Source: Terrisporobacter glycolicus ATCC 14880 = DSM 1288 (GTDB lineage Bacteria; Bacillota; Clostridia; Peptostreptococcales; Peptostreptococcaceae). Taken from it: a stretch of DNA of 64,000 bases. The stretch spans positions 3,720,001-3,784,000 of the forward strand of contig NZ_CP117523.1 in assembly GCF_036812735.1 (NCBI RefSeq), in the 5' to 3' direction. Below are positions 1 through 64,000 of the stretch, one piece after another; the stretch's first letter is position 1, and every line of letters begins with the position of its first letter. The notes below the pieces were generated by a model, which was not told where the DNA came from, did no database searches, and was given only the letters and a program-made list of their open reading frames with translations. Both the position numbers and the translations under genes were made by a program.

Positions 1-233
1 ATAAACCCTAGAAAAATTAAAATTAAAAATAGAATAGGTATTAATATTATATCTTCTATAGCTTTATTGTATAAATTTATAAATAGGGGGCTTACTTTCA
101 ATAATAGCATTCTGTGTATTACAATTACTAAGCCTACTATAATACCTATCAATAAAGAATCCATAATTAATCTGTATTTTAGATTTTCAAGTCGTTTTAA
201 CATATTATATACTCTGTCTTTCTTTGTATCCAT
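1..233 (-). CDS. ClC-family chloride channel/transporter, N-terminal part (gene runs off the left edge)
   Basis: This is the 5' end of a minus-strand gene whose remainder lies outside the window. It starts at ATG (231-233) behind a strong GAAAGGAG ribosome binding site. About 77 codons are visible. The first ~25 residues are charged and basic, followed by a hydrophobic segment with the pattern GIIVGLVIVIHR, then a short amphipathic stretch and a second hydrophobic segment (IPILFLILIFLGF). A charged N-terminus followed by G-x-x-x-G-L-x-x-x-x-x-R is the usual opening of ClC chloride channels and H+/Cl- antiporters of clostridia, which move chloride across the cytoplasmic membrane. The selectivity-filter motifs lie beyond the edge, so the family call rests on the first helix only. 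The overlapping plus-strand reading frame at 67-321 is judged a shadow of this gene. Confidence 0.6.
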   Translation of the reverse strand, partial: MDTKKDRVYNMLKRLENLKYRLIMDSLLIGIIVGLVIVIHRMLLLKVSPLFINLYNKAIEDIILIPILFLILIFLGF

Positions 234-387
234 AATATCTCCTTTCAAATCTAATTTTAAACATATTTCATTAAAATTACAACCAATTGAGAAAAATCTT
301 ATATACGTTAATTTAATATAGCATAATAGAATATAAGTTTTTGCAAATAATAAATTTAACAAAATCATCTCAGAAAGGAAAATCATC

Positions 388-1623
388 ATGGTCGAGAATA
401 TTTCAGCAATTAGTTCTAATGAACTATTACTCGTTATGGCATCAATATCTGTACTAGGTATAATTGGTGCTTATATAGGAGAAAAATTAAAAATCCCCGA
501 TGTGGTTATATATTTATTATTTGGAGTTGCTTTTGGACCAACTTTTTTTAATTTAGTAAATATTAATTCATTTCCTGTAGCAAATGAGTTGATATTAACA
601 TTTGGCTCTGCTTTTATACTATATGAAGGTGGTAGTGAAATCAAACTTAAGATTTTAAATAAAGTAAAAATAACGGTTTTGCTATTGGCTTCTTTTGGTG
701 TATTTTTAACTGCTGCAATAATTGGAGTAAGTTCAAATGCTATATTAAATTTGCCTCTTCAAACTAGTATTTTACTGGGTGCTATAGTAGCTTCAACAGA
801 CCCAGCTAGTTTGATACCAGTATTTAAGCAAGTAAAAATTCAAAATACTCTAAAACAAACTATTATTAGTGAATCTGCATTTAACGATGCATTTGGCGCT
901 ATACTTTTTACTTCAATTTTAGCAAGTATAACTCTATCTCAAAAATCCAGCTTACTAGAAACTAGTATGCAACTAGTATTTATGATTTTAATTGGATTAC
1001 TTGTAGGCGCTGGTGTGGCGCTTATTGGAACAGCATTAGCATCTACAAAAATTTACGGTATTTTTGGAAAATATGAAGCCATAATGTCATTAGCCGTAGT
1101 AATCTTTTCTTATGAAATATCTGAAAGATTAGGTGGTAGTGGTTATATGTCTGTTTTTATAGCAGGTTTAGTAACAGGCAATAAAAAACTTTTCAATTTA
1201 TGGATAGAAGACGATATATATATAGAAGGCGTCCACTTTAGAGAAACTATTTCAACAATTGCAAGAATGGCTATATTTATAGTTCTTGGTACTCATTTAG
1301 ATTTGAATGCATTAATTAAATACGGTTGGAAAGCTTTTTTAATAGCATTAATTTTAATTTTTATAGCTCGTCCTATTGTTGTTATAATTTGTACATCACT
1401 TGATATAAAGGCTAAATGGAGCAGAAATGAAAAGTTATTTATGATGTGGATTAGAGAAACTGGTGTTATACCTGCTGCACTTTCAGGAATTGTAGTATCA
1501 AATAAAATTCCTGGCTATGAAATTATTTCATCTACAGTCTTTATGTGTATAGTTATAACACTGTTAGTTCAGGCTAGCACAACAGGTATTGTGGCTAAGA
1601 AATTAAATGTACTAGAAGAATAG
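388..1623 (+). CDS. NhaP-type (CPA1) monovalent cation/proton antiporter
   Basis: A 411-residue integral membrane protein, hydrophobic along nearly its whole length with about 11-13 predicted membrane spans. It opens with a short polar N-terminus and a LGIIGAYIGEKLKIPDVVIYLLFGVAFG block typical of the Na_H_exchanger family. The region TDPASLIPVFKQ (around residues 135-146) and the following SESAFNDAFGA contain the conserved acidic residues of the ion site (TDP and the ND pair), as in NhaP and other CPA1 antiporters. No C-terminal RCK or TrkA domain is present, so it is the short form. It probably exchanges Na+ or K+ for protons in pH and ion homeostasis. The ATG start sits behind AGAAAGGA. 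The gene is monocistronic and divergent from the ClC gene. Substrate specificity cannot be read from the sequence. Confidence 0.88.
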   Translation: MVENISAISSNELLLVMASISVLGIIGAYIGEKLKIPDVVIYLLFGVAFGPTFFNLVNINSFPVANELILTFGSAFILYEGGSEIKLKILNKVKITVLLLASFGVFLTAAIIGVSSNAILNLPLQTSILLGAIVASTDPASLIPVFKQVKIQNTLKQTIISESAFNDAFGAILFTSILASITLSQKSSLLETSMQLVFMILIGLLVGAGVALIGTALASTKIYGIFGKYEAIMSLAVVIFSYEISERLGGSGYMSVFIAGLVTGNKKLFNLWIEDDIYIEGVHFRETISTIARMAIFIVLGTHLDLNALIKYGWKAFLIALILIFIARPIVVIICTSLDIKAKWSRNEKLFMMWIRETGVIPAALSGIVVSNKIPGYEIISSTVFMCIVITLLVQASTTGIVAKKLNVLEE

Positions 1624-1752
1624 TTTTTACAAATATTATCTTTATTTTTCATAAACGCGCTTAATTTTAGTACCTTTTACATATTTTTAATATATTAATA
1701 TAAAAAGTATTAATTTGTGGATATTTATGAAGAAAAAAATATATATTAAATA

Positions 1753-1786
1753 AAAGAGACTATGGAATAATTTCCATAGTCTTTTG
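1753..1786 (-). terminator. Rho-independent terminator of tRNA-Ser
   Basis: A perfect 10-bp stem (GACTATGGAA / TTCCATAGTC) with a 4-nt loop is followed on the minus strand by CTCTTTT. It lies directly after the CCA end of the tRNA gene. Confidence 0.85.
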
Positions 1787-1788
1787 AT

Positions 1789-1881
1789 TGGCGGAGAAGG
1801 AGGGATTCGAACCCTCGCACCGGTTTAATCCAGCCTAATCCCTTAGCAGGGGATCCTCTTGAGCCACTTGAGTACTTCTCC
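1789..1881 (-). tRNA. tRNA-Ser (anticodon GCU)
   Basis: Read on the minus strand, the gene begins GGAGAAG and ends CTTCTCC-G-CCA, giving a perfect 7-bp acceptor stem with an encoded CCA (1789-1791). The anticodon stem ATCCC/GGGAT closes the loop CTGCTAA, so the anticodon is GCU, reading AGC/AGU serine codons. There is a long class-II variable arm and a T-arm with GGTTCGAATCC. All of this is what is expected of tRNA-Ser. It is flanked by its own terminator on the 3' side. Confidence 0.97.
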
Positions 1882-1974
1882 AATACTATTTCATTATATT
1901 ATATGAAAAACTTTTTGTCAACTATTAGTCTCTATTAAATATTATTTGTTTTTAATATTTAATTTTATTATTAA

Positions 1975-2010
1975 CAAAAGCAAAGAAAATTTTCATATTC
2001 TTTGCTTTTT
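1975..2010 (-). terminator. Rho-independent terminator of the cooT-DUF3842-His-rich unit
   Basis: The minus strand reads AAAAAGCAAAGAA, a ~9-nt loop, then TTCTTTGCTTTTGTT. This is an 11-bp stem with a U-rich tail just after the stop codon at 2022. Confidence 0.8.
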
Positions 2011-2021
2011 ATCTTAAATAA

Positions 2022-2333
2022 CTACATATTTTTTTTAGCTTCTAATAACATCTCATTAGCTTGTTGCATACATGCTATAGCTTTTTCTATATACTCAGCA
2101 GTTTCTTCTTTACCCATTTCTTTTGCTTTGTTTACCCATTCTCTAAAACCTTCTTCATGAGATTGATTATGATTAACCCAGTGTACTAATAAAATGTTTA
2201 AAGTTTTTTCATCCTTGCTTACTTCTTCTTCCTCGTGACTATGACAGTTTCCTCCACACCCACATTCAGCATGTACATGATCGTGTTCATGATGATGACC
2301 TTCATGATATAAAGCAACATTTTTATTAAACAT
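2022..2333 (-). CDS. Histidine-rich small protein, probable metal-binding or storage protein
   Basis: A 103-residue soluble protein with a strikingly metal-binding N-terminus: nine histidines and three cysteines lie between residues 10 and 33 (H10, H13-15, H17, H19, H21, C24, C26, C30, H31, H33), followed by a run of glutamates. The rest (about residues 40-103) looks helical and contains a further H-x3-H-x3-H pattern around residues 51-59. Such stretches bind Ni2+, Co2+ or Zn2+, as in HypB, SlyD, Hpn and CooJ, though this is not a homologue of any of these that I can name. It is the last gene of the cooT unit, with an AGGGGGA ribosome binding site. The neighbouring CooT homologue and FecBCE transporter suggest nickel buffering for CODH/ACS (inference). 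Confidence 0.8.
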   Translation of the reverse strand: MFNKNVALYHEGHHHEHDHVHAECGCGGNCHSHEEEEVSKDEKTLNILLVHWVNHNQSHEEGFREWVNKAKEMGKEETAEYIEKAIACMQQANEMLLEAKKNM

Positions 2334-2346
2334 TTTAAACTCCCCC

Positions 2347-2763
2347 TTATTTTATATTAAATTCTCTTTTTATTATTTTAATCGTATCTTTAATTAATAA
2401 TGATAATGGTTTGCCTTCTATACCTATTACTTCAAAATTTTCTGGCATTATTGGTAATAATATTTTAAATGCTTCGCTATCACATACGGCCTCACTTATG
2501 GTGCTTGTCACTTCTCCCATCATAGTATTTGGCATTACAATTGAAATAGGCGAAACAATTATATTGGCTTTTTTTGAAGATACTACTATGGCATTTTCTC
2601 CTGTCGCACCTTTATTTGCATGAGCCTTCATCATGGCACTTGTAGCTATGGAGTTTGTACCTAATGCATATATTTCCATATATGATGGTAACTCCTCTCT
2701 TAGTGCACTAACCACTTGAGCTCCTATACCGCCACCCATTCCGTCTATTACTGCAATTATCAT
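2347..2763 (-). CDS. DUF3842 family protein
   Basis: A 138-residue soluble protein whose N-terminus is a Rossmann-like strand-loop-helix (IIAVIDGMGGGIGAQVV), as in other DUF3842 proteins. The remainder alternates short strands and helices with glycine- and alanine-rich turns (ALGTNSIATSAMMKA). The family is widespread in clostridia and acetogens and commonly found near CODH or other metalloenzyme genes, but no biochemical function is established to my knowledge. The gene lies 25 nt after cooT and 13 nt before the His-rich gene, so it is almost certainly co-transcribed with both. A role in nickel or corrinoid handling is therefore possible but is only inferred from context. The ATG start follows AGAGGTAGG. 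Confidence 0.8.
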   Translation of the reverse strand: MIIAVIDGMGGGIGAQVVSALREELPSYMEIYALGTNSIATSAMMKAHANKGATGENAIVVSSKKANIIVSPISIVMPNTMMGEVTSTISEAVCDSEAFKILLPIMPENFEVIGIEGKPLSLLIKDTIKIIKREFNIK

Positions 2764-2788
2764 ATTTGACCTACCTCTAATTTAATTT

Positions 2789-2980
2789 TTATTTTTCTGC
2801 TAAAATTATTTTGTGGTCCATTAATCTTATCTCTTTAATAAAACCATCAACTATTTTTTGTTCTCCCAACAAATCTGTTAAGTAAACCTTTCCTTCAGTT
2901 GGATCTACGTTTACCACATTTTCCATTACTTTTTCTAATTTATTATCTTTTCCTAATACAAATGCAGATGATTCACACAT
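2789..2980 (-). CDS. cooT: CooT family nickel-binding protein
   Basis: A 63-residue protein beginning MCESSAF and ending in an IKEIRLMDHKIIL block, with the central VVNVDPTEGKVYLTDLLGEQ segment, which is characteristic of the small CooT family. Rhodospirillum rubrum CooT is a Ni(II)-binding dimer involved in CODH maturation, and metal binding there depends on the N-terminal cysteine, present here as C2. The protein is expected to deliver or sense nickel in the cytoplasm. The gene heads a three-gene unit. It has a strong AAGGGGGAT ribosome binding site and lies behind its own promoter and an attenuator-like hairpin (separate entries). Its presence beside FecBCE genes and a few kilobases from cooS and acsB supports a nickel role. 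Confidence 0.85.
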   Translation of the reverse strand: MCESSAFVLGKDNKLEKVMENVVNVDPTEGKVYLTDLLGEQKIVDGFIKEIRLMDHKIILAEK

Positions 2981-3013
2981 ATAAAAATCCCCCTTAATTA
3001 TATAAATCTAATC

Positions 3014-3055
3014 AAAAAAAAGATTTCTAAAGGCATTACAATACCATAAGAAACC
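3014..3055 (-). terminator. Intrinsic terminator/attenuator in the cooT leader
   Basis: Minus-strand hairpin: outer stem GGTTTCT/AGAAATC, inner stem GGTAT/ATGCC, then eight or more T. It lies between the cooT promoter (3092-3120) and the cooT start codon (2980). Transcripts from that promoter must therefore read through it. It could also stop transcripts arriving from fecE. Confidence 0.75.
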
Positions 3056-3091
3056 TTCATGATTTCACTTACAAGTTTTTCTATTAATATA

Positions 3092-3120
3092 AGTATATAC
3101 TCATATTATTTGCAAGTCAA
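3092..3120 (-). promoter_or_regulatory. Sigma-A promoter of the cooT unit
   Basis: On the minus strand a -35 TTGACT (3115-3120) and a -10 TATACT (3092-3097) are separated by exactly 17 bp. The predicted start of transcription is near 3085, about 105 nt upstream of cooT. A perfect 8-bp palindrome ACTTAAGT lies just upstream of the -35 box. Confidence 0.7.
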
Positions 3121-3196
3121 ACACTTAAGTACAATTTATTTCTTACAACAAAAAGTATTGTAAAAAAAACTTGTTTTTGTATTGTATTTTCATAAA

Positions 3197-4054
3197 TTAG
3201 ACATATATTTGATTTTCTTCATGAGAATGTAATCCTTTAAATCCATCCTCATGTATATGGTTATCCCCTACCCCATTTATATGTTCATGGGTATGCATAA
3301 AAGACACTTGTAATTTTTGATTAATTGGATTTTTACCTACATAAGCATTTACTCCAAATATTTCTTTTAATGTTTCTGATGTTATTACTTCTTCAACATT
3401 TCCTAATTTCTTTATTTGTCCATCTTTCATAACTATTAAATAATCACAATACATAGATGCTATATTCATATCATGTATTGCGGACAATGTTGTTATATTC
3501 ATACTTTTTACTAAATCCATTAACTGTATTTGATACCCAATATCTAAATGATTTGTTGGTTCGTCTAATATTAAAAAATCTGTATTTTGTACTAATGCTC
3601 TTGCAATTAAAGCTCTCTGTTTTTCTCCTCCTGACAAGTTAGAAAAACTTCTATGACTATAATCATCTAAACCTACTTTTTTTAGCATTTCTGATACCAT
3701 TTTTAAATCATCCTTGGAGTAGTCTTCAAAAACAGATTTATAAGGGTATCTTCCCATTTTTACTATTTGCTCCACAGTGAAGTCAAACTGAGAATTACTT
3801 TCTTGAGCTAGTACAGCTATTTCTTTTGCACAATCCTTATCTTTCATCTTGGATAAGTCTTTATTGTCCAAAATTATCTTCCCACTTAAAGGCTTATGTA
3901 GCCTATATATATTTTTTAATAAAGTGGATTTACCTGACCCATTCGGTCCTATAATACCTACAAAACTTCCTTTAGGAACATCAAAAGATATATCTTTCAA
4001 TATTTCTTTATTATCTATACTAAATCTTAAATTTTTCACTTGAATTTTGTGCAT
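3197..4054 (-). CDS. FecE/FepC-type ABC transporter ATPase with a histidine-rich C-terminal tail
   Basis: A 285-residue cytoplasmic ATPase of an iron-siderophore/cobalamin-type importer. It shows Walker A GPNGSGKST near residue 37, the Q-loop, signature LSGGEKQRALIARAL and Walker B FLILDEPTNHLD, in the usual order and spacing for FecE, BtuD and FhuC. The normal domain ends near residue 250. The last ~35 residues are an unusual tail with seven histidines (in MHTHEH, NHIH and HSH clusters). His-rich tails or loops are known in nickel, cobalt and zinc transporters, so the tail suggests a divalent metal substrate rather than a siderophore (inference). The start codon overlaps the stop of the permease gene by one base, indicating translational coupling. 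Confidence 0.88.
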   Translation of the reverse strand: MHKIQVKNLRFSIDNKEILKDISFDVPKGSFVGIIGPNGSGKSTLLKNIYRLHKPLSGKIILDNKDLSKMKDKDCAKEIAVLAQESNSQFDFTVEQIVKMGRYPYKSVFEDYSKDDLKMVSEMLKKVGLDDYSHRSFSNLSGGEKQRALIARALVQNTDFLILDEPTNHLDIGYQIQLMDLVKSMNITTLSAIHDMNIASMYCDYLIVMKDGQIKKLGNVEEVITSETLKEIFGVNAYVGKNPINQKLQVSFMHTHEHINGVGDNHIHEDGFKGLHSHEENQIYV

Positions 4055-5136
4055 TATTCATTGCCTCCAAAATCATATTCTTTTTTGGAAATTAAATATA
4101 AGAAGAACGGACCACCAACTAGTGATGTTATTATTCCTATAGGTATTTCTATTGGAGGGAAAAGTCCTCTTGCAAATACGTCTGATATTATTAAAAATAT
4201 AGCTCCTACTAAAGACGAAAGTACTATTAACTTTTTATGATCATTTCCTCCAATAGTTCTACATACATGAGGTACTACAAGGCCTATAAATCCAATTGCA
4301 CCTGTTATTGCAACTAAAGACGATGTTAATAATGTGGCTAATATTAATATCATAGATTTTATAAACTTCACATTTATACCCAAAACTATGGCATTATCAT
4401 CTCCTAAAAGCAGTATATCTAAAGACTTAGACATTATAAACACTATTATCATCACTATGACTAAAATGACAAAAGGAAGTAATAATACATCCCATTTTGC
4501 TCCACCTAAACTACCCACAGTCCAAAACAACGCATTTTTAGCTTGATTTGAATTTTCTGCTGAATATATAAGTAAATTAGTTAACGCTGAAAATATGGTT
4601 GATATGGCCATTCCTGTAAGTACAAGCCTTGTTGTAGATGTTGTCTTTCCCATTTTAGTTCCTATTGCAAATACCAATACTCCTGATATTATAGAACCCA
4701 CAAATGCACCTGCACTAATGCTATTAATTCCTATTGCTGATACTCCTCCAAGAACAATTACCCCAACTGCTCCACAAGATGCTCCTGAAGATATTCCTAA
4801 TATGTACGGCTCTGCTATTGGGTTCTTTGTCACACATTGCATCATTACACCACAAAGTGCCAATCCAGCTCCGCATATGGCTCCCAATAAAACTCTAGGA
4901 AATCTAATTTCCCATATTATATTTTGTGTCATAACTGTTCCAACATTGCCAAATAAACTTCCTTTTGTTAACTTATTAAGTAGTACTTTATACACTTCTC
5001 CAGGTTCTACGTATGTACTACCTATTGCAATAGCAATAACTACTGTTACCGCTAATATGACTGCTAACAGTAGTATCCAAAACAAGAAACCTTTCTTGTT
5101 AGAAAGGCTTCTCTTTTGCTTTATCGATATTTCCAT
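4054..5136 (-). CDS. FecCD-type ABC transporter permease
   Basis: A 360-residue permease with a basic N-terminus and about ten hydrophobic helices, the architecture of the FecCD/BtuC family. Family hallmarks include WEIRFPRVLLGAICGAGLALCGVMMQ near residue 95, PYILGISSGASCGAV, and GLVVPHVCRTIGGNDHK near residue 280, the coupling-loop region contacting the ATPase. It forms the membrane channel with FecE- and FecB-type partners encoded on either side, and its start and stop codons overlap both neighbours by a single base (TAATG arrangement). Family members import Fe-siderophores, haem or cobalamin, and CeuE/FecDE-type systems of some Helicobacter species import nickel and cobalt. The substrate here is inferred from neighbours to be nickel or another metal. 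Confidence 0.88.
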   Translation of the reverse strand: MEISIKQKRSLSNKKGFLFWILLLAVILAVTVVIAIAIGSTYVEPGEVYKVLLNKLTKGSLFGNVGTVMTQNIIWEIRFPRVLLGAICGAGLALCGVMMQCVTKNPIAEPYILGISSGASCGAVGVIVLGGVSAIGINSISAGAFVGSIISGVLVFAIGTKMGKTTSTTRLVLTGMAISTIFSALTNLLIYSAENSNQAKNALFWTVGSLGGAKWDVLLLPFVILVIVMIIVFIMSKSLDILLLGDDNAIVLGINVKFIKSMILILATLLTSSLVAITGAIGFIGLVVPHVCRTIGGNDHKKLIVLSSLVGAIFLIISDVFARGLFPPIEIPIGIITSLVGGPFFLYLISKKEYDFGGNE

Positions 5137-6158
5137 TATTTATTTTCTCCATAGAAATATCCATACATTTCTTCTATTAACTTAGGATTTCTAACACCTG
5201 GAGATAAATCTGCTAATCCTACAACATATATCTTATTATTTTTTATAGCTGATACATCTTTTAATGCAGGATGAGATTTTAGAAACTCAATTTTTTCTTT
5301 AACTGGTTGTCCAGCCATAAAATCAGTTACTAATATTACTTCTGGATTTTGTGCTACTATGCTCTCAAAAGAAACATTTATATATGGTTTTTTTGCATCT
5401 TTTCCAAATGTATTACTTCCACCTGCTAGCTCAATTAAATTATTAGCAAGACCAGATCCAACTACCATGGCATCTTTTTCTCCAGAATCATACACCATCA
5501 TTTTCACTCTATCTTCATCTTTTATATTTCCTAATTTATCAGTTACTGATTTTATATCACTTTTCATTTTATTTATTACTTCTGTTGATTTATCTTGAAC
5601 TCCAAATATTTTTCCAAGTAGTTCAAAGTCTTCATAAACAGTATCTACTGTAGCATCTGCAGAATAAGATTTAGCCATAAATGGTGCTATATCTTTTTCA
5701 ATAAGTTCCTGTGGAGATCCTGTCGTTTGCTCACTTATTGATGAATCCCAACCACTAACAAAATCTGCTCCTGTAGCCATAAAACCTTCTTTTGATACAG
5801 AATGTCCCTCACCTATTTTAAGTTGTGGTATCTTTTCATAAGCTTCTTTAAATTCTGGTAGTATTGGGTTATCTAAAAGTGCTGTTCCTACCATTCTATC
5901 CCCTAAATCTAGTGCTAGTAACATCTCTGTCATAAATTGAGATAAAGTTACAGCTTTTTGTCTTGGAGTTTCTACCTTTACATCATAATCTTTCGCTCCG
6001 TCAGAATATGTATACTCTACCTTTTCAAAATTACTTGATTCAACTTTAGCTTCTGGTGATTCTGTCTTCTTGCTAGAAGAACATCCAACTGCACCTAGCG
6101 TTAAACCTATTACTGATATTACTACCAGTACTCTTTTTAAACTTTTACTTTTTACCAT
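5136..6158 (-). CDS. FecB/BtuF-type substrate-binding lipoprotein
   Basis: A 340-residue secreted lipoprotein. Residues 1-25 form a signal peptide with a basic start and hydrophobic core, and the lipobox AVGC places the acylated cysteine at C26. The mature part has the TroA/periplasmic-binding fold of FecB, FhuD and BtuF: RQKAVTLSQFMTEMLLALDLGDRMVG near residue 65, an acidic lobe, a long helical linker, and a C-terminal half ending NKIYVVGLADLSPGVR. It would capture the substrate outside the membrane and hand it to the FecCD permease. It is the first gene of the unit, with an AAGGGGGATA ribosome binding site and a ~215-nt leader containing a long hairpin. Ligand residues cannot be assigned by eye. 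A nickel or cobalt complex is the best contextual guess, and a siderophore is the alternative. Confidence 0.88.
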   Translation of the reverse strand: MVKSKSLKRVLVVISVIGLTLGAVGCSSSKKTESPEAKVESSNFEKVEYTYSDGAKDYDVKVETPRQKAVTLSQFMTEMLLALDLGDRMVGTALLDNPILPEFKEAYEKIPQLKIGEGHSVSKEGFMATGADFVSGWDSSISEQTTGSPQELIEKDIAPFMAKSYSADATVDTVYEDFELLGKIFGVQDKSTEVINKMKSDIKSVTDKLGNIKDEDRVKMMVYDSGEKDAMVVGSGLANNLIELAGGSNTFGKDAKKPYINVSFESIVAQNPEVILVTDFMAGQPVKEKIEFLKSHPALKDVSAIKNNKIYVVGLADLSPGVRNPKLIEEMYGYFYGENK

Positions 6159-6220
6159 AAAATATCCCCCTTAAAATTACTATTTTTATACTTATTACTT
6201 TTTATATTGATTAAATATAA

Positions 6221-6273
6221 AAGACCATGAGATTATATATATCAATAAGGATATATATAACCTTCATGGTCTT
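6221..6273 (-). terminator. Long hairpin in the fecB-type leader, possible attenuator
   Basis: Arms AAGACCATGA...TTATATATATC and GATATATATAA...TCATGGTCTT pair over 21 bp with one small internal loop (GA opposite CCT) and a 6-nt terminal loop. On the minus strand it is followed by only four T in a row (TCTTTTATATTT), so it would be a weak intrinsic terminator. It lies between the promoter (6383-6411) and the start codon (6158). Confidence 0.6.
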
Positions 6274-6355
6274 AATTATTATATTTATGTTGTTATTATG
6301 TAACGTTTAATCTTTTCTTAACTTATTTTCTTAATTAATCTTCTGATAAATATTT

Positions 6356-6370
6356 GGCACTTCTTGTGCT
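6356..6370. promoter_or_regulatory. Small dyad just downstream of the fecB-unit transcription start
   Basis: GGCAC-TTCTT-GTGCT contains a GCAC/GTGC dyad with a 5-nt spacer, located about +6 to +20 relative to the predicted start. It could be a repressor operator or a short 5' hairpin of the leader. No cobalamin-riboswitch B12 box or other riboswitch consensus was recognised in the leader. Confidence 0.35.
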
Positions 6371-6382
6371 TGATTCCTTAAT

Positions 6383-6411
6383 AATATAACATCTATGACT
6401 ATATATGTAAA
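6383..6411 (-). promoter_or_regulatory. Sigma-A promoter of the fecB-fecC-fecE unit
   Basis: On the minus strand a -35 TTTACA (6406-6411) and a -10 TATATT (6383-6388) are spaced by 17 bp. Transcription would start near 6376. This leaves a leader of about 215 nt before the lipoprotein gene. Apart from the dyad and hairpin listed, the 6159-6507 stretch holds no gene. Confidence 0.65.
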
Positions 6412-6507
6412 TAAAGTTAAATATTTGCAGAATATTAAGTATTATACATAATACTACATTTTTTTATTTTTATACAAAATATGACACTTATACTTTTTTT
6501 AATATAA

Positions 6508-6556
6508 TAAAAAAGCTATGAATTATGCAGTTTTACCTGACTTCATAGCTTTTTTA
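6508..6556 (-). terminator. Rho-independent terminator of the RACo gene
   Basis: The minus strand reads AAAAAAGCTATGAA, a ~20-nt loop, then TTCATAGCTTTTTT. It directly follows the stop codon at 6580 and separates the RACo unit from the metal transporter. Confidence 0.85.
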
Positions 6557-6579
6557 TTATATATTTTAAATTATTATTT

Positions 6580-8508
6580 TTACTCTAAAATTTCTTTTAC
6601 TGTTGGAAATTGATCTATATTAGTATGTGGCAAGAAGCAAGCTGACACAAATTCATCCATATATGTAGGATATACACTTAGCTCTACATATGTCATTTCA
6701 GATGCTATTTCTTCTAATTTTCGTCTAGCCTCTGAACTTATTAAACTTAAATATGACCCAACTAATGAACTGTTTCCTATATACTTAAACTTATTTCTTT
6801 CTATATCTGGAAGTAAACCTATTAAAATTGAGTTTTCAATATCAAGATTATTTCCTATTCCTCCTGCTATATAAACATTATCAATTACTTCAAAATCCAT
6901 TCCTAAACTTTCTACAAGTACTGATGCTCCTGAATATATAGCACCTTTTGTTCTAATAAAATTATCAATATCTACTTCATTAATTAATAAATCATTTTCT
7001 AGGCCTTCATAGTCTTCTTTAAATGCCAAGATATATTCACCTATATCATGCTCATTAAATCTGATTCTTTTATTATCTAATTCTCTTTTTATTTTTCCTC
7101 TTCTATCAATTATACCTTTAAGCAGCATTTGACATATTAAATCAATTATACCTGAACCGCAAATTCCTATAGGTGTACATTCCCCTATTATTGTTAATTC
7201 TGGTTCTAAAGTATTTTCGTCTATACCAACTTTCTCTATTGCTCCATCTGATGCTCTCATACCACAACTAATTCCTCCACCTTCAAAGGCCGGTCCCGCT
7301 GAGCATGCACAACACATCATAAAGTCTTTATTTCCAAATACAATTTCTCCATTAGTCCCTAAGTCTATGAATAATGTATTTTCTTCGCTAGCCCATATTC
7401 CTGCTGATAATACACCTGCCGTTATATCTCCACCTACATAACTTGCCACGTTTGGAGCTAGGTATATTAAGGCACTTTTATTAACATTCAATCCTACATC
7501 TTCTCCCATTAAGTTTGGTGATTTTAGATATGGTGGAATATATGGTTCTAGTCTTAAATAGTCAGGATATATGCCTAAGAAAAGCGTAGACATTGTTGTA
7601 TTACCAGATAACACAACTCTTACTACATTATTTTTATTTATACCAGTACTTGTATATAGAGATTCAATTAATGGGTTTAGAGTATCATCTATAATTGCTT
7701 TTCTCATAATTTCTAAATTATTTTTTCTAACAGCAAATACAATTCTATTAATTACATCTGCACCATATTTTATTTGTGCATTTCCTGAAGATGCCTTTTC
7801 TACAACTTCATTAGTAATTAAGTTTACTAAGCAAACAACTACAGATGTTGTACCTATATCTATAGCTAATCCATATAATTCTCCTTCTTTATTTCCTGGT
7901 TCTACATTTAATATCGTAATCTTATTTTTCTTTTTAACATAAGTTAAAGTTATTTTAAAATTATCTTTCCTTAATACTAATGGTAGCTTTTTTAATATAT
8001 CTAATCTAAAATCTATCCCATCAATACCCAAGTCTTGTCTTACTTGTCTATCTAATCTATCTACATCACTTATATTGTCATCTAATGACGGTTCATCTAG
8101 TTCAATATATTTTTTTTCCACATTAGTACTATAAGAAAATTCATTTTCTTCTATTATACCTCTAGCTCTATCAAATAATTTTTTATCTACTTTTTTACCC
8201 GTACCCTCAATTTTCATTCCATGCATAGAAGATGAAAGTCTAGATGGAACATCTACAACAATATCTTCTATTACTTCAGTTGCACAAGCTAAAATATATC
8301 CTTGTTCATATTCTTCATCACTAATATGTACTGTCTTTTCTGTATCACATTTTCCCTCTAATAACTTTACTTTACATTTTCCACATGATTGAGATCCATT
8401 GCAAGGCGCATCTATAAAAATATCTGCTTTTCTTGCTACATCTAGTAATTTTTCTCCAAGTTCACATTCTACTTCCTTGTTATGTGATTTAAAAAAAACT
8501 TTAGCCAT
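6580..8508 (-). CDS. acsV: Corrinoid protein reductive activator (RACo-type ASKHA ATPase with N-terminal 2Fe-2S ferredoxin)
   Basis: A 642-residue cytoplasmic protein. Residues 1-90 are a plant-type 2Fe-2S ferredoxin with the ligand set C36, C42, C45 and C75. A linker and middle domain follow, and from about residue 215 there is an ASKHA-type ATPase region (LYGLAIDIGTTSVVVCLVNL, then NTLFIDLGTNGEIVFG and CGSGIIDLICQML). RACo uses ATP hydrolysis to re-reduce the inactive Co(II) state of the corrinoid iron-sulfur protein to Co(I), which it here probably does for AcsCD. The gene sits directly downstream of the acs operon in the same direction but is separated by a terminator after gcvH, with a GGGGTGAG ribosome binding site and its own terminator. 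RamA-type activators of O-demethylase corrinoid proteins are close relatives. The genomic position favours the CoFeSP partner. Confidence 0.85.
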   Translation of the reverse strand: MAKVFFKSHNKEVECELGEKLLDVARKADIFIDAPCNGSQSCGKCKVKLLEGKCDTEKTVHISDEEYEQGYILACATEVIEDIVVDVPSRLSSSMHGMKIEGTGKKVDKKLFDRARGIIEENEFSYSTNVEKKYIELDEPSLDDNISDVDRLDRQVRQDLGIDGIDFRLDILKKLPLVLRKDNFKITLTYVKKKNKITILNVEPGNKEGELYGLAIDIGTTSVVVCLVNLITNEVVEKASSGNAQIKYGADVINRIVFAVRKNNLEIMRKAIIDDTLNPLIESLYTSTGINKNNVVRVVLSGNTTMSTLFLGIYPDYLRLEPYIPPYLKSPNLMGEDVGLNVNKSALIYLAPNVASYVGGDITAGVLSAGIWASEENTLFIDLGTNGEIVFGNKDFMMCCACSAGPAFEGGGISCGMRASDGAIEKVGIDENTLEPELTIIGECTPIGICGSGIIDLICQMLLKGIIDRRGKIKRELDNKRIRFNEHDIGEYILAFKEDYEGLENDLLINEVDIDNFIRTKGAIYSGASVLVESLGMDFEVIDNVYIAGGIGNNLDIENSILIGLLPDIERNKFKYIGNSSLVGSYLSLISSEARRKLEEIASEMTYVELSVYPTYMDEFVSACFLPHTNIDQFPTVKEILE

Positions 8509-8615
8509 TCTATCTCACCCCAATAAATTAATTTTTATAATCACTCAACCTTATATATTACTAAAATATGTATAAAATACCCTTTTATTATTATTTTAAT
8601 TCAATATACTTAAAA

Positions 8616-8657
8616 AAGCATAGTAAACTTAATTCTATTAAATTTACTATGCTTTCT
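8616..8657 (-). terminator. Rho-independent terminator at the end of the acs operon
   Basis: Minus-strand stem AAAGCATAGTAAA/TTTACTATGCTTT (13 bp) is followed by a T-run. It is placed 28 nt after the gcvH stop codon and upstream of the RACo gene. Confidence 0.85.
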
Positions 8658-8684
8658 TTTTAGTTCAAATTATCTATCTACTTC

Positions 8685-9062
8685 TTATTCTAAACCTTTT
8701 TCGTATTCTTCTCCACTTAATAAAGTATCTAATTCAGATGTATCTGACATTTTTACTTTACATATCCAAGCATCGTAAGGAGCTTCGTTTACATATTCAG
8801 GTTCATCTTCTAATTTATCTTCATTTATTTCAACTACTACTCCTGAAACAGGAGCTATTAAATCAGAAGCCACTTTTGATGATTCTATAACACCAAAAGA
8901 CTCATCTTTTGTTAATTCATCATCTATTTCTGGCATTTCAACAAATAAAACTTCTCCTAATTGTTCTTGAGCAAAGTCACTTACTCCAACAAATGCAAAT
9001 TCTCCTTCAACTTTTACCCAAGTATGTTTTGGAGAATATTTTAATCCTGCTACTGTACTCAT
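8685..9062 (-). CDS. gcvH: Glycine cleavage system H protein (lipoyl carrier)
   Basis: A 125-residue protein with the complete GcvH fold and the lipoylation motif ESSKVASD. The modified lysine is K63. N-terminal SPKHTWVKVEGEFAFVGVSDFAQEQLGEVLFVEMP is textbook H protein. It shuttles the aminomethyl group and electrons on its lipoyl arm in the glycine cleavage or synthase system and can also serve lipoate transfer. Its place as last gene of the CODH/ACS operon, with lpdA (L protein) seven genes upstream, links the Wood-Ljungdahl methyl branch to glycine. The P and T proteins are not in this window. An AGGGGAG ribosome binding site precedes the ATG. Confidence 0.95.
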   Translation of the reverse strand: MSTVAGLKYSPKHTWVKVEGEFAFVGVSDFAQEQLGEVLFVEMPEIDDELTKDESFGVIESSKVASDLIAPVSGVVVEINEDKLEDEPEYVNEAPYDAWICKVKMSDTSELDTLLSGEEYEKGLE

Positions 9063-9093
9063 ATATTTTTCTCCCCTAATATCTTTATTTAAA

Positions 9094-11223
9094 TTACATT
9101 ATTGGATCCATAGATAATGCTGGATGTCCTTTTTCTTCAAGGAATGCACAAACTCCTTCAGAATCATCAGCTATTGTTTCATCACAAATCATTTCGCTGA
9201 AGTTTTCTATTCCAGCCATTTCTTTAACTGTTTGATTTAATTTATCCGCTACGAATTCTTTTAATTCTTTTGGCATCCAAACTATTCTTTCTGGTCCACC
9301 TTCAGTATAAGCAAATTTCTTAGAAGATATGAAATGTCTACCATGACCCATGAATCCTGGAGTTTGAACCCCACCACCAGTCATAGATGCAAGTTCACCG
9401 AAAGTCATACCAACAGGAGTTATTCCTGGGAACTCTCTATTTACTATAACTAATCCATTAGCTTCTGGCATGATACCACATATACATTCGAAGCATCCAC
9501 AAGAAGTCATAGGATCTTCCATTATAGAGTAAAGAGTAACTTTTTCAACTGCACCTTGAGATATTTCATTTACAGTTTCATTAACTGATTCCCAAATACC
9601 TTTCTTATCATCTATACAATCACCTTTAGCTATTGGTTGACAAGGGCCTGTTGGGTTAAGTTCTTTAGTAGCTTTTGCATCTAACCAAGAAACTGCTCCA
9701 CAAAGTCCTAATCTTTCAGGAGTAACTACACAAACGTGAGCTGGAGCGAATGATTGACACATGTTACAAGAATAGAAATCTTCAACACTTTCATCAACAA
9801 GTGACGCCAATCTATCATCTCTAGATTCATATTTAGCTAAAGCTTCAGCTTTTCTTTCATTAACTATTGCTTCATCAGTTATTATAGTAACTTCGCATTT
9901 ATCAACAACAGCTTCGAATTCATCTTTCATCATAGCATACATAACTTCACCTATATGCTCAAGAGTGAATCCTTTTTCAACAGCGTCTTTAGATATTCTT
10001 ACCCAAGACATATCTCTTTGACCTACATGCATTAATCCTTCTATGTAGTTCATGAAATAGTGGAATCTTCTTTCAAGAACTGGTTCGAAGTCTTCTTGCA
10101 TTGCTTTACCAGCAACATTAACTACTATAGCAAGCGGCAATCTAGTAATTCCATCTGCTAATTTAGCTACATCTATATTTTCACCTATAACTTCTATTTT
10201 GTGGTCTTCTATTTCTGCCATAGATTTAGCTATAACTAATTCCCAAGCAGGAGTTTTATTTCCACCAAACTCGTAAGCCATTTCAGCTTTTCTTATTCTT
10301 TCACCTTCAAAAGCTGCAGCAAACCCAACTGGTATAGGTATTTCAGTAACTTTTATTTTTATATTTCTAGCTTCTAATGAAGTAGCAACAAATTTATCAT
10401 AATCTCTTTGAGTTAATAAGTTACAAGGAACTTCAGTAACAACTTGGTCAGTTATAACTGGGAATCCAAGAGCTATAGCTCCAGCACCACAAGCAACTAT
10501 TAATTCACTAAGTGGTCCAAATGCATTAACAAATGCAGGAACTCTCTTAGCTGTATATTCTAATAATTGGTTTAAATCTCCTGGAGGAACAGCACCGAAT
10601 ATTAACGCAGCTCTTATAGCAACAGAAACAACATGGATAACTGATGTTACATCATATCCTAGAGGTATAACACGAAGTTCTACACTCATTTTTACTCCAG
10701 CTTCTATAGCTTGATCTATAACTTTTCCCACTAAGAAAGTCATTATACCCTTAGATTGGTAATCTTTAACTACTTTTGCTAATGTTTCAGCATCTGGGCA
10801 TTCACCAAGAACAACTGCAACACCAGGTATATCCCCAGTAACTAGTGGTACACCTAGAGATCTTATTATAGGGTCAACTACGTGTCCTGCACATGGAGCT
10901 TCATATGGAGCCTCGTTTAAAGCATATTTAACTGCTTCAACTATTTCAGCAGCTAAAGCGGTAGCTAAACCAGCATTTAAAGCTGTTTCTAGTAATGGTT
11001 TTTCTACTATTAAAGATTTTACTATTTCTAAAGCACCTTCTAAATCTGCTAAAGTAGCCATTTTTTTACCTGTTGCAGCATATATACATGGAAGAGAATA
11101 TGCTGTATCTGGGAATGCCACCGGACATTCTTTACCTTTTTCTGCTATTGCAGCTGTAAGCGATCCGTTTGCTGCATCATATGCTTGATTTGCACCTGTA
11201 TAGATTATGTTATATAAATTCAC
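9094..11223 (-). CDS. acsB: CO-methylating acetyl-CoA synthase, A-cluster subunit
   Basis: The 709-residue catalytic subunit that joins the methyl group from the corrinoid protein, CO from CODH, and CoA into acetyl-CoA. All three domains are present, including the N-terminal CODH-contacting domain, so it is the full bacterial form rather than the short archaeal one. A-cluster ligands are visible: C486, C489, C498 and C508 (the 4Fe-4S cluster; C489 also bridges to nickel) and the C575-G-C577 motif for the distal nickel. Each lies exactly 20 positions before its counterpart in the Moorella enzyme as I remember it (506, 509, 518, 528, 595, 597). Translation starts at GTG (11221-11223) behind AAGGGGGAAG; no ATG is suitably placed. 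It needs nickel, which matters for the neighbouring CooC, CooT and transporter genes. Confidence 0.97.
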   Translation of the reverse strand: MNLYNIIYTGANQAYDAANGSLTAAIAEKGKECPVAFPDTAYSLPCIYAATGKKMATLADLEGALEIVKSLIVEKPLLETALNAGLATALAAEIVEAVKYALNEAPYEAPCAGHVVDPIIRSLGVPLVTGDIPGVAVVLGECPDAETLAKVVKDYQSKGIMTFLVGKVIDQAIEAGVKMSVELRVIPLGYDVTSVIHVVSVAIRAALIFGAVPPGDLNQLLEYTAKRVPAFVNAFGPLSELIVACGAGAIALGFPVITDQVVTEVPCNLLTQRDYDKFVATSLEARNIKIKVTEIPIPVGFAAAFEGERIRKAEMAYEFGGNKTPAWELVIAKSMAEIEDHKIEVIGENIDVAKLADGITRLPLAIVVNVAGKAMQEDFEPVLERRFHYFMNYIEGLMHVGQRDMSWVRISKDAVEKGFTLEHIGEVMYAMMKDEFEAVVDKCEVTIITDEAIVNERKAEALAKYESRDDRLASLVDESVEDFYSCNMCQSFAPAHVCVVTPERLGLCGAVSWLDAKATKELNPTGPCQPIAKGDCIDDKKGIWESVNETVNEISQGAVEKVTLYSIMEDPMTSCGCFECICGIMPEANGLVIVNREFPGITPVGMTFGELASMTGGGVQTPGFMGHGRHFISSKKFAYTEGGPERIVWMPKELKEFVADKLNQTVKEMAGIENFSEMICDETIADDSEGVCAFLEEKGHPALSMDPIM

Positions 11224-11260
11224 TTTTTACTTCCCCCTTTTATGAATTATATGTTTATAT

Positions 11261-11291
11261 TTAGGCTAAGCATTAGTCTGTAGTGCCTAGC
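11261..11291 (-). other. Intercistronic stem-loop between acsE and acsB
   Basis: Minus strand GGCTA-G-GCACTA-CAGAC-TAATGC-T-TAGCC forms an 11-bp stem interrupted by one mismatch. No U-tract follows, so it is not a classical terminator. It may be an RNA-processing or stability element. Confidence 0.5.
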
Positions 11292-11329
11292 CATTTAAAC
11301 CTAATTCTAATTTAAAATTCTAATATTTA

Positions 11330-12145
11330 TTATCCTTTATAATCAAAAGCTAAATCTTTTACTTCTAAGAAAGAGTCGGCATATAAGTTTGAGTTTCTGA
11401 TTATATCACAAGATTTTATAGTTTGTATTAATATCTCATCTAATGGATTAACTATTGCAGAAGAGAATCCGTTAGCCATAGCCATTGCTAACCAGTTACT
11501 ATCTAATATTGGTCTTATGTGTTTTGGACAACCATTAGAAACGTTTGATAATCCACCAGTAGTTTTTAGTCCCATTTCAGTCATTTGTCTTATAGCTTCT
11601 AATACATCCATTTGTTTATCTTGCATTCCTTTTATAACTAGGCAAAGTGGGTCGAAGTATACATCTGTTTCTGGATCTATTCCAGCCATAGCAGCTGCTT
11701 CTATTAACTCAGTACAATATCCCATACGTTGCTCATTGTCTGATGGTATACCTTCTTTAGCACATAATGCTATTATAGCTGCATCATATTCTCCAGCTAC
11801 TTCCATTAAATGCATTCTATCTCCAGCATCAGCAGAGTTTATGATTGGTTTTCCATGAGTTCTATCATATACTTTTAATCCAGCTTCTAAAGCTGCAACG
11901 TTTGCTGTATCTAAAGCTAATGGAACATTGTTTAATTCATTTTGAAGTAATTTAACTCCCCACTCCATTATTTCTGCTCCATCTCTTTCAGCTGGTCCTA
12001 TGTTAAAATCTATAACATGAGCTCCTGCATCTAATTGCTCTATCGCTCTTTTTATTATCGGTTCTGGATTTCTTTCAGCTATAGCTTTTCTTATTGGTGG
12101 TGCTATACAGTGAATTCTTTCACCTATAATCATAAATTTTTCCAT
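11330..12145 (-). CDS. acsE: 5-Methyltetrahydrofolate:corrinoid/iron-sulfur protein methyltransferase
   Basis: A 271-residue TIM-barrel methyltransferase of the pterin-binding (DHPS-like) family. It opens MIIGERIHCIAPPIRKAI and carries the folate-site signatures DAGAHVIDFNIGP, LALDTANVAALEAGL and GGLSNVSNGCPK. It moves the methyl group of methyl-H4folate, made by the fhs-fchA-folD-metVF genes of the same operon, to the cobalt of AcsCD. Length and motifs match characterised AcsE (about 262-271 residues). It lies between acsC and acsB, with an AGGGGGAT ribosome binding site nine bases before the ATG. Confidence 0.96.
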   Translation of the reverse strand: MEKFMIIGERIHCIAPPIRKAIAERNPEPIIKRAIEQLDAGAHVIDFNIGPAERDGAEIMEWGVKLLQNELNNVPLALDTANVAALEAGLKVYDRTHGKPIINSADAGDRMHLMEVAGEYDAAIIALCAKEGIPSDNEQRMGYCTELIEAAAMAGIDPETDVYFDPLCLVIKGMQDKQMDVLEAIRQMTEMGLKTTGGLSNVSNGCPKHIRPILDSNWLAMAMANGFSSAIVNPLDEILIQTIKSCDIIRNSNLYADSFLEVKDLAFDYKG

Positions 12146-12208
12146 ATTAATTTATCCCCCTTAGATTTTATATGTTTATATAATTTTATTAATAAAATAA
12201 AACTTTAT

Positions 12209-13558
12209 CTATTTTCCATATCTCTCTTTTAAGAATTTTGGAAGTTCCATAGCTTCTGGAGTACCAACTATAACATTCCAATCTGGTAAGTTATCTTGTA
12301 TATCTGCTTGTATAACAGCAACTTTACCTGGTATGATTAAGTCTCTGCTCTTAGTCATATCAGCTATACCACACTCTTTAACAAAGTTTCCTATTACACT
12401 ACCACCAAATTTACCAGCAGCCCAAGAAGTAAGAACTGAATATCCACCAGCGTCTGGTATTACTAACCAGCAAGGAATTTTAGATCTTTCAAGTTCACCA
12501 GTTACAACAAAGTAAGTTAATGCAAAGTCAACAGTTACTAAAACTGGAGAGTTTTCATCTGGGTTATTTATTGGATAAACTTTAGTTTCAACTCTCATTG
12601 GTTTTTGAGGGTCAGTGAATAAGTTTTGTCTTAAAGCATATAGTGGTAATGCTTTTGCATAGTTTATATCATCTATTACTATTATAGAACCATATTTAAC
12701 TGTAAATGCAGATGACAATGCAACTTCCATCATTTCATCTCCATTAGCTAATTTACTTACGAATACTATAGATGGATATCCAAAAGTTCTATCTTGTTCT
12801 TTTAATGCTGTTCTTCTTACTTGAACTGCATTAACATAAGTATCTTTTACAGTTTCTCCTGTTACATCAAGTATTAATTCTTTATATCCAGCTTTTTGAA
12901 CTAATTCTGTTGTTTCATATAACTCTTCTAAACTAGCAGCTTTTAAACCTAGCGCTAAGTTATCACCTTTAACTACATCTATCATATCTTTGTAGTTATC
13001 TTTAGTTGCTCCAACTACTACTGGTTTTAATCCAGCAAGTGCTGCAACAGCTTCTTTAGCTACTTCAGCATCATCTACATTTAAGATGAAAGCTACACTA
13101 GTTTCTGCTTTTAATTTATTTATTATATTTAAGAAGTTTTCTTTATTATCACTGTAAGTAACACAAGCAAATTCAGCTTTCATTATTTCGCCGATTCTTT
13201 CATACTCTACAGCTTTTATATTAGCTATCTTAGCATCTACTTGCTCTTCAGTCATACAATCACAGAATGCTATAGCATATCTATTTTTACTTACTAAAGT
13301 TTTTTCATGTCTGAATAATACAGTTTCTCCACCTAAAGTATATTCACTTTCTCCAGCTCCAACTTTTAAAGTTTTCATTGGAGGTGCAGTTGCCTCTGAT
13401 AATTTTTGTATTGATTCATCAGACATATGTGGACATTTTTCAACTTCAACCGCTCCTGAAGCAACCTTCATAGAGAAAGCCATACAAGTTGGAAATCCAC
13501 ATTCTTTACAGTTTTTCTTTGGTGTTAATTTAAATATATCTAAAGCTTTAAGTGCCAT
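12209..13558 (-). CDS. acsC: Corrinoid iron-sulfur protein, large (gamma) subunit
   Basis: A 449-residue subunit of the heterodimeric CoFeSP. The N-terminal 4Fe-4S domain has ligands C17, C20, C25 and C42 (C-x2-C-x4-C-x16-C), used for reductive activation of the cobalt. A TIM-barrel domain follows, and the C-terminal part (from about residue 320) is the corrinoid-binding Rossmann-like domain, ending in EAMELPKFLKERYG. The methyl group received from AcsE is carried on its cobamide to AcsB. It is encoded immediately after acsD (30 nt) with an AGGGGGAT ribosome binding site and is the expected client of the RACo protein encoded downstream. Confidence 0.96.
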   Translation of the reverse strand: MALKALDIFKLTPKKNCKECGFPTCMAFSMKVASGAVEVEKCPHMSDESIQKLSEATAPPMKTLKVGAGESEYTLGGETVLFRHEKTLVSKNRYAIAFCDCMTEEQVDAKIANIKAVEYERIGEIMKAEFACVTYSDNKENFLNIINKLKAETSVAFILNVDDAEVAKEAVAALAGLKPVVVGATKDNYKDMIDVVKGDNLALGLKAASLEELYETTELVQKAGYKELILDVTGETVKDTYVNAVQVRRTALKEQDRTFGYPSIVFVSKLANGDEMMEVALSSAFTVKYGSIIVIDDINYAKALPLYALRQNLFTDPQKPMRVETKVYPINNPDENSPVLVTVDFALTYFVVTGELERSKIPCWLVIPDAGGYSVLTSWAAGKFGGSVIGNFVKECGIADMTKSRDLIIPGKVAVIQADIQDNLPDWNVIVGTPEAMELPKFLKERYGK

Positions 13559-13588
13559 TTTTTTATCCCCCTAACCTTACAAATATTA

Positions 13589-14533
13589 TTAAGCTAACTC
13601 GCTTATAAATGATTTTATAGTTTTTACTGATTCTGGATGACGAAGTATTACAGCGTCAGATCCGCCTACTAAAACAGCTGTTGCAGTAGAAACTTCCATT
13701 GCTATACTTCTTTTTTCACTGCATCCCCATTCTGGTTGATCTGTTTCATCAGCTATAGCTTCTTTAACATGACCAACTTCAAAAGAAACTGGTGTAACTA
13801 TTGGTATTTGTAATTGCTTATCATTTTGATTGAAAGCAGCAAGTCTTATTCTATCCATTGTAGATGCAACATACTCATATCCATATCCAACAGCTGAACA
13901 TCCAACGTTCATAACTATATTTTCAGGTTTAACACCTAATTGAGTTAGCAAAACATTCATTTGTTTAGCTAAGTTTATATCAACAGCTGATTCTGCTCCA
14001 ACTTTTTGACCATAAGCTAATCCTGCAGCAGCACCTACTTCTTTGTAGTTATCTTCAACTGCAGATAATATTAAAACATTTTTACCTTCTAAAGATTCTG
14101 CAACTTTAGCAAATAATTTACCATCTTTCTCAGCAACTCCACATCCTGCAACTACTAAAGGTAAATCTATTGCATCAGCAACCTTTTTAGCTACTTCTGC
14201 ACATTCTTCAGGAGATTTATCATCGGTATTAGGATCAGCTCCTACAAATCTTAAGCATATAAAATCTGCTTCTGTATTATCTTGAACATATTTTGCCCAA
14301 GCAGCAGGGTCATTTGCTACATCTTTGTACATTTCTTTGTAACTATCAATCCAAGTTTCTGGATATACATCATTTATTTCTATCCCCACTTTTTGAACAT
14401 TACCTGTATCACCATCAAAGCTATAGAATGGTAATACATTCTCTCCACCTAGTTTTATAGCTTTTTCTCCTGTTCCTATTATTACTTCACTTACTTTTCC
14501 AGAACTTTTTTGAACAGACATTTTAAATGCCAT
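13589..14533 (-). CDS. acsD: Corrinoid iron-sulfur protein, small (delta) subunit
   Basis: A 314-residue TIM-barrel subunit that pairs with AcsC and caps the corrinoid. It starts MAFKMSVQKSSGKVSEV and contains FYSFDGDTGNVQKVGIEINDVYPETW and NVGCSAVGYGYEYVASTMDRIR, both typical of the CoFeSP delta subunit. Gene order cooC-acsD-acsC-acsE-acsB is the standard bacterial arrangement. It has an AAGGGGGAAAAAG ribosome binding site and lies 19 nt after the cooC2 stop. No anomalies were seen. Confidence 0.96.
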   Translation of the reverse strand: MAFKMSVQKSSGKVSEVIIGTGEKAIKLGGENVLPFYSFDGDTGNVQKVGIEINDVYPETWIDSYKEMYKDVANDPAAWAKYVQDNTEADFICLRFVGADPNTDDKSPEECAEVAKKVADAIDLPLVVAGCGVAEKDGKLFAKVAESLEGKNVLILSAVEDNYKEVGAAAGLAYGQKVGAESAVDINLAKQMNVLLTQLGVKPENIVMNVGCSAVGYGYEYVASTMDRIRLAAFNQNDKQLQIPIVTPVSFEVGHVKEAIADETDQPEWGCSEKRSIAMEVSTATAVLVGGSDAVILRHPESVKTIKSFISELA

Positions 14534-14552
14534 ATCTTTTTCCCCCTTAAGC

Positions 14553-15323
14553 CTATTTTAATTCTAATTTTGCCACTATTTCTTCCATGGCTAATCTAGA
14601 TTTTGATTCTTTTGGTAATTTCACTAATGGAATTCCATCTGAATCATATTTATATATTAATTCATCTAAAGGTATAACACCTAGAAGGTTTAAATTATGC
14701 TTATTAATTTCTTCTTTTACACCATCATTTAATATGCCATTTGGTGCTTTATTTACTATAAGATAAACCTTTCCAACACTTAAATTTAATTCTATAGCTA
14801 AATCTCTAATTCTTGCAACAGCTTGGATACTTCTTCTTGAACAATCACTAACTAATAATAAAGTGTCTATATGTTTAGTTGTTTTCCTACTTAAATGTTC
14901 CATCCCTGCTTCATTATCAGTAATAACATAATTGTACTGGCCAGAAATCTGCTTAACTTGTTCTCTTAGTATTCCATTTACGAAGCAATAGCAACCCTCG
15001 CCTTCGGATCTACCCATTACTAACAAGTCATATCCGTTTCCTTCTACTAATATAGAATTTAACTTCCATTGTAAAAACTGAGCTTTTGTCATACCTCCAG
15101 GAAATGAATATCCTTTTTTTTCAGTCATATTAGCTTCTTCTCTAATTTGACCTATGGTTTCCTCAACTTCAACACCTAATACTTCATTGATATTAGCATT
15201 GGCATCAGCATCAACTACTAAAATTGGTTTTTTATTTTCTTTTAATAATATATCTATTAAAAGCCCTGTAAGACTTGTTTTACCAGTTCCACCTTTTCCT
15301 GCTACTGCTATGTTATAACTCAT
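14553..15323 (-). CDS. cooC: CooC-type nickel-insertion ATPase (second copy, next to acsD)
   Basis: A 256-residue MinD/ArsA-family P-loop ATPase. The deviant Walker A GKGGTGKTS (residues 9-17), with a lysine at its N-terminal side, is that of CooC, MinD and NifH. CooC dimerises upon ATP binding and inserts nickel into the C-cluster of CODH. A related protein, AcsF, acts on the A-cluster of ACS. This copy, adjacent to the acsDCEB block, is the candidate for ACS maturation and its CxC-like signature is in GCYCFVNGILREQV. A second homologue lies beside cooS (21,977-22,762). The assignment of each copy to CODH or ACS is inferred from position. It has an AAGGGGGAAATC ribosome binding site. Confidence 0.9.
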   Translation of the reverse strand: MSYNIAVAGKGGTGKTSLTGLLIDILLKENKKPILVVDADANANINEVLGVEVEETIGQIREEANMTEKKGYSFPGGMTKAQFLQWKLNSILVEGNGYDLLVMGRSEGEGCYCFVNGILREQVKQISGQYNYVITDNEAGMEHLSRKTTKHIDTLLLVSDCSRRSIQAVARIRDLAIELNLSVGKVYLIVNKAPNGILNDGVKEEINKHNLNLLGVIPLDELIYKYDSDGIPLVKLPKESKSRLAMEEIVAKLELK

Positions 15324-15344
15324 TTTAGGATTTCCCCCTTAATA

Positions 15345-15376
15345 CGCCTAAACAGAGCTTTTACTCTGTTGCTTAG
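15345..15376 (-). other. Intercistronic stem-loop between lpdA and cooC2
   Basis: Minus-strand arms CTAAGCAACAGAG and CTCTGTTTAG pair around a short A-rich loop with a two-base bulge. No U-run follows, so it is probably not a terminator. Confidence 0.45.
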
Positions 15377-15377
15377 C

Positions 15378-16769
15378 TTATAAAGATGATGGTACTGAGT
15401 GAACGCATTCTCCATGAACATCATGTAATGCTTCCATAATACCTTCTGATAAGCTTGGATGTGCATGTATTACTTTTCCTACATCCTTAGCTTTTAAACC
15501 TAAACCTACTGCTAGAGATAATTCAGTTAATAAGTCTGTACAGTGAGGTCCTACTAAAGTTGCCCCTATTATTACATCGTCTTTATCAACTAATATTTTG
15601 ATAAATCCTTGTATTTTTCCTATAGCTTTAGCTTTACCTAAACCTCTAAAATCAAATTTACCAACATGATATTCTATGCCTTCAGCTTTTAATTCATCTT
15701 CAGTTTTTCCTACACCTGCTACTTCAGGCTCTGTATATACACAACTTGGGATAGATTTATAGTTAACTGTTTCGCCATTTCCTTTTACTGCATTTTCTGC
15801 AGCTACCATACCTTCAGCAGATGCAACGTGTGCAAGCATTGCTCCTGGTATAATATCACCTATAGCATAAACACCTTCAAGATTTGTTTCCATATATTCA
15901 TTTACTTCAATGAATCCTCTGTCAGTCATTTTAACACCAGCTTCAGCTACACCAGAGTTAGCTAAGTTTGGTTTTCTTCCTGTACAAAGCAATACTACTT
16001 CTGCTTCTAAAGATTTGCCGTTATTTAAGTTAAGTTTAACTATGTCATCACTAACTTCAAAACTGTCAGTTGCAACGTTACACATAACTTTTATTTTGTC
16101 TTTCTTGAATTGTCTTGCAAGAGCTTTAGCACCATCAGAATCCATTCTTCCTAATATTTGTGGAAGAACCTCTACTATAGTAACTTTTGTTCCTAGTGAA
16201 GAATAGAACTGACCTATTTCAGATCCTATAACTCCACCACCTATTATAACCATAGATTTTGGTAGTTTTTCTAAACTTAATACCTCATCAGAAGTTATAA
16301 CATTTTTACCATTATATGGCATGAATGGGAATACTGTAGGTATAGAACCGTTAGCTAATATTATTTTATCAGCTTTAACTTTTTCTACACTTCCATCATC
16401 CTTAGTAACTTCTATAGTATTTTTATCAATTAGTTTTCCAAATCCATCTATCTTTTTTACTCCTCTTTTATCGAAAAGGAATTGGATTCCTGCAACTAAT
16501 TCATCAGTTATTTTTTGTTTTCTAGCTACTATAGCTTGAAAATCAGGTTTAACTTCTCCTTCAACATTTATTCCAAAAGATTTTGCTTCTTGAACTGTTC
16601 TTAATACATCACTAGAAGCTAATAATGCTTTAGTAGGTATACATCCTACGTTTAAGCAAGTTCCTCCTAGTCTATTTTTTTCTATTACTGTTACTTCAGC
16701 ACCAAGCATAGCTGCTTTTAAAGCTGCTACATATCCTCCTGGGCCACCACCAACTACTGCAACTTTCAT
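15378..16769 (-). CDS. lpdA: Dihydrolipoamide dehydrogenase
   Basis: A 463-residue FAD- and NAD-dependent disulfide oxidoreductase (E3/L protein). Residues 3-12 are the FAD-binding VAVVGGGPGG, the redox-active disulfide is C38/C43 in GGTCLNVGCIPTKALL, the second nucleotide-binding site is MVIIGGGVIGSEIGQ, and the C-terminus holds the His-Glu pair (HAHPSLSEGIMEAL). It reoxidises the dihydrolipoyl arm, here most plausibly that of GcvH encoded at the end of the same operon. The ATG at 16,769 is preferred, since the ribosome binding site GGGGGAT lies six bases upstream. An in-frame TTG two codons earlier lies too close to it. Confidence 0.95.
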   Translation of the reverse strand: MKVAVVGGGPGGYVAALKAAMLGAEVTVIEKNRLGGTCLNVGCIPTKALLASSDVLRTVQEAKSFGINVEGEVKPDFQAIVARKQKITDELVAGIQFLFDKRGVKKIDGFGKLIDKNTIEVTKDDGSVEKVKADKIILANGSIPTVFPFMPYNGKNVITSDEVLSLEKLPKSMVIIGGGVIGSEIGQFYSSLGTKVTIVEVLPQILGRMDSDGAKALARQFKKDKIKVMCNVATDSFEVSDDIVKLNLNNGKSLEAEVVLLCTGRKPNLANSGVAEAGVKMTDRGFIEVNEYMETNLEGVYAIGDIIPGAMLAHVASAEGMVAAENAVKGNGETVNYKSIPSCVYTEPEVAGVGKTEDELKAEGIEYHVGKFDFRGLGKAKAIGKIQGFIKILVDKDDVIIGATLVGPHCTDLLTELSLAVGLGLKAKDVGKVIHAHPSLSEGIMEALHDVHGECVHSVPSSL

Positions 16770-16802
16770 GTTCAATCCCCCATTTAACCTAAAACAAAAT
16801 TT

Positions 16803-17684
16803 TTATAACCCTGCTTCATCTAATATTTTTGGAACATTTTCTTCTGCACCAATTGCCATTATATGTACACCATCACATAGGTTTTCTTCTTTAAGTTGTC
16901 TAATGAATTCACCGGCCATCTTAATACCTTCTTGTACATAATTGCCTTTACCAGCTGCCTTTAATCTTTCTATTTGATCATCTGGAACAAATATCCCAGG
17001 AACATTTGCTGTCATAAACCTAGCCATTCCAGGTGATTTTAACGGAACTATACCAGCCATGATTTTACAATCCATATCCTTAGTAAGTTCTCTAAATTTT
17101 CTCATGTGTTCTATATCATAAACTGCTTGAGTTTGGAAAAATTTAGCTCCAGCATTTATTTTCTTCTGCATTTTTAATAATTGTACTTCTATTGGAGTAT
17201 ATTCAGGTGTAACACAAGCTCCTAAATAGAAGTCTGTTTTACCTTGTAATTCAAGTCCCACACTATCTGTACCTGCATTTAAAGTAGAAGCTGTTTTTAA
17301 TATACTTACAGAATCTAAATCAAATACTGGTTTAGCCTGTGGATGGTCACCTACACTTGTATGGTCACCTGTTAAAGCTAATAAGTTGTTTATACCGAAT
17401 ACACCAGCAGAAAGCATTTCACCCTCTATTGCGATTCTATTTCTATCTCTACCAGTCATTTGTATTACTGGCTCTAATCCTATATCCTTTAATAATTTAC
17501 ATGTAGCTAGAGAAGTTGCTCTCATTACAGCAGATTGGAAATCTGTTACGTTTGCAGCATGAACTCTTCCTACACATAATTTAGCACATTCTATTAAGTG
17601 AGAAAGGTCTGTACCTTTTGGTGGTGCCATTTCTGCAGTTACAGCGAATTCTCCTCTTTCAAATGCTTCTTGTAACTTACTCAT
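16803..17684 (-). CDS. metF: Methylenetetrahydrofolate reductase, catalytic subunit
   Basis: A 293-residue FAD-type TIM-barrel protein of the MetF family that reduces methylene-H4folate to methyl-H4folate in the methyl branch. Family motifs visible are FAVTAEMAPPKGTD, the GINNLLALTGD block (substrate and flavin site) and GAKFFQTQAVYD. It is the short acetogen type that needs the partner MetV, encoded directly upstream. There is no RnfC2 or NADH-binding subunit gene, so the electron donor is not evident. It has an AAGGGGGAT ribosome binding site. Confidence 0.95.
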   Translation of the reverse strand: MSKLQEAFERGEFAVTAEMAPPKGTDLSHLIECAKLCVGRVHAANVTDFQSAVMRATSLATCKLLKDIGLEPVIQMTGRDRNRIAIEGEMLSAGVFGINNLLALTGDHTSVGDHPQAKPVFDLDSVSILKTASTLNAGTDSVGLELQGKTDFYLGACVTPEYTPIEVQLLKMQKKINAGAKFFQTQAVYDIEHMRKFRELTKDMDCKIMAGIVPLKSPGMARFMTANVPGIFVPDDQIERLKAAGKGNYVQEGIKMAGEFIRQLKEENLCDGVHIMAIGAEENVPKILDEAGL

Positions 17685-17714
17685 GAAAATAATCCCCCTT
17701 TATTTACCTAACTT

Positions 17715-18389
17715 TTAAGCTTCAGCTTCAGCTTTTCTATTTGCGTTGTGTCTTCTTGGATTTAATTGTTTAGAATAATCTTTTGGAGCTCTTACTTCTA
17801 ATAAATTGTCTAGTTGATTTAAATCTCTAAGTCTTTCATAGATTTTTACCCATGCACAATCATTGTCTGGATCAACTTCACATTTACCATTTTTAGCTCC
17901 ACCACACGCACCATTTATTAAGCCTTTGGCACACATAGTAACTGGACAAATTCCTCCAGTCCAACCAAGTTCACATTCTCCACATGCTTTACATGCTTCT
18001 TCAAATTGACCAACTCTCTCAACTTCACCTATAAATAAAGTATTATTAGCTGGGTAAACAGGAATATTTTGTTTTTTAGTATTTTTTACAATAGTTTGAG
18101 TTCCATCTCCACATGCTAACGATAATATTGCATCAGCATCTTTTAACTCATTTTTTAATAATTTGAATTCTTTTTTACCTAGTAACAAGTTACAAGCCGT
18201 ATCTGGAAGAAGATATCCTAATACTTCTTTTCCTTCAGCTTCTAATAAAGCTTTCATTTCTTGTATTTCAGGTTCACCACCAGTTTTACTAGCAGCTGCA
18301 CATTGGTTACATCCTACTAATATAACCTTTTTAGCGTCTTTTAAAAATCCTAGTATTTCAGCCATTGGTTTTCTATCAGATATTACCAT
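17715..18389 (-). CDS. metV: MetV, zinc/iron-sulfur partner subunit of methylenetetrahydrofolate reductase
   Basis: A 224-residue cysteine-rich protein. The N-terminal half carries ILVGCNQCAAASKTGGEPEIQEM, and the C-terminal half has a dense cysteine set (EACKACGECELGWTGGICPVTMCAKGLINGACGGAKNGKCEVD). This is the MTHFR C-terminal zinc-ribbon type domain known to be needed by the clostridial and acetogen MetF enzyme. It likely binds an Fe-S cluster or zinc and passes electrons to the MetF flavin. It is encoded between folD and metF. A GGGGGG ribosome binding site precedes the ATG. Confidence 0.93.
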   Translation of the reverse strand: MVISDRKPMAEILGFLKDAKKVILVGCNQCAAASKTGGEPEIQEMKALLEAEGKEVLGYLLPDTACNLLLGKKEFKLLKNELKDADAILSLACGDGTQTIVKNTKKQNIPVYPANNTLFIGEVERVGQFEEACKACGECELGWTGGICPVTMCAKGLINGACGGAKNGKCEVDPDNDCAWVKIYERLRDLNQLDNLLEVRAPKDYSKQLNPRRHNANRKAEAEA

Positions 18390-18437
18390 AGATATTTTCC
18401 CCCCAAAGTTTTCTATTTCAAATACATTTGTGTCTAA

Positions 18438-19295
18438 TTACTTGTTGTTTTGTTGTTTACATGCTTTTATCACATGTTTAGCAAGTATAGAAGTTGTTAC
18501 TGAGCCAACACCTGCTGGAACTGGAGTTACCATTGATGCTTTTTCCACAACATCATCAGTATCAACATCTCCGCAAATTCCTCCACCTTCAGGTTTAGCA
18601 TTTATACCAACATCTATTACAACTGCACCTTCTTTAACATAATCAGATTTAACCATTCTCGCTCTACCAACACCTGCAACTAATACATCTGCATTAGCAC
18701 AAACCTTTGGCAAATCTTTAGTTTTTGAATGGCAAATTGTAACTGTAGCGTTTTCACCTAGTAGTAACATCGATACTGGTTTACCAACTACCATTGATCT
18801 CCCTAGTACAACCACATTAGCCCCTTTTAGTGGTACATTATAATGTTTTAATATTTCAACCACTGCTGTTGGAGTACATGGAGGGAATCCAGTTTTGTCT
18901 CCTTCCATAAGTTTTGCAGTATTCATTGGACTAAAGCAATCAACGTCTTTTTCTGGTGCTATAACATTTTTTATTACTTCTTCATCTATACCTTCTGGTA
19001 ATGGTCTAAAAGTTAATATTCCATGTACTGAAGTATCCTTATTTAACTTTTCTAATGTTTCTATATATTTTTCTTGAGTTGTTCCATCTGGTAACTCAGT
19101 AACCTCTGCTGTAATTCCTATTGTTTCACATTTTTTAAGAGCACCCTTTTCATATGAAAGGTCGTTAGGCTTAGCACCAACTCTTAAAATAGCTAATTTA
19201 GGTTGTATACCATCTTTAACTAAAGCTTCACATTCACCTTTTAATACTCCGCTAAGTGCATCTCCAACTGGTTTACCTTTAATTATTTCTCCCAC
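18438..19295 (-). CDS. folD: Bifunctional methylenetetrahydrofolate dehydrogenase/cyclohydrolase
   Basis: A 285-residue FolD catalysing methenyl-H4folate to methylene-H4folate reduction and, in most family members, the cyclohydrolase step. Motifs seen are the catalytic tyrosine-lysine region (SYEKGALKKCETIGI), PLPEGIDEEV, the NADP-site VVLGRSMVVGKPVSMLLL, and the C-terminal VTPVPAGVGSVTTSIL. Because fchA is also present, the cyclohydrolase activity may be shared. Translation starts at GTG (19293-19295) behind GGGAGGAAAAG. Confidence 0.95.
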   Translation of the reverse strand: MGEIIKGKPVGDALSGVLKGECEALVKDGIQPKLAILRVGAKPNDLSYEKGALKKCETIGITAEVTELPDGTTQEKYIETLEKLNKDTSVHGILTFRPLPEGIDEEVIKNVIAPEKDVDCFSPMNTAKLMEGDKTGFPPCTPTAVVEILKHYNVPLKGANVVVLGRSMVVGKPVSMLLLGENATVTICHSKTKDLPKVCANADVLVAGVGRARMVKSDYVKEGAVVIDVGINAKPEGGGICGDVDTDDVVEKASMVTPVPAGVGSVTTSILAKHVIKACKQQNNK

Positions 19296-19395
19296 TCTAC
19301 TTTTCCTCCCACATTTTTAAAGATTATTTTCCGTATTGTCATTAATTAAATTATATATTTATCTTATTATCTTCGCTTTTATATAAATAATTTTG

Positions 19396-19439
19396 TATAA
19401 AAATATATTATAATTTTAAAGTTATAATATATTTTTATA
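19396..19439 (-). other. 18-bp perfect AT-only stem-loop between fchA and folD
   Basis: Perfect inverted repeat: 19396-19413 pairs with 19422-19439 around an 8-nt loop. It contains no G-C pair and no U-tract distinct from the stem, so it is not a normal terminator. It lies inside the ~170-nt non-coding gap of the operon. Confidence 0.55.
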
Positions 19440-19462
19440 TTATTAGTTTAACTTCAAAATCC

Positions 19463-20095
19463 TTATCCTAAAGCAACTAATACTTTTTCATATACTTCAT
19501 CACAAATTTTAACTCCATCTTGAACTAATTGATTACATTCTTTTTCTATTTTCCCTGCATATTCCCTGTCCTTCATTGAATTAACATTAATTATTACATT
19601 CAATTGGCCTGATAATATGGCAGCTCTTAAGCATTGAACTCCGCATCCAACATCGCTTATGGCAAGTTTAGAACCTTTATCAACAAGTTCTTCATGCAGT
19701 TTTATAGAATCGAAGCATAATCTTACTATATTCATAGGTACTTCACATGCAACTTTTAAACATTTTTCCATTGTTTCAGATTTATATTGCTTTTCTTCTT
19801 CAGTAGAAGTTGGAAGACCATATGCTTTTGATAATGGGTAAAATCCTTCTGCATCTTTATCTATCATAGATAAAAGCTCTTCTTCTAATTTTGCTGCTTT
19901 AGCTAGTATCTCTTGAATAGTTTCTTCATACTGAGCATACTTTTTCTTTCCAGTAGTTAAATTGCAAACCATACTTCCTAAAGCCATACCTATTGCTCCA
20001 GCAAGTGCAGCAGCTCCTCCGCCTCCTGGTACAGCAGATTTCGAAGCTAATACTTCAATAAAATCTACACAACTTTTTTGTGCTATTTTTTCCAT
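19463..20095 (-). CDS. fchA: Methenyltetrahydrofolate cyclohydrolase (FchA)
   Basis: A 210-residue all-helical protein of the FTCD-cyclodeaminase/FchA family. The glycine-rich opening SAVPGGGGAAALAGAIGMALGSMVCNLT and the segment DVGCGVQCLRAAI near residue 155 are diagnostic. It hydrolyses methenyl-H4folate reversibly between the Fhs and FolD steps. It is flanked by non-coding gaps with stem-loops on both sides, unlike most genes of the operon. It has an AAGGAGG ribosome binding site before the ATG. Confidence 0.93.
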   Translation of the reverse strand: MEKIAQKSCVDFIEVLASKSAVPGGGGAAALAGAIGMALGSMVCNLTTGKKKYAQYEETIQEILAKAAKLEEELLSMIDKDAEGFYPLSKAYGLPTSTEEEKQYKSETMEKCLKVACEVPMNIVRLCFDSIKLHEELVDKGSKLAISDVGCGVQCLRAAILSGQLNVIINVNSMKDREYAGKIEKECNQLVQDGVKICDEVYEKVLVALG

Positions 20096-20137
20096 AAAGA
20101 TTTATGCCTCCTTAAATTATTCAAGGTTAATTGTAGG

Positions 20138-20166
20138 GTAGTGCACAAAATAGTATTGTGCACTAC
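20138..20166 (-). other. 11-bp stem-loop between fhs and fchA
   Basis: GTAGTGCACAA (20138-20148) pairs perfectly with TTGTGCACTAC (20156-20166) around a 7-nt loop. On the minus strand CCTACAATT follows, so there is no U-tract. It is a candidate processing or stability hairpin. Confidence 0.55.
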
Positions 20167-20214
20167 TTCTTTAGTGTTTATATATTTAAAGATTAATTTT
20201 TTAATTTTAAAGTT

Positions 20215-21891
20215 CTAGAATAATCCTGAAATTACTCCATTTTCATCAACATCTATTCTTTCAGCAGCTGGACGTTTTGGAAGTCCTGGCATCTTCATTA
20301 TTTCTCCAGTAAGAGCAACAACGAATCCTGCTCCAGCAGAAACAGTTACTTGTCTAACTGTAATTTTAAATCCAGTAGGTCTGCCTAATACATTAAGATC
20401 ATCAGTTAAAGAATATTGAGTTTTAGCCATGCATACTGGCATATTCCCAAATCCTAAACCTTCTAATCTAGTTAATTCTTTTTTAGCTTGAGGAGTAAAG
20501 TTAACTCCATCAGCACCATATATCTTAGTAGCTATTGCTTCTATTTTTTCTACTAATGTTAAATCATCTTCGTAGCAGAATTGGAAGTCATTTTCTTGTT
20601 CGCAAAGTCTTAATACTTCCTCTGCAAGTTCAACTCCACCTTCTCCACCTTTAGCCCATACTTGAGATAAAGCAACGTTAACGCCTAATTCTTTACATTT
20701 AGTTCTAACTAATTCAACTTCAGCTTGAGTATCAGTTGGGAATTCGTTTATAGCAACAACTGCTGGTAATTTATAAACTTGAGTTATATTTTCAACATGT
20801 TTTAATAAGTTTGGAAGACCAGCTTCTAGAGCTTCTAAGTTTTCATTATTTAATTGATCTTTTGGAACTCCACCATTATATTTAAGCGCTCTAACTGTAG
20901 CAACTATTATAACAGCACTTGGTTTTAAGTTAGCCATTCTACATTTTATATCTAAGAATTTTTCAGCTCCAAGGTCAGCACCGAATCCTCCCTCAGTAAC
21001 AACGTAGTCTGCAAAGTGCATAGCCATTCTAGTAGCTATAACAGAGTTACATCCATGAGCTATATTAGCAAATGGTCCACCATGTACAAAAGCAGGCGTT
21101 CCCTCTAAAGTTTGAACTAAGTTTGGTTTCAAAGCATCTTTTAATAATGCAGCCATAGCTCCATTAGCTTTTAATTGTTCAGCAGTTACTGGTTGACCTT
21201 CAAAGTTATAACCAACAACTATTCTACCTAATCTAGCTTTTAAGTCCATAATATCACTTGCCAAACAGAAAGCTGCCATTACTTCTGAAGCAACTGTTAT
21301 ATCAAATCCGTCTTCTCTTGCAACACCATCAGCTCTAGATCCTAATCCATCAACTACGTTTCTTAATTGTCTATCATTCATGTCTACGCATCTTCTCCAA
21401 GTAATAGTTCTAGAATCAATTCCTAGTTCATTTCCTTGATGAATATGGTTATCTAATATTGCAGCTAATAAGTTGTTAGCTGCACCTATAGCATGGAAAT
21501 CACCAGTAAAGTGTAAGTTTATGTCTTCCATTGGAACAACTTGAGCGTATCCACCACCTGCTGCCCCACCTTTAATACCAAATACTGGCCCTAAAGAAGG
21601 TTCTCTTAATGCAACAAGTACATTTTTTCCTAATTTGTTTAATCCATCAGCAACACCTATAGTAGTAGTTGTTTTTCCTTCCCCCGCTGGAGTAGGGTTT
21701 ATAGCTGTAGTTAATATTAACTTAGCTTTTTTACCACCATTGTCTTGTTTTAATAGATTGTAATCTACTTTAGCTTTGTACTTGCCATATAACTCCAAGT
21801 CATCCTCTGTTAAACCTAATTTTTTACCTATTTCTCTAATATCTAGAGGTTTTGCCTCTTGAGCAATTTCAATATCTGATTTGAATCCCAT
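20215..21891 (-). CDS. fhs: Formate-tetrahydrofolate ligase
   Basis: A 558-residue enzyme that activates formate to 10-formyl-H4folate with ATP, the entry of the methyl branch. Family motifs present are the P-loop [18 protein letters not shown] (around residues 60-77), [36 protein letters not shown], and C-terminal [19 protein letters not shown]. The start used is ATG at 21,891, because the ribosome binding site GGGAGGAAT lies seven bases upstream. The longer GTG-initiated reading (to 21,906) would swallow that site. Usual length for the family is 556-560 residues. Confidence 0.96.
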
Positions 21892-21921
21892 AACTATTCC
21901 TCCCACAGTTTTTATAATAAG

Positions 21922-21953
21922 CAGTAAAAGTATTTTTTTATGTACTATTACTG
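21922..21953 (-). other. Stem-loop between cooC1 and fhs
   Basis: Arms 21922-21932 and 21943-21953 pair at 10 of 11 positions around a 10-nt loop rich in A on the minus strand. No U-tract follows it on the minus strand. Confidence 0.45.
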
Positions 21954-21976
21954 TTTTAATCTCACTTTATTAATTT

Positions 21977-22762
21977 TTAACTGTTCTGATTTTTTATCTC
22001 AACTAGTCTATTTTTAATAGCTTTTATCTCATTTCTAGTTGCTTCACTTATATCGTAAGGAGATTGGTTTGCTCTATCTGAATCAATTACTTGTTGATTA
22101 TAATGAATAAATCCTAAAGCTTCTCCATCTTCAAGATTACCCTTTATAAACTCAATATCTTGATTATCTCTCATTTTATTTCCAACTACATATACTTTTT
22201 TAACACCTATATCATTACCAAGTTTTTTAACTTTTCTATAGGTTTGTAAGCTTCTTTCACCAGGTTCAACTACCACTATAAATGCATCAACACCTTGAGC
22301 AGTACCTCTTCCTAAATGCTCAATTCCTGCCTCCATATCCATTACAACAACATCATTGTTTTGTAATATTAGATGTGAGCATAATCTTTTTAATAGGACA
22401 TGCTCTGGACATACACATCCAGATCCTCCTGTATCAACAGTACCTAATGTTAACAGTCCTACTCCATTATGTTCTTTACAATACTTTTCTGGAATATCAT
22501 CTACTTTTGGATTTAGTTTAAACATTTTATTAAAAGTACCTTGGCTAGTAGCAGTTCTTTCTGATACTAAGTTTTTCATTTCAGATATTGGTACAATTGA
22601 TTCATAAACATCCTTTGGAAAACCTAATGCTAAAGCTAGATTGGCATCTGGATCTGCATCAACAGCTACAACTCTAAAACCTTCATCTGCAAACATTCTT
22701 GCTATCATTGAGGAGAAAGTTGTTTTACCTACTCCACCTTTTCCTGTTATTGCTATTTTCAT
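21977..22762 (-). CDS. cooC: CooC-type nickel-insertion ATPase (copy next to cooS)
   Basis: A MinD/ArsA-type ATPase of 261 residues. MKIAITGKGGVGKTTFSS carries the deviant Walker A, and the pair of cysteines in GSGCVCPEH (C-x-C) is the metal-binding motif of CooC that coordinates Ni or Zn across the dimer. In Rhodospirillum and Carboxydothermus CooC inserts nickel into CODH. This copy, 146 nt downstream of cooS, is the likely CODH chaperone. I choose the internal ATG at 22,762, since the protein then begins as other CooC proteins do and a GAGGGAG site precedes it. A start four codons earlier is possible. Confidence 0.9.
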   Translation of the reverse strand: MKIAITGKGGVGKTTFSSMIARMFADEGFRVVAVDADPDANLALALGFPKDVYESIVPISEMKNLVSERTATSQGTFNKMFKLNPKVDDIPEKYCKEHNGVGLLTLGTVDTGGSGCVCPEHVLLKRLCSHLILQNNDVVVMDMEAGIEHLGRGTAQGVDAFIVVVEPGERSLQTYRKVKKLGNDIGVKKVYVVGNKMRDNQDIEFIKGNLEDGEALGFIHYNQQVIDSDRANQSPYDISEATRNEIKAIKNRLVEIKNQNS

Positions 22763-22838
22763 ATTCTCCCTCATCTCCCGTCCTTAGTGTATTGTCTTAA
22801 ATTTAATAAAAAGCTAATTTTTATGTAAATATATATAC

Positions 22839-22879
22839 AGTTAGTTTATTGTTAATTTAATATTAACAATAAACTAACT
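22839..22879 (-). other. 18-bp perfect stem-loop between cooS and cooC1
   Basis: 22839-22856 and 22862-22879 are perfect inverted repeats around a 5-nt loop, just after the cooS stop codon. The minus strand continues GTATATATATTT, so there is no terminator U-tract. It is a strong candidate for a 3'-end stabilising hairpin after a processed cooS message. Confidence 0.6.
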
Positions 22880-22908
22880 TTTATTAACTTAATTTTCTAG
22901 ATTATTTA

Positions 22909-24870
22909 TTATTCAGCAGTCACTTCTGCTAATCTTTTATTTAAAATTCTTTCTTGATATAAAGTTTCAAATGCTGGACGCTTAGATTCTATATCATCCA
23001 TTATCATTTTAGCTAATTCTACTGGATCTTCGTTAACATAGAAGCAAGCTCCTACTTGATCTTTTAATCCTCCACATAATAATTCAACAGCTCTAGAAGA
23101 ACCTGTAACTGGTGGCATAACACCTAAGAAAGTATCTATACCAGAAGATACAACATAAGTACCTATTGCTACAGCTTTTTCTGACATCCACTCTGGAGCA
23201 CATCCAGCAACTGGTAAGTCAGATATATCCATATCACAAGCATTAGCTACTAATGAACAAACATTCAGTATACGAGAGTTATCAACACAAGATCCTAAAT
23301 GTATTACAGGAGGTATATCAACTAATTCACAAACCGTTGCTAAACCTTTTCCTGCATATTTAGGAGCATTTTCTTTTAGCATTAAACCATTCTTACAAGC
23401 TGCAGAAGCTCCACATCCTGTAGTTACTACTAAGAAATCATTTTTAATTAATTCTTTTATTATAGTTAAATGGTTATAGTTAGATGGAGTTTTAGCATTG
23501 TTACATCCAACAACACCTACAACCCCTCTTATTACTCCAGATGCAAGAACATCTACTAATGGTTTTAATGTATCCATTTCATCTATTTGTGTATTAACAA
23601 CATTATTTAATTGTCCTACTATAGCTTCTTCAGCATATCCAACCATACCTTCTGATTTTAAATCTGGAACTAAAACTTTAGATGCATCTCTATTTTTAAA
23701 GTTCATTATAGCTTCTCTTACTATTGTTTTAGCATCTTCCATAGCTGTATCTTCATGGAATTCCATATGTGTAGCACCAGTTATTCTAGCTTTTGGAGAT
23801 GTAGTTATAAATTTAGTATGATAATGGCTAGATAATTCAGGTAAAGCTGGGAATATACACTGAACGTCAACTATCATAGCTTCAACAGCACCAGTTATTA
23901 TAGCTAATTCTTGCTGATGGAAGTCACCAGCTATTTTAACACCATGTCTCATTGTTAATTCATTACCTGTACAACATATTCCAGATAATGTTATTCCATC
24001 AGCTCCAACTTCTTTAGCTAATTCTTGCATTTCTGGTAATTCAGAAGCTGCAACTATCATTTCTGATAATGTTGGCTCATGTCCATGTAATATTATGTTT
24101 ACATTGTTTCCTGCTAATACATTTAAGTTAGCTTCAGTATGAACTGGCTTTGGAGTTCCAAATAATATATCGGAAATCATTGTACCTATCATAGATCCTG
24201 CCCAACCATCTGCCATTGAACATCTCATTGACATATGTATTAGGGAATCTAAGTCAGCTGTACATCCTATATGAGTTGAATGCATCACTGTAGCTATTTC
24301 TCTATCTATAGCCCTTGGCTCTATTCCTAATTTATTCCATAATTCTTGTCTTACTTTTGGAGCTCTTTTTAATAATTTTGATACACCAAATGGTTTACCA
24401 AATTCCATTAAACATACTTCAGCTACTTCATGAGCCAATTCATATATATCTTTACCTTCAGGATCAACATCCATAAATTTAGCGAACTCTATTAATTTTT
24501 GAGGTTCTTTAACTTGATAGTCTCCACCAGGGCAAGTCAATGCTAATGTATGAGTTATATCTCTAGCATGATCTGAATGGGCAGCAGTACCAGCAGCAAC
24601 CATTCTAGCAAAGTTTCTACCAACTATAGTATGCTCGTCAGCTCCACAAAGCCCCCTTGGAGTTTTTGCACTTATTCTACATGGTCCCATACCACAGTTT
24701 CTACAACATACACCTTGAAGACCAAAACCACATTGAACTTTGTATCCTAACTTTCTTTTATACATAGTTTCAACGCCATCTTTTTCTGCCTTCTCTAACA
24801 TTACCTTACTGTTTAAGTCTATTGTCATGTTTTGCATTTGCTCAAGAACGTTAATATCTTTTTTTTCCAT
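22909..24870 (-). CDS. cooS: Anaerobic carbon monoxide dehydrogenase catalytic subunit
   Basis: A 653-residue Ni-Fe CODH (AcsA/CooS type) that interconverts CO2 and CO and feeds CO to AcsB. The N-terminal cluster motif reads C47 and C55 (D-cluster at the dimer interface), then C56, C59, C64 and C75 (B-cluster). C-cluster regions are recognisable in order: HGHEPTLSE, LSGICCTGNE, CIFPALPEL, GVVGCNN, TTGCGASAACKNG and HLGSCVDNSR. The ATG at 24,870 is chosen because GAGGGGAAAAAGAAT precedes it at proper spacing. A longer reading adds 17 residues without family support. It is the first gene of the 14-gene operon, after a ~500-bp gene-free upstream region. Confidence 0.96.
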   Translation of the reverse strand: MEKKDINVLEQMQNMTIDLNSKVMLEKAEKDGVETMYKRKLGYKVQCGFGLQGVCCRNCGMGPCRISAKTPRGLCGADEHTIVGRNFARMVAAGTAAHSDHARDITHTLALTCPGGDYQVKEPQKLIEFAKFMDVDPEGKDIYELAHEVAEVCLMEFGKPFGVSKLLKRAPKVRQELWNKLGIEPRAIDREIATVMHSTHIGCTADLDSLIHMSMRCSMADGWAGSMIGTMISDILFGTPKPVHTEANLNVLAGNNVNIILHGHEPTLSEMIVAASELPEMQELAKEVGADGITLSGICCTGNELTMRHGVKIAGDFHQQELAIITGAVEAMIVDVQCIFPALPELSSHYHTKFITTSPKARITGATHMEFHEDTAMEDAKTIVREAIMNFKNRDASKVLVPDLKSEGMVGYAEEAIVGQLNNVVNTQIDEMDTLKPLVDVLASGVIRGVVGVVGCNNAKTPSNYNHLTIIKELIKNDFLVVTTGCGASAACKNGLMLKENAPKYAGKGLATVCELVDIPPVIHLGSCVDNSRILNVCSLVANACDMDISDLPVAGCAPEWMSEKAVAIGTYVVSSGIDTFLGVMPPVTGSSRAVELLCGGLKDQVGACFYVNEDPVELAKMIMDDIESKRPAFETLYQERILNKRLAEVTAE

Positions 24871-25344
24871 ATTCTTTTTCCCCTCTTTGTAATTTTTTAA
24901 CCCTATTTTTTGAAACAACAAAAAGATGCCTTAAGTATATATTTCAATATATTTTAAAAAATATATGATAAACAAAATCATTAGGGAACTATCCTATTGA
25001 TTTAAAAAAATTAATTTTTTCACAAGCATAGATATAATTTGTTATATTCACATAACATTAAACGCACAACTATCTACTGCTTTTATGCAATTTTAAAAAG
25101 ATCGTTCCTTCTATATTAATTATTGGAAATTATTTTGTCGATGGAAATTTAGATTAGAATATAATATTAGATTTGTCACAATTTATTTTCCATTTTTTTC
25201 ATTTAGTCGCTTTAATTAGATTATATATTAATTTACTTGAATTGTATACCGATTTGCATTTTAAAAATAGCATTTATAATCATTCTTTTTTTAATTTCCT
25301 TTATAGAATAATGATTTTTTTCTTTCATAAATATCATTTGTCTA
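24871..25344 (-). promoter_or_regulatory. Gene-free region upstream of the CODH/ACS operon (promoter region, elements not resolved)
   Basis: About 470 bases, very AT-rich, with no credible gene; the plus-strand frame at 25,173-25,367 has no ribosome binding site and odd composition. The operon promoter must lie here. The best minus-strand candidate I see is TTGTGC-N17-TATAAC around 25,040-25,070, plus a weaker TTGTTT-N18-TATATT near 24,950-24,980. I found no convincing CcpA cre site, Rex site or known riboswitch. Confidence 0.4.
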
Positions 25345-25346
25345 CA

Positions 25347-25390
25347 AAAAACCATAGTATGAGATAATTAACCTCTAACTATGGTTTTCA
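25347..25390 (-). terminator. Rho-independent terminator after the TPR gene
   Basis: Minus-strand AAAACCATAGT, ~20-nt loop, ACTATGGTTTTTT. It immediately follows the stop codon of the TPR gene (25,410) and insulates the CODH/ACS promoter region. Confidence 0.85.
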
Positions 25391-25409
25391 TTGTAAAATT
25401 TATAATTTT

Positions 25410-26558
25410 TTAATTAACTCTGTAATTCTCTAGCTCTCTCATACAAGAAATTGTTATTTCATCTTCAGGATTCAATTCATAAGCTCTTTCTATATAATAA
25501 ATGGCATCATCAATATCTCCTGTATTTAAATATGCCATTCCTAAATTACAAAGAATTTCAGGATCTTCTTTTATTTTTGCTGCTTGCTCTAATAGTTCAA
25601 CAGCTCTATCCATATTTAATGATGAAGCTTCACACAAAGCAAGTTCAACTAAAGTATCTACTTGTTTAGGTCTTATCATTAATATTTTTTCAAAATAAAG
25701 CATGGCTTTATCTATTTCGCCCATATTTTTATAAGCTATACCAATTATAAATAATAAGTTCCACCAGTCATTGTATTCTTCTTCCAATGGTAATAATTTT
25801 TCAAGACCTTCTTCAAATTTTCCTTGGAATACTAAAGAATATCCTTCTTCATATTGAACTTTATAATCCATCTTCCCTAGGTTTTCTTGTATTTCTGCTA
25901 TTATGTCTTCATCTAAACCTAGCGTCATTGCTTCTTCCCATATTACTTTAGATTTAATATATTGGCTTTGATTATAATAATGATATCCTAAGTGATAATA
26001 TGCTAAGGCAAAGTTTTCATCCATTTTAATTATTTCTTCAAGTTTTTCTCCAGCCTCTAATAAAAATGCATTCATTGCATTTGCGTCACCGTCTTTTTGA
26101 TAAGTCGTTGCAACCTCTTGACAAACAATAGCATAATTATAAAGACCTTCTATATCATTAGGATATAATGTAATTAATCCTTTGATATAAATTAATGCAT
26201 CTGTATATTCGCCAAGTTCAAAGTATTTTCTAGACATATATCCAGCATAAGGCCTTACTTCAAAGTTTACTTTCTTCTCAAGGGCGCTTAAGAATTTTTT
26301 ATACTCTGAATTATATTTAAACTCTGGATCAATGCCTATTATATATATCATTGCATCTGCTATAGACATTGAATTTAGTCCCTCTTGTGCTGTCTTTTCT
26401 TTTATTCCTTTAACAAGAACATCATTTTTTATAGGTACATTTAAGCCTTCTTTTGGTATTTCATATCCATCTAAATGAAAATCTCCATCTTTTTTTACAG
26501 TTATAAATGCAAGTTCTTCAGTTTTTCTAAGTAAATATTTATCTATTTTAAACTTCAT
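25410..26558 (-). CDS. Tetratricopeptide repeat protein
   Basis: A 382-residue soluble protein made mostly of helical TPR units. Repeats are clear in the second half: WWNLLFIIGIAYKNMGEIDKAMLYFEKILMIRP, then VDTLVELALCEASSLNMDRAVELLEQAAKI, then PEILCNLGMAYLNTGDIDDAIYYIERAYELNP. The first ~60 residues are less repetitive. TPR proteins are scaffolds, and nothing here gives a partner except position: its start codon overlaps the end of the radical SAM gene by 11 bases, so both are translated together. It may therefore be the substrate-recruiting partner of that enzyme (inference). Confidence 0.85.
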   Translation of the reverse strand: MKFKIDKYLLRKTEELAFITVKKDGDFHLDGYEIPKEGLNVPIKNDVLVKGIKEKTAQEGLNSMSIADAMIYIIGIDPEFKYNSEYKKFLSALEKKVNFEVRPYAGYMSRKYFELGEYTDALIYIKGLITLYPNDIEGLYNYAIVCQEVATTYQKDGDANAMNAFLLEAGEKLEEIIKMDENFALAYYHLGYHYYNQSQYIKSKVIWEEAMTLGLDEDIIAEIQENLGKMDYKVQYEEGYSLVFQGKFEEGLEKLLPLEEEYNDWWNLLFIIGIAYKNMGEIDKAMLYFEKILMIRPKQVDTLVELALCEASSLNMDRAVELLEQAAKIKEDPEILCNLGMAYLNTGDIDDAIYYIERAYELNPEDEITISCMRELENYRVN

Positions 26559-28320
26559 CTTCTTCTCCTATCTTTACAGTATAAGTTTTTGACTTATCAA
26601 ATACTTTATTAGTATTATAGTCAAATAATATTACAGTTTCTTCCCTTTTTAATTTTACACTAATATCTTCTTTTAATCTTAAAATATCATATTTAAATGG
26701 TTCAAAATGAATATATTTTAAAATATATTTTGTTGGTGTATTTGCAAATTGTGGTAAGTATTCTTTAAGATTATCTACATTATGCAGGAAATCATGACAC
26801 TTACTTTTAAAATTATTTATTTCTATTTTGTTGAAAATAGGTGGAACTGTTGATATTTTACCTAAGGATAAATAGTCATATTTTAATACCTCACTAAATA
26901 AATCATTATCTTTATTTATTTTCTCATTATAGAAATCTAACAATATTTTATATAACTGATTTTTTCCTTGGGCCATATGGAAGTATCCCATTTCTTCAAA
27001 ATATGTTGAAAATTCTTCAAAGAATTTAAATGGACTTTCACTATAATAATTTTTAATTATATATTCTAAAGACAATGGGAAGTTATTAGAATTATAATAA
27101 GTTTCTAATATTTCTTCTATATCTTTTATTTTTAATATTTCATCATAACTTATAAAATCATTGTATAAAACTTCGTATGGAGCATAATCTTTAAATTTGT
27201 ATCCATATTTCACTGAATTATATCTCATACCTGTTCCTTTAATCATCTTTAAGAAACCAAGTTGTAATTGTTCTATTTCTAAATTAAATACATCATTGAA
27301 AGACTCTTGAAATCTTTCATAACCTTCATAAGGAAGACCCGCTATTAAATCTAAATGTTGATGTATATTTCTAAATGATTTTATGGTCTTTACAACATAA
27401 GATAATTTTTCAAAATCATCTCTTCTTCCTACTGCATCTAAAGTTTTTTGATTAGTACTTTGTACGCCTATTTCAAATTGGAATAGACCTTCTTTACAAT
27501 TTTTTAGAAAGTTAAGCATATCATCATCTAGTAAATGTGCTGTAACCTCAAAATGATATGTTGTATAACCATTATCATTTTCCATTAGAAAATTCATTAT
27601 CTCCTTAGCAAATTTCTTATTTGCATTAAAAGTTCTATCTATAAATTTTATTTGAGATACTTTTGCATCTATAAGATTTTTTAAATCTCTTTTTACTCTA
27701 TCAATACTAAAATATCTAAGACCTTTTATTGCTGATGATAAACAGTACTGGCAGTTGAATGGACATCCCCTAGATGTCTCATAATAAACTATTCTATTTT
27801 CATATTCTTTTATATCCAAATTATCATAAGGACTTGGTATTTCATCTAAGTTTTGTAGCAATTCCATTTCTTCACTTACTACAATGTTTCCGTCTTTTCT
27901 ATATACAATACCTTTTACATCTTCTATATTTTTCTTACCTAAAAAATGTTGAACTAAATCTCTAAATACTAACTCACCCTCACCACATAATATATAATCT
28001 AAAAACTTATATTCTTCCATAGCATTTTCACTATCATAAGTAACTTCTGGCCCACCTAAACCTATTTTAATCTCTGGTTTAACTTTCTTCAAGTTGTCAC
28101 ATAATTTTACTATGTCATAAATATTCCATATATATGTTGAAAAGAATACTACATCATAATTATTCTTGTATATATCTTTTAAAATATAGTCTAGTTGATT
28201 GTTAATTGTATATTCTCTAATATCCACATCAACTAAATCTTTTACACTTTCTTTTAAGTATCTTATTGCCAAATTCGTATGAATAAACTTAGAATTTAGC
28301 GTAGTTAATAATATTTTCAA
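26548..28320 (-). CDS. B12-binding radical SAM protein with DUF4080-like C-terminus
   Basis: A 590-residue protein. An N-terminal cobalamin-binding domain (KILLTTLNSKFIHTNLAIRYLK to about residue 135, with GLGGPEVTYDSENAM) is followed by a radical SAM core with the 4Fe-4S motif C-PFN-C-QY-C in TSRGCPFNCQYCLSS (around residue 190) and the barrel elements ISQIKFIDRTFNANK and HLDLIAGLPYEGYERF. The C-terminal ~200 residues match the DUF4080 type found with such proteins. Members of this B12-rSAM class catalyse methylations or other difficult radical reactions, but this subgroup has no assigned substrate that I know. TTG at 28,320 is chosen as start because AAGGAG lies eight bases upstream. The preceding GTG overlaps that site. 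Confidence 0.85.
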   Translation of the reverse strand: MKILLTTLNSKFIHTNLAIRYLKESVKDLVDVDIREYTINNQLDYILKDIYKNNYDVVFFSTYIWNIYDIVKLCDNLKKVKPEIKIGLGGPEVTYDSENAMEEYKFLDYILCGEGELVFRDLVQHFLGKKNIEDVKGIVYRKDGNIVVSEEMELLQNLDEIPSPYDNLDIKEYENRIVYYETSRGCPFNCQYCLSSAIKGLRYFSIDRVKRDLKNLIDAKVSQIKFIDRTFNANKKFAKEIMNFLMENDNGYTTYHFEVTAHLLDDDMLNFLKNCKEGLFQFEIGVQSTNQKTLDAVGRRDDFEKLSYVVKTIKSFRNIHQHLDLIAGLPYEGYERFQESFNDVFNLEIEQLQLGFLKMIKGTGMRYNSVKYGYKFKDYAPYEVLYNDFISYDEILKIKDIEEILETYYNSNNFPLSLEYIIKNYYSESPFKFFEEFSTYFEEMGYFHMAQGKNQLYKILLDFYNEKINKDNDLFSEVLKYDYLSLGKISTVPPIFNKIEINNFKSKCHDFLHNVDNLKEYLPQFANTPTKYILKYIHFEPFKYDILRLKEDISVKLKREETVILFDYNTNKVFDKSKTYTVKIGEEDEV

Positions 28321-28442
28321 ATATTTCACTCCTTTTTAAATTTATACTATGTTTTTATATGGTTTTTAAGTTAAAATAATATAGTAAGGTAATTTTTACA
28401 AAAATATACTAAAATCAACAATTTAGAAAGGATGTATTTATT

Positions 28443-28643
28443 ATGGAATCTATTGATCAAGTATCTATAAATGATTTATCAAAAAGGGATTTATTATTAT
28501 TGATCAAAGCTCTTGAGTTTACTGGGGAGAATACTAAACTTGATGAATTCATAAATCTCAAAAACAATATTGTTAAAGAATTATGTTTTTTAACTGAAAC
28601 TACTGAACAAGAATTTATTAGCTATTTAGAAAAAAATAGTTAA
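28443..28643 (+). CDS. Small protein of unknown function (66 aa)
   Basis: A short plus-strand gene preceded by AGAAAGGATG at a reasonable distance from its ATG. The product is an acidic, probably helical protein (MESIDQVSINDLSKRDLLLLIKAL...) without signal peptide, membrane segment or cysteine motif. Codon use resembles that of its neighbours, supporting a real gene. It is divergent from the radical SAM gene and ends only three bases from the stop of the converging 309-residue gene. I recognise no family. Confidence 0.6.
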   Translation: MESIDQVSINDLSKRDLLLLIKALEFTGENTKLDEFINLKNNIVKELCFLTETTEQEFISYLEKNS

Positions 28644-28646
28644 TTC

Positions 28647-29576
28647 TTATGCTTTTTTAAATTTAAAATTATATTCACCTGATTTTGATTTGACTTTTAC
28701 GTGAAGAACATTGTCTCTTAATTCTTTTGATGCAATATTTATCTTGTTTAATATAGCATCTGAGACAATCTCTCCTTCATTGTATTTAATTAAATTTCTC
28801 GGGTCTGAATTTAAATCATAAGTTTTTTTGTTAATTACATACTTCCTTAATTTTATTATGTAATGAGACATTTGCTCAATAAAATCTATATTATCCATAT
28901 TTAAATTTGATTCTTCTCCCAGTATTGATAATATAGATTTTTTTATGCTTAAAATTCCTATATTGTTTACATTTCTTTCTTCTATATAAATATCATATAT
29001 AACATTTAATAAATTTTTAATTATTTTTCCGTCATCGTAACCGTCTACTTTTAAATCTATATAGTTATCAATTAATTGTATAGCATTAATTCTAGCCATT
29101 TGAAATTTTACCATATTTAGTTTTTCTAATTCAATGGAAAATCCTATAATTCTTTCCTTTAATAATTGCAATAATGCACCATACTCTATATTTTTGTTGT
29201 CTAAAATATAATGTATTGATGCATTGTACATAAGAGCACCTATGATATATTCAAATAAATTATCATCTTTTTTAAAATATTTAACATACTTTTGAATTAA
29301 ACTTATCACTTCATCTTCTGACTTTTGAATATTAGTATTTGCAAGTATTAATGGTAGTAGAATGTTTAGTATATCATCATAAGATGGTTTTATACCATAA
29401 AAATTATAATATCTTAGTTCATCTTTTAATCTATTATTATCTATGTATACATATCTTTGAATTTTATCGTCAATTAAACACTTAGTATTAAGGATAATTA
29501 AATCCGTTAACCCTTTTTCCTCATCATTAATGTTAAAAGAATTTAGATAAGAATTTCTTATTAAATTTTCCTTCAT
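28647..29576 (-). CDS. Conserved-looking protein of unknown function (309 aa)
   Basis: A soluble, largely helical protein without signal peptide or transmembrane segment. The central region is rich in isoleucine and leucine heptad-like helices (IGALMYNASIHYILDNKNIEYGALLQLLKERIIGF), and the C-terminus is basic (HVKVKSKSGEYNFKFKKA). I do not recognise a catalytic motif. It has a GGGAGTTAATTT ribosome binding region, stands alone on the minus strand, and converges on the 66-residue gene with a three-base gap. No terminator is visible between the two, so their transcripts may overlap. Function unknown. Confidence 0.7.
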   Translation of the reverse strand: MKENLIRNSYLNSFNINDEEKGLTDLIILNTKCLIDDKIQRYVYIDNNRLKDELRYYNFYGIKPSYDDILNILLPLILANTNIQKSEDEVISLIQKYVKYFKKDDNLFEYIIGALMYNASIHYILDNKNIEYGALLQLLKERIIGFSIELEKLNMVKFQMARINAIQLIDNYIDLKVDGYDDGKIIKNLLNVIYDIYIEERNVNNIGILSIKKSILSILGEESNLNMDNIDFIEQMSHYIIKLRKYVINKKTYDLNSDPRNLIKYNEGEIVSDAILNKINIASKELRDNVLHVKVKSKSGEYNFKFKKA

Positions 29577-29661
29577 AAATTAACTCCCTTATAAGTCTTT
29601 TACCTAATATTTTTATCAATTTTATTACCTTGTATTCATATACCCATAATCATGATTTTTT

Positions 29662-29704
29662 AAGAATTAAAAATAGCAGCTAAAAGCTGCCATTTTTAAT
29701 TCTT
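29662..29704. terminator. Bidirectional-type hairpin downstream of argS
   Basis: AAGAATTAAAAATAGCAGC is followed after four bases by a matching AGCTGCCATTTTTAATTCTT arm, giving a very long stem with a single-base interruption. On the minus strand it would terminate argS transcripts. Confidence 0.75.
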
Positions 29705-29779
29705 ACTTCTTCTATTGAACAACGATATATATTCAATGAAGCAAAGATATATGGTTGACCACACGAACAAAGTGAGTTT

Positions 29780-31480
29780 TTACATTCTTTCTGGTGCATG
29801 CATTCCTAATATTGCTAATCCATTTTCTAATGTTTGTCTTGTTGCAGCAACTAAAGCAAGTCTTGCTTTTCTTATTTCTGCATTTTCAACTATTATTGGA
29901 TTATCATGATAGAATTTATTGAAGGCTTGAGCTAAATCTAGTACAAATCTTGTTACTATATGTGGCTCATTTCTTCTCATTGCAGACACTATTGCCTTAT
30001 TAAATGATCCAATTACTTTTAATACCTCTGCAGCATCTCCATCTGATAATAATTCATAATTTACATCTGAAGTTACTTCTTCGTTGGCTTTTCTTAAAAC
30101 TGCACAACATCTAGCATGCGTATATTGAACATAAGGTCCAGTTTCTCCTTCGAAACTTAAAGTTCTTTCCCATGAGAATGTATAGTCTTTTATTCTACTG
30201 TTTGATAATTCTTGGAATACAACAGCTCCAACACCAACTTGTTTAGCTATTTCATCTACATTCTTAGCATCTGGATTTTTAGCAAGAACAGTTTCCTTTG
30301 TTTTTTCTACAGCTTGTTTTAAAACGTCCTCTAAGAATACTACTCTACCTTTTCTTGTAGACATAGTTCCTTCTTCTAAAGCAACCATACCAAATGGTAC
30401 GTGAATTAAATCTTTTGACCATTCAAATCCCATAAGTTCTAATACTTTAAATAACTGTTGGAAATGTAGAGCCTGTTGAGAACCAACTACATATATACAT
30501 TTTTCAAAATCATAAGTATTTTTTCTATATATTGCTGCTGCTAAATCCCTTGTCATATATAAAGTTGAACCATCATTCTTAGTTATAAGAGCTGGCGGCA
30601 TATTGTGTTCTTCTAAATCAACAATATTTGTACCTTGAGATTCTTTTAATAATCCTTTTGATTTTATTTGATCTATAACCGCATCCATTTTATCTGAATA
30701 GAAAGATTCACCTGCATAAGAATCAAATTCTATATCTAACAAATCGTAAACTCTAGCAAATTCTTTTAAACTTTCATCTCTAAACCATTGCCATAATGCT
30801 TTAGCCTCTTCGTCACCATTTTCTAATTTTGTAAACCAAGCTCTAGCTTCATCTTCCATTTCTGGTTTCTTTTCAGCTTCATCATGGAATTGTATGTACA
30901 ATTTTAATAACTCTGGTATTGGATTAGCTTCTACAGCTTCTTTATTACCCCAAAGTTTGAAAGCAACTATAAGTTTCCCAAATTGAGTTCCGTAATCTCC
31001 TAAGTGATTCACTCTTACCACATTATATCCTTGAGAATTGTATATTTTATATAGAGCATTGCCTATAACAGTAGTTCTTATATGTCCTATATGGAAAGGT
31101 TTAGCTATATTAGGAGATGAAAAATCTATTACTACAGCTTTTTCTCCGCCTAAGTCACTATGACCGTAATTTTCTTTTTTAGTTAAAACGTCTTTTATAA
31201 CACTCTCAGCTAATTGAGATTTATTTACAAAGAAGTTTACATATCCACCAAGTGGCATTACTTTCGATATTTCACCCTTAGCTTCTATCTTTTCTGCTAG
31301 TTCAGTAGCTATCATGTTAGGAGCTTTTCTAAATACTTTAGCTAATTTAAAGCATGGAAATGCATAATCCCCCATATCTTTATTTGGTGGAACCTCAATT
31401 AGCGCTATTATTTCTTCCAGTGTTAAATCTTCAATTTTTTCCTTAAGGCAATTAGCTATTGCTATTTTAAAATCTTGCAT
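29780..31480 (-). CDS. argS: Arginine-tRNA ligase
   Basis: A 566-residue class I aminoacyl-tRNA synthetase. The N-terminal Add-1 domain is followed by the HIGH motif in FSSPNIAKPFHIGHIRTTVIGN (around residue 125). The second signature appears as TMSTRKGRVVFL, in which the usual KMSKS is degenerate, as commonly seen in ArgRS. The anticodon-binding DALR domain ends in ARLALVAATRQTLENGLAILGMHAPERM, the typical terminus. It has a GAGGAGAAAATA ribosome binding site. No T-box was seen upstream. Confidence 0.96.
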   Translation of the reverse strand: MQDFKIAIANCLKEKIEDLTLEEIIALIEVPPNKDMGDYAFPCFKLAKVFRKAPNMIATELAEKIEAKGEISKVMPLGGYVNFFVNKSQLAESVIKDVLTKKENYGHSDLGGEKAVVIDFSSPNIAKPFHIGHIRTTVIGNALYKIYNSQGYNVVRVNHLGDYGTQFGKLIVAFKLWGNKEAVEANPIPELLKLYIQFHDEAEKKPEMEDEARAWFTKLENGDEEAKALWQWFRDESLKEFARVYDLLDIEFDSYAGESFYSDKMDAVIDQIKSKGLLKESQGTNIVDLEEHNMPPALITKNDGSTLYMTRDLAAAIYRKNTYDFEKCIYVVGSQQALHFQQLFKVLELMGFEWSKDLIHVPFGMVALEEGTMSTRKGRVVFLEDVLKQAVEKTKETVLAKNPDAKNVDEIAKQVGVGAVVFQELSNSRIKDYTFSWERTLSFEGETGPYVQYTHARCCAVLRKANEEVTSDVNYELLSDGDAAEVLKVIGSFNKAIVSAMRRNEPHIVTRFVLDLAQAFNKFYHDNPIIVENAEIRKARLALVAATRQTLENGLAILGMHAPERM

Positions 31481-31572
31481 TATTTTCTCCTCTCTACATC
31501 ATTATTCTTCTATGTTAAATTAATTTCTACATTTTTTCAAGTTATTCCTATTGTTATATTTTCAAATATATA

Positions 31573-32013
31573 TTATAATTCTTTTTCGCTAAAAACTTCT
31601 ATATTATTTTCTTTAAATAAGGCTGCTGTAACACCAGTACCAGAAATTTTATTGCCTGTAAAAGTTCCATCATAAATTAAGTTACATCCACATGAGGGGC
31701 TACCTTCTTTAAGAAGAGCCTGTTTGCAATCGAACATTTTAGCAATTTTTAAACTTTCCTCTGCTCCCTTAATAAAATTTTCTGTTACATCCTTATATTC
31801 ACAGCTTATTACCTTACTATTTCCACTTAAAACTTCTTTTCCACCTATCTTATCTATCTCCGATGGTTTTCTTGGTGTAGCTAATCCTCCTAGTTGTTCT
31901 GGGCAAATAATAACATATGGTTTATCTTTTAAAAATTTTTTTACTTTATTATTATCATTATTTCCACCATTATATTTACAATTTACTCCAACCAAGCATG
32001 CTGACACTATCAT
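31573..32013 (-). CDS. DUF523 family protein
   Basis: About 147 residues of the DUF523 (YbbK) family, recognised by MIVSACLVGVNCKYNGGNN near the N-terminus, ICPEQLGGLATPRKPSEI, and the C-x-C-type region LLKEGSPSCGCNLIYDGTFTG. Several conserved cysteines suggest a metal or Fe-S role, but no function is established. The family also occurs fused to DUF1722. It lies 15 nt downstream of mutS2. The start is uncertain: GAGGAG directly abuts the first ATG (32,025), so the ATG at 32,013 (used here) or the TTG just before it is more likely. Confidence 0.85.
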   Translation of the reverse strand: MIVSACLVGVNCKYNGGNNDNNKVKKFLKDKPYVIICPEQLGGLATPRKPSEIDKIGGKEVLSGNSKVISCEYKDVTENFIKGAEESLKIAKMFDCKQALLKEGSPSCGCNLIYDGTFTGNKISGTGVTAALFKENNIEVFSEKEL

Positions 32014-32040
32014 CAATTCAACCATCTCCTCAATTAATTA

Positions 32041-34419
32041 TTATCTTATTTCAACAATAGTTACTCCCATTCCACCTTCACCATATTGTCCAGGTCTTTG
32101 AGATTTAACATGTTTGTTTTTCTTAAGTACATCTTGAAGACCTTTTTTAAGTACCCCTGTACCAACTCCGTGTATTATTGTAACTATTTCAAGACCTGCA
32201 ACACAAGCATCGTCTAAGTATTTATCTACTTCAACAATAGCTTCTTCCAAGTTCATTCCTCTTAAGTCAACTTCACTCTTAACACTACCCGACTTAGAAC
32301 TTATAATTCTTCTTGTTGATTTAGTTACTATTGATTTTTTCTCTTTCTGAGCTATTTGTAGTGCCTTAAATGGAAGAGTCATTTTCATTATACCCATTTG
32401 TACTACAGCTTCTTTTTTCTTCTTATCAACTGATACTACTGTACCTTCTTGATTTAAAGTAATAACTTTTACTTCATCTCCTGCTTTTAAATCCCTTATT
32501 TCTTTATTAGAAACTTTTGGAACTATCATGCTTTTTACAGAAGGTTGTAAGTTGCCCATAGAATCAGCAAGCTCTTTTCTTAAAGCTTCTATTTTCTTAT
32601 TTTTTTCTTTAGAAGCCATTTCCATTTCCATATTTCTAAGTTCTTTTAGAATGTTATCTGCTTCTTCTTTAGCTTGTCTTGTTATACTAAAAGCTTCTGC
32701 CTTAGCTTTTTCCATCATTTTTTCTTTAGAAATAGATAATTTTTCAAGTTTTCTATCATATTCAGCTTTAACTTCTTCTATTTCTTTTTTAAGTTTTTCA
32801 GCCTCTTCTTTTTCTTGTTCAGCCTTTATTCTGTTCTTCTCCACATTTTGAAGTACGTCTTCAAGTTCTATATTATCTGTATTTATAAATTCTTTTGCTC
32901 TATCAATAATATCGTCTCTTAGACCTAATTTTCTTGATATTTCAAAAGCATTCGATTTACCTGGTACTCCAATTAATAATTTATAAGTAGGACTTAAGGT
33001 ATTAACATCAAACTCAACAGCTGCATTTTCTACTCTATACTTTGTAAGGGCATAGTTTTTAAGTTCACTGTAGTGAGTAGTAGCTATACATTTCGCCCCT
33101 GCCATATTTACATCTTCTAGTATGGCTATTGCCAGAGCTGCACCTTCTACAGGATCTGTTCCTGCTCCAAGTTCATCAAATATTACTAGAGAGTCAGATG
33201 TTACTTCATTTAATATCCCTACTATTTTAGTCATATGAGATGAAAATGTAGATAAACTTTGTTCTATACTTTGTTCATCTCCAATGTCAGCAAAAATATT
33301 ATCATATACACACATACTACTTCCATAATCCGCTGGTATGTGTAGACCACTTTGAGTCATTAATGCAAATAGTCCAATAGTTTTTATTGTAACTGTTTTA
33401 CCACCTGTATTTGGTCCTGTTATTACTAATGTATCAAAGTCTTCTCCTAAATAAATATTATTAGGTACAACTTTATCTGCATCTAACAATGGATGACGTC
33501 CATTCTTTATATTAATATTTTTTTCTTCATTTAATATAGGTTCTATTGCTTTCATCGATAGAGATAATTTCCCTTTTGCAAAAGCAAAGTCAAGTTTCCC
33601 AAGTATAACTTGATTAGATAAGATATCTCCTGCAACTTCACCCACTAATTTTGTTAACTCTGCTAAAATTCTTTCTATTTCTTCTTGTTCATCTAATTTT
33701 AATTTTCTAAGTTCATTGTTCATTTCAACAATACTCATTGGCTCAATAAACAATGTAGCTCCAGATGAACTTTGGTCGTGTATTATACCTGAAACTTGCG
33801 ATCTATACTCAGCCTTTACAGGTACAACAAATCTATCTCCTCTGACAGAAATAATTGCATCTTGTAAATATTTTTGATATGTAGTTGATGAAATTATTGA
33901 ATTTAATTTAGATCTAATAGATTGATTTTTTTGTAATATTCCCCTTCTTATACTTCTTAAAGTAGGAGAGGCATTATCTGATATTTCAATTTCACTAATT
34001 ATTGCATTATTAATTTCTTCTTCTATATCTCTATATACATATAAAGCATTTGACAAAGACTGTATTATTGGATAATTAAAATCCTCCTCTTCCCCTGGAG
34101 TTAAACTTCTTTTTAAATTTCTAGCTGCCCTTAGATTATCGCTTATTTTTAATAAACTTCCTGGGTCTAATACTGCTCCTATCTCAGCTCTTCTAACACT
34201 GTCTGATATATTTTGTATACCACCTAAGTTTACATGACCTCTTTTTATCAGAATTCCCTGTGCTTCACTAGTTTCTTCTAGCATATCTTTTACTTCTTTA
34301 TAATTAGGTTTTGGTATTAATTGTTCAATATATTTTAAACCTAAAGAAGATGAGGCTTTTGTTGCTAATAAATCAATAATTTTATTGTATTCCAATACTT
34401 TCAATGATTTTTGATCCAT
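32041..34419 (-). CDS. mutS2: Endonuclease MutS2
   Basis: A 792-residue protein of the MutS2 family. It has MutS-like core and lever domains without the mismatch-recognition domain, then the ATPase with Walker A ITGPNTGGKTVTIKTIG (around residue 330) and IFDELGAGTDPVEGAAL. A charged coiled coil follows (residues ~515-625, ENRIKAEQEKEEAEKLKKEIEE...), then a KOW-like segment, and finally the Smr nuclease domain (VDLRGMNLEEAIVEVDKYLDDA and IIHGVGTGVLKKGLQ). In Firmicutes it suppresses homologous recombination and/or rescues collided ribosomes. It has an AGAGGAGGAAGT ribosome binding site. The synteny zapA-(U32)-mutS2 resembles other Firmicutes. Confidence 0.96.
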   Translation of the reverse strand: MDQKSLKVLEYNKIIDLLATKASSSLGLKYIEQLIPKPNYKEVKDMLEETSEAQGILIKRGHVNLGGIQNISDSVRRAEIGAVLDPGSLLKISDNLRAARNLKRSLTPGEEEDFNYPIIQSLSNALYVYRDIEEEINNAIISEIEISDNASPTLRSIRRGILQKNQSIRSKLNSIISSTTYQKYLQDAIISVRGDRFVVPVKAEYRSQVSGIIHDQSSSGATLFIEPMSIVEMNNELRKLKLDEQEEIERILAELTKLVGEVAGDILSNQVILGKLDFAFAKGKLSLSMKAIEPILNEEKNINIKNGRHPLLDADKVVPNNIYLGEDFDTLVITGPNTGGKTVTIKTIGLFALMTQSGLHIPADYGSSMCVYDNIFADIGDEQSIEQSLSTFSSHMTKIVGILNEVTSDSLVIFDELGAGTDPVEGAALAIAILEDVNMAGAKCIATTHYSELKNYALTKYRVENAAVEFDVNTLSPTYKLLIGVPGKSNAFEISRKLGLRDDIIDRAKEFINTDNIELEDVLQNVEKNRIKAEQEKEEAEKLKKEIEEVKAEYDRKLEKLSISKEKMMEKAKAEAFSITRQAKEEADNILKELRNMEMEMASKEKNKKIEALRKELADSMGNLQPSVKSMIVPKVSNKEIRDLKAGDEVKVITLNQEGTVVSVDKKKKEAVVQMGIMKMTLPFKALQIAQKEKKSIVTKSTRRIISSKSGSVKSEVDLRGMNLEEAIVEVDKYLDDACVAGLEIVTIIHGVGTGVLKKGLQDVLKKNKHVKSQRPGQYGEGGMGVTIVEIR

Positions 34420-34646
34420 ACTTCCTCCTCTTTTTTATTTTTTTATGTAAATTTATCATATAATTTCTTTTTATGTAGTTTTTTTTTTTCGAAAATGTAT
34501 TATACTACTAATAGGCTAAATAATATTATACATTAATATTTTATATTTTAACATATTATACATTTTTTATTTAGTATATCTAAGTTATTTAAATTATTAA
34601 CTTAAAAATTAATTTTAATCTATTTAACAAGAAAGGAATTTTTATT

Positions 34647-36098
34647 ATGACAAATGTATTAAAAGATTTAAATCCAACATTAGTTTTTAAATACTTTGAG
34701 GAAATATCTCAAGTACCTAGAGGTTCTGGAGATGAAGAAAGAATAAGTGAATTCTTAGTAAACTTCGCAAAAGAACTAAATTTAGAGGTAATTCAAGATG
34801 AGCATCTTAATGTAATTATTAGAAAGCCAGCTACTGCAGGATATGAAAATTGTCCAGGAGTGATATTACAAGGACATATGGACATGGTTTGTGAAAAAAA
34901 TAAAGATGTTGACCATGATTTTGAAAAAGATCCAATAGATCTTAGAATAGTAGATGATATGATTTATGCAAACGGTACTACACTTGGAGCAGATAATGGT
35001 ATAGCTGTTGCTATGAGTATGGCTGTTCTTGCATCTAATGATTTAGCTCACCCAGCTTTAGAAGTATTAGTTACTTCAAATGAGGAAGCTGGTATGACTG
35101 GAGCTAACGGACTAGATGGTAGTTTATTAAAAGGTAAATATATAATAAACTTAGATTCAGAAGAAGAAGGATTTTTATTAGTAAGTTGTGCTGGTGGAAA
35201 CAGATCTTATGTTACATTACCACTTACATATAAAAACATAGAAGATAATAAGCAAGCATTTATGATCGAAGTAAAAGGTTTACTTGGTGGACATTCTGGT
35301 ATGGATATAGTTAAACAAAGAGCTAACTCAAATGTAACTATGGGTAGAATATTAAATCTACTTGATGTTGATTTTGATTTAGTTGAAGTTAACGGTGGTT
35401 CTAAAAATAACGCTATCCCTCGTGAATGCGAAGCTATAGTTGCTGTAAACAAAGATCAAGCTGAAACTCTAAAAGCTAATGTTGCTAAAATAGAAGAAAT
35501 ATTAAAAAATGAATTTAAAACTACAGATCCAGGTTTAGAGGTTGTAGTAAAAGAAGCTACTGCTGACAAAGCTATAACTGATGAATGTAAAGCAAAAGCT
35601 ATGTTATTACTTAACTTTATTCCAAATGGAATACAAACAGTTAGTAAAGATATAGAGGGATTAGTAGAAAGTTCTTCAAACTTAGGTATTGTAAAAACTG
35701 AAAATGATGTTATGTCATTTGAAAGTGCTGTAAGAAGTTCAGTTGCAACATTAAGAGAAAACTTAAATAACAAAACTAAAATGCTTTGTGATACTGTAAA
35801 TGCTAATTTTGAAAATACTGATGGATATCCTGCTTGGGAATATGCAAAAGATTCTAAATTAGAAGGATTATGTGTAGACGTTTACGAAAAATTAGTTGGT
35901 AAAAAACCTGTTATAACTGCTATACATGCAGGTCTTGAGTGTGGTTTATTACTTGACAAAATGCCTGGTTGTGAAGCAATCTCTATGGGACCAGATATGT
36001 TTGAAGTTCATACTCCAAACGAGCATTTAAGTATACCTTCTGTTAAAAATGTTTACGAATTCTTACTTGCAGTATTAAAATCAATGAATCAATACTAA
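34647..36098 (+). CDS. pepD: Aminoacyl-histidine dipeptidase (PepD/Xaa-His dipeptidase, M20 family)
   Basis: A 483-residue cytosolic metallopeptidase of the M20C group. Zinc-ligand motifs are visible: VILQGHMDMVCEK (first His with the catalytic Asp), TTLGADNGIAVAM (bridging Asp), and TSNEEAGMTGANGL (catalytic Glu-Glu). The C-terminal HAGLECGLLLDKMPG gives another ligand. It cleaves short peptides such as Xaa-His for amino-acid supply, useful for a Stickland fermenter. It is monocistronic on the plus strand, with AGAAAGGA before the ATG and a terminator shared with the converging U32 gene. Confidence 0.95.
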   Translation: MTNVLKDLNPTLVFKYFEEISQVPRGSGDEERISEFLVNFAKELNLEVIQDEHLNVIIRKPATAGYENCPGVILQGHMDMVCEKNKDVDHDFEKDPIDLRIVDDMIYANGTTLGADNGIAVAMSMAVLASNDLAHPALEVLVTSNEEAGMTGANGLDGSLLKGKYIINLDSEEEGFLLVSCAGGNRSYVTLPLTYKNIEDNKQAFMIEVKGLLGGHSGMDIVKQRANSNVTMGRILNLLDVDFDLVEVNGGSKNNAIPRECEAIVAVNKDQAETLKANVAKIEEILKNEFKTTDPGLEVVVKEATADKAITDECKAKAMLLLNFIPNGIQTVSKDIEGLVESSSNLGIVKTENDVMSFESAVRSSVATLRENLNNKTKMLCDTVNANFENTDGYPAWEYAKDSKLEGLCVDVYEKLVGKKPVITAIHAGLECGLLLDKMPGCEAISMGPDMFEVHTPNEHLSIPSVKNVYEFLLAVLKSMNQY

Positions 36099-36120
36099 AA
36101 TTTTCTTTATTGAAATAGAA

Positions 36121-36155
36121 AAAGTACTAAAGGGTTAATAATCCTTTAGTACTTT
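36121..36155. terminator. Bidirectional terminator between pepD and the U32 peptidase gene
   Basis: AAAGTACTAAAGG pairs with CCTTTAGTACTTT around a 9-nt loop. It is flanked by A-runs on one side and T-runs on the other, so it works in both directions for the two converging genes. Confidence 0.85.
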
Positions 36156-36167
36156 TTAGTTTATAAA

Positions 36168-38579
36168 TTATTCTACTCCTTTGTAGAAATGTGCTGTTGT
36201 TATTCCTTCTTCGTCTAATTTTTTATATAATCTATTAGATTTATCTCCTAATCTAAAATTGTTATTAATAACCTCAATATAAGCCTCTAATACTTCTCTT
36301 ATTTCACTTCTACTTTCTCCCGTAAAATCTAGCCTAAATATATTTACACCAATGTTGTTTAATTCTTCTAAATTGTCTAGGACACAAGTTGGTTTAGAAT
36401 TATATATTGTAGTTCTGCAGAATATGTCTTGTGATAATCTATACTCTTCGCCTTTAAAATCTTTAAGTGCATATCTACTTTCACTGCATTCTTTACACCT
36501 TTTTTCTTTTTTGCAATTTCTGACTACAACTCCCATAGGACAATACTCACTTATCATCATTGGCGCAAATCCATAAACCACACTTTCAACATCTAAATCA
36601 GTATAAGTCAATGTTTCTTCAATCTCATTCATATTTAGTTCTTGCGAGATACAAACAGCTGTAGCTCCCTCTTCTTTGAAATGATTTATTGTTTCACTAT
36701 TAAAGGAATTTAAATAATAATCTATACAGAAATTTTTATTTTTAAAGAAACCTATTGAACCTAGAGTTCCTATTTGAATACTTTCTTCATTTAAACCTTT
36801 AATTTTATTTAATCTATTATATTCTTTATTTCTAATAATTCTAGGTGCTGAGTAAATTACTTTTTTGTTGTTTTCTTTTCCTATTGTTATAGCATCTTCA
36901 AAAGTTGATACATCTTCATAATAAATAGCATCTATTTCAAAATTTATAACTTCTCTTAATTGTTCTAAGTTTTTAACTTTTACTCTTAATCTTTTATCTT
37001 TTACTCTAATAGATCTTTGTGGATTGTAACTTACTTTTTCATTTTTGCATTTTCTATCTTTTATCTCTATTCTTTCTTCACTTAACTTATCAATACACGC
37101 TCTTCTAATTTGATTAATTACACTAATTGGTAAGCTTATGCCTTCATCTAAATCTATTTTTAAATTTCTTAACTCATAAGGAGTATTACCTAGTTTTCTT
37201 AATTGAGTTTCTATTTTTTCTTCACTCATTGGTACTTTTAAAGCTTTTTCTATAACAAAATCACCAATAATTTCAACTTTATTACCTTTTAAATCTTTAA
37301 ATTTAATTATAGGATTTTGTCCTAATTTTAAACTTATCTCTCCATCAATATAACTTTTTACAAGCTCTTTATCTTGTTTAAAAGTGCTTTGAACTCTATC
37401 CATTAATTGAGTATCAGAAGTTTTAAATATCATTTGGTTTCTTCTAGCTTCTCCTATAAAGTCTATCTCTATAGTTTCACCCTTGTAGCCAATATCAGTA
37501 ATTTCCTTACCTTTTATGATCCTTCCAATAACTCCTCCACCTAAATTAATTCCATCACCTTTTTTTAGGTTCTCTTCTAAAGTTATTTTTAATCTCTTTG
37601 CTTTTTTGTTATAATCCACTACTTTTCCTATATACAAACCTTGGTTATTAGGTACCTGCGAATTCATAACATCTTTTCCCACATCTCCAAGTAAAAGACC
37701 TTTTGTGAACTTTCTATTAAATATAGTGTATAAGTCAGCCATTATATCATGAGATACATTTACTCTTTTACTTCTTAAATAATCGTCAACTGCATCTCTG
37801 TAACTTCCTATGACAGTTGCCACATACTCTGGCTTTTTCATTCTTCCTTCAATCTTAAGAGAATGTACTCCTGCATCAATAATTTGATTTACTTCTTCTA
37901 TAGCATTTAAATCTCTTGTACTAAGTAAATAGTCGCCTTCTGAGGATACTTCTTCTCCTGTATTAATATCAATCATTGTATATCTTTGTCTACAAGGCTG
38001 AGCACATCTTCCTCTGTTGCCTGACCTATTTCCTATCATACTACTCATTAAACACTGACCAGAATAACAAACGCATAAAGCTCCATGAACAAATACTTCT
38101 ATATCAACATTAGTATTGTCACAAATATGCTTGATTTCTTCCACATTTAATTCTCTTGCAAGTACTACTCTGTCAAAACCTACACCCTCTAAGTATTTTA
38201 CATCTTCTAATGAGTGAGCAACCATCTGTGTACTAGCATGAAGTTCAAAATCTGGAAGAATCTTTTTAATTGTCATTGCTGCGCCTATATCTTGTAATAT
38301 TAATGCATCTATATTTATGTCATATAAAAATTTTACATATTCAATAAAACCTTCAAGCTCATTTTGTTTTATAAGGGTATTTGTTGTAACAAACACTCTT
38401 ACATCCCTAATATGTGCATATTTTACAGCTTCTTTTAACTCTTCTCTGTCAAAGTTATTTGCAGATGCTCTGGCACTAAAATCTTTACCTCCAAGATAAA
38501 CTGCATTAGCTCCATTTTGTACAGCTGCCTTTAGCGATTCAAATGAGCCAACAGGAGCTAATAATTCAACATCTTTCAT
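36168..38579 (-). CDS. U32 family peptidase with DUF3656-type C-terminus
   Basis: An 803-residue cytosolic protein. The N-terminal ~300 residues form the U32 TIM-barrel (VELLAPVGSFESLKAAVQNGANAVYLGG) with the hallmark cysteine motif GNRSGNRGRCAQPCRQRY around residues 185-200. Further cysteines around residues 690-720 (CPMGVVVRNCKKEKRCKECSESRY) complete the metal/Fe-S set seen in RlhA- and TrhP-like members. The long form with the DUF3656 middle domain is common in clostridia. Family members RlhA and TrhP act in prephenate-dependent C5-hydroxylation of 23S rRNA C2501 and tRNA U34, so an RNA-modifying role is more likely than true peptidase activity. Confidence 0.9.
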   Translation of the reverse strand: MKDVELLAPVGSFESLKAAVQNGANAVYLGGKDFSARASANNFDREELKEAVKYAHIRDVRVFVTTNTLIKQNELEGFIEYVKFLYDINIDALILQDIGAAMTIKKILPDFELHASTQMVAHSLEDVKYLEGVGFDRVVLARELNVEEIKHICDNTNVDIEVFVHGALCVCYSGQCLMSSMIGNRSGNRGRCAQPCRQRYTMIDINTGEEVSSEGDYLLSTRDLNAIEEVNQIIDAGVHSLKIEGRMKKPEYVATVIGSYRDAVDDYLRSKRVNVSHDIMADLYTIFNRKFTKGLLLGDVGKDVMNSQVPNNQGLYIGKVVDYNKKAKRLKITLEENLKKGDGINLGGGVIGRIIKGKEITDIGYKGETIEIDFIGEARRNQMIFKTSDTQLMDRVQSTFKQDKELVKSYIDGEISLKLGQNPIIKFKDLKGNKVEIIGDFVIEKALKVPMSEEKIETQLRKLGNTPYELRNLKIDLDEGISLPISVINQIRRACIDKLSEERIEIKDRKCKNEKVSYNPQRSIRVKDKRLRVKVKNLEQLREVINFEIDAIYYEDVSTFEDAITIGKENNKKVIYSAPRIIRNKEYNRLNKIKGLNEESIQIGTLGSIGFFKNKNFCIDYYLNSFNSETINHFKEEGATAVCISQELNMNEIEETLTYTDLDVESVVYGFAPMMISEYCPMGVVVRNCKKEKRCKECSESRYALKDFKGEEYRLSQDIFCRTTIYNSKPTCVLDNLEELNNIGVNIFRLDFTGESRSEIREVLEAYIEVINNNFRLGDKSNRLYKKLDEEGITTAHFYKGVE

Positions 38580-38600
38580 ATTATACCTCCGCTCTTATAT

Positions 38601-38642
38601 CAAAAGGGTGTTTCAAAAGTTAATAATCCTTTGAAACACCCC
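38601..38642 (-). terminator. Rho-independent terminator after zapA
   Basis: Minus-strand GGGTGTTTCAAAG, loop, CTTTTGAAACACCC, then TTTTG. It separates the pheS-pheT-zapA unit from the U32 gene. Confidence 0.8.
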
Positions 38643-38653
38643 CTTTATTTTCT

Positions 38654-39250
38654 TTATAGAGCACCTTCTCTATTTTTCAACTGATTTTCTAGCTCTGCAT
38701 ATTTTAACTGATAATCATAAGTTTTATTTTGCCACTGAGATGCTATACTTTCTGCCGCTTCGGCTCTTTGTTTAGATTCCTCATTTTCTTCTTTTAAACT
38801 TTTAATTTCAGCCTTATATTTTTCTAATTCTAACTTCATTTCTTCAGTAGTTTTGCTTAGATTTTCTATTTTTTTATTTTTTTCTTTTATTTGTTCATCG
38901 AGCTCCTCTATTCGATAATCTTTTTCCATTATCTCTAGCTCTTTTTGGTCTAATTCGCCGGTAATTTTGTTAACTTCACTTTGAACTTCTTCATTTGGTT
39001 TACTCATACCTTCTTTTAATGATTCTAACTCATTGTGCAGTTCTTCATTTTCATGACAACAATCAAATAACTCATCAGCAATATTTAAACATGCAACTAT
39101 AGTTGTAGTAAGGGAACTTAGTTTAGGGTTACCCTCTCTAACTTTATTCATTTCTCCGTCTACATACCTTGCCACATTCTTCATCTGTTCTGGATTTTTA
39201 CCAACAATGTTGTATTCAGAACCTAAAATCCTCACAACTACCTTATTCAT
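38654..39250 (-). CDS. zapA: Cell division protein ZapA (long form with coiled coil)
   Basis: A 198-residue protein. The first ~90 residues are the ZapA fold (KVVVRILGSEYNIVGKNPEQMKNVARYVDGEMN... TTIVACLNIADELFD). The remainder is a highly charged coiled coil (residues ~70-195). ZapA binds and bundles FtsZ at the division ring. Typical ZapA is about 85-110 residues, so this is the extended version common in clostridia. It is located 27 nt after pheT, as in other Firmicutes. It has a GGGGGGATT ribosome binding site. Confidence 0.9.
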   Translation of the reverse strand: MNKVVVRILGSEYNIVGKNPEQMKNVARYVDGEMNKVREGNPKLSSLTTTIVACLNIADELFDCCHENEELHNELESLKEGMSKPNEEVQSEVNKITGELDQKELEIMEKDYRIEELDEQIKEKNKKIENLSKTTEEMKLELEKYKAEIKSLKEENEESKQRAEAAESIASQWQNKTYDYQLKYAELENQLKNREGAL

Positions 39251-39277
39251 CTCACTAATCCCCCTATCAAAGATGAG

Positions 39278-41671
39278 TTAGTTTGATCTTAATTTCGCAT
39301 CTAGCTTTTCTTCTAACTCTCTTATTATATTCTGGTGTACTTTGTTTACATCCTCATCTGTTAGAGTTTTATCTTTACTTCTATATATGATAGAGTATGC
39401 TATTGATTTATATCCGTCAGCTATTTGTGAACCTTTATATACATCGAATAATTTATAACTTTCTAATAAATCTTCTCCATTGGCTTTTATTATATCTTCT
39501 ATTTGTTTTACTATAACATCATCTTTAACTAAAAGAGCTATATCTCTAGAAGTTGATGGATATTTTGGCAATGGATTGTATATTATAGTTCTATCTGAGT
39601 TTTCAAATATTAAATCTAAATCTAATTCAGCAAGATAAACTCTTTGTCCTAAGTTATAGTTATCTATAACTTCTGGATGAACTTCTCCGAAAGTACCTAT
39701 ATATATATTATTATACATTATTGTAGCACATCTTCCTGGATGGAATGTAGTATTATTAGTTTCTGGTATTATCTCATAGTTTTCAAATCCTACTGCATCT
39801 AGTATTGTTTCTAATGCACCTTTTAATACAAAGAAGTTTACATCTTTACCGTACATACCTACACATAAGTGATTAGTTTCTATTGGTAATCCTTCTTGTG
39901 GAGTAAATGTATGACCACATTCAAAGGCTAATCCACTTTCAACTTTACGAGATATATTTGTATATAATACATTTAACATACTTGGCATCATTGTAGTTCT
40001 CATAACTGATGTATCTTCTCCAAGTGGGTTGATTAATTTAATATAATCTCTTTTTTTATCATCTTCAGGTAATTTTATTTTATCTAATGATTTTGGACTT
40101 ACAAATGAATAAGTTAATATTTCATATAATCCTATGCTTGTAGCTGTATTTTTTACTTTATCCATGAATTTTTGTTGAGGTGTTTTAACACCAGCTGTTG
40201 CATTACCTTCTAATTGTTCTGAAGGTATATTTTCAAATCCATATATTCTAGCTATTTCTTCATATATATCAGCTTCTTGTTCTATATCTAACCTAAATGT
40301 TGGAACTTCTATAACTACTTCATCATCAGATTTTAAATCACATTTGAATTCTAAATCTTCTAATATTTTTACAAATCCATCTAATGATAAATCTATTCCT
40401 ATATTTTTTATTATTCTTGATGGATTTACAGTTAAAGTTTGTGCTTCTTGTTTAATTTGATAATCTTCAACTGTACCTCTTAAAACTCTACCCGCACCAA
40501 GTATTTCTACTAATTGACAAGCTCTTTCCACACCTGTTATTGAAAGTTGTGTACAAACACCTTTTTCATATCTTCCAGATGCTTCAGTTCTAAGACCTAG
40601 TTTTTTAGAAGTTAATCTTATGCTATCAGCATTGAATGCTGCACCTTCAAATAATACTGCTGTAGTATTATCAGTTATACCTGAGTTTAATCCACCCATT
40701 ATTCCTGCTATAGCAACTGGCTTTTCACCATCAGTTATAACAAGCATATCTTTGTCTAAAGTTCTTTCAACTTCATCTAATGTAGTAAATTTTTCGCCTT
40801 CTACTGCATTTCTTACAACTATTTTTCCAGTTGGAAGCTCATTTAAATCAAATGCATGTAATGGTTGTCCTTGCTCTAACATTACAAAATTTGTTATATC
40901 AACTATATTGTTTATTGGTCTGACACCAGCTTCTATAAGTCTTCTTTGCATCCAGTATGGAGATGGCTCTATTTTAACATCTTTAACTATTCTTGCTCCA
41001 TATCTAGGACAAAGCTTAGGACTTTCAACTTTTACTTCAAAGTCTATGTCTTCATCACAAGCTTTTACTTCTATTTTAGGATATTTTATTTTTTCTCCTA
41101 TAGTAACCGCTGCTTCTCTAGCTATACCTATAATAGATCTACAGTCAGGTCTATTTGCTGTTAATTCGAAATCTATTATTGCATCGTTTAATCCTAAGAA
41201 TTCTTTTATATCTTGACCTATTACTAGATTTTCCATGTCATTTAAAATATATATTCCATTTTTACTTCTTTCGTTAACAAGGTTCTCATCTATTCCTAAT
41301 TCTTCAGCTCCACATAACATTCCGTGAGATGCTTCTCCTCTTAATTTACCTTTTTTTATTTTTATTCCTCCAGGTAATGTAGAGTTAACTTTAGCGACTG
41401 GTACAAAGTCTCCTTCTAAAACATTTTTGGCCCCTGTACATATTTGTACAAGCTCTTCTTCTCCCACATTGACTTGACAAACTACAAGTTTATCAGCATT
41501 TGGATGTTGTGTTATTTCTTTTATTTGACCTACTACAACATTACTTATTTCTTCGCCTAAAAATTCTACTGTCTCAACCTTTGTTCCAGTCATAGTCATT
41601 TTATCAGCAAACTCAACTGTATCCATATCTATATTAACATAATCTCTTATCCATTTTACAGGTACTAACAT
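39278..41671 (-). CDS. pheT: Phenylalanine-tRNA ligase beta subunit
   Basis: A 797-residue subunit with the bacterial domain order: MLVPVKWIRDYVNIDMD start, EMAP/tRNA-binding domain (residues ~40-150), B3/B4 editing domain with HAFDLNELPTGKIVVRNAVEGEKFTTLD, B5 domain, a catalytic-like core, and the C-terminal ferredoxin-fold anticodon-binding domain (YPSTSRDIALLVKDDVIV). It assembles with PheS as an alpha2-beta2 enzyme. It is encoded 18 nt downstream of pheS and controlled by the same T-box leader. Confidence 0.97.
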   Translation of the reverse strand: MLVPVKWIRDYVNIDMDTVEFADKMTMTGTKVETVEFLGEEISNVVVGQIKEITQHPNADKLVVCQVNVGEEELVQICTGAKNVLEGDFVPVAKVNSTLPGGIKIKKGKLRGEASHGMLCGAEELGIDENLVNERSKNGIYILNDMENLVIGQDIKEFLGLNDAIIDFELTANRPDCRSIIGIAREAAVTIGEKIKYPKIEVKACDEDIDFEVKVESPKLCPRYGARIVKDVKIEPSPYWMQRRLIEAGVRPINNIVDITNFVMLEQGQPLHAFDLNELPTGKIVVRNAVEGEKFTTLDEVERTLDKDMLVITDGEKPVAIAGIMGGLNSGITDNTTAVLFEGAAFNADSIRLTSKKLGLRTEASGRYEKGVCTQLSITGVERACQLVEILGAGRVLRGTVEDYQIKQEAQTLTVNPSRIIKNIGIDLSLDGFVKILEDLEFKCDLKSDDEVVIEVPTFRLDIEQEADIYEEIARIYGFENIPSEQLEGNATAGVKTPQQKFMDKVKNTATSIGLYEILTYSFVSPKSLDKIKLPEDDKKRDYIKLINPLGEDTSVMRTTMMPSMLNVLYTNISRKVESGLAFECGHTFTPQEGLPIETNHLCVGMYGKDVNFFVLKGALETILDAVGFENYEIIPETNNTTFHPGRCATIMYNNIYIGTFGEVHPEVIDNYNLGQRVYLAELDLDLIFENSDRTIIYNPLPKYPSTSRDIALLVKDDVIVKQIEDIIKANGEDLLESYKLFDVYKGSQIADGYKSIAYSIIYRSKDKTLTDEDVNKVHQNIIRELEEKLDAKLRSN

Positions 41672-41689
41672 TTTATTTTCCTCCTTTTA

Positions 41690-42709
41690 TTAGAATTGAT
41701 CTAAAAATCTCATATCATTTTCAACTAGTAATCTTATATCATCAATTTCGTATTTAAGCATTGCAAGTCTTTCAACTCCCATACCGAAAGCAAATCCACT
41801 ATAAATTTCTGGATCTATTTCACAGTTTCTAAGTACATTTGGATGAACCATACCTGCTCCTAGTATTTCTATCCAACCTTCACCTTTACACATTTGGCAT
41901 CCCTTGCCACCACATTTAAAGCAAGTAACATCTATTTCTGCACTTGGTTCTGTGAATGGGAAGTTATGTGGTCTGAATTTTGTTCTTGTGTTATCTCCAA
42001 ATAACTTTTTAACAAATAATTCCAAAGTTCCTTTAAATTGAGCCATCGTTATATCTTTACCAACTACTAATCCCTCTATTTGGTGGAACATTGGTGAATG
42101 TGTTGCATCTAATGAGTCATTTCTGAAACATCTACCTGGAGATATTATTTTTATTGGTAACTCTTCATTTCTCATTGTTCTAACTTGAACTGGAGACGTT
42201 TGAGTTCTAAGTAGTAATTCATCATTGAAGTAGAATGTATCTGTCATATCTCTTGACGGATGGTTCTTAGGTGCATTTAATGCATCGAAGTTATTTCCTA
42301 CAGTTTCAACCTCTGGACCTTCTGCCACAGAGAATCCTATTCCCATAAATATTTCAGTTACTTCATCTATTATTTGAGTTATTGGGTGTCTTTTACCAAC
42401 TTTTAAAATTTTTCCAGGCATAGTAACATCTATTACTTCCTCCGCTAATTTTTTGTTTAACTCAATTTTCTTAATTTCTTCTTTTATTAGGTTTATTTCA
42501 TTTTCTATAGCTTCTCTTACTTCATTGGCTATTTTACCTATTTCCGGTCTTTCTTCAGCTGATAATTTACCCATGCCTTTTAAAATTGCAGTAAGTTCAC
42601 CTTTTTTACCAGAGTACTTTACTCTAAGGCTATCTAACTCTTCCATTGAAGAAGCTGCCTTAATTTCACTTAAAGCTCTTTCTTTTAAGCTTATTAATTG
42701 TTCTTTCAC
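41690..42709 (-). CDS. pheS: Phenylalanine-tRNA ligase alpha subunit
   Basis: The 339-residue catalytic subunit, a class II synthetase. An N-terminal coiled coil is followed by motif 1 and 2 regions ([52 protein letters not shown]) and motif 3 ([16 protein letters not shown]). A zinc-type cysteine set C-x2-C-x4-C-x2-C is present in [16 protein letters not shown]. Translation starts at GTG (42,707-42,709) behind AAAGGGTGAAG. Expression is controlled by the T-box riboswitch immediately upstream. Confidence 0.97.
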
Positions 42710-42744
42710 TTTTCTTCACCCTTTCATATAATTAATAATTCACA

Positions 42745-42985
42745 ATAAAAAAAGCCCTTCATCCCTATCTAGGGACGAAAGACTGTTATTCGCGGTACCA
42801 CCCTAGTAGTTTAATAATATAAAAATATTAATAAACCACTCAACAAAACTTAACGCGTTCAACGTTAAAGCCTACTGATTTCTGTTCAGCTTTAATGCTC
42901 CAGAGTGAACTTCTTATAAATACCTAGTAAATACTCACAGCAAATGTATTTTTCTCTTTCCTAAGTTAAATTATAATACTTTTCT
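42745..42985 (-). promoter_or_regulatory. T-box riboswitch, phenylalanine type (pheST leader)
   Basis: The minus strand carries the T-box antiterminator sequence GGGTGGTACCGCG (42,791-42,803), followed by a 12-bp terminator stem (GTCTTTCGTCCC/GGGATGAAGGGC, about 42,752-42,785) and a run of seven T. The specifier codon appears to be TTC at 42,907-42,909: it is followed by A, four bases and GGAGC, the same arrangement as at the thrS T-box in this window. Uncharged tRNA-Phe would stabilise the antiterminator and switch on pheS-pheT. Confidence 0.93.
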
Positions 42986-43053
42986 CTATCATAGCTTTTT
43001 TGTATATAGTTTTTGTACAATTATAACATACTTAATATTGCATTTTCAACATA

Positions 43054-43851
43054 TTAATCTAAACTTTTTTTAATTTCATACATTAATATAGCTGATGAAA
43101 TAGCTGCATTTAATGATTCTGCATTCCCATAAATAGGTATTTTAACTAATATATCTGATTGATTTACTAATTCATCATTAACTCCATTAGCCTCATTGCC
43201 TATTACTAAAGCTGTTCTCTCATAATATTTTGTCTCGTGATAGTAATTGTCAGTATTAAGGTAGCTAGAAACCATTTTAAAATCCTTTAATCTTAATTCT
43301 TGTAAACATTCTTCTTGAGTACAATGTATGATTTTCATGTCAAAAATGGAACCCATTGTTGATCTAATCACTTTTGGATTGTATATATCTACGCAACCTT
43401 TTAATGTAATTATTGCATCTACGCCTGCTGCATCTGCTGTCCTTATTATAGTTCCCATATTACCAGGATCTTGTATTCTATCTAGTATTAATACAAATTT
43501 ATCTTCATAATTAATATTATGTTCAATTTTTTTCTCTTTAAACCTAATTACACCTAAGATACCTTGTGTATTTTCTGTGTCTACCAACTCTTTAAATATT
43601 TTATTGCTAGTTTTAAATATTTTAATATTCTTTTCTTCTAATATATTTAAAAAGTTTTTATATTCTTCTCTTTCTTCAAAAGTTTCATTTATAAATACAT
43701 AATCTAAGTCTGCATTGCATTCTATGGCTAAAGTTAAAATTCTATATCCTTCTATTATATACTTTGATTCCTTTTGTCTATTTTTACTTTTTAATAATGA
43801 TTTCGTATACTTAACTTTTTCATTATCTTTACTACTTATGTTTATAGGCAT
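43054..43851 (-). CDS. SpoU/TrmH-family RNA 2'-O-methyltransferase (YsgA/RlmP-like)
   Basis: A 265-residue methyltransferase. A small N-terminal substrate-binding domain (SSKDNEKVKYTKSLLKSKNRQKESKYIIEGYRI) is followed by the SPOUT knot domain with the three SpoU motifs: DRIQDPGNMGTIIRTADAAGVDAI, TALVIGNEANGVNDELV and IPIYGNAESLNAAISSAILMYE. In Bacillus the gene beside pheS is ysgA, whose product methylates 23S rRNA. The same position here supports that orthology, though the exact target is not certain. It is upstream of the pheST T-box and downstream of ktrA (11 nt). Confidence 0.9.
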   Translation of the reverse strand: MPINISSKDNEKVKYTKSLLKSKNRQKESKYIIEGYRILTLAIECNADLDYVFINETFEEREEYKNFLNILEEKNIKIFKTSNKIFKELVDTENTQGILGVIRFKEKKIEHNINYEDKFVLILDRIQDPGNMGTIIRTADAAGVDAIITLKGCVDIYNPKVIRSTMGSIFDMKIIHCTQEECLQELRLKDFKMVSSYLNTDNYYHETKYYERTALVIGNEANGVNDELVNQSDILVKIPIYGNAESLNAAISSAILMYEIKKSLD

Positions 43852-43862
43852 TATATATTCTC

Positions 43863-44525
43863 CTATTTTGAATTTTTATCTTTGGCAACAATAGCACTTA
43901 TATTACTATTTTTTCCTATTACTACTAAAATGCTATTTTCTTGTAGTTGTTCTTGTGGTGAAGGTATAACATTTATGTTGTCTCCATCTTTAATAGCTAA
44001 AATTGTGATTTCATATTTGGCTCTCAAGTCAAGCTCTATTAATGTTTTACCTATCCATTTATTAGGTGTTACAATTTCCATTATAGAGTATTCTGGATCT
44101 AATTCTATATGGTCCAATATATTATCTGATACTAAGTTATGAGCAACTCTTATACCCATATCTCGTTCTGGGAATACAACTCTGTCTGCTCCTATTTTGT
44201 ATAAGACTTTTGCTTGCAATTCATCCTTAGCCTTACATACTACTTGCTCTACACCCATTTCTTTTGCTATAAGAGTAGCCATTATGGATGCTCTTATGTC
44301 TGATCCTATTGCTATTATAGCCACGTCAAAATTACCTAATCCTAATGACCTTAAAGCATATTCATCTGTAACGTCTACTGCTGCCACATGAGTAACCTTA
44401 TCTGATAAATTTTGAATTATTTCTTCACTTTTATCTATAGCCATAACTTGATGACCTAATAAATTCATAGTTGTGGCTAGAGATGAACCAAATCTTCCAC
44501 ACCCTATAACTATATATTGTTTCAT
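43863..44525 (-). CDS. ktrA: Potassium uptake regulatory subunit KtrA (RCK protein)
   Basis: A 220-residue cytosolic RCK protein. The N-terminal Rossmann domain (YIVIGCGRFGSSLATTMNLLGHQVMAIDK) binds NAD(H) or ATP/ADP, and the C-terminal RCK_C (TrkA-C) domain occupies residues ~135-215. KtrA forms an octameric ring gating the KtrB channel in response to nucleotide. It is encoded 29 nt downstream of ktrB with GAAAGGATG as ribosome binding site. Length is typical of KtrA/KtrC. Confidence 0.93.
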   Translation of the reverse strand: MKQYIVIGCGRFGSSLATTMNLLGHQVMAIDKSEEIIQNLSDKVTHVAAVDVTDEYALRSLGLGNFDVAIIAIGSDIRASIMATLIAKEMGVEQVVCKAKDELQAKVLYKIGADRVVFPERDMGIRVAHNLVSDNILDHIELDPEYSIMEIVTPNKWIGKTLIELDLRAKYEITILAIKDGDNINVIPSPQEQLQENSILVVIGKNSNISAIVAKDKNSK

Positions 44526-44554
44526 AAATTTTCATCCTTTCAAGCTTATAATTA

Positions 44555-45931
44555 TTATCCTACTATTATCTTTCCTTCTGCATATCTAACTTTTGATTTT
44601 ATTTTATTGCTTCTAGAAAGTAATGCTATGAAAATAGTAAGAGATCCTACTCTTCCTAAGAACATTAATATCATTATTATTATTTTTCCAAATGATGTTA
44701 GTGTAGGCGATCCTCCTAGGCTTAATCCTACAGTAGCAAATGCCGATACTACTTCAAAAGCAGATTCAAGTAGTGAAAATCCTGGACTCACTATAGTAAG
44801 CATTAATGTACCAAATAGTGCTACAAATACACCTATAAAGAAAATACCTAGTGATTTTCTAACCGTTGTACTACTTATTCTTCTCTGATAAACTTCTATA
44901 TCTTCTTTGCCTAAAATAAATGATTTTACTGTTAAAAATAAAGTAGCAACTGTAGTTGTCTTAAGACCTCCACCTGTTGATGCTGGAGACGCACCTATAA
45001 GCATTAAAATTATCATTAAGAATAGTGTACTCTCTTTTAGTAAAGTTAAATCTATAGTACTATATCCAGCTGTTCTAAGTGTTACTGATTGGAATAATGA
45101 GGATAATAATTTTTCCTTCATACTAAGTTCACCTAGAGTTCCTTTATTATTAAACTCTACAATAAATATGAATAAAAATCCTATAGCAATAAGTATTGCA
45201 GTAGTGTTTATAACTATTTTAGAATGTACATTTAGTTTAGAGTATTTTTTATTATTTATTACATCTAATAAGACAGGGAAACCTATCCCTCCAAGTACAA
45301 TTAACCCACAGATCACAAGATTTATTAATGAGTTATCAACAAAATACATTAAAGATGAGTACTCCCCTGATATTGGTCCCATTAAGTCAAACCCAGCATT
45401 ACAAAATGCTGATATGGAATGAAATACGCTGTACCATATACCCTTTATTAATCCCAGCTTAGGAATGAATACAATAGATAGCAATAAGGCTCCTATACCT
45501 TCAATAGTAACGGTCATCATAATTATGTATCGCGTAAGTTTTACAAGACCTGACAAGTCTCTTTGATTTAGTGATTCTTGTATTAGTAATCTTTCTCTTA
45601 AATTTATTTTCTTTCCTGTTAATAAAGAAAACATGGTTGCCATAGTCATAAATCCTAATCCACCAATCTGAATTAAGCTTATAATAACAAGTTGACCAAA
45701 TTCATTCCAGTAAGTGCTCGTATCTACTACAATCAATCCTGTAACACATACGGCAGAAGTGGATGTAAATAGTGCATTCAAAAGTCCGACACTTTTACCA
45801 CTTTTTGCAGCTATGGGTAAATTTAATATAAGTCCACCAAATAATATTACTACCCCAAATCCTATAACCATTACTTGTGCTGGCTTCATAGTATTTGCTT
45901 TTATAAGTAGCTTTTTCAACATGGTTTTCAA
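44555..45931 (-). CDS. ktrB: Potassium uptake membrane subunit KtrB
   Basis: A 458-residue TrkH/KtrB-type K+ transporter with four M1-P-M2 repeats. Pore-loop selectivity segments include STSAVCVTGL, SISAFCNAGF, LRTAGYST and VSAFATVGLS, where the key glycines (after the T/S-x-x-x pattern) are present. It forms a dimeric Na+-dependent K+ pathway gated by KtrA. Translation appears to begin at TTG (45,929-45,931), since GGAGGGG lies nine bases upstream. An ATG three codons later is the alternative. No c-di-AMP riboswitch (ydaO type) was recognised in the short upstream region. Confidence 0.93.
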   Translation of the reverse strand: MKTMLKKLLIKANTMKPAQVMVIGFGVVILFGGLILNLPIAAKSGKSVGLLNALFTSTSAVCVTGLIVVDTSTYWNEFGQLVIISLIQIGGLGFMTMATMFSLLTGKKINLRERLLIQESLNQRDLSGLVKLTRYIIMMTVTIEGIGALLLSIVFIPKLGLIKGIWYSVFHSISAFCNAGFDLMGPISGEYSSLMYFVDNSLINLVICGLIVLGGIGFPVLLDVINNKKYSKLNVHSKIVINTTAILIAIGFLFIFIVEFNNKGTLGELSMKEKLLSSLFQSVTLRTAGYSTIDLTLLKESTLFLMIILMLIGASPASTGGGLKTTTVATLFLTVKSFILGKEDIEVYQRRISSTTVRKSLGIFFIGVFVALFGTLMLTIVSPGFSLLESAFEVVSAFATVGLSLGGSPTLTSFGKIIIMILMFLGRVGSLTIFIALLSRSNKIKSKVRYAEGKIIVG

Positions 45932-46138
45932 TTCTGTCTACCCCTCCTTCATTTATAAGAATTTTAACTATCACAATATTATAAAACAATTACTAGTTAA
46001 TAACAACATTATACTATATTAATTATTTTTAACCTTTTATATTATTATTCTAGCAATTTAAGATATCTATGCAAAAAAGCACCTATAAACGACTATTGTC
46101 TCTTATAGATGCTTAGTATTCATTATAATATGAAGCTA

Positions 46139-46495
46139 TTAAGCTAATTTAGCTTTAGCAACTTCTACTAATTTAGCAAATCCTTGTGGATCATTTATTG
46201 CCATTTCAGATAACATTTTTCTGTTAACCTCAACACCTGCTAATTTTAATCCATTCATTAATCTTGAATAAGATATTCCATTCATTCTAGCAGCTGCGTT
46301 TATTCTTTGTATCCAAAGTTTTCTGAAGTCTCTCTTCTTTAACTTTCTACCTATATAAGCATTTTTTAATGCTTTCATTACGAAATTATTAGCTGGTCTA
46401 TATAATTTGCTTCTAGATCCTCTGAATCCTTTTGCAAGTTTTAACACTTTTTTATGCTTCTTACGAGCGTTCATCGCTTTTTTTACTCTTGCCAT
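46139..46495 (-). CDS. rplT: 50S ribosomal protein L20
   Basis: A 118-residue, very basic protein starting [35 protein letters not shown], the standard L20 N-terminus, and ending in the globular [10 protein letters not shown] domain. It binds 23S rRNA early in assembly and represses its own operon. The ATG at 46,495 is preferred, as AGGAGG is eight bases upstream. The ATG two codons earlier overlaps that spacing. Last gene of infC-rpmI-rplT. Confidence 0.97.
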
Positions 46496-46571
46496 GTTCA
46501 TGACCTCCTTTATTCTTATGTGTATTGTCTTTTATTTTCGATTCTATCACTTAAATTGAATTAATTACTTC

Positions 46572-46766
46572 TTAGTATGGTAATAATTGTGCTATTCTTT
46601 CAGCATCACCTTTTGTAACAATAGCAGATTGTCTTAAGTTCATTTTAGTTTTAGCTGATTTCTTAGTTAATATATGGCTTTTGAAAGCTTTAGCTCTCTT
46701 TAATTTTCCGCTTCCAGTTTTCTTGAATCTTTTAGCTGCTCCTCTATGAGTTTTCATTTTTGGCAT
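46572..46766 (-). CDS. rpmI: 50S ribosomal protein L35
   Basis: A 64-residue basic protein, [37 protein letters not shown], the canonical L35 sequence. It sits between infC and rplT, as in nearly all Firmicutes, with a GAGAGGAGGAA ribosome binding site 27 nt after the infC stop. Confidence 0.97.
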
Positions 46767-46793
46767 GATAAATTCCTCCTCTCAGTTAATCAT

Positions 46794-47303
46794 CTATTTT
46801 TTTGGATCTATAATTACAACCATGTTATTCCCTTCAAATGCTGGGGCTTTTGTTGGTTCTCCAAACTCTTTAACTATATCGATAAATTTAAGCATAACTT
46901 CTTTACCAATATCTTTATGTCCAAGTTCTCTTCCTCTAAAGCGAAGTTCAACTTTTACTTTATCTCCTTTTTTAAGGAATTTTATAGCATTATTAGCTTT
47001 TGTGTTTAAATCATTAGCTTCTATACCTGGTCTAAGTCTTATTTCTTTAACTGTTATAGTTTTTTGATTTTTTCTAGCTTCTTTTTCTTTTCTAGATTGT
47101 TCATACTTATGCTTACCATAGTCCATTATTTTACAAACAGGTGGCTTAGCATTTGGTGATATTTTCACTAAATCTAAGTTTTTACTATTTGCCATAGCTT
47201 GAGCTTCTCTAGAAGACATAATCCCTAACTGCTCACCAGTTTCTGAAATAACTCTTAATTCCTTATCTCTTATTTGATCATTGATTGATAATTCTTTGCT
47301 AAT
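46794..47303 (-). CDS. infC: Translation initiation factor IF-3 (AUU start codon)
   Basis: A 169-residue IF-3. An ATG-only reading starts at 47,219 and would cut off the N-terminal domain. Reading upstream in frame gives ISKELSINDQIRDKELRVISETGEQLGI, the conserved beginning of IF-3, and the first codon is ATT (47,301-47,303). The ribosome binding site GGAGGT lies eight bases before that ATT. A rare AUU start is the hallmark of infC and mediates its autoregulation, because IF-3 discriminates against such starts. N- and C-terminal domains (IRLRPGIEANDLNTKANNAIKFLKKGDKVKVELRFRGRE) are complete. Confidence 0.96.
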   Translation of the reverse strand: MSKELSINDQIRDKELRVISETGEQLGIMSSREAQAMANSKNLDLVKISPNAKPPVCKIMDYGKHKYEQSRKEKEARKNQKTITVKEIRLRPGIEANDLNTKANNAIKFLKKGDKVKVELRFRGRELGHKDIGKEVMLKFIDIVKEFGEPTKAPAFEGNNMVVIIDPKK

Positions 47304-47336
47304 TGTAGGACACCTCCAAATTGTTTTATATAAAAA

Positions 47337-47500
47337 TAAAAAGCGAATGATTGAATATCATCCGCTATATAAGTCAAAATTACTCTTAGTTTATGAAATA
47401 CACATAAACTAAACTTATATTAACCTTACTAACCTGTGGCGTAAGGCGAGAACGGACTTCTTCTTGTTTTACTAATTATTTTGTAGTTTTAATCACTACT
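47337..47500 (-). promoter_or_regulatory. infC-rpmI-rplT leader with terminator (probable L20 autoregulatory leader)
   Basis: Between the promoter and infC there is a ~160-nt leader. It contains a G+C-richer conserved-looking core (GTCCGTTCTCGCCTTACGCCACAGG on the opposite reading, around 47,430-47,455, given here in parts only), an internal hairpin formed by TTTAGTTTATG and CATAAACTAA, and a terminator stem AGCGGATGAT/ATCATTCGCT (47,342-47,366) followed by TTTTTATTTTT. This layout matches L20 leaders, in which L20 binds the mRNA and promotes termination. Confidence 0.75.
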
Positions 47501-47506
47501 CCATAT

Positions 47507-47535
47507 AATATACGCTTATTTGAGTTATTTGTCAA
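47507..47535 (-). promoter_or_regulatory. Sigma-A promoter of infC-rpmI-rplT
   Basis: A consensus -35 TTGACA (47,530-47,535) and -10 TATATT (47,507-47,512) are separated by 17 bp on the minus strand. This is one of the best promoter matches in the window, as expected for ribosomal genes. Confidence 0.85.
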
Positions 47536-47712
47536 CTATTTTCTTATAATTTTTTTCTATATATTAAATTTATAATTTTTCTGTTTCTAAGATCTCTTTT
47601 ATGACAATACTCTTAATGTAAAAGTTTATTTTTTGAAATTTTTATAATAAATTTTTACATCTTTGGAAAATATAAAGTAAGTAATAATTATATCCCTCAA
47701 AGGTGGTTTAAC

Positions 47713-49113
47713 ATGAATATTATAAATAATTTTTTAAAAAAAATCAATAATCCAGTCCCTGTATTTGCTCAAACAAAACTGGAAAAAGAAAACTGCTCTG
47801 AAGATCATAGTAGCAGTAAACCCAAAACCACATTTAGAGATGTGGCAGGACTTGATGAAGTAAAAGAAGAATTATTCGAAGTTGTAGACTTTATGAAGTC
47901 TCCTGACAAATATATAAAAATGGGTGCCAAAATACCAAAAGGAATATTATTTTATGGTCCTCCTGGTACAGGAAAAACACTTCTAGCATCTGCTGTTGCC
48001 GGAGAAACAGATTCATCTTTCTTTAATGTAACAGGTTCTGAATTTGTTGAAAAATACGTTGGTGTAGGTGCTAAAAGAGTAAGAACTCTTTTCGAAAAAG
48101 CTAGAAAAGAAGCTCCAAGTATTATATTTATTGATGAAATTGATGCCATAGGAGCTAGAAGACATTCTGAAAGCAACAACGAAAAAGATCAAACACTAAA
48201 TCAACTACTTGTAGAAATGGATGGTTTTAATAAGGATGACAATATTATAATAGTTGGTGCAACAAACAGACTAGATTTATTAGACGAAGCTTTATTAAGA
48301 CCCGGACGATTTGATAGACATATACGCATCAATTCACCTAACTATAATAGTAGATATGAAATTTTAAAAGTTCATACAAAGAATAAACCATTACATAAAG
48401 ATGTTGATTTAAAACTATTAGCTCGTAAAACTCATGGTTTTAATGGTGCACATTTAGCGAATATAGCTAACGAAGCCGCAATATTTGCAGTAAGAGACAA
48501 TAGTAATGAAGTAACAAATTATCACTTCGACAAAGCTATAGAAAGAGTAATTGCTGGTATAGAGCAAAAAAACTCTGTATTAATTGAAAAAGAAAAGAAA
48601 ATTGTTTCTTACCATGAAGCTGGACATGCCTTAGTCAGCAACATTGTAAATATTTGTCCTATACAAAAAATATCTATCGTTCCACGTGGGGAAGCTCTAG
48701 GATATGTGCTTCAACTTCCAGATGAAGATAGATATATTTACACAAAAGAAGAATTAATAGGAAAAATCAAAATATTACTAGCAGGAAAAGCTGCAGAGGA
48801 AATTATTTTTAATCATTTATCTACAGGAGCCAAAGATGACTTAAAGAAAGTTACTGACATTGCAGATCAAATGGTTTGCGAATATGGTATGAGCAAATTA
48901 GGCTTTATGACAATAGAAGGCAACTCAAAATCTTTTATGTCACAACAAGTTCAAAAAGAAGCAAATCAAATTGTTGAACAATGCTATAAGGAAACTTTAA
49001 AATTATTAAAAGAAAATATAAATGATTTACACCTTGTTGCTAATCACTTATACGACAAGGAAACTATGACTTTAGAAGAATTGCAATCATTAATTCAAAA
49101 AGAACCTTGCTAG
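47713..49113 (+). CDS. FtsH-like AAA+ zinc metalloprotease lacking the N-terminal membrane domain
   Basis: A 466-residue protein that aligns by eye with the cytosolic part of FtsH. It has the AAA+ module with Walker A GPPGTGKT (residues 82-89), pore-loop [14 protein letters not shown], Walker B IIFIDEID (around 137-144) and arginine fingers in the second region of homology ([11 protein letters not shown]). The M41 protease domain follows, with zinc motif HEAGH near residue 304 and the distal Asp in [14 protein letters not shown]. Typical FtsH has two membrane helices and a periplasmic domain before the AAA+ module. Here only ~40 polar residues precede it, so the protease is predicted to be soluble. 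It stands alone on the plus strand with a AAAGGTGG ribosome binding site. It is probably a second, specialised FtsH paralogue. Confidence 0.9.
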
Positions 49114-49118
49114 AAATA

Positions 49119-49153
49119 AAAATAACCTAGGATTTAAATCCTAGGTTATTTTT
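49119..49153. terminator. Bidirectional terminator between the FtsH-like gene and thrS
   Basis: AAAATAACCTAGGATTT and its perfect complement AAATCCTAGGTTATTTTT abut with no long loop. It is flanked by A and T runs and serves the two converging genes. Confidence 0.85.
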
Positions 49154-49158
49154 ATTAA

Positions 49159-51078
49159 TTATTGTTCAACTATATTAACTCTTTCCTCATCTTCTTTTAC
49201 TACCATAGATACGAAATCACTTAAGTTCATACTTCCCATTTCGCCTTTATCTCTCGATCTAACAGCTACTTGATTTTCTGTAGCTTCTTTTTCTCCTACA
49301 ACTAACATGTAAGGTACTTTTTGAAGTTGTGCTTCTCTTATTTTAAATCCTATTTTTTCTGCTCTATCATCCATTTCAACTCTTACACCTGCATCAAATA
49401 AAGCTTTTTTAACTTCATTCGCATAGTCCATATATTTGTCTGATATAGGTAGTATCTTAACTTGAGTTGGAGCTAACCATACTGGGAATTTACCAGCATA
49501 TTGCTCTATTAATATTCCTATAAATCTTTCTATACTTCCAAGAGCAACTCTGTGTATCATAACAGGTCTATGTTTTTCACCATCTTGTCCAATATAAGAT
49601 ATATCAAATCTTTGAGGTAATTGCATATCTAATTGAATAGTACCACATTGCCATGTTCTTCCTAAACAGTCTTTTAAGTGGAAGTCGATTTTTGGTCCAT
49701 AGAATGCTCCGTCACCTTCATTTAGTACATAAGGTAAGTTTAATTCTTCTAAAGCTTCTCTTAAACCATTTTCAGCAGTTTCCCACTCTTCATCAGTACC
49801 CATAGAATCTTCTGGTCTAGTAGATAATTCTAAATGATATTCAAATCCAAATGTTTTATATACACTGTCTATTAGTTTTACAACACCTTTTATTTCATCT
49901 TTTATTTGTTCTGGTAACATGAATATATGTGCATCATCTTGAGTGAAAGCTCTAACTCTCATAAGACCATGTAAAGCTCCTGATAACTCATGTCTATGAA
50001 CTCTACCAAGTTCAGCAACTCTCATAGGGAAATCTCTATAAGAATGTGGTTTTGCTTGATAGAATAACATACCACCTGGGCAGTTCATTGGTTTTATAGC
50101 AAAATCTTGTTCATCTATTTGAACTGTGTACATATTTTCTTTATAGTGGTACCAGTGCCCTGAAGTCTCCCATAAGTGTCTATTTAATATAATAGGAGTT
50201 TCTATTTCCACATATCCATCTTGTCTATGTATTTCTCTCCAATATTTTAATAAAGCATTTTTTAATTCCATACCTTTTGGTAAGAATAGAGGGAATCCAG
50301 GTCCTTCTTCTGGTATAAAGAATAAATCTAATTCTTTACCTAATTTTCTATGATCTCTTTTCTTAGCTTCTTCTAATAAATGTAGGTATTCTTCTAAATC
50401 TTTATTTTTTTCAAAAGATATACCATAGATTCTTTGAAGCATTTTGTTCTTTTCATCTCCACGCCAGTAAGCACCTGCTACACTAAGTAATTTAACAGCT
50501 TTTACTTTTTTAGTAGATAATAAGTGCGGTCCTCTACATAAGTCAGTGAAATCACCTTGTTTGTAGAATGATATGATTTCACCTTCTGGTAAATCATTTA
50601 TTAACTCTTCTTTATATATTTCACCATTTTCTTTAGCCCAAGATAAAGCTTCTTCTTTTGGTAATTCAAATCTTTCAAGTTTTTGATCTTCTTTAGCTAT
50701 TTTTTTCATTTCAGCTTCAAGTTTTGCAAGATCTTCCATAGTTAATCTTTCTTCTAAATCTATATCATAGTAGAATCCATTTTCTATGCTTGGTCCTATA
50801 GCAAATTTAGCATTAGGGTATAATCTTTTTATAGCTTGTGCTAACATATGTGCAGAAGTATGTCTAAAAACATCTTTTCCTTCTGCATCATCAAACTTAA
50901 ATAAGTTTAATGTACAGTCTTTCTTAACCACATAGTCAAGTCCTACTACTTCATCATTAACAGATGCTGCAACGACTACTCTTGCTAAACCTTCACTTAT
51001 TGATTTCGCAATTTCTAAAACAGAAAGTTCATTTTCAAATTCTTTTACTGATCCGTCTTTTAATGTAACTTTTATCAT
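49159..51078 (-). CDS. thrS: Threonine-tRNA ligase
   Basis: A 639-residue class II synthetase with complete domain order: TGS domain (residues 1-60), editing domain SAD with HTSAHMLAQAIKRLYP and the CRGPH motif (DLCRGPHL), and a catalytic core with motif 2 (RVAELGRVHRHELSGALHGLMRVRAFTQDDAHIF), zinc ligands including the cysteine in MNCPGGM, and motif 3 (HRVALGSIERFIGILIE). The C-terminal anticodon-binding domain starts near residue 535. It has an AGGAGGT ribosome binding site. A threonine T-box leader directly precedes it. Confidence 0.97.
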   Translation of the reverse strand: MIKVTLKDGSVKEFENELSVLEIAKSISEGLARVVVAASVNDEVVGLDYVVKKDCTLNLFKFDDAEGKDVFRHTSAHMLAQAIKRLYPNAKFAIGPSIENGFYYDIDLEERLTMEDLAKLEAEMKKIAKEDQKLERFELPKEEALSWAKENGEIYKEELINDLPEGEIISFYKQGDFTDLCRGPHLLSTKKVKAVKLLSVAGAYWRGDEKNKMLQRIYGISFEKNKDLEEYLHLLEEAKKRDHRKLGKELDLFFIPEEGPGFPLFLPKGMELKNALLKYWREIHRQDGYVEIETPIILNRHLWETSGHWYHYKENMYTVQIDEQDFAIKPMNCPGGMLFYQAKPHSYRDFPMRVAELGRVHRHELSGALHGLMRVRAFTQDDAHIFMLPEQIKDEIKGVVKLIDSVYKTFGFEYHLELSTRPEDSMGTDEEWETAENGLREALEELNLPYVLNEGDGAFYGPKIDFHLKDCLGRTWQCGTIQLDMQLPQRFDISYIGQDGEKHRPVMIHRVALGSIERFIGILIEQYAGKFPVWLAPTQVKILPISDKYMDYANEVKKALFDAGVRVEMDDRAEKIGFKIREAQLQKVPYMLVVGEKEATENQVAVRSRDKGEMGSMNLSDFVSMVVKEDEERVNIVEQ

Positions 51079-51109
51079 AATTTTACCTCCTAAAATATAT
51101 TATTTTAAC

Positions 51110-51365
51110 AATAAAAAAACTCGTCCCATAAAAATTGGGACGAGCTATATCTCGTGGTTCCACCCAAGTTGATATATATAATATACATATCCTCTTGATG
51201 ACTATAAGGTAGTCAACCGAATACTTTCACATATACATGTTACTAAATTCTGCTCCAAGTTAGTTTTCAAATAGGATTATTTTTGATAAGCTCACAGCCA
51301 AGGCTCATCTTCTCTGTAAAACAATTTATCTATTTTACTTTGTCTCTTCATCACATTATTTTTAA
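51110..51365 (-). promoter_or_regulatory. T-box riboswitch, threonine type (thrS leader)
   Basis: The minus strand has the T-box GGGTGGAACCACG (about 51,151-51,164), then a terminator hairpin GCTCGTCCCA/TGGGACGAGT with seven T (51,114-51,147). The specifier codon is most likely ACT at 51,262-51,264: it is followed by A, four bases and GGAGC, exactly as at the pheST T-box. Stem I with the GAAGATGAGCC region lies upstream. Confidence 0.93.
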
Positions 51366-51374
51366 TTAACTTTA

Positions 51375-51403
51375 ATTATATCAGATAGATATTTATCATT
51401 CAA
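51375..51403 (-). promoter_or_regulatory. Sigma-A promoter of thrS
   Basis: -35 TTGAAT (51,398-51,403) and -10 TATAAT (51,375-51,380) with a 17-bp spacer on the minus strand, just upstream of the T-box leader and after the ytxC stop codon. Confidence 0.8.
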
Positions 51404-51417
51404 CCATAATATAATAA

Positions 51418-52212
51418 TTAATTACTATATATTACTGTTACCTTCCCTTCAAATAATAGATTTACCATTTCTATAATATCTTTTGATTTATTATTATTTG
51501 AATTATCAAGTATTTCTATTTTCTTAGGACATAATGTCATTATTGCACTTATTAAAATATCTTCGTTATTTAAATCTTCTGATCTAGCAAGATTCATAAT
51601 TTCTTCATTATTAAGATTTTCAACCTCTCTTCCATTTTCATCACTCAGGACAAAGTTACCATCTTTCATAATTGTAATTCTAAGTAATTCCATCTTTTCT
51701 TCTTGTATATCGATAAAATATTTTAAAGAATCTAGAAATTCTTTTTTATCTCTTTTTATTAAATGTTCTTCCATTGCAATATCACTTAGTATAGAAATAT
51801 AACTAATAAAATCTTTCATTCTAAATTTAACAAATCCTTCTAAATTTAGGTCGTTATTTTCTATGATAAATTCATTTACTTTACTATATATAGTTTCTTT
51901 TATAAAATCTTCTTTTTTGTCAAATAAATTTACAGCTTCTCTATATACACTTTTTTTATCCTCTTCACTTATATTAGTGTAAGTTTTCCATATGTACTCT
52001 TTTAAATCTCTTTCTTTTATTAAGCCTATTATTAAATCTGAAATACCAGAGCAAAGTGTGTCACAACTTTTCATTTTAGACATATTTACATATATACTGT
52101 CTAAAGTTTTATCATAACTAATCAATTTAGAGTAATTCTTTCCATGGAAATATTCTTTAATTAGTCCTATATCTTGGGGTAAAAAACTTATTTGCATCAT
52201 TTTGTCTGTCAT
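51418..52212 (-). CDS. ytxC: YtxC-family sporulation-associated protein
   Basis: A 264-residue soluble, helix-rich protein. The ending LCPKKIEILDNSNNNKSKDIIEMVNLLFEGKVTVIY and the central KFRMKDFISYISILSDIAMEEHLIKRDKKEFLDSLKYFIDIQ block are those of the YtxC-like family, found only in endospore formers. In Bacillus subtilis ytxC also lies directly beside thrS, so synteny supports the call. The molecular function is unknown. It has a GGAAGGGGCG ribosome binding site. Its presence indicates a spore-forming host. Confidence 0.8.
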   Translation of the reverse strand: MTDKMMQISFLPQDIGLIKEYFHGKNYSKLISYDKTLDSIYVNMSKMKSCDTLCSGISDLIIGLIKERDLKEYIWKTYTNISEEDKKSVYREAVNLFDKKEDFIKETIYSKVNEFIIENNDLNLEGFVKFRMKDFISYISILSDIAMEEHLIKRDKKEFLDSLKYFIDIQEEKMELLRITIMKDGNFVLSDENGREVENLNNEEIMNLARSEDLNNEDILISAIMTLCPKKIEILDNSNNNKSKDIIEMVNLLFEGKVTVIYSN

Positions 52213-52404
52213 TGTATCGCCCCTTCCAAATAATTAAAAGAAACTTATTCTAGTTTAATACATCGTTTTTTATATATTGTCATGGTTTTAATACACTTTA
52301 CCCCGATAAATTATTTATAATTTTACCGATAGTTATATTATTAAACATTTTTTAAAATTTTATAAGTTGAAATTAAATATATTTTTCTATACATAAAAAT
52401 ACAC

Positions 52405-52439
52405 AAAAAAGCTATGAAAATTTAATTTCCATAGCTTTT
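52405..52439 (-). terminator. Rho-independent terminator of the nucleoside ABC transporter operon
   Basis: Minus strand AAAAGCTATGGAAAT, loop, TTTTCATAGCTTTTTTG, placed directly after the stop codon of the last permease gene. Confidence 0.85.
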
Positions 52440-52445
52440 AATTGA

Positions 52446-53381
52446 TTATCTTTCACCTTTTTTGTAAGGGTTACCTAAAGCCGACGGAGCTTTAGAGCTC
52501 TTAACAAATAACACTAATATTATTAATGTTACAACATAAGGTATCATAGATAATAAGTTTTCATTTATTGTGAATGGTAGTGTTGGACTTCCAAAGTATA
52601 CAGATAACGCTGTAGAGAAACCAAATAATAAACAAGCAAGTGCTGCCCATTGAGGTCTCCACTTTCCGAATATAACAGCCGCCATAGCTATGTATCCTTG
52701 TCCAGATACTAATGTAGGTCTAAATGAAGAAACTAATGCAAGTGACATTGAAGCTCCACCAAGCCCTGCTAAAAATCCTGATATTAAAACTGAACTATAT
52801 CTTACTCTAGAGACATTTATTCCTAATGTATCTGCAGCACCTGGGTGCTCACCAACAGATCTTATTCTAAGACCAAATTTAGTTTTATATAAAACATAGT
52901 ATGCTACTATTACTAATACAAATGCAAGATATACAGTTGCATAATTATTAAAAATTGTGTCTAATATACTACCAGCTGGGAATGTACCATTAAATATTCT
53001 TGGTATTTTATTTTCCATTGGTATTGTCGGTGTTGTAGTTGCTCCAGCAAACATTATTTTAGATACAAATAAAGCAAAACCTGGCGCCAATAAGTTTATT
53101 GCAACACCTGATATTGTGTGGTCTGCATTAAAACTAATAGTTGCAAAAGCGTGTATTAATGCAAAGAATGCTCCTGCTAATCCTCCTGCTAAAAACGCTA
53201 ACCAAGGATTACCTGTTATAAAACCAGTTGCTGCACCTGAAAATGCACCTATTGTCATCATACCTTCTAAACCTATATTAACTATACCTGAGTTTTCAGA
53301 AAATACTCCGCCTAATGCTGTATATATAAGGGGAGTTGAATACATTAACGTTGTACTAATTATAATCGCTAAATCTTGCAT
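52446..53381 (-). CDS. Nucleoside-type ABC transporter permease 2 (NupC/YufQ-like)
   Basis: A 311-residue permease of the BPD_transp_2 type, with about eight to nine membrane helices. Diagnostic regions are YTALGGVFSENSGIVNIGLEGMMTIGAF at the N-terminus and VRYSSVLISGFLAGLGGASMSLALVSSF in the cytoplasmic coupling region. It forms a heterodimer with the upstream permease. BMP-family systems of this layout (Bacillus YufNOPQ/Nup, Streptococcus RnsABCD, Treponema PnrA) import purine and pyrimidine nucleosides. Its ATG overlaps the previous stop codon by one base (TAATG). Confidence 0.92.
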   Translation of the reverse strand: MQDLAIIISTTLMYSTPLIYTALGGVFSENSGIVNIGLEGMMTIGAFSGAATGFITGNPWLAFLAGGLAGAFFALIHAFATISFNADHTISGVAINLLAPGFALFVSKIMFAGATTTPTIPMENKIPRIFNGTFPAGSILDTIFNNYATVYLAFVLVIVAYYVLYKTKFGLRIRSVGEHPGAADTLGINVSRVRYSSVLISGFLAGLGGASMSLALVSSFRPTLVSGQGYIAMAAVIFGKWRPQWAALACLLFGFSTALSVYFGSPTLPFTINENLLSMIPYVVTLIILVLFVKSSKAPSALGNPYKKGER

Positions 53382-54472
53382 TATACATTACCCCCTTTTG
53401 TTTTCTTTTGTTTCATTTTTATATATAACATTCTTAATCCATTACTTAATGCGATGAAGAATACTATTGATCCTATAACTATATTTATTACTTCTGATGG
53501 TGCTCCAACAGATTGCATTTTTATTCCACCATATTTAAATGCACCAAATAATAAGCCTGAGAATATTACTCCTATTGGATTACTGTTTGCTATTAATGCA
53601 ACAGCTATACCATCAAATCCATATCCTTCTTGTGCTGCAAGAACTGTTATATTATGAGTTACACCCATAACTTGTATTGCTCCTGCAACCCCCGCTAATA
53701 AACCTGCTATAGCCATAGATTTTAATATTGATTTTCCAACATCTATTCCAGCATATTCTGCTGCATCTTTATTGTGACCAACTGCTCTAAGTTCAAAACC
53801 TAAAGTAGTTTTTGTTAATATAAACCATATTGCAAATACTAGTACTATTGATATAATTATACCCCAGTTAACACTAGTAGCTGGTCCAACTAAACTTTTT
53901 AACCAATCTATACCTATACTTGCACTATCTTGTATGTTCACTGAAGCTTCACTATTGGGTACTGATATAAACGAACTTGATACCATGAAGTTACTTAAGT
54001 AAAAAGCAATCCAGTTTAACATTATTGTTGCTATAACTTCATTTATCCCAAACTTAGATTTTAGGAAGCCTGCTATAGAACCCCAAAGTCCTCCTGCAAG
54101 CCCTGCTAAAATTATTGTTAATGGAATATGAATTATAGCTGGTAAGTTAATACTATAGCCCACTACTGTTGCAACTAGTGCGCCTATTATAAATTGACCC
54201 TCTGCACCTATATTAAATAATCCTGTTTTAAAAGCAAAGGCTATAGAAAGACCTGTAAGAATATATGGTGTAGCCTTTATTATAGTCCATGCTATATATT
54301 TGGGCTTTCCAATTATACCTTCAATCATAGCTCCATAAGCTTCTATAGGACTGTTTCCTGAAATAATAAGAACTATTGCTCCAACAAGTAAACCTAGAAG
54401 GATTGATAAGAATGAAAACTTAACAGCATCATCTATAAAAGATTTTTTCTTACTTTTTAAGCTATTTTCCAT
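53381..54472 (-). CDS. Nucleoside-type ABC transporter permease 1 (NupB/YufP-like)
   Basis: A 363-residue permease starting MENSLKSKKKSFIDD, with a hydrophobic first helix and the FAFKTGLFNIGAEGQFIIGAL motif characteristic of this family. The coupling loop reads VGKSILKSMAIAGLLAGVAGAIQVMG. It pairs with permease 2. I use the ATG at 54,472, because AGGAGG is eight bases upstream. The GTG three codons earlier lies against that site. The start lies within the end of the ATPase gene (11-base overlap), so the two are translationally coupled. Confidence 0.92.
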   Translation of the reverse strand: MENSLKSKKKSFIDDAVKFSFLSILLGLLVGAIVLIISGNSPIEAYGAMIEGIIGKPKYIAWTIIKATPYILTGLSIAFAFKTGLFNIGAEGQFIIGALVATVVGYSINLPAIIHIPLTIILAGLAGGLWGSIAGFLKSKFGINEVIATIMLNWIAFYLSNFMVSSSFISVPNSEASVNIQDSASIGIDWLKSLVGPATSVNWGIIISIVLVFAIWFILTKTTLGFELRAVGHNKDAAEYAGIDVGKSILKSMAIAGLLAGVAGAIQVMGVTHNITVLAAQEGYGFDGIAVALIANSNPIGVIFSGLLFGAFKYGGIKMQSVGAPSEVINIVIGSIVFFIALSNGLRMLYIKMKQKKTKGGNV

Positions 54473-56033
54473 TACAGTCACCTCCTGCCATCATCATTCC
54501 AAGTGTATTTTCATCTGCATCTTTTGCATCTAATATACCCACTATTTGCCCTTCGTATATAACTGCTATTCTGTCAGAAACATTCATTACTTCATCAAGT
54601 TCTAATGATACTAAAAGAACTCCATTTCCTGCATCTCTTTGAGCAACTAATGATTTATGAACGAATTCAATAGCTCCTACGTCCAATCCTCTAGTTGGTT
54701 GTGTTGCTATCAATAGTTGTGGTTCATGACTATTTTCTCTAGAAGCTTCTATATTCGTTACTTCTCTACCTATAATTACTTTTTGTTGGTTACCACCAGA
54801 TAATCCTCTTGCCTTAGCATTAAGGTCATTTGGTCTAACATCAAATCTTTTAATTATTTCTTCAGCTTTTTTATTAATTGCTTCAGTATTTAATATTCCA
54901 TTTTTAGAATACTTCTTTTCTTTGTAGTTTTGTAAAACAATATTTTCCGCAACTGTATAATCTAAAACAAGACCTCTTTTTTGTCTATCTTCAGGAATAT
55001 TCTTTATACCTTTTTTGAATATTTGCTTTGGTTTGTTGTTTACTACTGTTTGCCCATTTATTTCTATAAGACCAGATTCAACTTTCCTAAGACCAGTAAG
55101 CGCTTCAACTAATTCTGATTGACCATTTCCATCTATTCCAGCTATCCCAAGTATTTCTCCTGCTTTTACTTCTAAAGATAACCCATCAACAACTCTTATT
55201 CTTCTATTGTCTTTTACTACTAAGTCTCTAATCGATAAAACTGTTTTAGTTGACCTTGCTTCTTTTTTGTCAACCTTGAAGTTAACTTCCCTACCTACCA
55301 TTTTTTCTGCCAAGTCATTTTCCGTTACGTCTGATACTTTTACAGTGTCTATGTATCTACCTCTTCTAATTACAGTACAGTGATCGGCTATAGATTTTAT
55401 TTCTTTAAGTTTATGAGTAATTATTATTACTGATTTTCCTTCTTTTGTTAAATTTCTTATAATATTAATAAGTTCTGTTATTTCTTGCGGAGTTAAAACT
55501 GCTGTAGGTTCATCAAGAATTAAGGTTTCTGCACCTCTATATAATGCCTTTAATATTTCAACTCTTTGTTGCATACCTACTGTTATATCTTCAATCCTAG
55601 CCACAGGATCAACGAATAATCCATATTTTGTCGATATTTCTTTAACATCCTCTATGGCTTTTTTCATATCTATAGCACCTGCATTTTTTGTTGGTTCTGT
55701 CCCTAATACTATATTTTCAGCTACTGTAAATGGTTGAACAAGCATAAAATGTTGATGAACCATACCTATACCTTTTGATATTGCTACATTTGGGTTGCTT
55801 ATATCTACTAATTCGCCATTAATATAAATCTCTCCTGATGTAGGATTATAAAGTCCATATAATATATTCATAAGAGTAGACTTACCTGCTCCATTTTCTC
55901 CTAAAAGCGCATGCACTTCTCCTTTATGCACAGTCAAATTAATGTTGTCATTTGCTATGAAGTCGCCGAATTTCTTAGTTATATTTTTCATTTCAACAAC
56001 TTTTTGACTGTAGTCGATGCTATTGTTATTCAT
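54462..56033 (-). CDS. Nucleoside-type ABC transporter ATPase, duplicated domain (NupA/YufO-like)
   Basis: A 523-residue protein with two ABC ATPase domains in tandem. Domain 1 has Walker A GENGAGKST (near residue 47) and LILDEPTAVLTPQE. Domain 2 (from about residue 265) has a degenerate Walker A GIDGNGQSEL, a signature region ARGLSGGNQQKVIIGRE, and LLIATQPTRGLDVGA, in which Walker B is altered. This asymmetric arrangement is normal for sugar/nucleoside (RbsA-like, Nup) ATPases. It is the first gene of a three-gene unit ATPase-permease-permease, separated from the binding-protein gene by ~400 bp containing a promoter and a structured leader. AAGGAGGGC precedes the ATG. Confidence 0.93.
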   Translation of the reverse strand: MNNNSIDYSQKVVEMKNITKKFGDFIANDNINLTVHKGEVHALLGENGAGKSTLMNILYGLYNPTSGEIYINGELVDISNPNVAISKGIGMVHQHFMLVQPFTVAENIVLGTEPTKNAGAIDMKKAIEDVKEISTKYGLFVDPVARIEDITVGMQQRVEILKALYRGAETLILDEPTAVLTPQEITELINIIRNLTKEGKSVIIITHKLKEIKSIADHCTVIRRGRYIDTVKVSDVTENDLAEKMVGREVNFKVDKKEARSTKTVLSIRDLVVKDNRRIRVVDGLSLEVKAGEILGIAGIDGNGQSELVEALTGLRKVESGLIEINGQTVVNNKPKQIFKKGIKNIPEDRQKRGLVLDYTVAENIVLQNYKEKKYSKNGILNTEAINKKAEEIIKRFDVRPNDLNAKARGLSGGNQQKVIIGREVTNIEASRENSHEPQLLIATQPTRGLDVGAIEFVHKSLVAQRDAGNGVLLVSLELDEVMNVSDRIAVIYEGQIVGILDAKDADENTLGMMMAGGDCNGK

Positions 56034-56073
56034 AGCTTTCTTTGCCCTCCTTGTCTGACCATATTTTTCATAA

Positions 56074-56108
56074 TAAAAAACGGATAATATATCTATATAT
56101 TATCCATA
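56074..56108 (-). terminator. Intrinsic terminator in the leader of the nucleoside transporter ATPase gene
   Basis: Minus-strand stem GGATAATA/TATTATCC (8 bp) with an 11-nt loop, followed by G and six T. It lies 41 bp upstream of the start codon and immediately after the 12-bp P1-like helix, so it sits where a riboswitch expression platform would. Confidence 0.7.
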
Positions 56109-56252
56109 AATCATATAATCTATTTGTTAAGCCAAATTAATTTTTCTAGATTTCACATTTATAAGATAAAATATTATATGATTTTTAACCGTTTTGATTG
56201 TTAATTAGTGTATCACTTAAATATTATTTTGTAATTAGTGTACAACATTTAA
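56109..56252 (-). promoter_or_regulatory. Structured leader RNA (candidate riboswitch) of the nucleoside transporter ATPase gene
   Basis: Between the promoter and the terminator the leader has a perfect 12-bp inverted repeat: 56,173-56,184 with 56,111-56,122. It encloses 50 bases that can form two small helices (TTTAT/ATAAA and ATTTG/CAAAT with loop GCTTAA). A closing helix around a multi-branch core directly before a terminator is the layout of an aptamer plus expression platform. It does not match the purine, preQ1, 2'-dG or other consensus I know. Two 11-bp direct repeats lie 5' of it. Confidence 0.45.
56202..56242 (-). repeat. 11-bp direct repeats downstream of the nucleoside transporter promoter
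   Basis: TAATTAGTGTA occurs at 56,202-56,212 and 56,232-56,242, exactly 30 bp apart (about three helical turns), at roughly +11 to +51 of the predicted transcript. The second copy is part of an imperfect dyad TGTA-N7-TACA. Spacing on one face of the helix suggests a repressor operator. Confidence 0.55.
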
Positions 56253-56259
56253 CTAAATA

Positions 56260-56288
56260 ATTATATCATTTTGTATACTTTTTGCCAA
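56260..56288 (-). promoter_or_regulatory. Sigma-A promoter of the ATPase-permease-permease unit
   Basis: -35 TTGGCA (56,283-56,288) and consensus -10 TATAAT (56,260-56,265) with a 17-bp spacer on the minus strand. Predicted transcription start near 56,253. Confidence 0.75.
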
Positions 56289-56355
56289 CATTTATAATAA
56301 TTTACCATATTTTTATTATATGTATTACATTATTTATTATAGTTGAATAGTATAT

Positions 56356-56400
56356 CAAAAAAATATTCCACCAGAGAATATATATTCTTTGGTGGAATAT
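56356..56400 (-). terminator. Rho-independent terminator after the BMP lipoprotein gene
   Basis: Minus-strand ATATTCCACC, ~18-nt interior with further pairing, GGTGGAATAT, followed by seven T. It separates the binding-protein gene from the transporter unit, although both clearly belong to one system. Confidence 0.85.
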
Positions 56401-56429
56401 GTATTTTAAGAATTTATACCCTAGGATTT

Positions 56430-57464
56430 TTATTTTTCGTATAATTCTTTGTATTCTTTATCAGTTGCTGGAACTTTTATTTTTCCGTCAACTATTTCTT
56501 TTGTTTTATCTTTAACATATTCTAATACATCAGCCGGAACATTTTTGTCTGAAGTTGGAGCTATACCAACGCCTCCTGTTGCTAATGAACCTATTATAAC
56601 TTCACCTGATTTGTAAGATCCATCAACAAATGATTTTGCTAAGTTACCAACAGCAACATCTATATTTTTCATAGCTGAAGTTATTACGTTATCTGGAGCT
56701 AATGAGTTTTGGTCTCTATCAACACCTATAGCCATTTTTCCATTTTCCTTAACTGATTCTATAGCACCAGTTCCAACAGCACCTGCAGCTGGGAATACTA
56801 CGTCTACACCATTTTTAATCATTGAGTTCGCTATAGATTTTCCTAAAGCTTGATCAGAGAAGCTATTTGCATATTGCACTGATATTTTTGCTTTTGGGTT
56901 AGCATCTTTAACACCAGCTTTAAATCCATTTTCGAATTTAGATATAACTACACCCTTCATACCACCTATAAAACCAACTTTGTTAGTTTTTGTCATCTTA
57001 CCAGCTATTAATCCTGTTAAGTAAGAAGAAGCGTTATCTTCAAATAATAAAGAAGTTACATTTTCTGGTTGTTTTTCGTAAGCGAAATCTATTATTGCAA
57101 ATTGTTGCTTTGGATAAGCCTTAGATGCCTTTTCTATAGCTTTATCTAATTTATATCCAACACCTATTATTAAGTCCATTTCTTGATCTATAAATTGATC
57201 TATATTTGAATCATAATCTGAGTCTTGTTTTGATTCTAAAACTTTGACTTCAATTTTATCTTTTCCTAATTCTTTTTCAACTGCTTGTAAACCTTCCCAT
57301 GAAGATTGGTTGAATGATTCATCATGAACTCCACCAACATCAGTTATCATACCTACTTTTACTACCTTCTTTGATGCTTCATCTTTATTAGACCCACATC
57401 CAACTAATAATCCTACAGACATTACCATTGTTAGTGATAAAGCTACTAATTTTTTTAATTTCAT
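56430..57464 (-). CDS. BMP-family nucleoside-binding lipoprotein (BmpA/PnrA-like)
   Basis: A 344-residue lipoprotein. Signal peptide residues 1-22 end in the lipobox VGLLVGC, giving an acylated cysteine at C23. The mature part has the BMP/PnrA fold: KVGMITDVGGVHDESFNQSSWEGLQ at the start (the Asp and Asn bind the nucleoside ribose and base in PnrA), NKVGFIGGMKGVVISKFENGFKAGV in the hinge, and FPAAGAVGTGAIESVKENGKMAIGVDRDQ near residue 225. It supplies nucleosides to the ABC transporter encoded downstream. It has its own transcription unit, allowing it to be made in excess. GAGGAGGG precedes the ATG. Confidence 0.94.
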   Translation of the reverse strand: MKLKKLVALSLTMVMSVGLLVGCGSNKDEASKKVVKVGMITDVGGVHDESFNQSSWEGLQAVEKELGKDKIEVKVLESKQDSDYDSNIDQFIDQEMDLIIGVGYKLDKAIEKASKAYPKQQFAIIDFAYEKQPENVTSLLFEDNASSYLTGLIAGKMTKTNKVGFIGGMKGVVISKFENGFKAGVKDANPKAKISVQYANSFSDQALGKSIANSMIKNGVDVVFPAAGAVGTGAIESVKENGKMAIGVDRDQNSLAPDNVITSAMKNIDVAVGNLAKSFVDGSYKSGEVIIGSLATGGVGIAPTSDKNVPADVLEYVKDKTKEIVDGKIKVPATDKEYKELYEK

Positions 57465-57513
57465 AAGTCCCTCCTCAAAAATATAAATATTTCTTCTCTT
57501 ATGTTTTTTATTT

Positions 57514-57605
57514 TATACTATTTTTGATATTTTATCTATACTATTTTGAATTTTTTTTACATTTTTCATCAAATTATGGGTTATTATTCTAAATATGCTA
57601 TACTA
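57514..57605. repeat. Repeated TATACTA elements upstream of the BMP lipoprotein gene
   Basis: TATACTA occurs at 57,514-57,520, 57,537-57,543 and 57,599-57,605. The first two lie in a longer direct repeat (TATACTATTTT, 23-bp period). A CodY-box-like 15-mer (57,561-57,575) with three mismatches to the consensus lies between. These may be regulatory sites, but AT-richness makes chance similarity possible. Confidence 0.35.
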
Positions 57606-57698
57606 TATTATAATTTATTTACATATTAATGTTTTATTTACAGAATATTTTTACATTTTATTACATATTTATACATATTTTCCTGAATATTTTTACAT

Positions 57699-57723
57699 AA
57701 AAAAAAGAGGTCATTAATACCTC
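57699..57723 (-). terminator. Rho-independent terminator after degV
   Basis: Minus-strand GAGGT-ATTAATG-ACCTC followed by eight T, starting 10 bases after the degV stop codon. Confidence 0.8.
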
Positions 57724-57733
57724 CTTCATTTAT

Positions 57734-58579
57734 CTATTTCTTAAATACTAATATTCCACCTACACCAGGACCTGAATGCGCCCCAACACAAGTTCCTATT
57801 ATAAAATATCCTATTTTTTTAGGTTTGAAAACTTCTTTAGCTATTTCAGTAAGCTTTTCTCTTTCTTTTAAATCATCACTATATCCTATGTAAACTTCTT
57901 CTTGCTCCAAATCGTCCCCTAATCTTTCCTTTATACATTCAATCATTTTATTTAATACGTTTTTCTTACCTCTTACTTGGCCAACTTGAGAAACTAATCC
58001 GTCCTTAACCTCTAATATAGGTTTTATATTTAATAAACTACCTACAGTTGCCTTAGTAGAAGATATTCTTCCACCTTTTTTTAGATATTCTAAAGTATCT
58101 ACTGAGAACATAAGAACATATTTTTCTTTAATTTCATCTAATACCTTAAACACTTCTTCTATTGTTTTACCTTCATTTATCATTTCAGCTGCTTTAACGA
58201 CAAAGAAACCTGCCCCAAAAGTTAAATTATTACTATCATATATATATATTTCTCCTTCAGTATCATTTTTAGCCATTATAGCACTTTGACATGTACCTGT
58301 AGCTGCTGCCGATCCTGATATATATAATATTTTTTTACCATCTTTTGTATATTTATCAAAAATTTCTTTAAATTGAGCATAAGTGGCTTGAGAGGTTTTT
58401 GGATATGCATTTTCCTCCCTTAAAATTCTATAAAATTCCTCTGGTTGCATATCTATACCGTCTCTGTATTCTTTTTCATTAAGTATAACCGTTAGTGGTA
58501 CCACATCTATGTCATACTTTTCTAAGTATTCTTTGTTAACATCAGATAAACTATCACATATTATTTTAATCTCATTCAT
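57734..58579 (-). CDS. DegV family fatty-acid-binding protein
   Basis: A 281-residue cytosolic protein of the DegV/FakB family. The N-terminal domain reads KIICDSLSDVNKEYLEKYDIDVVPLTVILNEKEYRDGIDM, and the fatty-acid carboxylate-binding region is PKTSQATYAQF plus YISGSAAATGTCQSA. The end GTCVGAHSGPGVGGILVFKK includes the conserved HxGPG motif. Such proteins present fatty acids to the kinase FakA. FakA is not in this window, so the lipid role is inferred from the family. It lies 30 nt downstream of trmL and has a GAGGAGATTAA ribosome binding site. Confidence 0.92.
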   Translation of the reverse strand: MNEIKIICDSLSDVNKEYLEKYDIDVVPLTVILNEKEYRDGIDMQPEEFYRILREENAYPKTSQATYAQFKEIFDKYTKDGKKILYISGSAAATGTCQSAIMAKNDTEGEIYIYDSNNLTFGAGFFVVKAAEMINEGKTIEEVFKVLDEIKEKYVLMFSVDTLEYLKKGGRISSTKATVGSLLNIKPILEVKDGLVSQVGQVRGKKNVLNKMIECIKERLGDDLEQEEVYIGYSDDLKEREKLTEIAKEVFKPKKIGYFIIGTCVGAHSGPGVGGILVFKK

Positions 58580-58609
58580 CTCGTTAATCTCCTCTCTTTG
58601 TCATTATAA

Positions 58610-59080
58610 TTATCTCATATTCGGATAACCAATTTGTCTTAAAGCTTCATAAACAACTATAGCAACTGAATTTGATAAATTTAAAGATCTTGCTTTTTCT
58701 AACTTTACCATAGGTATTCTCATACATGTTTCTTTATTTTCTGCTAATAGAGTTTCTGGTAGTCCCTTTGTTTCTTTTCCAAAAACTAAAAAGCAACCGT
58801 CCTCAAATTTCATATCTGAATGAGATTGATCTGTTTTAGTGGTAGAATAGAAATACTTTCCTTCAGGATATTTTTCAAATAACTCCTCTAAGCTATCATA
58901 GTATCTTATATCAGATATATCCCAATAATCTAATCCACTTCTTTTTAAATATTTATCTTCCAATGAAAAACCTAGAGGTCTTATTAAATGCAACGTTGCA
59001 CCTGTATTGGCGCAAGTTCTTATTATATTACCTGTATTTTGAGGTATTTCAGGTTCTACTAATACTACGTTTATTGACAT
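58610..59080 (-). CDS. trmL: tRNA (cytidine(34)-2'-O)-methyltransferase
   Basis: A 156-residue minimal SPOUT methyltransferase. SpoU motifs are all present: VLVEPEIPQNTGNIIRTCANTGATLHLIRPLGF (motif 1), CFLVFGKETKGLPE (motif 2), and IPMVKLEKARSLNLSNSVAIVVYEALRQ (motif 3, knot). It methylates the wobble nucleotide of tRNA-Leu isoacceptors. Length equals E. coli TrmL (157). A TGTTATAAT extended -10 promoter lies about 75 bp upstream. ACGGAGGAG precedes the ATG. Confidence 0.95.
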   Translation of the reverse strand: MSINVVLVEPEIPQNTGNIIRTCANTGATLHLIRPLGFSLEDKYLKRSGLDYWDISDIRYYDSLEELFEKYPEGKYFYSTTKTDQSHSDMKFEDGCFLVFGKETKGLPETLLAENKETCMRIPMVKLEKARSLNLSNSVAIVVYEALRQIGYPNMR

Positions 59081-59129
59081 AACGCTCCTCCGTTTAAATT
59101 ACTAGTATATAAATTTGGCTTAATTTTAA

Positions 59130-59187
59130 GCAACTTTAATATTTTCCTAAATACATTATAACAGAAAATGCTTTTAATTAAAGTTGC
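59130..59187 (+). other. 13-bp inverted repeat with plus-strand T-run around the trmL promoter
   Basis: AAGCAACTTTAAT (about 59,129-59,141) and ATTAAAGTTGCTT (about 59,176-59,188) are perfect inverted repeats enclosing ~34 bases, followed on the plus strand by TTTTTT. The enclosed DNA holds the extended -10 TGTTATAAT (minus strand, -10 hexamer 59,155-59,160) that probably drives trmL. The repeat may end antisense transcripts or be an operator dyad. Confidence 0.4.
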
Positions 59188-59197
59188 TTTTTTGACC

Positions 59198-60535
59198 TTA
59201 CTTTCTTAACTCTCTTGTTCCATATACAATAATTCTGTCTTGAGAAGGATAATAACTTTCACCTATATATTCTGTTTTGCTTCCCAATGTGCTTTTATAC
59301 ACCCTATAAGTTTGAACTTTATATCCTTTTCTACCTTCTTGTTCTATAGCTTTTACACCAAGCTCATACTTTTCACTATTTTTTCTAATTGTTCTATTAT
59401 GAAGTATATCCGTAGTTTCTGTTATAATTTCAATATCTTTATAATCTTTTTTATTTCCATAAATGGTACAAACAATCTTATTACCTATAATCTGATTGTG
59501 TATTAAAATAGGACTATCAAATTTATTTGAAAATTTTAAGTCTATAGTTCCACCTGATACAGTAGCATCTCTTCCCTTTTCAATATAAGGACTTGGTATG
59601 GAATGGTTTCTCACATTAACAATCTTCATGCCAGAATATAAAGCTGCATTATAAATAGTGCTCGATACTTGACACATACCTCCTCCTATTCCTTTTTCTT
59701 GTTTTCCATTTACTATTACAGGAGCTTCCTTTAAATACTTATTAATATGAGATTTTTGTATATATGAATTAAAAGAAAATAGTTCTCCTTTGTCTAATAA
59801 TATATTGCTCGTGGCATTTGCTGCTAATTTAATATTATTTGATCTATTATAATTATTAGCATTAAAGTAAGTTTCAAAACTTCCTAAAGACGTATTAATT
59901 TTACTTAAATCATTATAAGAATAAAATGGCTTAACTGATGAAGTAGGTATAATTTCATCTTTATTGTCTAGGTCTTTTATTTTTTTAATTATTGTATTTT
60001 TTAATTGGTCTTTATTTAATTCATAACCATCTTTTTCTTTAGTTACAATAATTTTGCCATTTACTATTCTTATAGTTGCACTTTTAGGTTTTATATATAT
60101 TTTTTTATTCAACTCTTTTAAATATTTATCTAATTTTTTTTCATCATAAGTAATACTATAATCTAGTATTATCTTTTTCCCCATAGTCAAACTACTTTTA
60201 GTCTTTATATTAGTTATAATCCCTTTATCTCTGCCAATATTATATGCTTTCTCAACTACCTCTTTTACATCATAATCTGTTCCTATATTCTCTTTAGAAA
60301 AAACATATTTTTTCCCATTAAAATTCAACACAAAAGAATTATTATCATCAAGTATTTTATTGATTTTCACCTCAGCTTCTTCTTTTGTTAAATTAGATAA
60401 ATCAACATCTCTAACATAAATATTTTTGTGTATTTTTCCTTCAAGTTCAATTGCATTACTTAAGACTACATCGCTTAAGGATACAATTAATAATGATAAA
60501 AATATTGCAATCTTAAGTCTTTTCAATAGTATCAT
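59198..60535 (-). CDS. VanW/YoaR-type envelope protein with peptidoglycan-binding-like domain
   Basis: A 445-residue exported or membrane-anchored protein. Residues ~5-27 form an uncleaved signal anchor (LKIAIFLSLLIVSLSDVVLS). A repeat-like region follows (PG_binding_4 type, KNIYVRDVDLSNLTKEEAEVKINKIL...), then the VanW domain from about residue 215 (LLDKGELFSFNSYIQKS, GIGGGMCQVSSTIYNAAL, VRNHSIPSPYIEKGRDATVS). The C-terminal ~70 residues resemble a G5-like region. VanW proteins are common in clostridial envelopes, and their activity is not established. Its ATG overlaps the nth stop codon (ATGA), with AAGGA five bases upstream. Confidence 0.88.
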   Translation of the reverse strand: MILLKRLKIAIFLSLLIVSLSDVVLSNAIELEGKIHKNIYVRDVDLSNLTKEEAEVKINKILDDNNSFVLNFNGKKYVFSKENIGTDYDVKEVVEKAYNIGRDKGIITNIKTKSSLTMGKKIILDYSITYDEKKLDKYLKELNKKIYIKPKSATIRIVNGKIIVTKEKDGYELNKDQLKNTIIKKIKDLDNKDEIIPTSSVKPFYSYNDLSKINTSLGSFETYFNANNYNRSNNIKLAANATSNILLDKGELFSFNSYIQKSHINKYLKEAPVIVNGKQEKGIGGGMCQVSSTIYNAALYSGMKIVNVRNHSIPSPYIEKGRDATVSGGTIDLKFSNKFDSPILIHNQIIGNKIVCTIYGNKKDYKDIEIITETTDILHNRTIRKNSEKYELGVKAIEQEGRKGYKVQTYRVYKSTLGSKTEYIGESYYPSQDRIIVYGTRELRK

Positions 60536-61158
60536 TCCCTTCCTTGATAAAAATCACAATCATCTTTTATTGGACATAACTCACATTCTGGTTTTCTTGC
60601 CTTACACATTCTCCTACCATGAAATATTAATACATGATGAGAATGAGACCACCTGTGTTTTGGTATAACATCCATAAGAGCAAACTCAGTTTTTTCTGGA
60701 GTTTTTGTATGAACTATACCTATCCTATTTGAAACCCTAAAAACATGTGTATCTACCGCTATTGCATCTTTGTTGAATGCATTGCTCAATACTACATCTG
60801 CTGTTTTTCTTCCTACTCCAGGAAGTTTTGTTAATTCTTCTAAAGTATCTGGAACTTCACCATTATAATCTCTACATATCATTTCTGATGTTGCCTTGAT
60901 TTTTTTACTTTTACTTTTATAAAGACCACATGTTTTTATTTCTTCCATTATTTTTTCTTCAGACAAATTTGCAAAATCCTCTGGCGTATTATACTTCCTA
61001 AAAAGTTTTCTTGTTACCATATTAACTCTAACATCAGTACACTGCGCAGATAATATAGTAGCTATTAATAATTCAAAAGCTGTAGTGTGCTCTAATTCAC
61101 AATGAGCATCTGGATAAATTTCCTCTAACTTGTCTAATATTTCATTTACATCTTTCAT
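60532..61158 (-). CDS. nth: Endonuclease III (DNA glycosylase/AP lyase)
   Basis: A 208-residue base-excision repair enzyme. The helix-hairpin-helix ELTKLPGVGRKTADVVLSNAF includes the catalytic lysine, the catalytic Asp lies in VDTHVFRVSNRIGI, and the C-terminal 4Fe-4S loop has the exact spacing C-x6-C-x2-C-x5-C (CKARKPECELCPIKDDC). It removes oxidised pyrimidines. Length matches E. coli Nth (211). It is translationally coupled to the VanW-type gene by the ATGA overlap. AAGGGGGAAAA precedes the start. Confidence 0.96.
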   Translation of the reverse strand: MKDVNEILDKLEEIYPDAHCELEHTTAFELLIATILSAQCTDVRVNMVTRKLFRKYNTPEDFANLSEEKIMEEIKTCGLYKSKSKKIKATSEMICRDYNGEVPDTLEELTKLPGVGRKTADVVLSNAFNKDAIAVDTHVFRVSNRIGIVHTKTPEKTEFALMDVIPKHRWSHSHHVLIFHGRRMCKARKPECELCPIKDDCDFYQGRE

Positions 61159-61259
61159 TTATTTTCCCCCTTATTTTATCTTTTACTTTTATTATCTATC
61201 AAATTAGTCAATCTATAACAAAGTAATAATTCTCAATTTTTTGATTTTTTGTATTAAAA

Positions 61260-61290
61260 AAGCAAAAACTTATTAAGTTCTTGCTTTCTA
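61260..61290 (-). terminator. Rho-independent terminator after the Lon-like protease gene
   Basis: Minus-strand AAGCAAGAACTT-AA-TAAGTTTTTGCTT followed by TTTT. It starts 15 bases after the stop codon. Confidence 0.8.
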
Positions 61291-61304
61291 TTATATCAAT
61301 TCAT

Positions 61305-63536
61305 TTATTCCTTTTTTGATTCTCTTGATTTATTATAAGTATCTAATTTTTCTTTTACCAAATTTTTGATGTCTTTAAACATTTTATCCGTCAAAATCTC
61401 TACACTTTCTTCTATTTTGCTCACAGGATAAATTTTAAAACAGCCATCTTTTATTGTTTTTTCCATTTCATCTGAAAGTATTAAATTATCCATATTATCT
61501 TTTGGCAAAATCACACCATACACTTTATCTTTAAATCCTCTTTTTTTGCATACATTGTAAAATCCCTCAATTTTTTCTGTAATTCCACCGACAACTTGTA
61601 TTTCTCCTTTTTGGTTTAAAGATCCTGTAATTGCTATATTTTGTTTTATTGGTATTTCACTTAAAGAAGATAGTAATGCACACAATTCTGCTAAAGTAGC
61701 ACTATCACCATCTATTCCTCCATAATTTTGTTCAAAACAAATGTATGCATTTACTGATAACGGGTATTCCTGCGCAAATTGTTCTGCCAAATAACCTTGC
61801 AAAATAAGCACTCCTTTATTGTGTATTGCTCCACTCATTTTTACTTCTCTTTCTATATTTATTATACCTCTATTCCCAATGCTAGTAGTTACACTAATTC
61901 TTGATGGTCTTCCAAATGAATATTCTCCCATACCAAGAACTGATAATCCATTTATCACACCAACTCTACTACCTTCCGTATCAATCATTATTGTATTATC
62001 TTCAATAAATTCATCAATCTTATTTTCTATTTTATTTAAACGCTTACGTTTTTCTAATATAGCTATTTCCACATGTTTCTTTTCCACAAATTCTTTATTC
62101 TCTAGTTTTGCAAAAATATCTGATTCTGTTATTATCTCAAGTAACTTATTAAAGTCTGTTGATAGTTTTTTCTTACTTCCCACTAATCTAGTACTATGTT
62201 TTATAACATCTTCTACAGCCTCATAAGTAAAATGATTTAATTTATTTTTTTCACATTGAAATGCTATAAATTTTGCCATTCCATATTCTGTAACTTCACT
62301 TCTATCCATTTCATTATCAAAATCCACAAACATTTTAAAACACTTACTAAATTCACTATCATATCTATAAAGCACATCATAAATATAGTTACTTCCAATT
62401 AATATAATTTTCAAATTTAGTGGTATTTCCTCAGGTTCTATTGATACCTTTGTCTCCATCGGAATTTTTTGTGACTGTATAGCCTTTTTCAAAAGTTCCC
62501 ATGATAAGGGGTAGGATAAAAGTTGTTGAGCGTACAAGACTAAATATCCTCCATTAGCTTTTTGCAAAGATCCAGAAAAAACTTTCGTAAAATCAGTTTT
62601 TATATTGCCACTATTATAATCATACTCAACCTTACCGAATAGATTTGATGGACTTGGATTAGTTTCAACAATAACAGGCGCCTTTTCATTATTTTCATTG
62701 TCTACAAATAAATTCACTGCGTATTTTAAGAAGCAATCTTTATTGTAATATTCTCTAAGTTCCTCATCATCTAAGTAAAATAGTTCTAAATTTTTTAATA
62801 TATCTTCTCTAACTTTATTAATATAATCTATAATTTTTTCGCAGTCCCCATATTTTTCTTTTAATTCTTCAATATGAGGATCAACGACTAATTTCCCAAC
62901 TTCATCTTCTATTTCAATCATTATAGTTTTTATGTTTTCCTCAATTTCTCTTATCTGATAAACTACTTTTATTGCCATATTTTCTAATTCTTTTTTTATC
63001 TTAAAAAACTCTTCTGAAGATACTTCATCTTCAAAATTTTCATTTAAAGGAACAAACACCATACCTACCTTACTACTTTTAAGCTTAAATCCCTTTTCTT
63101 CTCCATAAGTTTTTATCTTTTTAATCAAATCTTCCTTTTGCATTTCATATTCTTCCAATAATGTATTTTTATTTACCTCATATTCTTCACTATCAAATGC
63201 TTCTTTTATTTCTTCAAACAATTTATCTATCATTTCTTCTATATCATCTTTAAATATCTTTCCCTTTCCTCTTTCTAAACTTATTACAATAGGCTCTCTT
63301 GGATTATCGAAATTATATACATAACACCAATCTTTATGACTATTTTTGTCTTTAGAATATTCATCTAATATTTTCATGGTATAAGTGCTTTTTCCTGTTC
63401 CAGGGTCACCTGCTATATATATGTTATAAGTAGGGTTATCTATTTTTAAACCCAGTTCCATAGCTGTTACTGCTCTGTCTTGACCCAAAAAATCTTTTAA
63501 AGGTTCTACTTCTGACGTATTGTTAAATTTTTGCAT
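61305..63536 (-). CDS. Lon-like ATP-dependent protease (LonB/archaeal-Lon-related AAA+ protein)
   Basis: A 743-residue protein. N-terminal AAA+ Walker A IYIAGDPGTGKSTYTMK (around residue 45), then a long helical insertion (residues ~100-290, charged coiled coil), an AAA+ lid, and a C-terminal Lon peptidase domain (S16) from about residue 540. The catalytic dyad is visible: Ser in GGIDGDSATLAELCALLSSLSEIP and Lys in VVGGITEKIEGFYNVCKKRGF. It lacks the Lon N-terminal substrate-binding domain and a membrane anchor, so it is neither classical LonA nor LonB. This type of putative ATP-dependent protease is widespread in clostridia. It has a GGAAAGGGG ribosome binding site. Confidence 0.88.
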   Translation of the reverse strand: MQKFNNTSEVEPLKDFLGQDRAVTAMELGLKIDNPTYNIYIAGDPGTGKSTYTMKILDEYSKDKNSHKDWCYVYNFDNPREPIVISLERGKGKIFKDDIEEMIDKLFEEIKEAFDSEEYEVNKNTLLEEYEMQKEDLIKKIKTYGEEKGFKLKSSKVGMVFVPLNENFEDEVSSEEFFKIKKELENMAIKVVYQIREIEENIKTIMIEIEDEVGKLVVDPHIEELKEKYGDCEKIIDYINKVREDILKNLELFYLDDEELREYYNKDCFLKYAVNLFVDNENNEKAPVIVETNPSPSNLFGKVEYDYNSGNIKTDFTKVFSGSLQKANGGYLVLYAQQLLSYPLSWELLKKAIQSQKIPMETKVSIEPEEIPLNLKIILIGSNYIYDVLYRYDSEFSKCFKMFVDFDNEMDRSEVTEYGMAKFIAFQCEKNKLNHFTYEAVEDVIKHSTRLVGSKKKLSTDFNKLLEIITESDIFAKLENKEFVEKKHVEIAILEKRKRLNKIENKIDEFIEDNTIMIDTEGSRVGVINGLSVLGMGEYSFGRPSRISVTTSIGNRGIINIEREVKMSGAIHNKGVLILQGYLAEQFAQEYPLSVNAYICFEQNYGGIDGDSATLAELCALLSSLSEIPIKQNIAITGSLNQKGEIQVVGGITEKIEGFYNVCKKRGFKDKVYGVILPKDNMDNLILSDEMEKTIKDGCFKIYPVSKIEESVEILTDKMFKDIKNLVKEKLDTYNKSRESKKE

Positions 63537-63647
63537 ATTATTCCCCTTTCCATCCCCTATTTATATGAACTAAGATTATACTCTCTTATAAACTTAATTA
63601 ATTATATGTATTAGCCTTCTTTAATTTGACTTAATAATTTTCAAAAA

Positions 63648-63682
63648 ATAAAAAGCCTATGATTTATCACTTCATAGACTTT
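63648..63682 (-). terminator. Rho-independent terminator overlapping the end of queG
   Basis: Minus-strand AAAGTCTATGA, loop, TCATAGGCTTTTT. The queG stop codon (63,667-63,669) lies inside the loop region, so the terminator overlaps the coding sequence. Confidence 0.75.
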
Positions 63683-64000
63683 TCTTTTAATATATCCATA
63701 TTTCTTTTTATAATATTTTTTCCTCTCCAACTAAAGGCTCTATCCTTGTATCTTCGCTTAAATTCTTTATTTGATATATTATTGATTTCTTCCTCATTTA
63801 AATTAGTTATTAAATTAACAGTAAATTCTTCAATATTACTTTCACATATATCTTTATTGTGAGGACAAACTTGCTGACATATATCACATCCAAATATTGA
63901 TTTATTCTTTTTAATTTTTACTATTTCTTCAGAAGTAAGCTCTTCTTTTTTTTGAGTTATAAATGAAACACATTTTTTAGGATCCATTTTATAATTTCCC
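63667..64000 (-). CDS. queG: Epoxyqueuosine reductase QueG, C-terminal part (5' end beyond the window)
   Basis: The reading frame is open through the right edge (GNYKMDPKKCVSFITQKKEEL), so the ATG at 63,987 is internal and the gene is incomplete here. The visible ~110 residues are the end of the QueG ferredoxin-like domain: DPKKCVSFITQK and the second 4Fe-4S motif FGCDICQQVCPHNK, followed by the terminal RAFSWRGKNIIKRNMDIL helix. QueG is a cobalamin-dependent enzyme that performs the last step of queuosine synthesis on tRNA. The cobalamin domain and first cluster motif lie outside the window. Confidence 0.9.
   Translation of the reverse strand, partial: GNYKMDPKKCVSFITQKKEELTSEEIVKIKKNKSIFGCDICQQVCPHNKDICESNIEEFTVNLITNLNEEEINNISNKEFKRRYKDRAFSWRGKNIIKRNMDILKEKSMK

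Follow-up and report, generated by a model that had tools for sequence, protein, structure and literature searches.

Genomic evidence supports a role in nickel import and storage for two units that adjoin the CODH/ACS operon of Terrisporobacter glycolicus ATCC 14880 = DSM 1288. The units lie at 2022-6411, on the minus strand of the window, by which we mean the whole 64,000-nt stretch that was analysed (GCF_036812735.1, NZ_CP117523.1, 3,720,001-3,784,000 of the forward strand). One encodes a substrate-binding protein (SBP), a FecCD permease and a FecE ATPase, the other CooT, DUF3842 and a His-rich protein. CODH/ACS carries out carbon fixation in this clostridium via nickel chemistry. From gene content and leaders, we think it probable that these are two co-regulated nickel operons in which attenuated import and storage serve the adjacent CODH/ACS. 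More tentatively, we propose that the CCAUGAAGGUU leader may serve as the cis target of a so far undescribed nickel(-cobalt) sensing system that works at the RNA level in Clostridia, Negativicutes, Desulfobacterota and Nitrospirae. Such a system would use antitermination to switch cooT, the nickel-pincer (lar) genes and nickel importers, via a metal-sensing RNA-binding protein or a minimal riboswitch.

Gene content and neighbourhoods

All six ORFs that a first-pass annotation had placed in this segment were recovered there on the minus strand (ORF list, Pfam), and its identification of the importer, CooT and DUF3842 is borne out by Pfam profile matches. The importer consists of a FecB-type substrate-binding lipoprotein with the lipobox ..AVGC (5136-6158; PF01497, Peripla_BP_2, and orthologs), a FecCD-type permease (4054-5136; PF01032) and a FecE-type ATPase (3197-4054; PF00005, ABC_tran), which in one unit make up an ABC importer of the FecBCD-E class. 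By Pfam this is a different ABC class from NikABCDE, and the NikABCDE architecture of SBP_bac_5, two DppBC-type permeases and two ATPases was not matched. The best NCBIfam scores of the importer are to generic families. The His-rich tail that had been claimed for the ATPase is present (about 3200-3298), the FecE ORF ending in ...FMHTHEHINGVGDNHIHEDGFKGLHSHEENQIYV; it is kept in close orthologs and missing from homologs at 38-47% identity.

CooT (2789-2980; PF10133, 85.6 bits against a cut-off of 27) belongs to a Ni-binding protein family with an invariant Cys2. MCES is invariant in our CooT alignment (A4), and the AF2 model matches the CooT structures 6fan and 5n76, with a TM of 0.89 to 6fan. 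Ni(II) binding has been reported for the CooT of Rhodospirillum rubrum (PMC6006190). DUF3842 (2347-2763; PF12953, 173.6 bits against a cut-off of 28.5) has a Rossmann-like fold with an invariant GGGIG loop (alignment A1), and its AF2 model (pLDDT 91) has only distant Rossmann folds as structural matches. A literature search for DUF3842 found nothing relevant, and a plasmid search returned two records only. The third ORF of this unit (2022-2333) encodes a His/Cys-rich protein of 103 aa, in which the nine His and three Cys previously counted in residues 10-33 proved exact (His at 10, 13, 14, 15, 17, 19, 21, 31 and 33; Cys at 24, 26 and 30). Its C-terminal domain has an invariant HWxxHxxxH, and in alignment A2 H14, W15, H18 and H22 are invariant and the N-terminal His run is also present. 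The ORF has no Pfam match and no relevant match among PDB sequences, none of the PDB chains that it hit being a CooJ. With a His-rich segment and the HWxxHxxxH site, which we take to be a mark of CooJ, the protein looks CooJ-like; its His-rich stretch is N-terminal and its HWxxHxxxH domain C-terminal, presumably the reverse of the order in CooJ.

The neighbouring gene at 6580-8508 is AcsV (NF040756, 1055.8 bits against a cut-off of 800), and the CODH/ACS operon runs on to CooS at 22909-24921. In the family genomes that were compared, the order CooT-DUF3842-His-rich protein is kept downstream of AcsV, so the gene set is not a matter of chance. Among 71 genomes of the family (Peptostreptococcaceae), CooT and ACS are found in the identical 43. 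The first-pass annotation had named occurrence mainly in genomes without nickel enzymes as evidence against its reading; with ACS as the marker the distribution is not of this kind, the FecB ortholog (at least 72% identity) being present in 21/43 genomes with ACS and CooT and in 0/27 others (p 5.6e-6, a value without correction for relatedness). The sole close FecB match outside ACS-encoding genomes is a fragment from a single incomplete genome. Linkage between importer and CooT is seen in part of the genomes only: the importer lies upstream of CooT in four (G000 and G066-068), downstream of the His-rich gene in five (G047, 048, 051, 058 and 059) and elsewhere in others. In one relative (G070), NikABCDE follows the CooT-DUF3842-His-rich triad (NikA TIGR02294, 631 bits against a cut-off of 393), and in some relatives CbiMNQO follows FecBCE. 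Across the class DUF3842-CooT occurs beside NikM/CbiM-Q-O, FecBCD, Lar, NikABCDE and CODH genes, while in genomes without CooT, DUF3842 is found beside NikABCDE-like genes and LarB/LarC. Judged by these neighbourhoods, DUF3842-CooT is a general nickel-associated pair and not a CODH-specific one.

A leader element on both units

Each unit is preceded by a promoter-like site of its own and by a leader that carries a common attenuator-like element, which the first-pass annotation overlooked. All of these lie on the minus strand. The site of the fecB unit (6383-6411) has a -35 TTTACA (6406-6411), a 17-nt spacer and a -10 TATATT (6383-6388), and that of the cooT unit (3092-3120) has TTGACT (3115-3120), a 17-nt spacer and TATACT (3092-3097); both are consensus matches only. 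Between site and gene lies a leader with an intrinsic terminator, which is the anatomy of an attenuator. The fecB element (6219-6275) comprises a ACCATGAAGGTT arm, a hairpin and a CTCATGGTC-U tract, with a fold z of -7.86; it scores 44.5 bits (E 1.3e-8 per genome, 1.9e-9 in a further search) against model R1, which was built on 45 training sequences that include a close ortholog (L032). The cooT element (3014-3064), with a fold z of -3.07, reads AATCATGAAGGTTTCTT...AGAAATC-TTTTTTTT. In both leaders the 5' arm of the terminator bears the short motif [CT]CAUGAAGGUU. A covariance-model search with Rfam 15, including the NiCo riboswitch, gave no match at either leader. An R1 match upstream of CooS (25346-25390) was set aside as an ordinary terminator without GAAGG. 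A leader peptide starting from the AUG of the motif was likewise rejected on inspection: there is no ribosome-binding site, and the AAG codon is fixed where AT-rich genomes predict AAA.

In leaders picked by protein homology only, the motif is present in 21/22 non-redundant cooT leaders and 16/18 fecB leaders, against about 1% of shuffles. A promoter match of at least 10/12 lies upstream of the element in 88% of cooT leaders (8% when shuffled). R1 copies in Clostridia precede NikABCDE, Nik/CbiMNQO, Lar, CooT, other FecBCD and ECF-S/methyltransferase operons; examples are LarE-LarB-LarC (L382), FecBCD (L379) and NikM (L369). Named examples come from Sporomusa, Acetobacterium, Desulfobacterales and one Nitrospirae genome, and many other anaerobes have the element ahead of nickel and cobalt importers. 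Among 73 non-redundant type-II copies, 36 lie ahead of Nik ABC, ECF Nik/Cbi, Lar or Fec-type genes, a further 24 ahead of MTase/ECF-S, FmdE or DUF362, while about 11 have no recognisable metal gene downstream. In alignment A3, 96.7% of base-pair cells are paired and changes fall on the 3' side only (U-A to U-G 16, G-C to G-U 11 and 20); we do not count this covariation as proof, because the 5' arm is fixed by the search pattern. A scan of the class also found variants with CCACGAAGG plus compensating 3' changes.

These observations suggest how the locus may work. Nickel, either as the ion or as a small chelate, would be captured by the lipoprotein and carried into the cell by FecCD/FecE. CooT, the HWxxHxxxH protein, the His-rich tail of the ATPase and perhaps DUF3842 would receive, buffer and pass on the metal. 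Both operons would be controlled after transcription start: in the nascent transcript, the single-stranded [CT]CAUGAAGGUU of the leader would also be the 5' arm of the intrinsic terminator, or overlap the terminator. When nickel is scarce, a postulated factor would keep the motif open and transcription would read on; with ample nickel, the terminator would form. We infer nickel as substrate and as signal, the direction of control and the existence of the factor. Two candidates for the factor found no support. CooT might have been a CsrA-like RNA-binding protein; Foldseek returned CooT itself but neither CsrA nor any other convincing RNA-binding protein, the element also occurs in genomes without CooT, and a literature search found no paper linking CooT to CsrA. 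DUF3842 is present in a genome where R1 found no element (G033), and another (G034) has one match, equal on both strands. A search of the literature for an attenuator of nickel uptake was likewise without a relevant result.

Alternative explanations

The common leader might be a mere terminator sequence or repeat with no regulatory role. Its anatomy is that of an intrinsic terminator, three copies (L133, L135 and L136) seem to end upstream genes, and palindromic look-alikes exist, R1 below about 35 bits also picking plain palindromic terminators without GAAGG. We regard this as quite improbable given the strong functional bias among downstream genes, the enrichment of promoter-like sites upstream of the element, a reversed-pattern control with 0/391 genomes, and the position of the hairpin-forming matches, of which 30/31 are intergenic whereas 41/49 other matches lie inside ORFs.

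With regard to the substrate, a corrinoid importer of the BtuFCD type could feed the corrinoid iron-sulfur protein of CODH/ACS. BtuFCD belongs to the same ABC family, the adjoining AcsC/AcsD/AcsV are corrinoid proteins, and the SBP has a weak sequence match to the vitamin B12-binding protein 5ysc (E 2.8e-4). The Rfam covariance-model search, however, found no cobalamin riboswitch in the FecBCE/cooT region and one on each of two further FecB-type importers encoded in this genome (L384), which argues against corrinoid import; BtuF and BtuC NCBIfam scores are far under cut-off (28 against 234 and 222.5 against 334), and both the His-rich tail and a leader common to cooT, nik and lar operons speak against this reading, which we hold improbable. 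Import of an iron-siderophore or haem by an importer beside CooT by chance is in our view highly improbable. It has in its favour that the domain families take their names from ferric-siderophore systems and that the best NCBIfam scores are generic, but apart from the fragment mentioned above all close orthologs are in ACS-encoding genomes, CooT linkage occurs in two arrangements, and the tail and leader point elsewhere. The first-pass preference for nickel over a siderophore gains support from ACS co-occurrence, from the genuine nickel/cobalt importers NikABCDE and CbiMNQO at the same locus in relatives, from DUF3842-CooT beside NikMQO, Lar and CODH, and from a leader common to NikABCDE, NikMNQO, lar and cooT operons. 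Free cobalt, or cobalt and nickel together, is an unlikely alternative for importer and element. In genomes without CooT the element precedes CbiM-type operons (G125, G152, G246 and G191), so that cobalt, alone or together with nickel, could be what is sensed; the CbiMNQO next to FecBCE in some relatives fits as well. Against this, the element also precedes nickel-associated cooT, larEBC and NikA-type operons; CbiM and NikM could not be told apart in this analysis.

Relation to known systems

According to a survey from 2009, under half of the organisms that have NikABCDE also have NikR (PMC2667541). A short leader element common to several unrelated nickel/cobalt importer classes, cooT and lar would be a testable answer to how anaerobes control nickel uptake without NikR. 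It would also connect nickel with DUF3842 and with several ECF-S/methyltransferase and FmdE operons, and could give some leverage over nickel supply in the acetogens used for gas fermentation. The NiCo (czcD) riboswitch is likewise a leader RNA tied to nickel/cobalt; it is found ahead of genes for cation efflux (PMC9294342), whereas the genes here are importers and Rfam gave no match at their leaders. Cobalamin riboswitches resemble the present case in controlling FecB-type importers from the leader, but within this genome they do so on the two other importers and not on FecBCE.

The R. rubrum cooCTJ system has a CooT of the same family and fold, with the invariant Cys2, and a His-rich partner protein, and there loss of the CooT/CooJ accessories is rescued by added nickel (PMC6006190). 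It differs in that here DUF3842 stands between CooT and the His-rich gene, and CooT-DUF3842 recurs with non-CODH nickel genes. The first-pass annotation knew of no described system with this gene set, but CooT with a His-rich neighbour had been noted: in Clostridium autoethanogenum CooT (nbp) and a His-rich protein (hp) lie beside the Wood-Ljungdahl cluster and their deletion alters growth (PMC10230548). The likeness is one of a CooT and a His-rich protein beside a C1-fixing cluster; the text consulted names neither a transporter nor a regulatory element. For the importer itself, the nearest comparison is with FecDE/CeuE of Helicobacter mustelae, which PMC3856676 cites as a FecBCD-type ABC importer for nickel and cobalt. 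That system is Gram-negative and has an outer-membrane receptor, whereas the Gram-positive T. glycolicus combines a lipoprotein with an RNA leader and an ATPase whose tail is His-rich.

Gene units beside the CODH/ACS operon

ORF reading and a profile search place two gene units at window positions 2022-6411, both on the minus strand. The first encodes a substrate-binding lipoprotein (SBP, FecB; 5136-6158), a FecCD permease (4054-5136) and a FecE ATPase (3197-4054), with overlapping gene ends, and the second encodes CooT (2789-2980), DUF3842 (2347-2763) and a 103-aa His/Cys-rich protein (2022-2333). The next gene upstream of both is AcsV (6580-8508), followed by the CODH/ACS operon. The nine His and three Cys that the first-pass annotation counted in residues 10-33 of the 103-aa protein were confirmed on the protein sequence, and the His-rich tail it assigned to the ATPase is real (HxHxHxNGxGxxHxHEDGFxGxHxH); this tail is kept in close orthologs and missing from homologs at 38-47% identity. 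The C-terminal domain of the 103-aa protein is found elsewhere both with and without His-rich extensions, and in the family alignment its HWxxHxxxH motif, which we take to be a nickel site of CooJ, is invariant; no CooJ was found among PDB sequence matches for this protein. The AlphaFold model of DUF3842 is confident (pLDDT 91) and predicts a Rossmann-like fold, with no close relative in the PDB.

In 13 relatives a separate gene directly upstream of the SBP encodes a ~90-aa protein of extreme His content (HHNPHxNGCCGxGGENCCGSH... HTHEHGH; L038:6772-7086, L039:7636-7905, L043:6562-6834, L055:6408-6677 and others), far richer in His and with the repeat of the FecE tail in common. The gene is absent from the window, and the comparison genome G068 seems to retain a remnant. 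About 100 nt upstream of these genes, for example in L059, L055 and L063, lies a conserved stretch, GTATAAAACTAAATTTTCnGAAAA, which in L059 is a perfect palindrome, AAATTTTC-A-GAAAATTT, with a promoter-like site just downstream. This stretch is a possible DNA operator, which would add a second control layer.

Association with nickel enzymes and importers

The first-pass annotation took a set found mainly in genomes without nickel enzymes as evidence against its nickel reading. In 71 family genomes, with ACS scored by PF03598, the SBP ortholog instead tracks ACS: a close ortholog (72-100% identity) is present in 21 genomes, every one ACS-positive (Fisher p 5.6e-6, genomes taken as independent despite kinship), with a fragment also seen in G031, a genome 75% complete. 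CooT and ACS occur in an identical set of 43 genomes, and DUF3842 in those 43 and two others, G033 and G034. In fetched loci long enough to show order, the CooT-DUF3842-His-rich genes lie downstream of AcsV; FecBCE occupies the AcsV/CooT interval in the window's genus, whereas other genera have it behind the His-rich gene or at another site in the genome. In L068:6458-9127 and most relatives the stretch between AcsV and CooT encodes a pair of radical SAM proteins together with a lipoate ligase-like protein, which would presumably serve lipoylation of the GcvH-like protein; these genes are missing there in the window's genus.

Known nickel importers are found at the same place. In G070, from the window's genus and without a FecB ortholog, NikABCDE directly follows the triad (NikA: TIGR02294, 631 bits, cut-off 393), while FecBCE is directly followed by CbiMNQO in G030 and by at least CbiM and CbiN in G059. 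In G033 and G034, without ACS or CooT, DUF3842 adjoins NikABCDE-like genes and LarC, and G033 also has, by profile, LarB and a nickel-pincer-dependent ornithine cyclodeaminase. Across Clostridia CooT is present in 43 of 391 genomes, and DUF3842 usually adjoins it in the 40 CooT loci that were retrieved. Because the pair recurs after NikM/CbiM-Q-O ECF genes, near LarB/LarC, before NikABCDE, within CODH/ACS clusters and after FecBCD genes just 24-37% identical to those of the window, its gene settings indicate a nickel-associated pair in general. A ~211-220 aa family of unknown function also recurs beside CooT/CODH genes (L181, L199, L203).

A shared leader element and its putative regulon

The sequences show the anatomy, conservation and gene association of a leader element that the two units share. 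Read side by side, the fecB (6219-6275) and cooT (3014-3064) leaders have CATGAAGGTT in common, which in each leads into a hairpin plus T run (fold z -7.86 and -3.07, respectively). In leaders picked by protein homology only, CATGAAGRTTT (at least 10 of 11 positions) is present in 21/22 non-redundant cooT leaders and 16/18 SBP leaders, and in ~1% of shuffles. Promoter-like sites ~30 nt upstream of the element are found in 88% of cooT leaders, and upstream of 38% of other copies, vs 8% in shuffles. The outer stem is formed in most copies by CCATGAAG paired with CTTCATGG, whereas the pairing arm of cooT leaders is the inner GGTTTCTT. The motif is thus kept while its pairing partner changes, which points to the single-stranded 5' arm as the part that is probably recognised. 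No Rfam 15 family matches the element, and a search of open-access journal papers found no description of it and no account of DUF3842 function. Other RNA features of the window are two T-box leaders (42768-43001 and 51133-51360) and a tRNA gene (1792-1881), all on the minus strand.

A strict pattern search of 391 class genomes gave matches in seven, and the reversed-pattern control in none. The covariance model R1, whose training set includes a close relative's leader and excludes the window, scores the window fecB leader at 44.5 bits. At E 0.001 it matches 37/43 CooT-positive vs 4/28 CooT-negative family genomes, and at ~34 bits or more 9/43 CooT-positive vs 6/348 other class genomes (p 3e-6). 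Genes behind the element include NikABCDE, NikM/CbiM operons, LarE-LarB-LarC, distant FecBCD, CooT, FmdE, and ECF S with a SAM methyltransferase. When 73 non-redundant type-II copies were sorted by downstream genes, 36 preceded Nik, Nik/Cbi ECF, Lar or Fec-type genes and a further 24 methyltransferase/ECF-S, FmdE or DUF362 genes; the remaining 13 have no assigned class, at least two of them through bookkeeping, where an ORF was split or a palindrome was assigned to the wrong strand. When 84,980 named genomes were scanned, the matches listed included strong intergenic hairpins from Romboutsia, Terrisporobacter, Tepidibacter, Acetobacterium, Eubacterium callanderi, Sporomusa, Geosporobacter, Syntrophomonas, Desulfobacterales and a Nitrospirae MAG in which CooT follows; of the listed matches without such a hairpin, 41/49 lie inside ORFs.

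The element regularly precedes an operon that combines a SAM methyltransferase with an ECF S component (FLPMHIPVLIAGF..), seen in L128, L130, L138, L156, L157, L160, L162, L163, L341 and L375, and this operon is a candidate nickel or cobalt (chelate) importer. FmdE-like genes also lie behind the element (L120, L137, L154, L164, L232, L371), and in some cases NikA-type or FecB-type importers come next. DUF362 proteins are encoded behind it at L085:2049-3014 and in L134, the former also scoring below threshold against the lactate racemase N-terminal domain (22.1 vs 23.3 bits). In L127 (G000:C1:1452942) the gene behind the element encodes a PIG-L type deacetylase, and genes for a NikA-like SBP and permeases come after it.

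Proposed metal signal and comparison with known systems

We propose that nickel is both the substrate of the importer and the signal to the element, and that a trans factor acting on the element would allow antitermination at low nickel. CooT was considered as this factor, and structure comparison of the CooT model lent it no support. Cobalt may be a co-signal, a reading that we keep because the element precedes CbiM-type operons in CooT-negative genomes.

CooT of R. rubrum binds nickel (PMC6006190), H. mustelae is cited as taking up nickel via FecDE/CeuE (in PMC3856676), and in C. autoethanogenum deletion of CooT and a His-rich protein, both encoded beside the C1 cluster, affected growth (PMC10230548). 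The window FecBCE importer has no cobalamin riboswitch upstream; elsewhere in its genome (L384) one precedes each of two FecB-type importers, at 3501436 and 3504521. Control of NikABCDE independent of NikR was already suspected in 2009 (PMC2667541).
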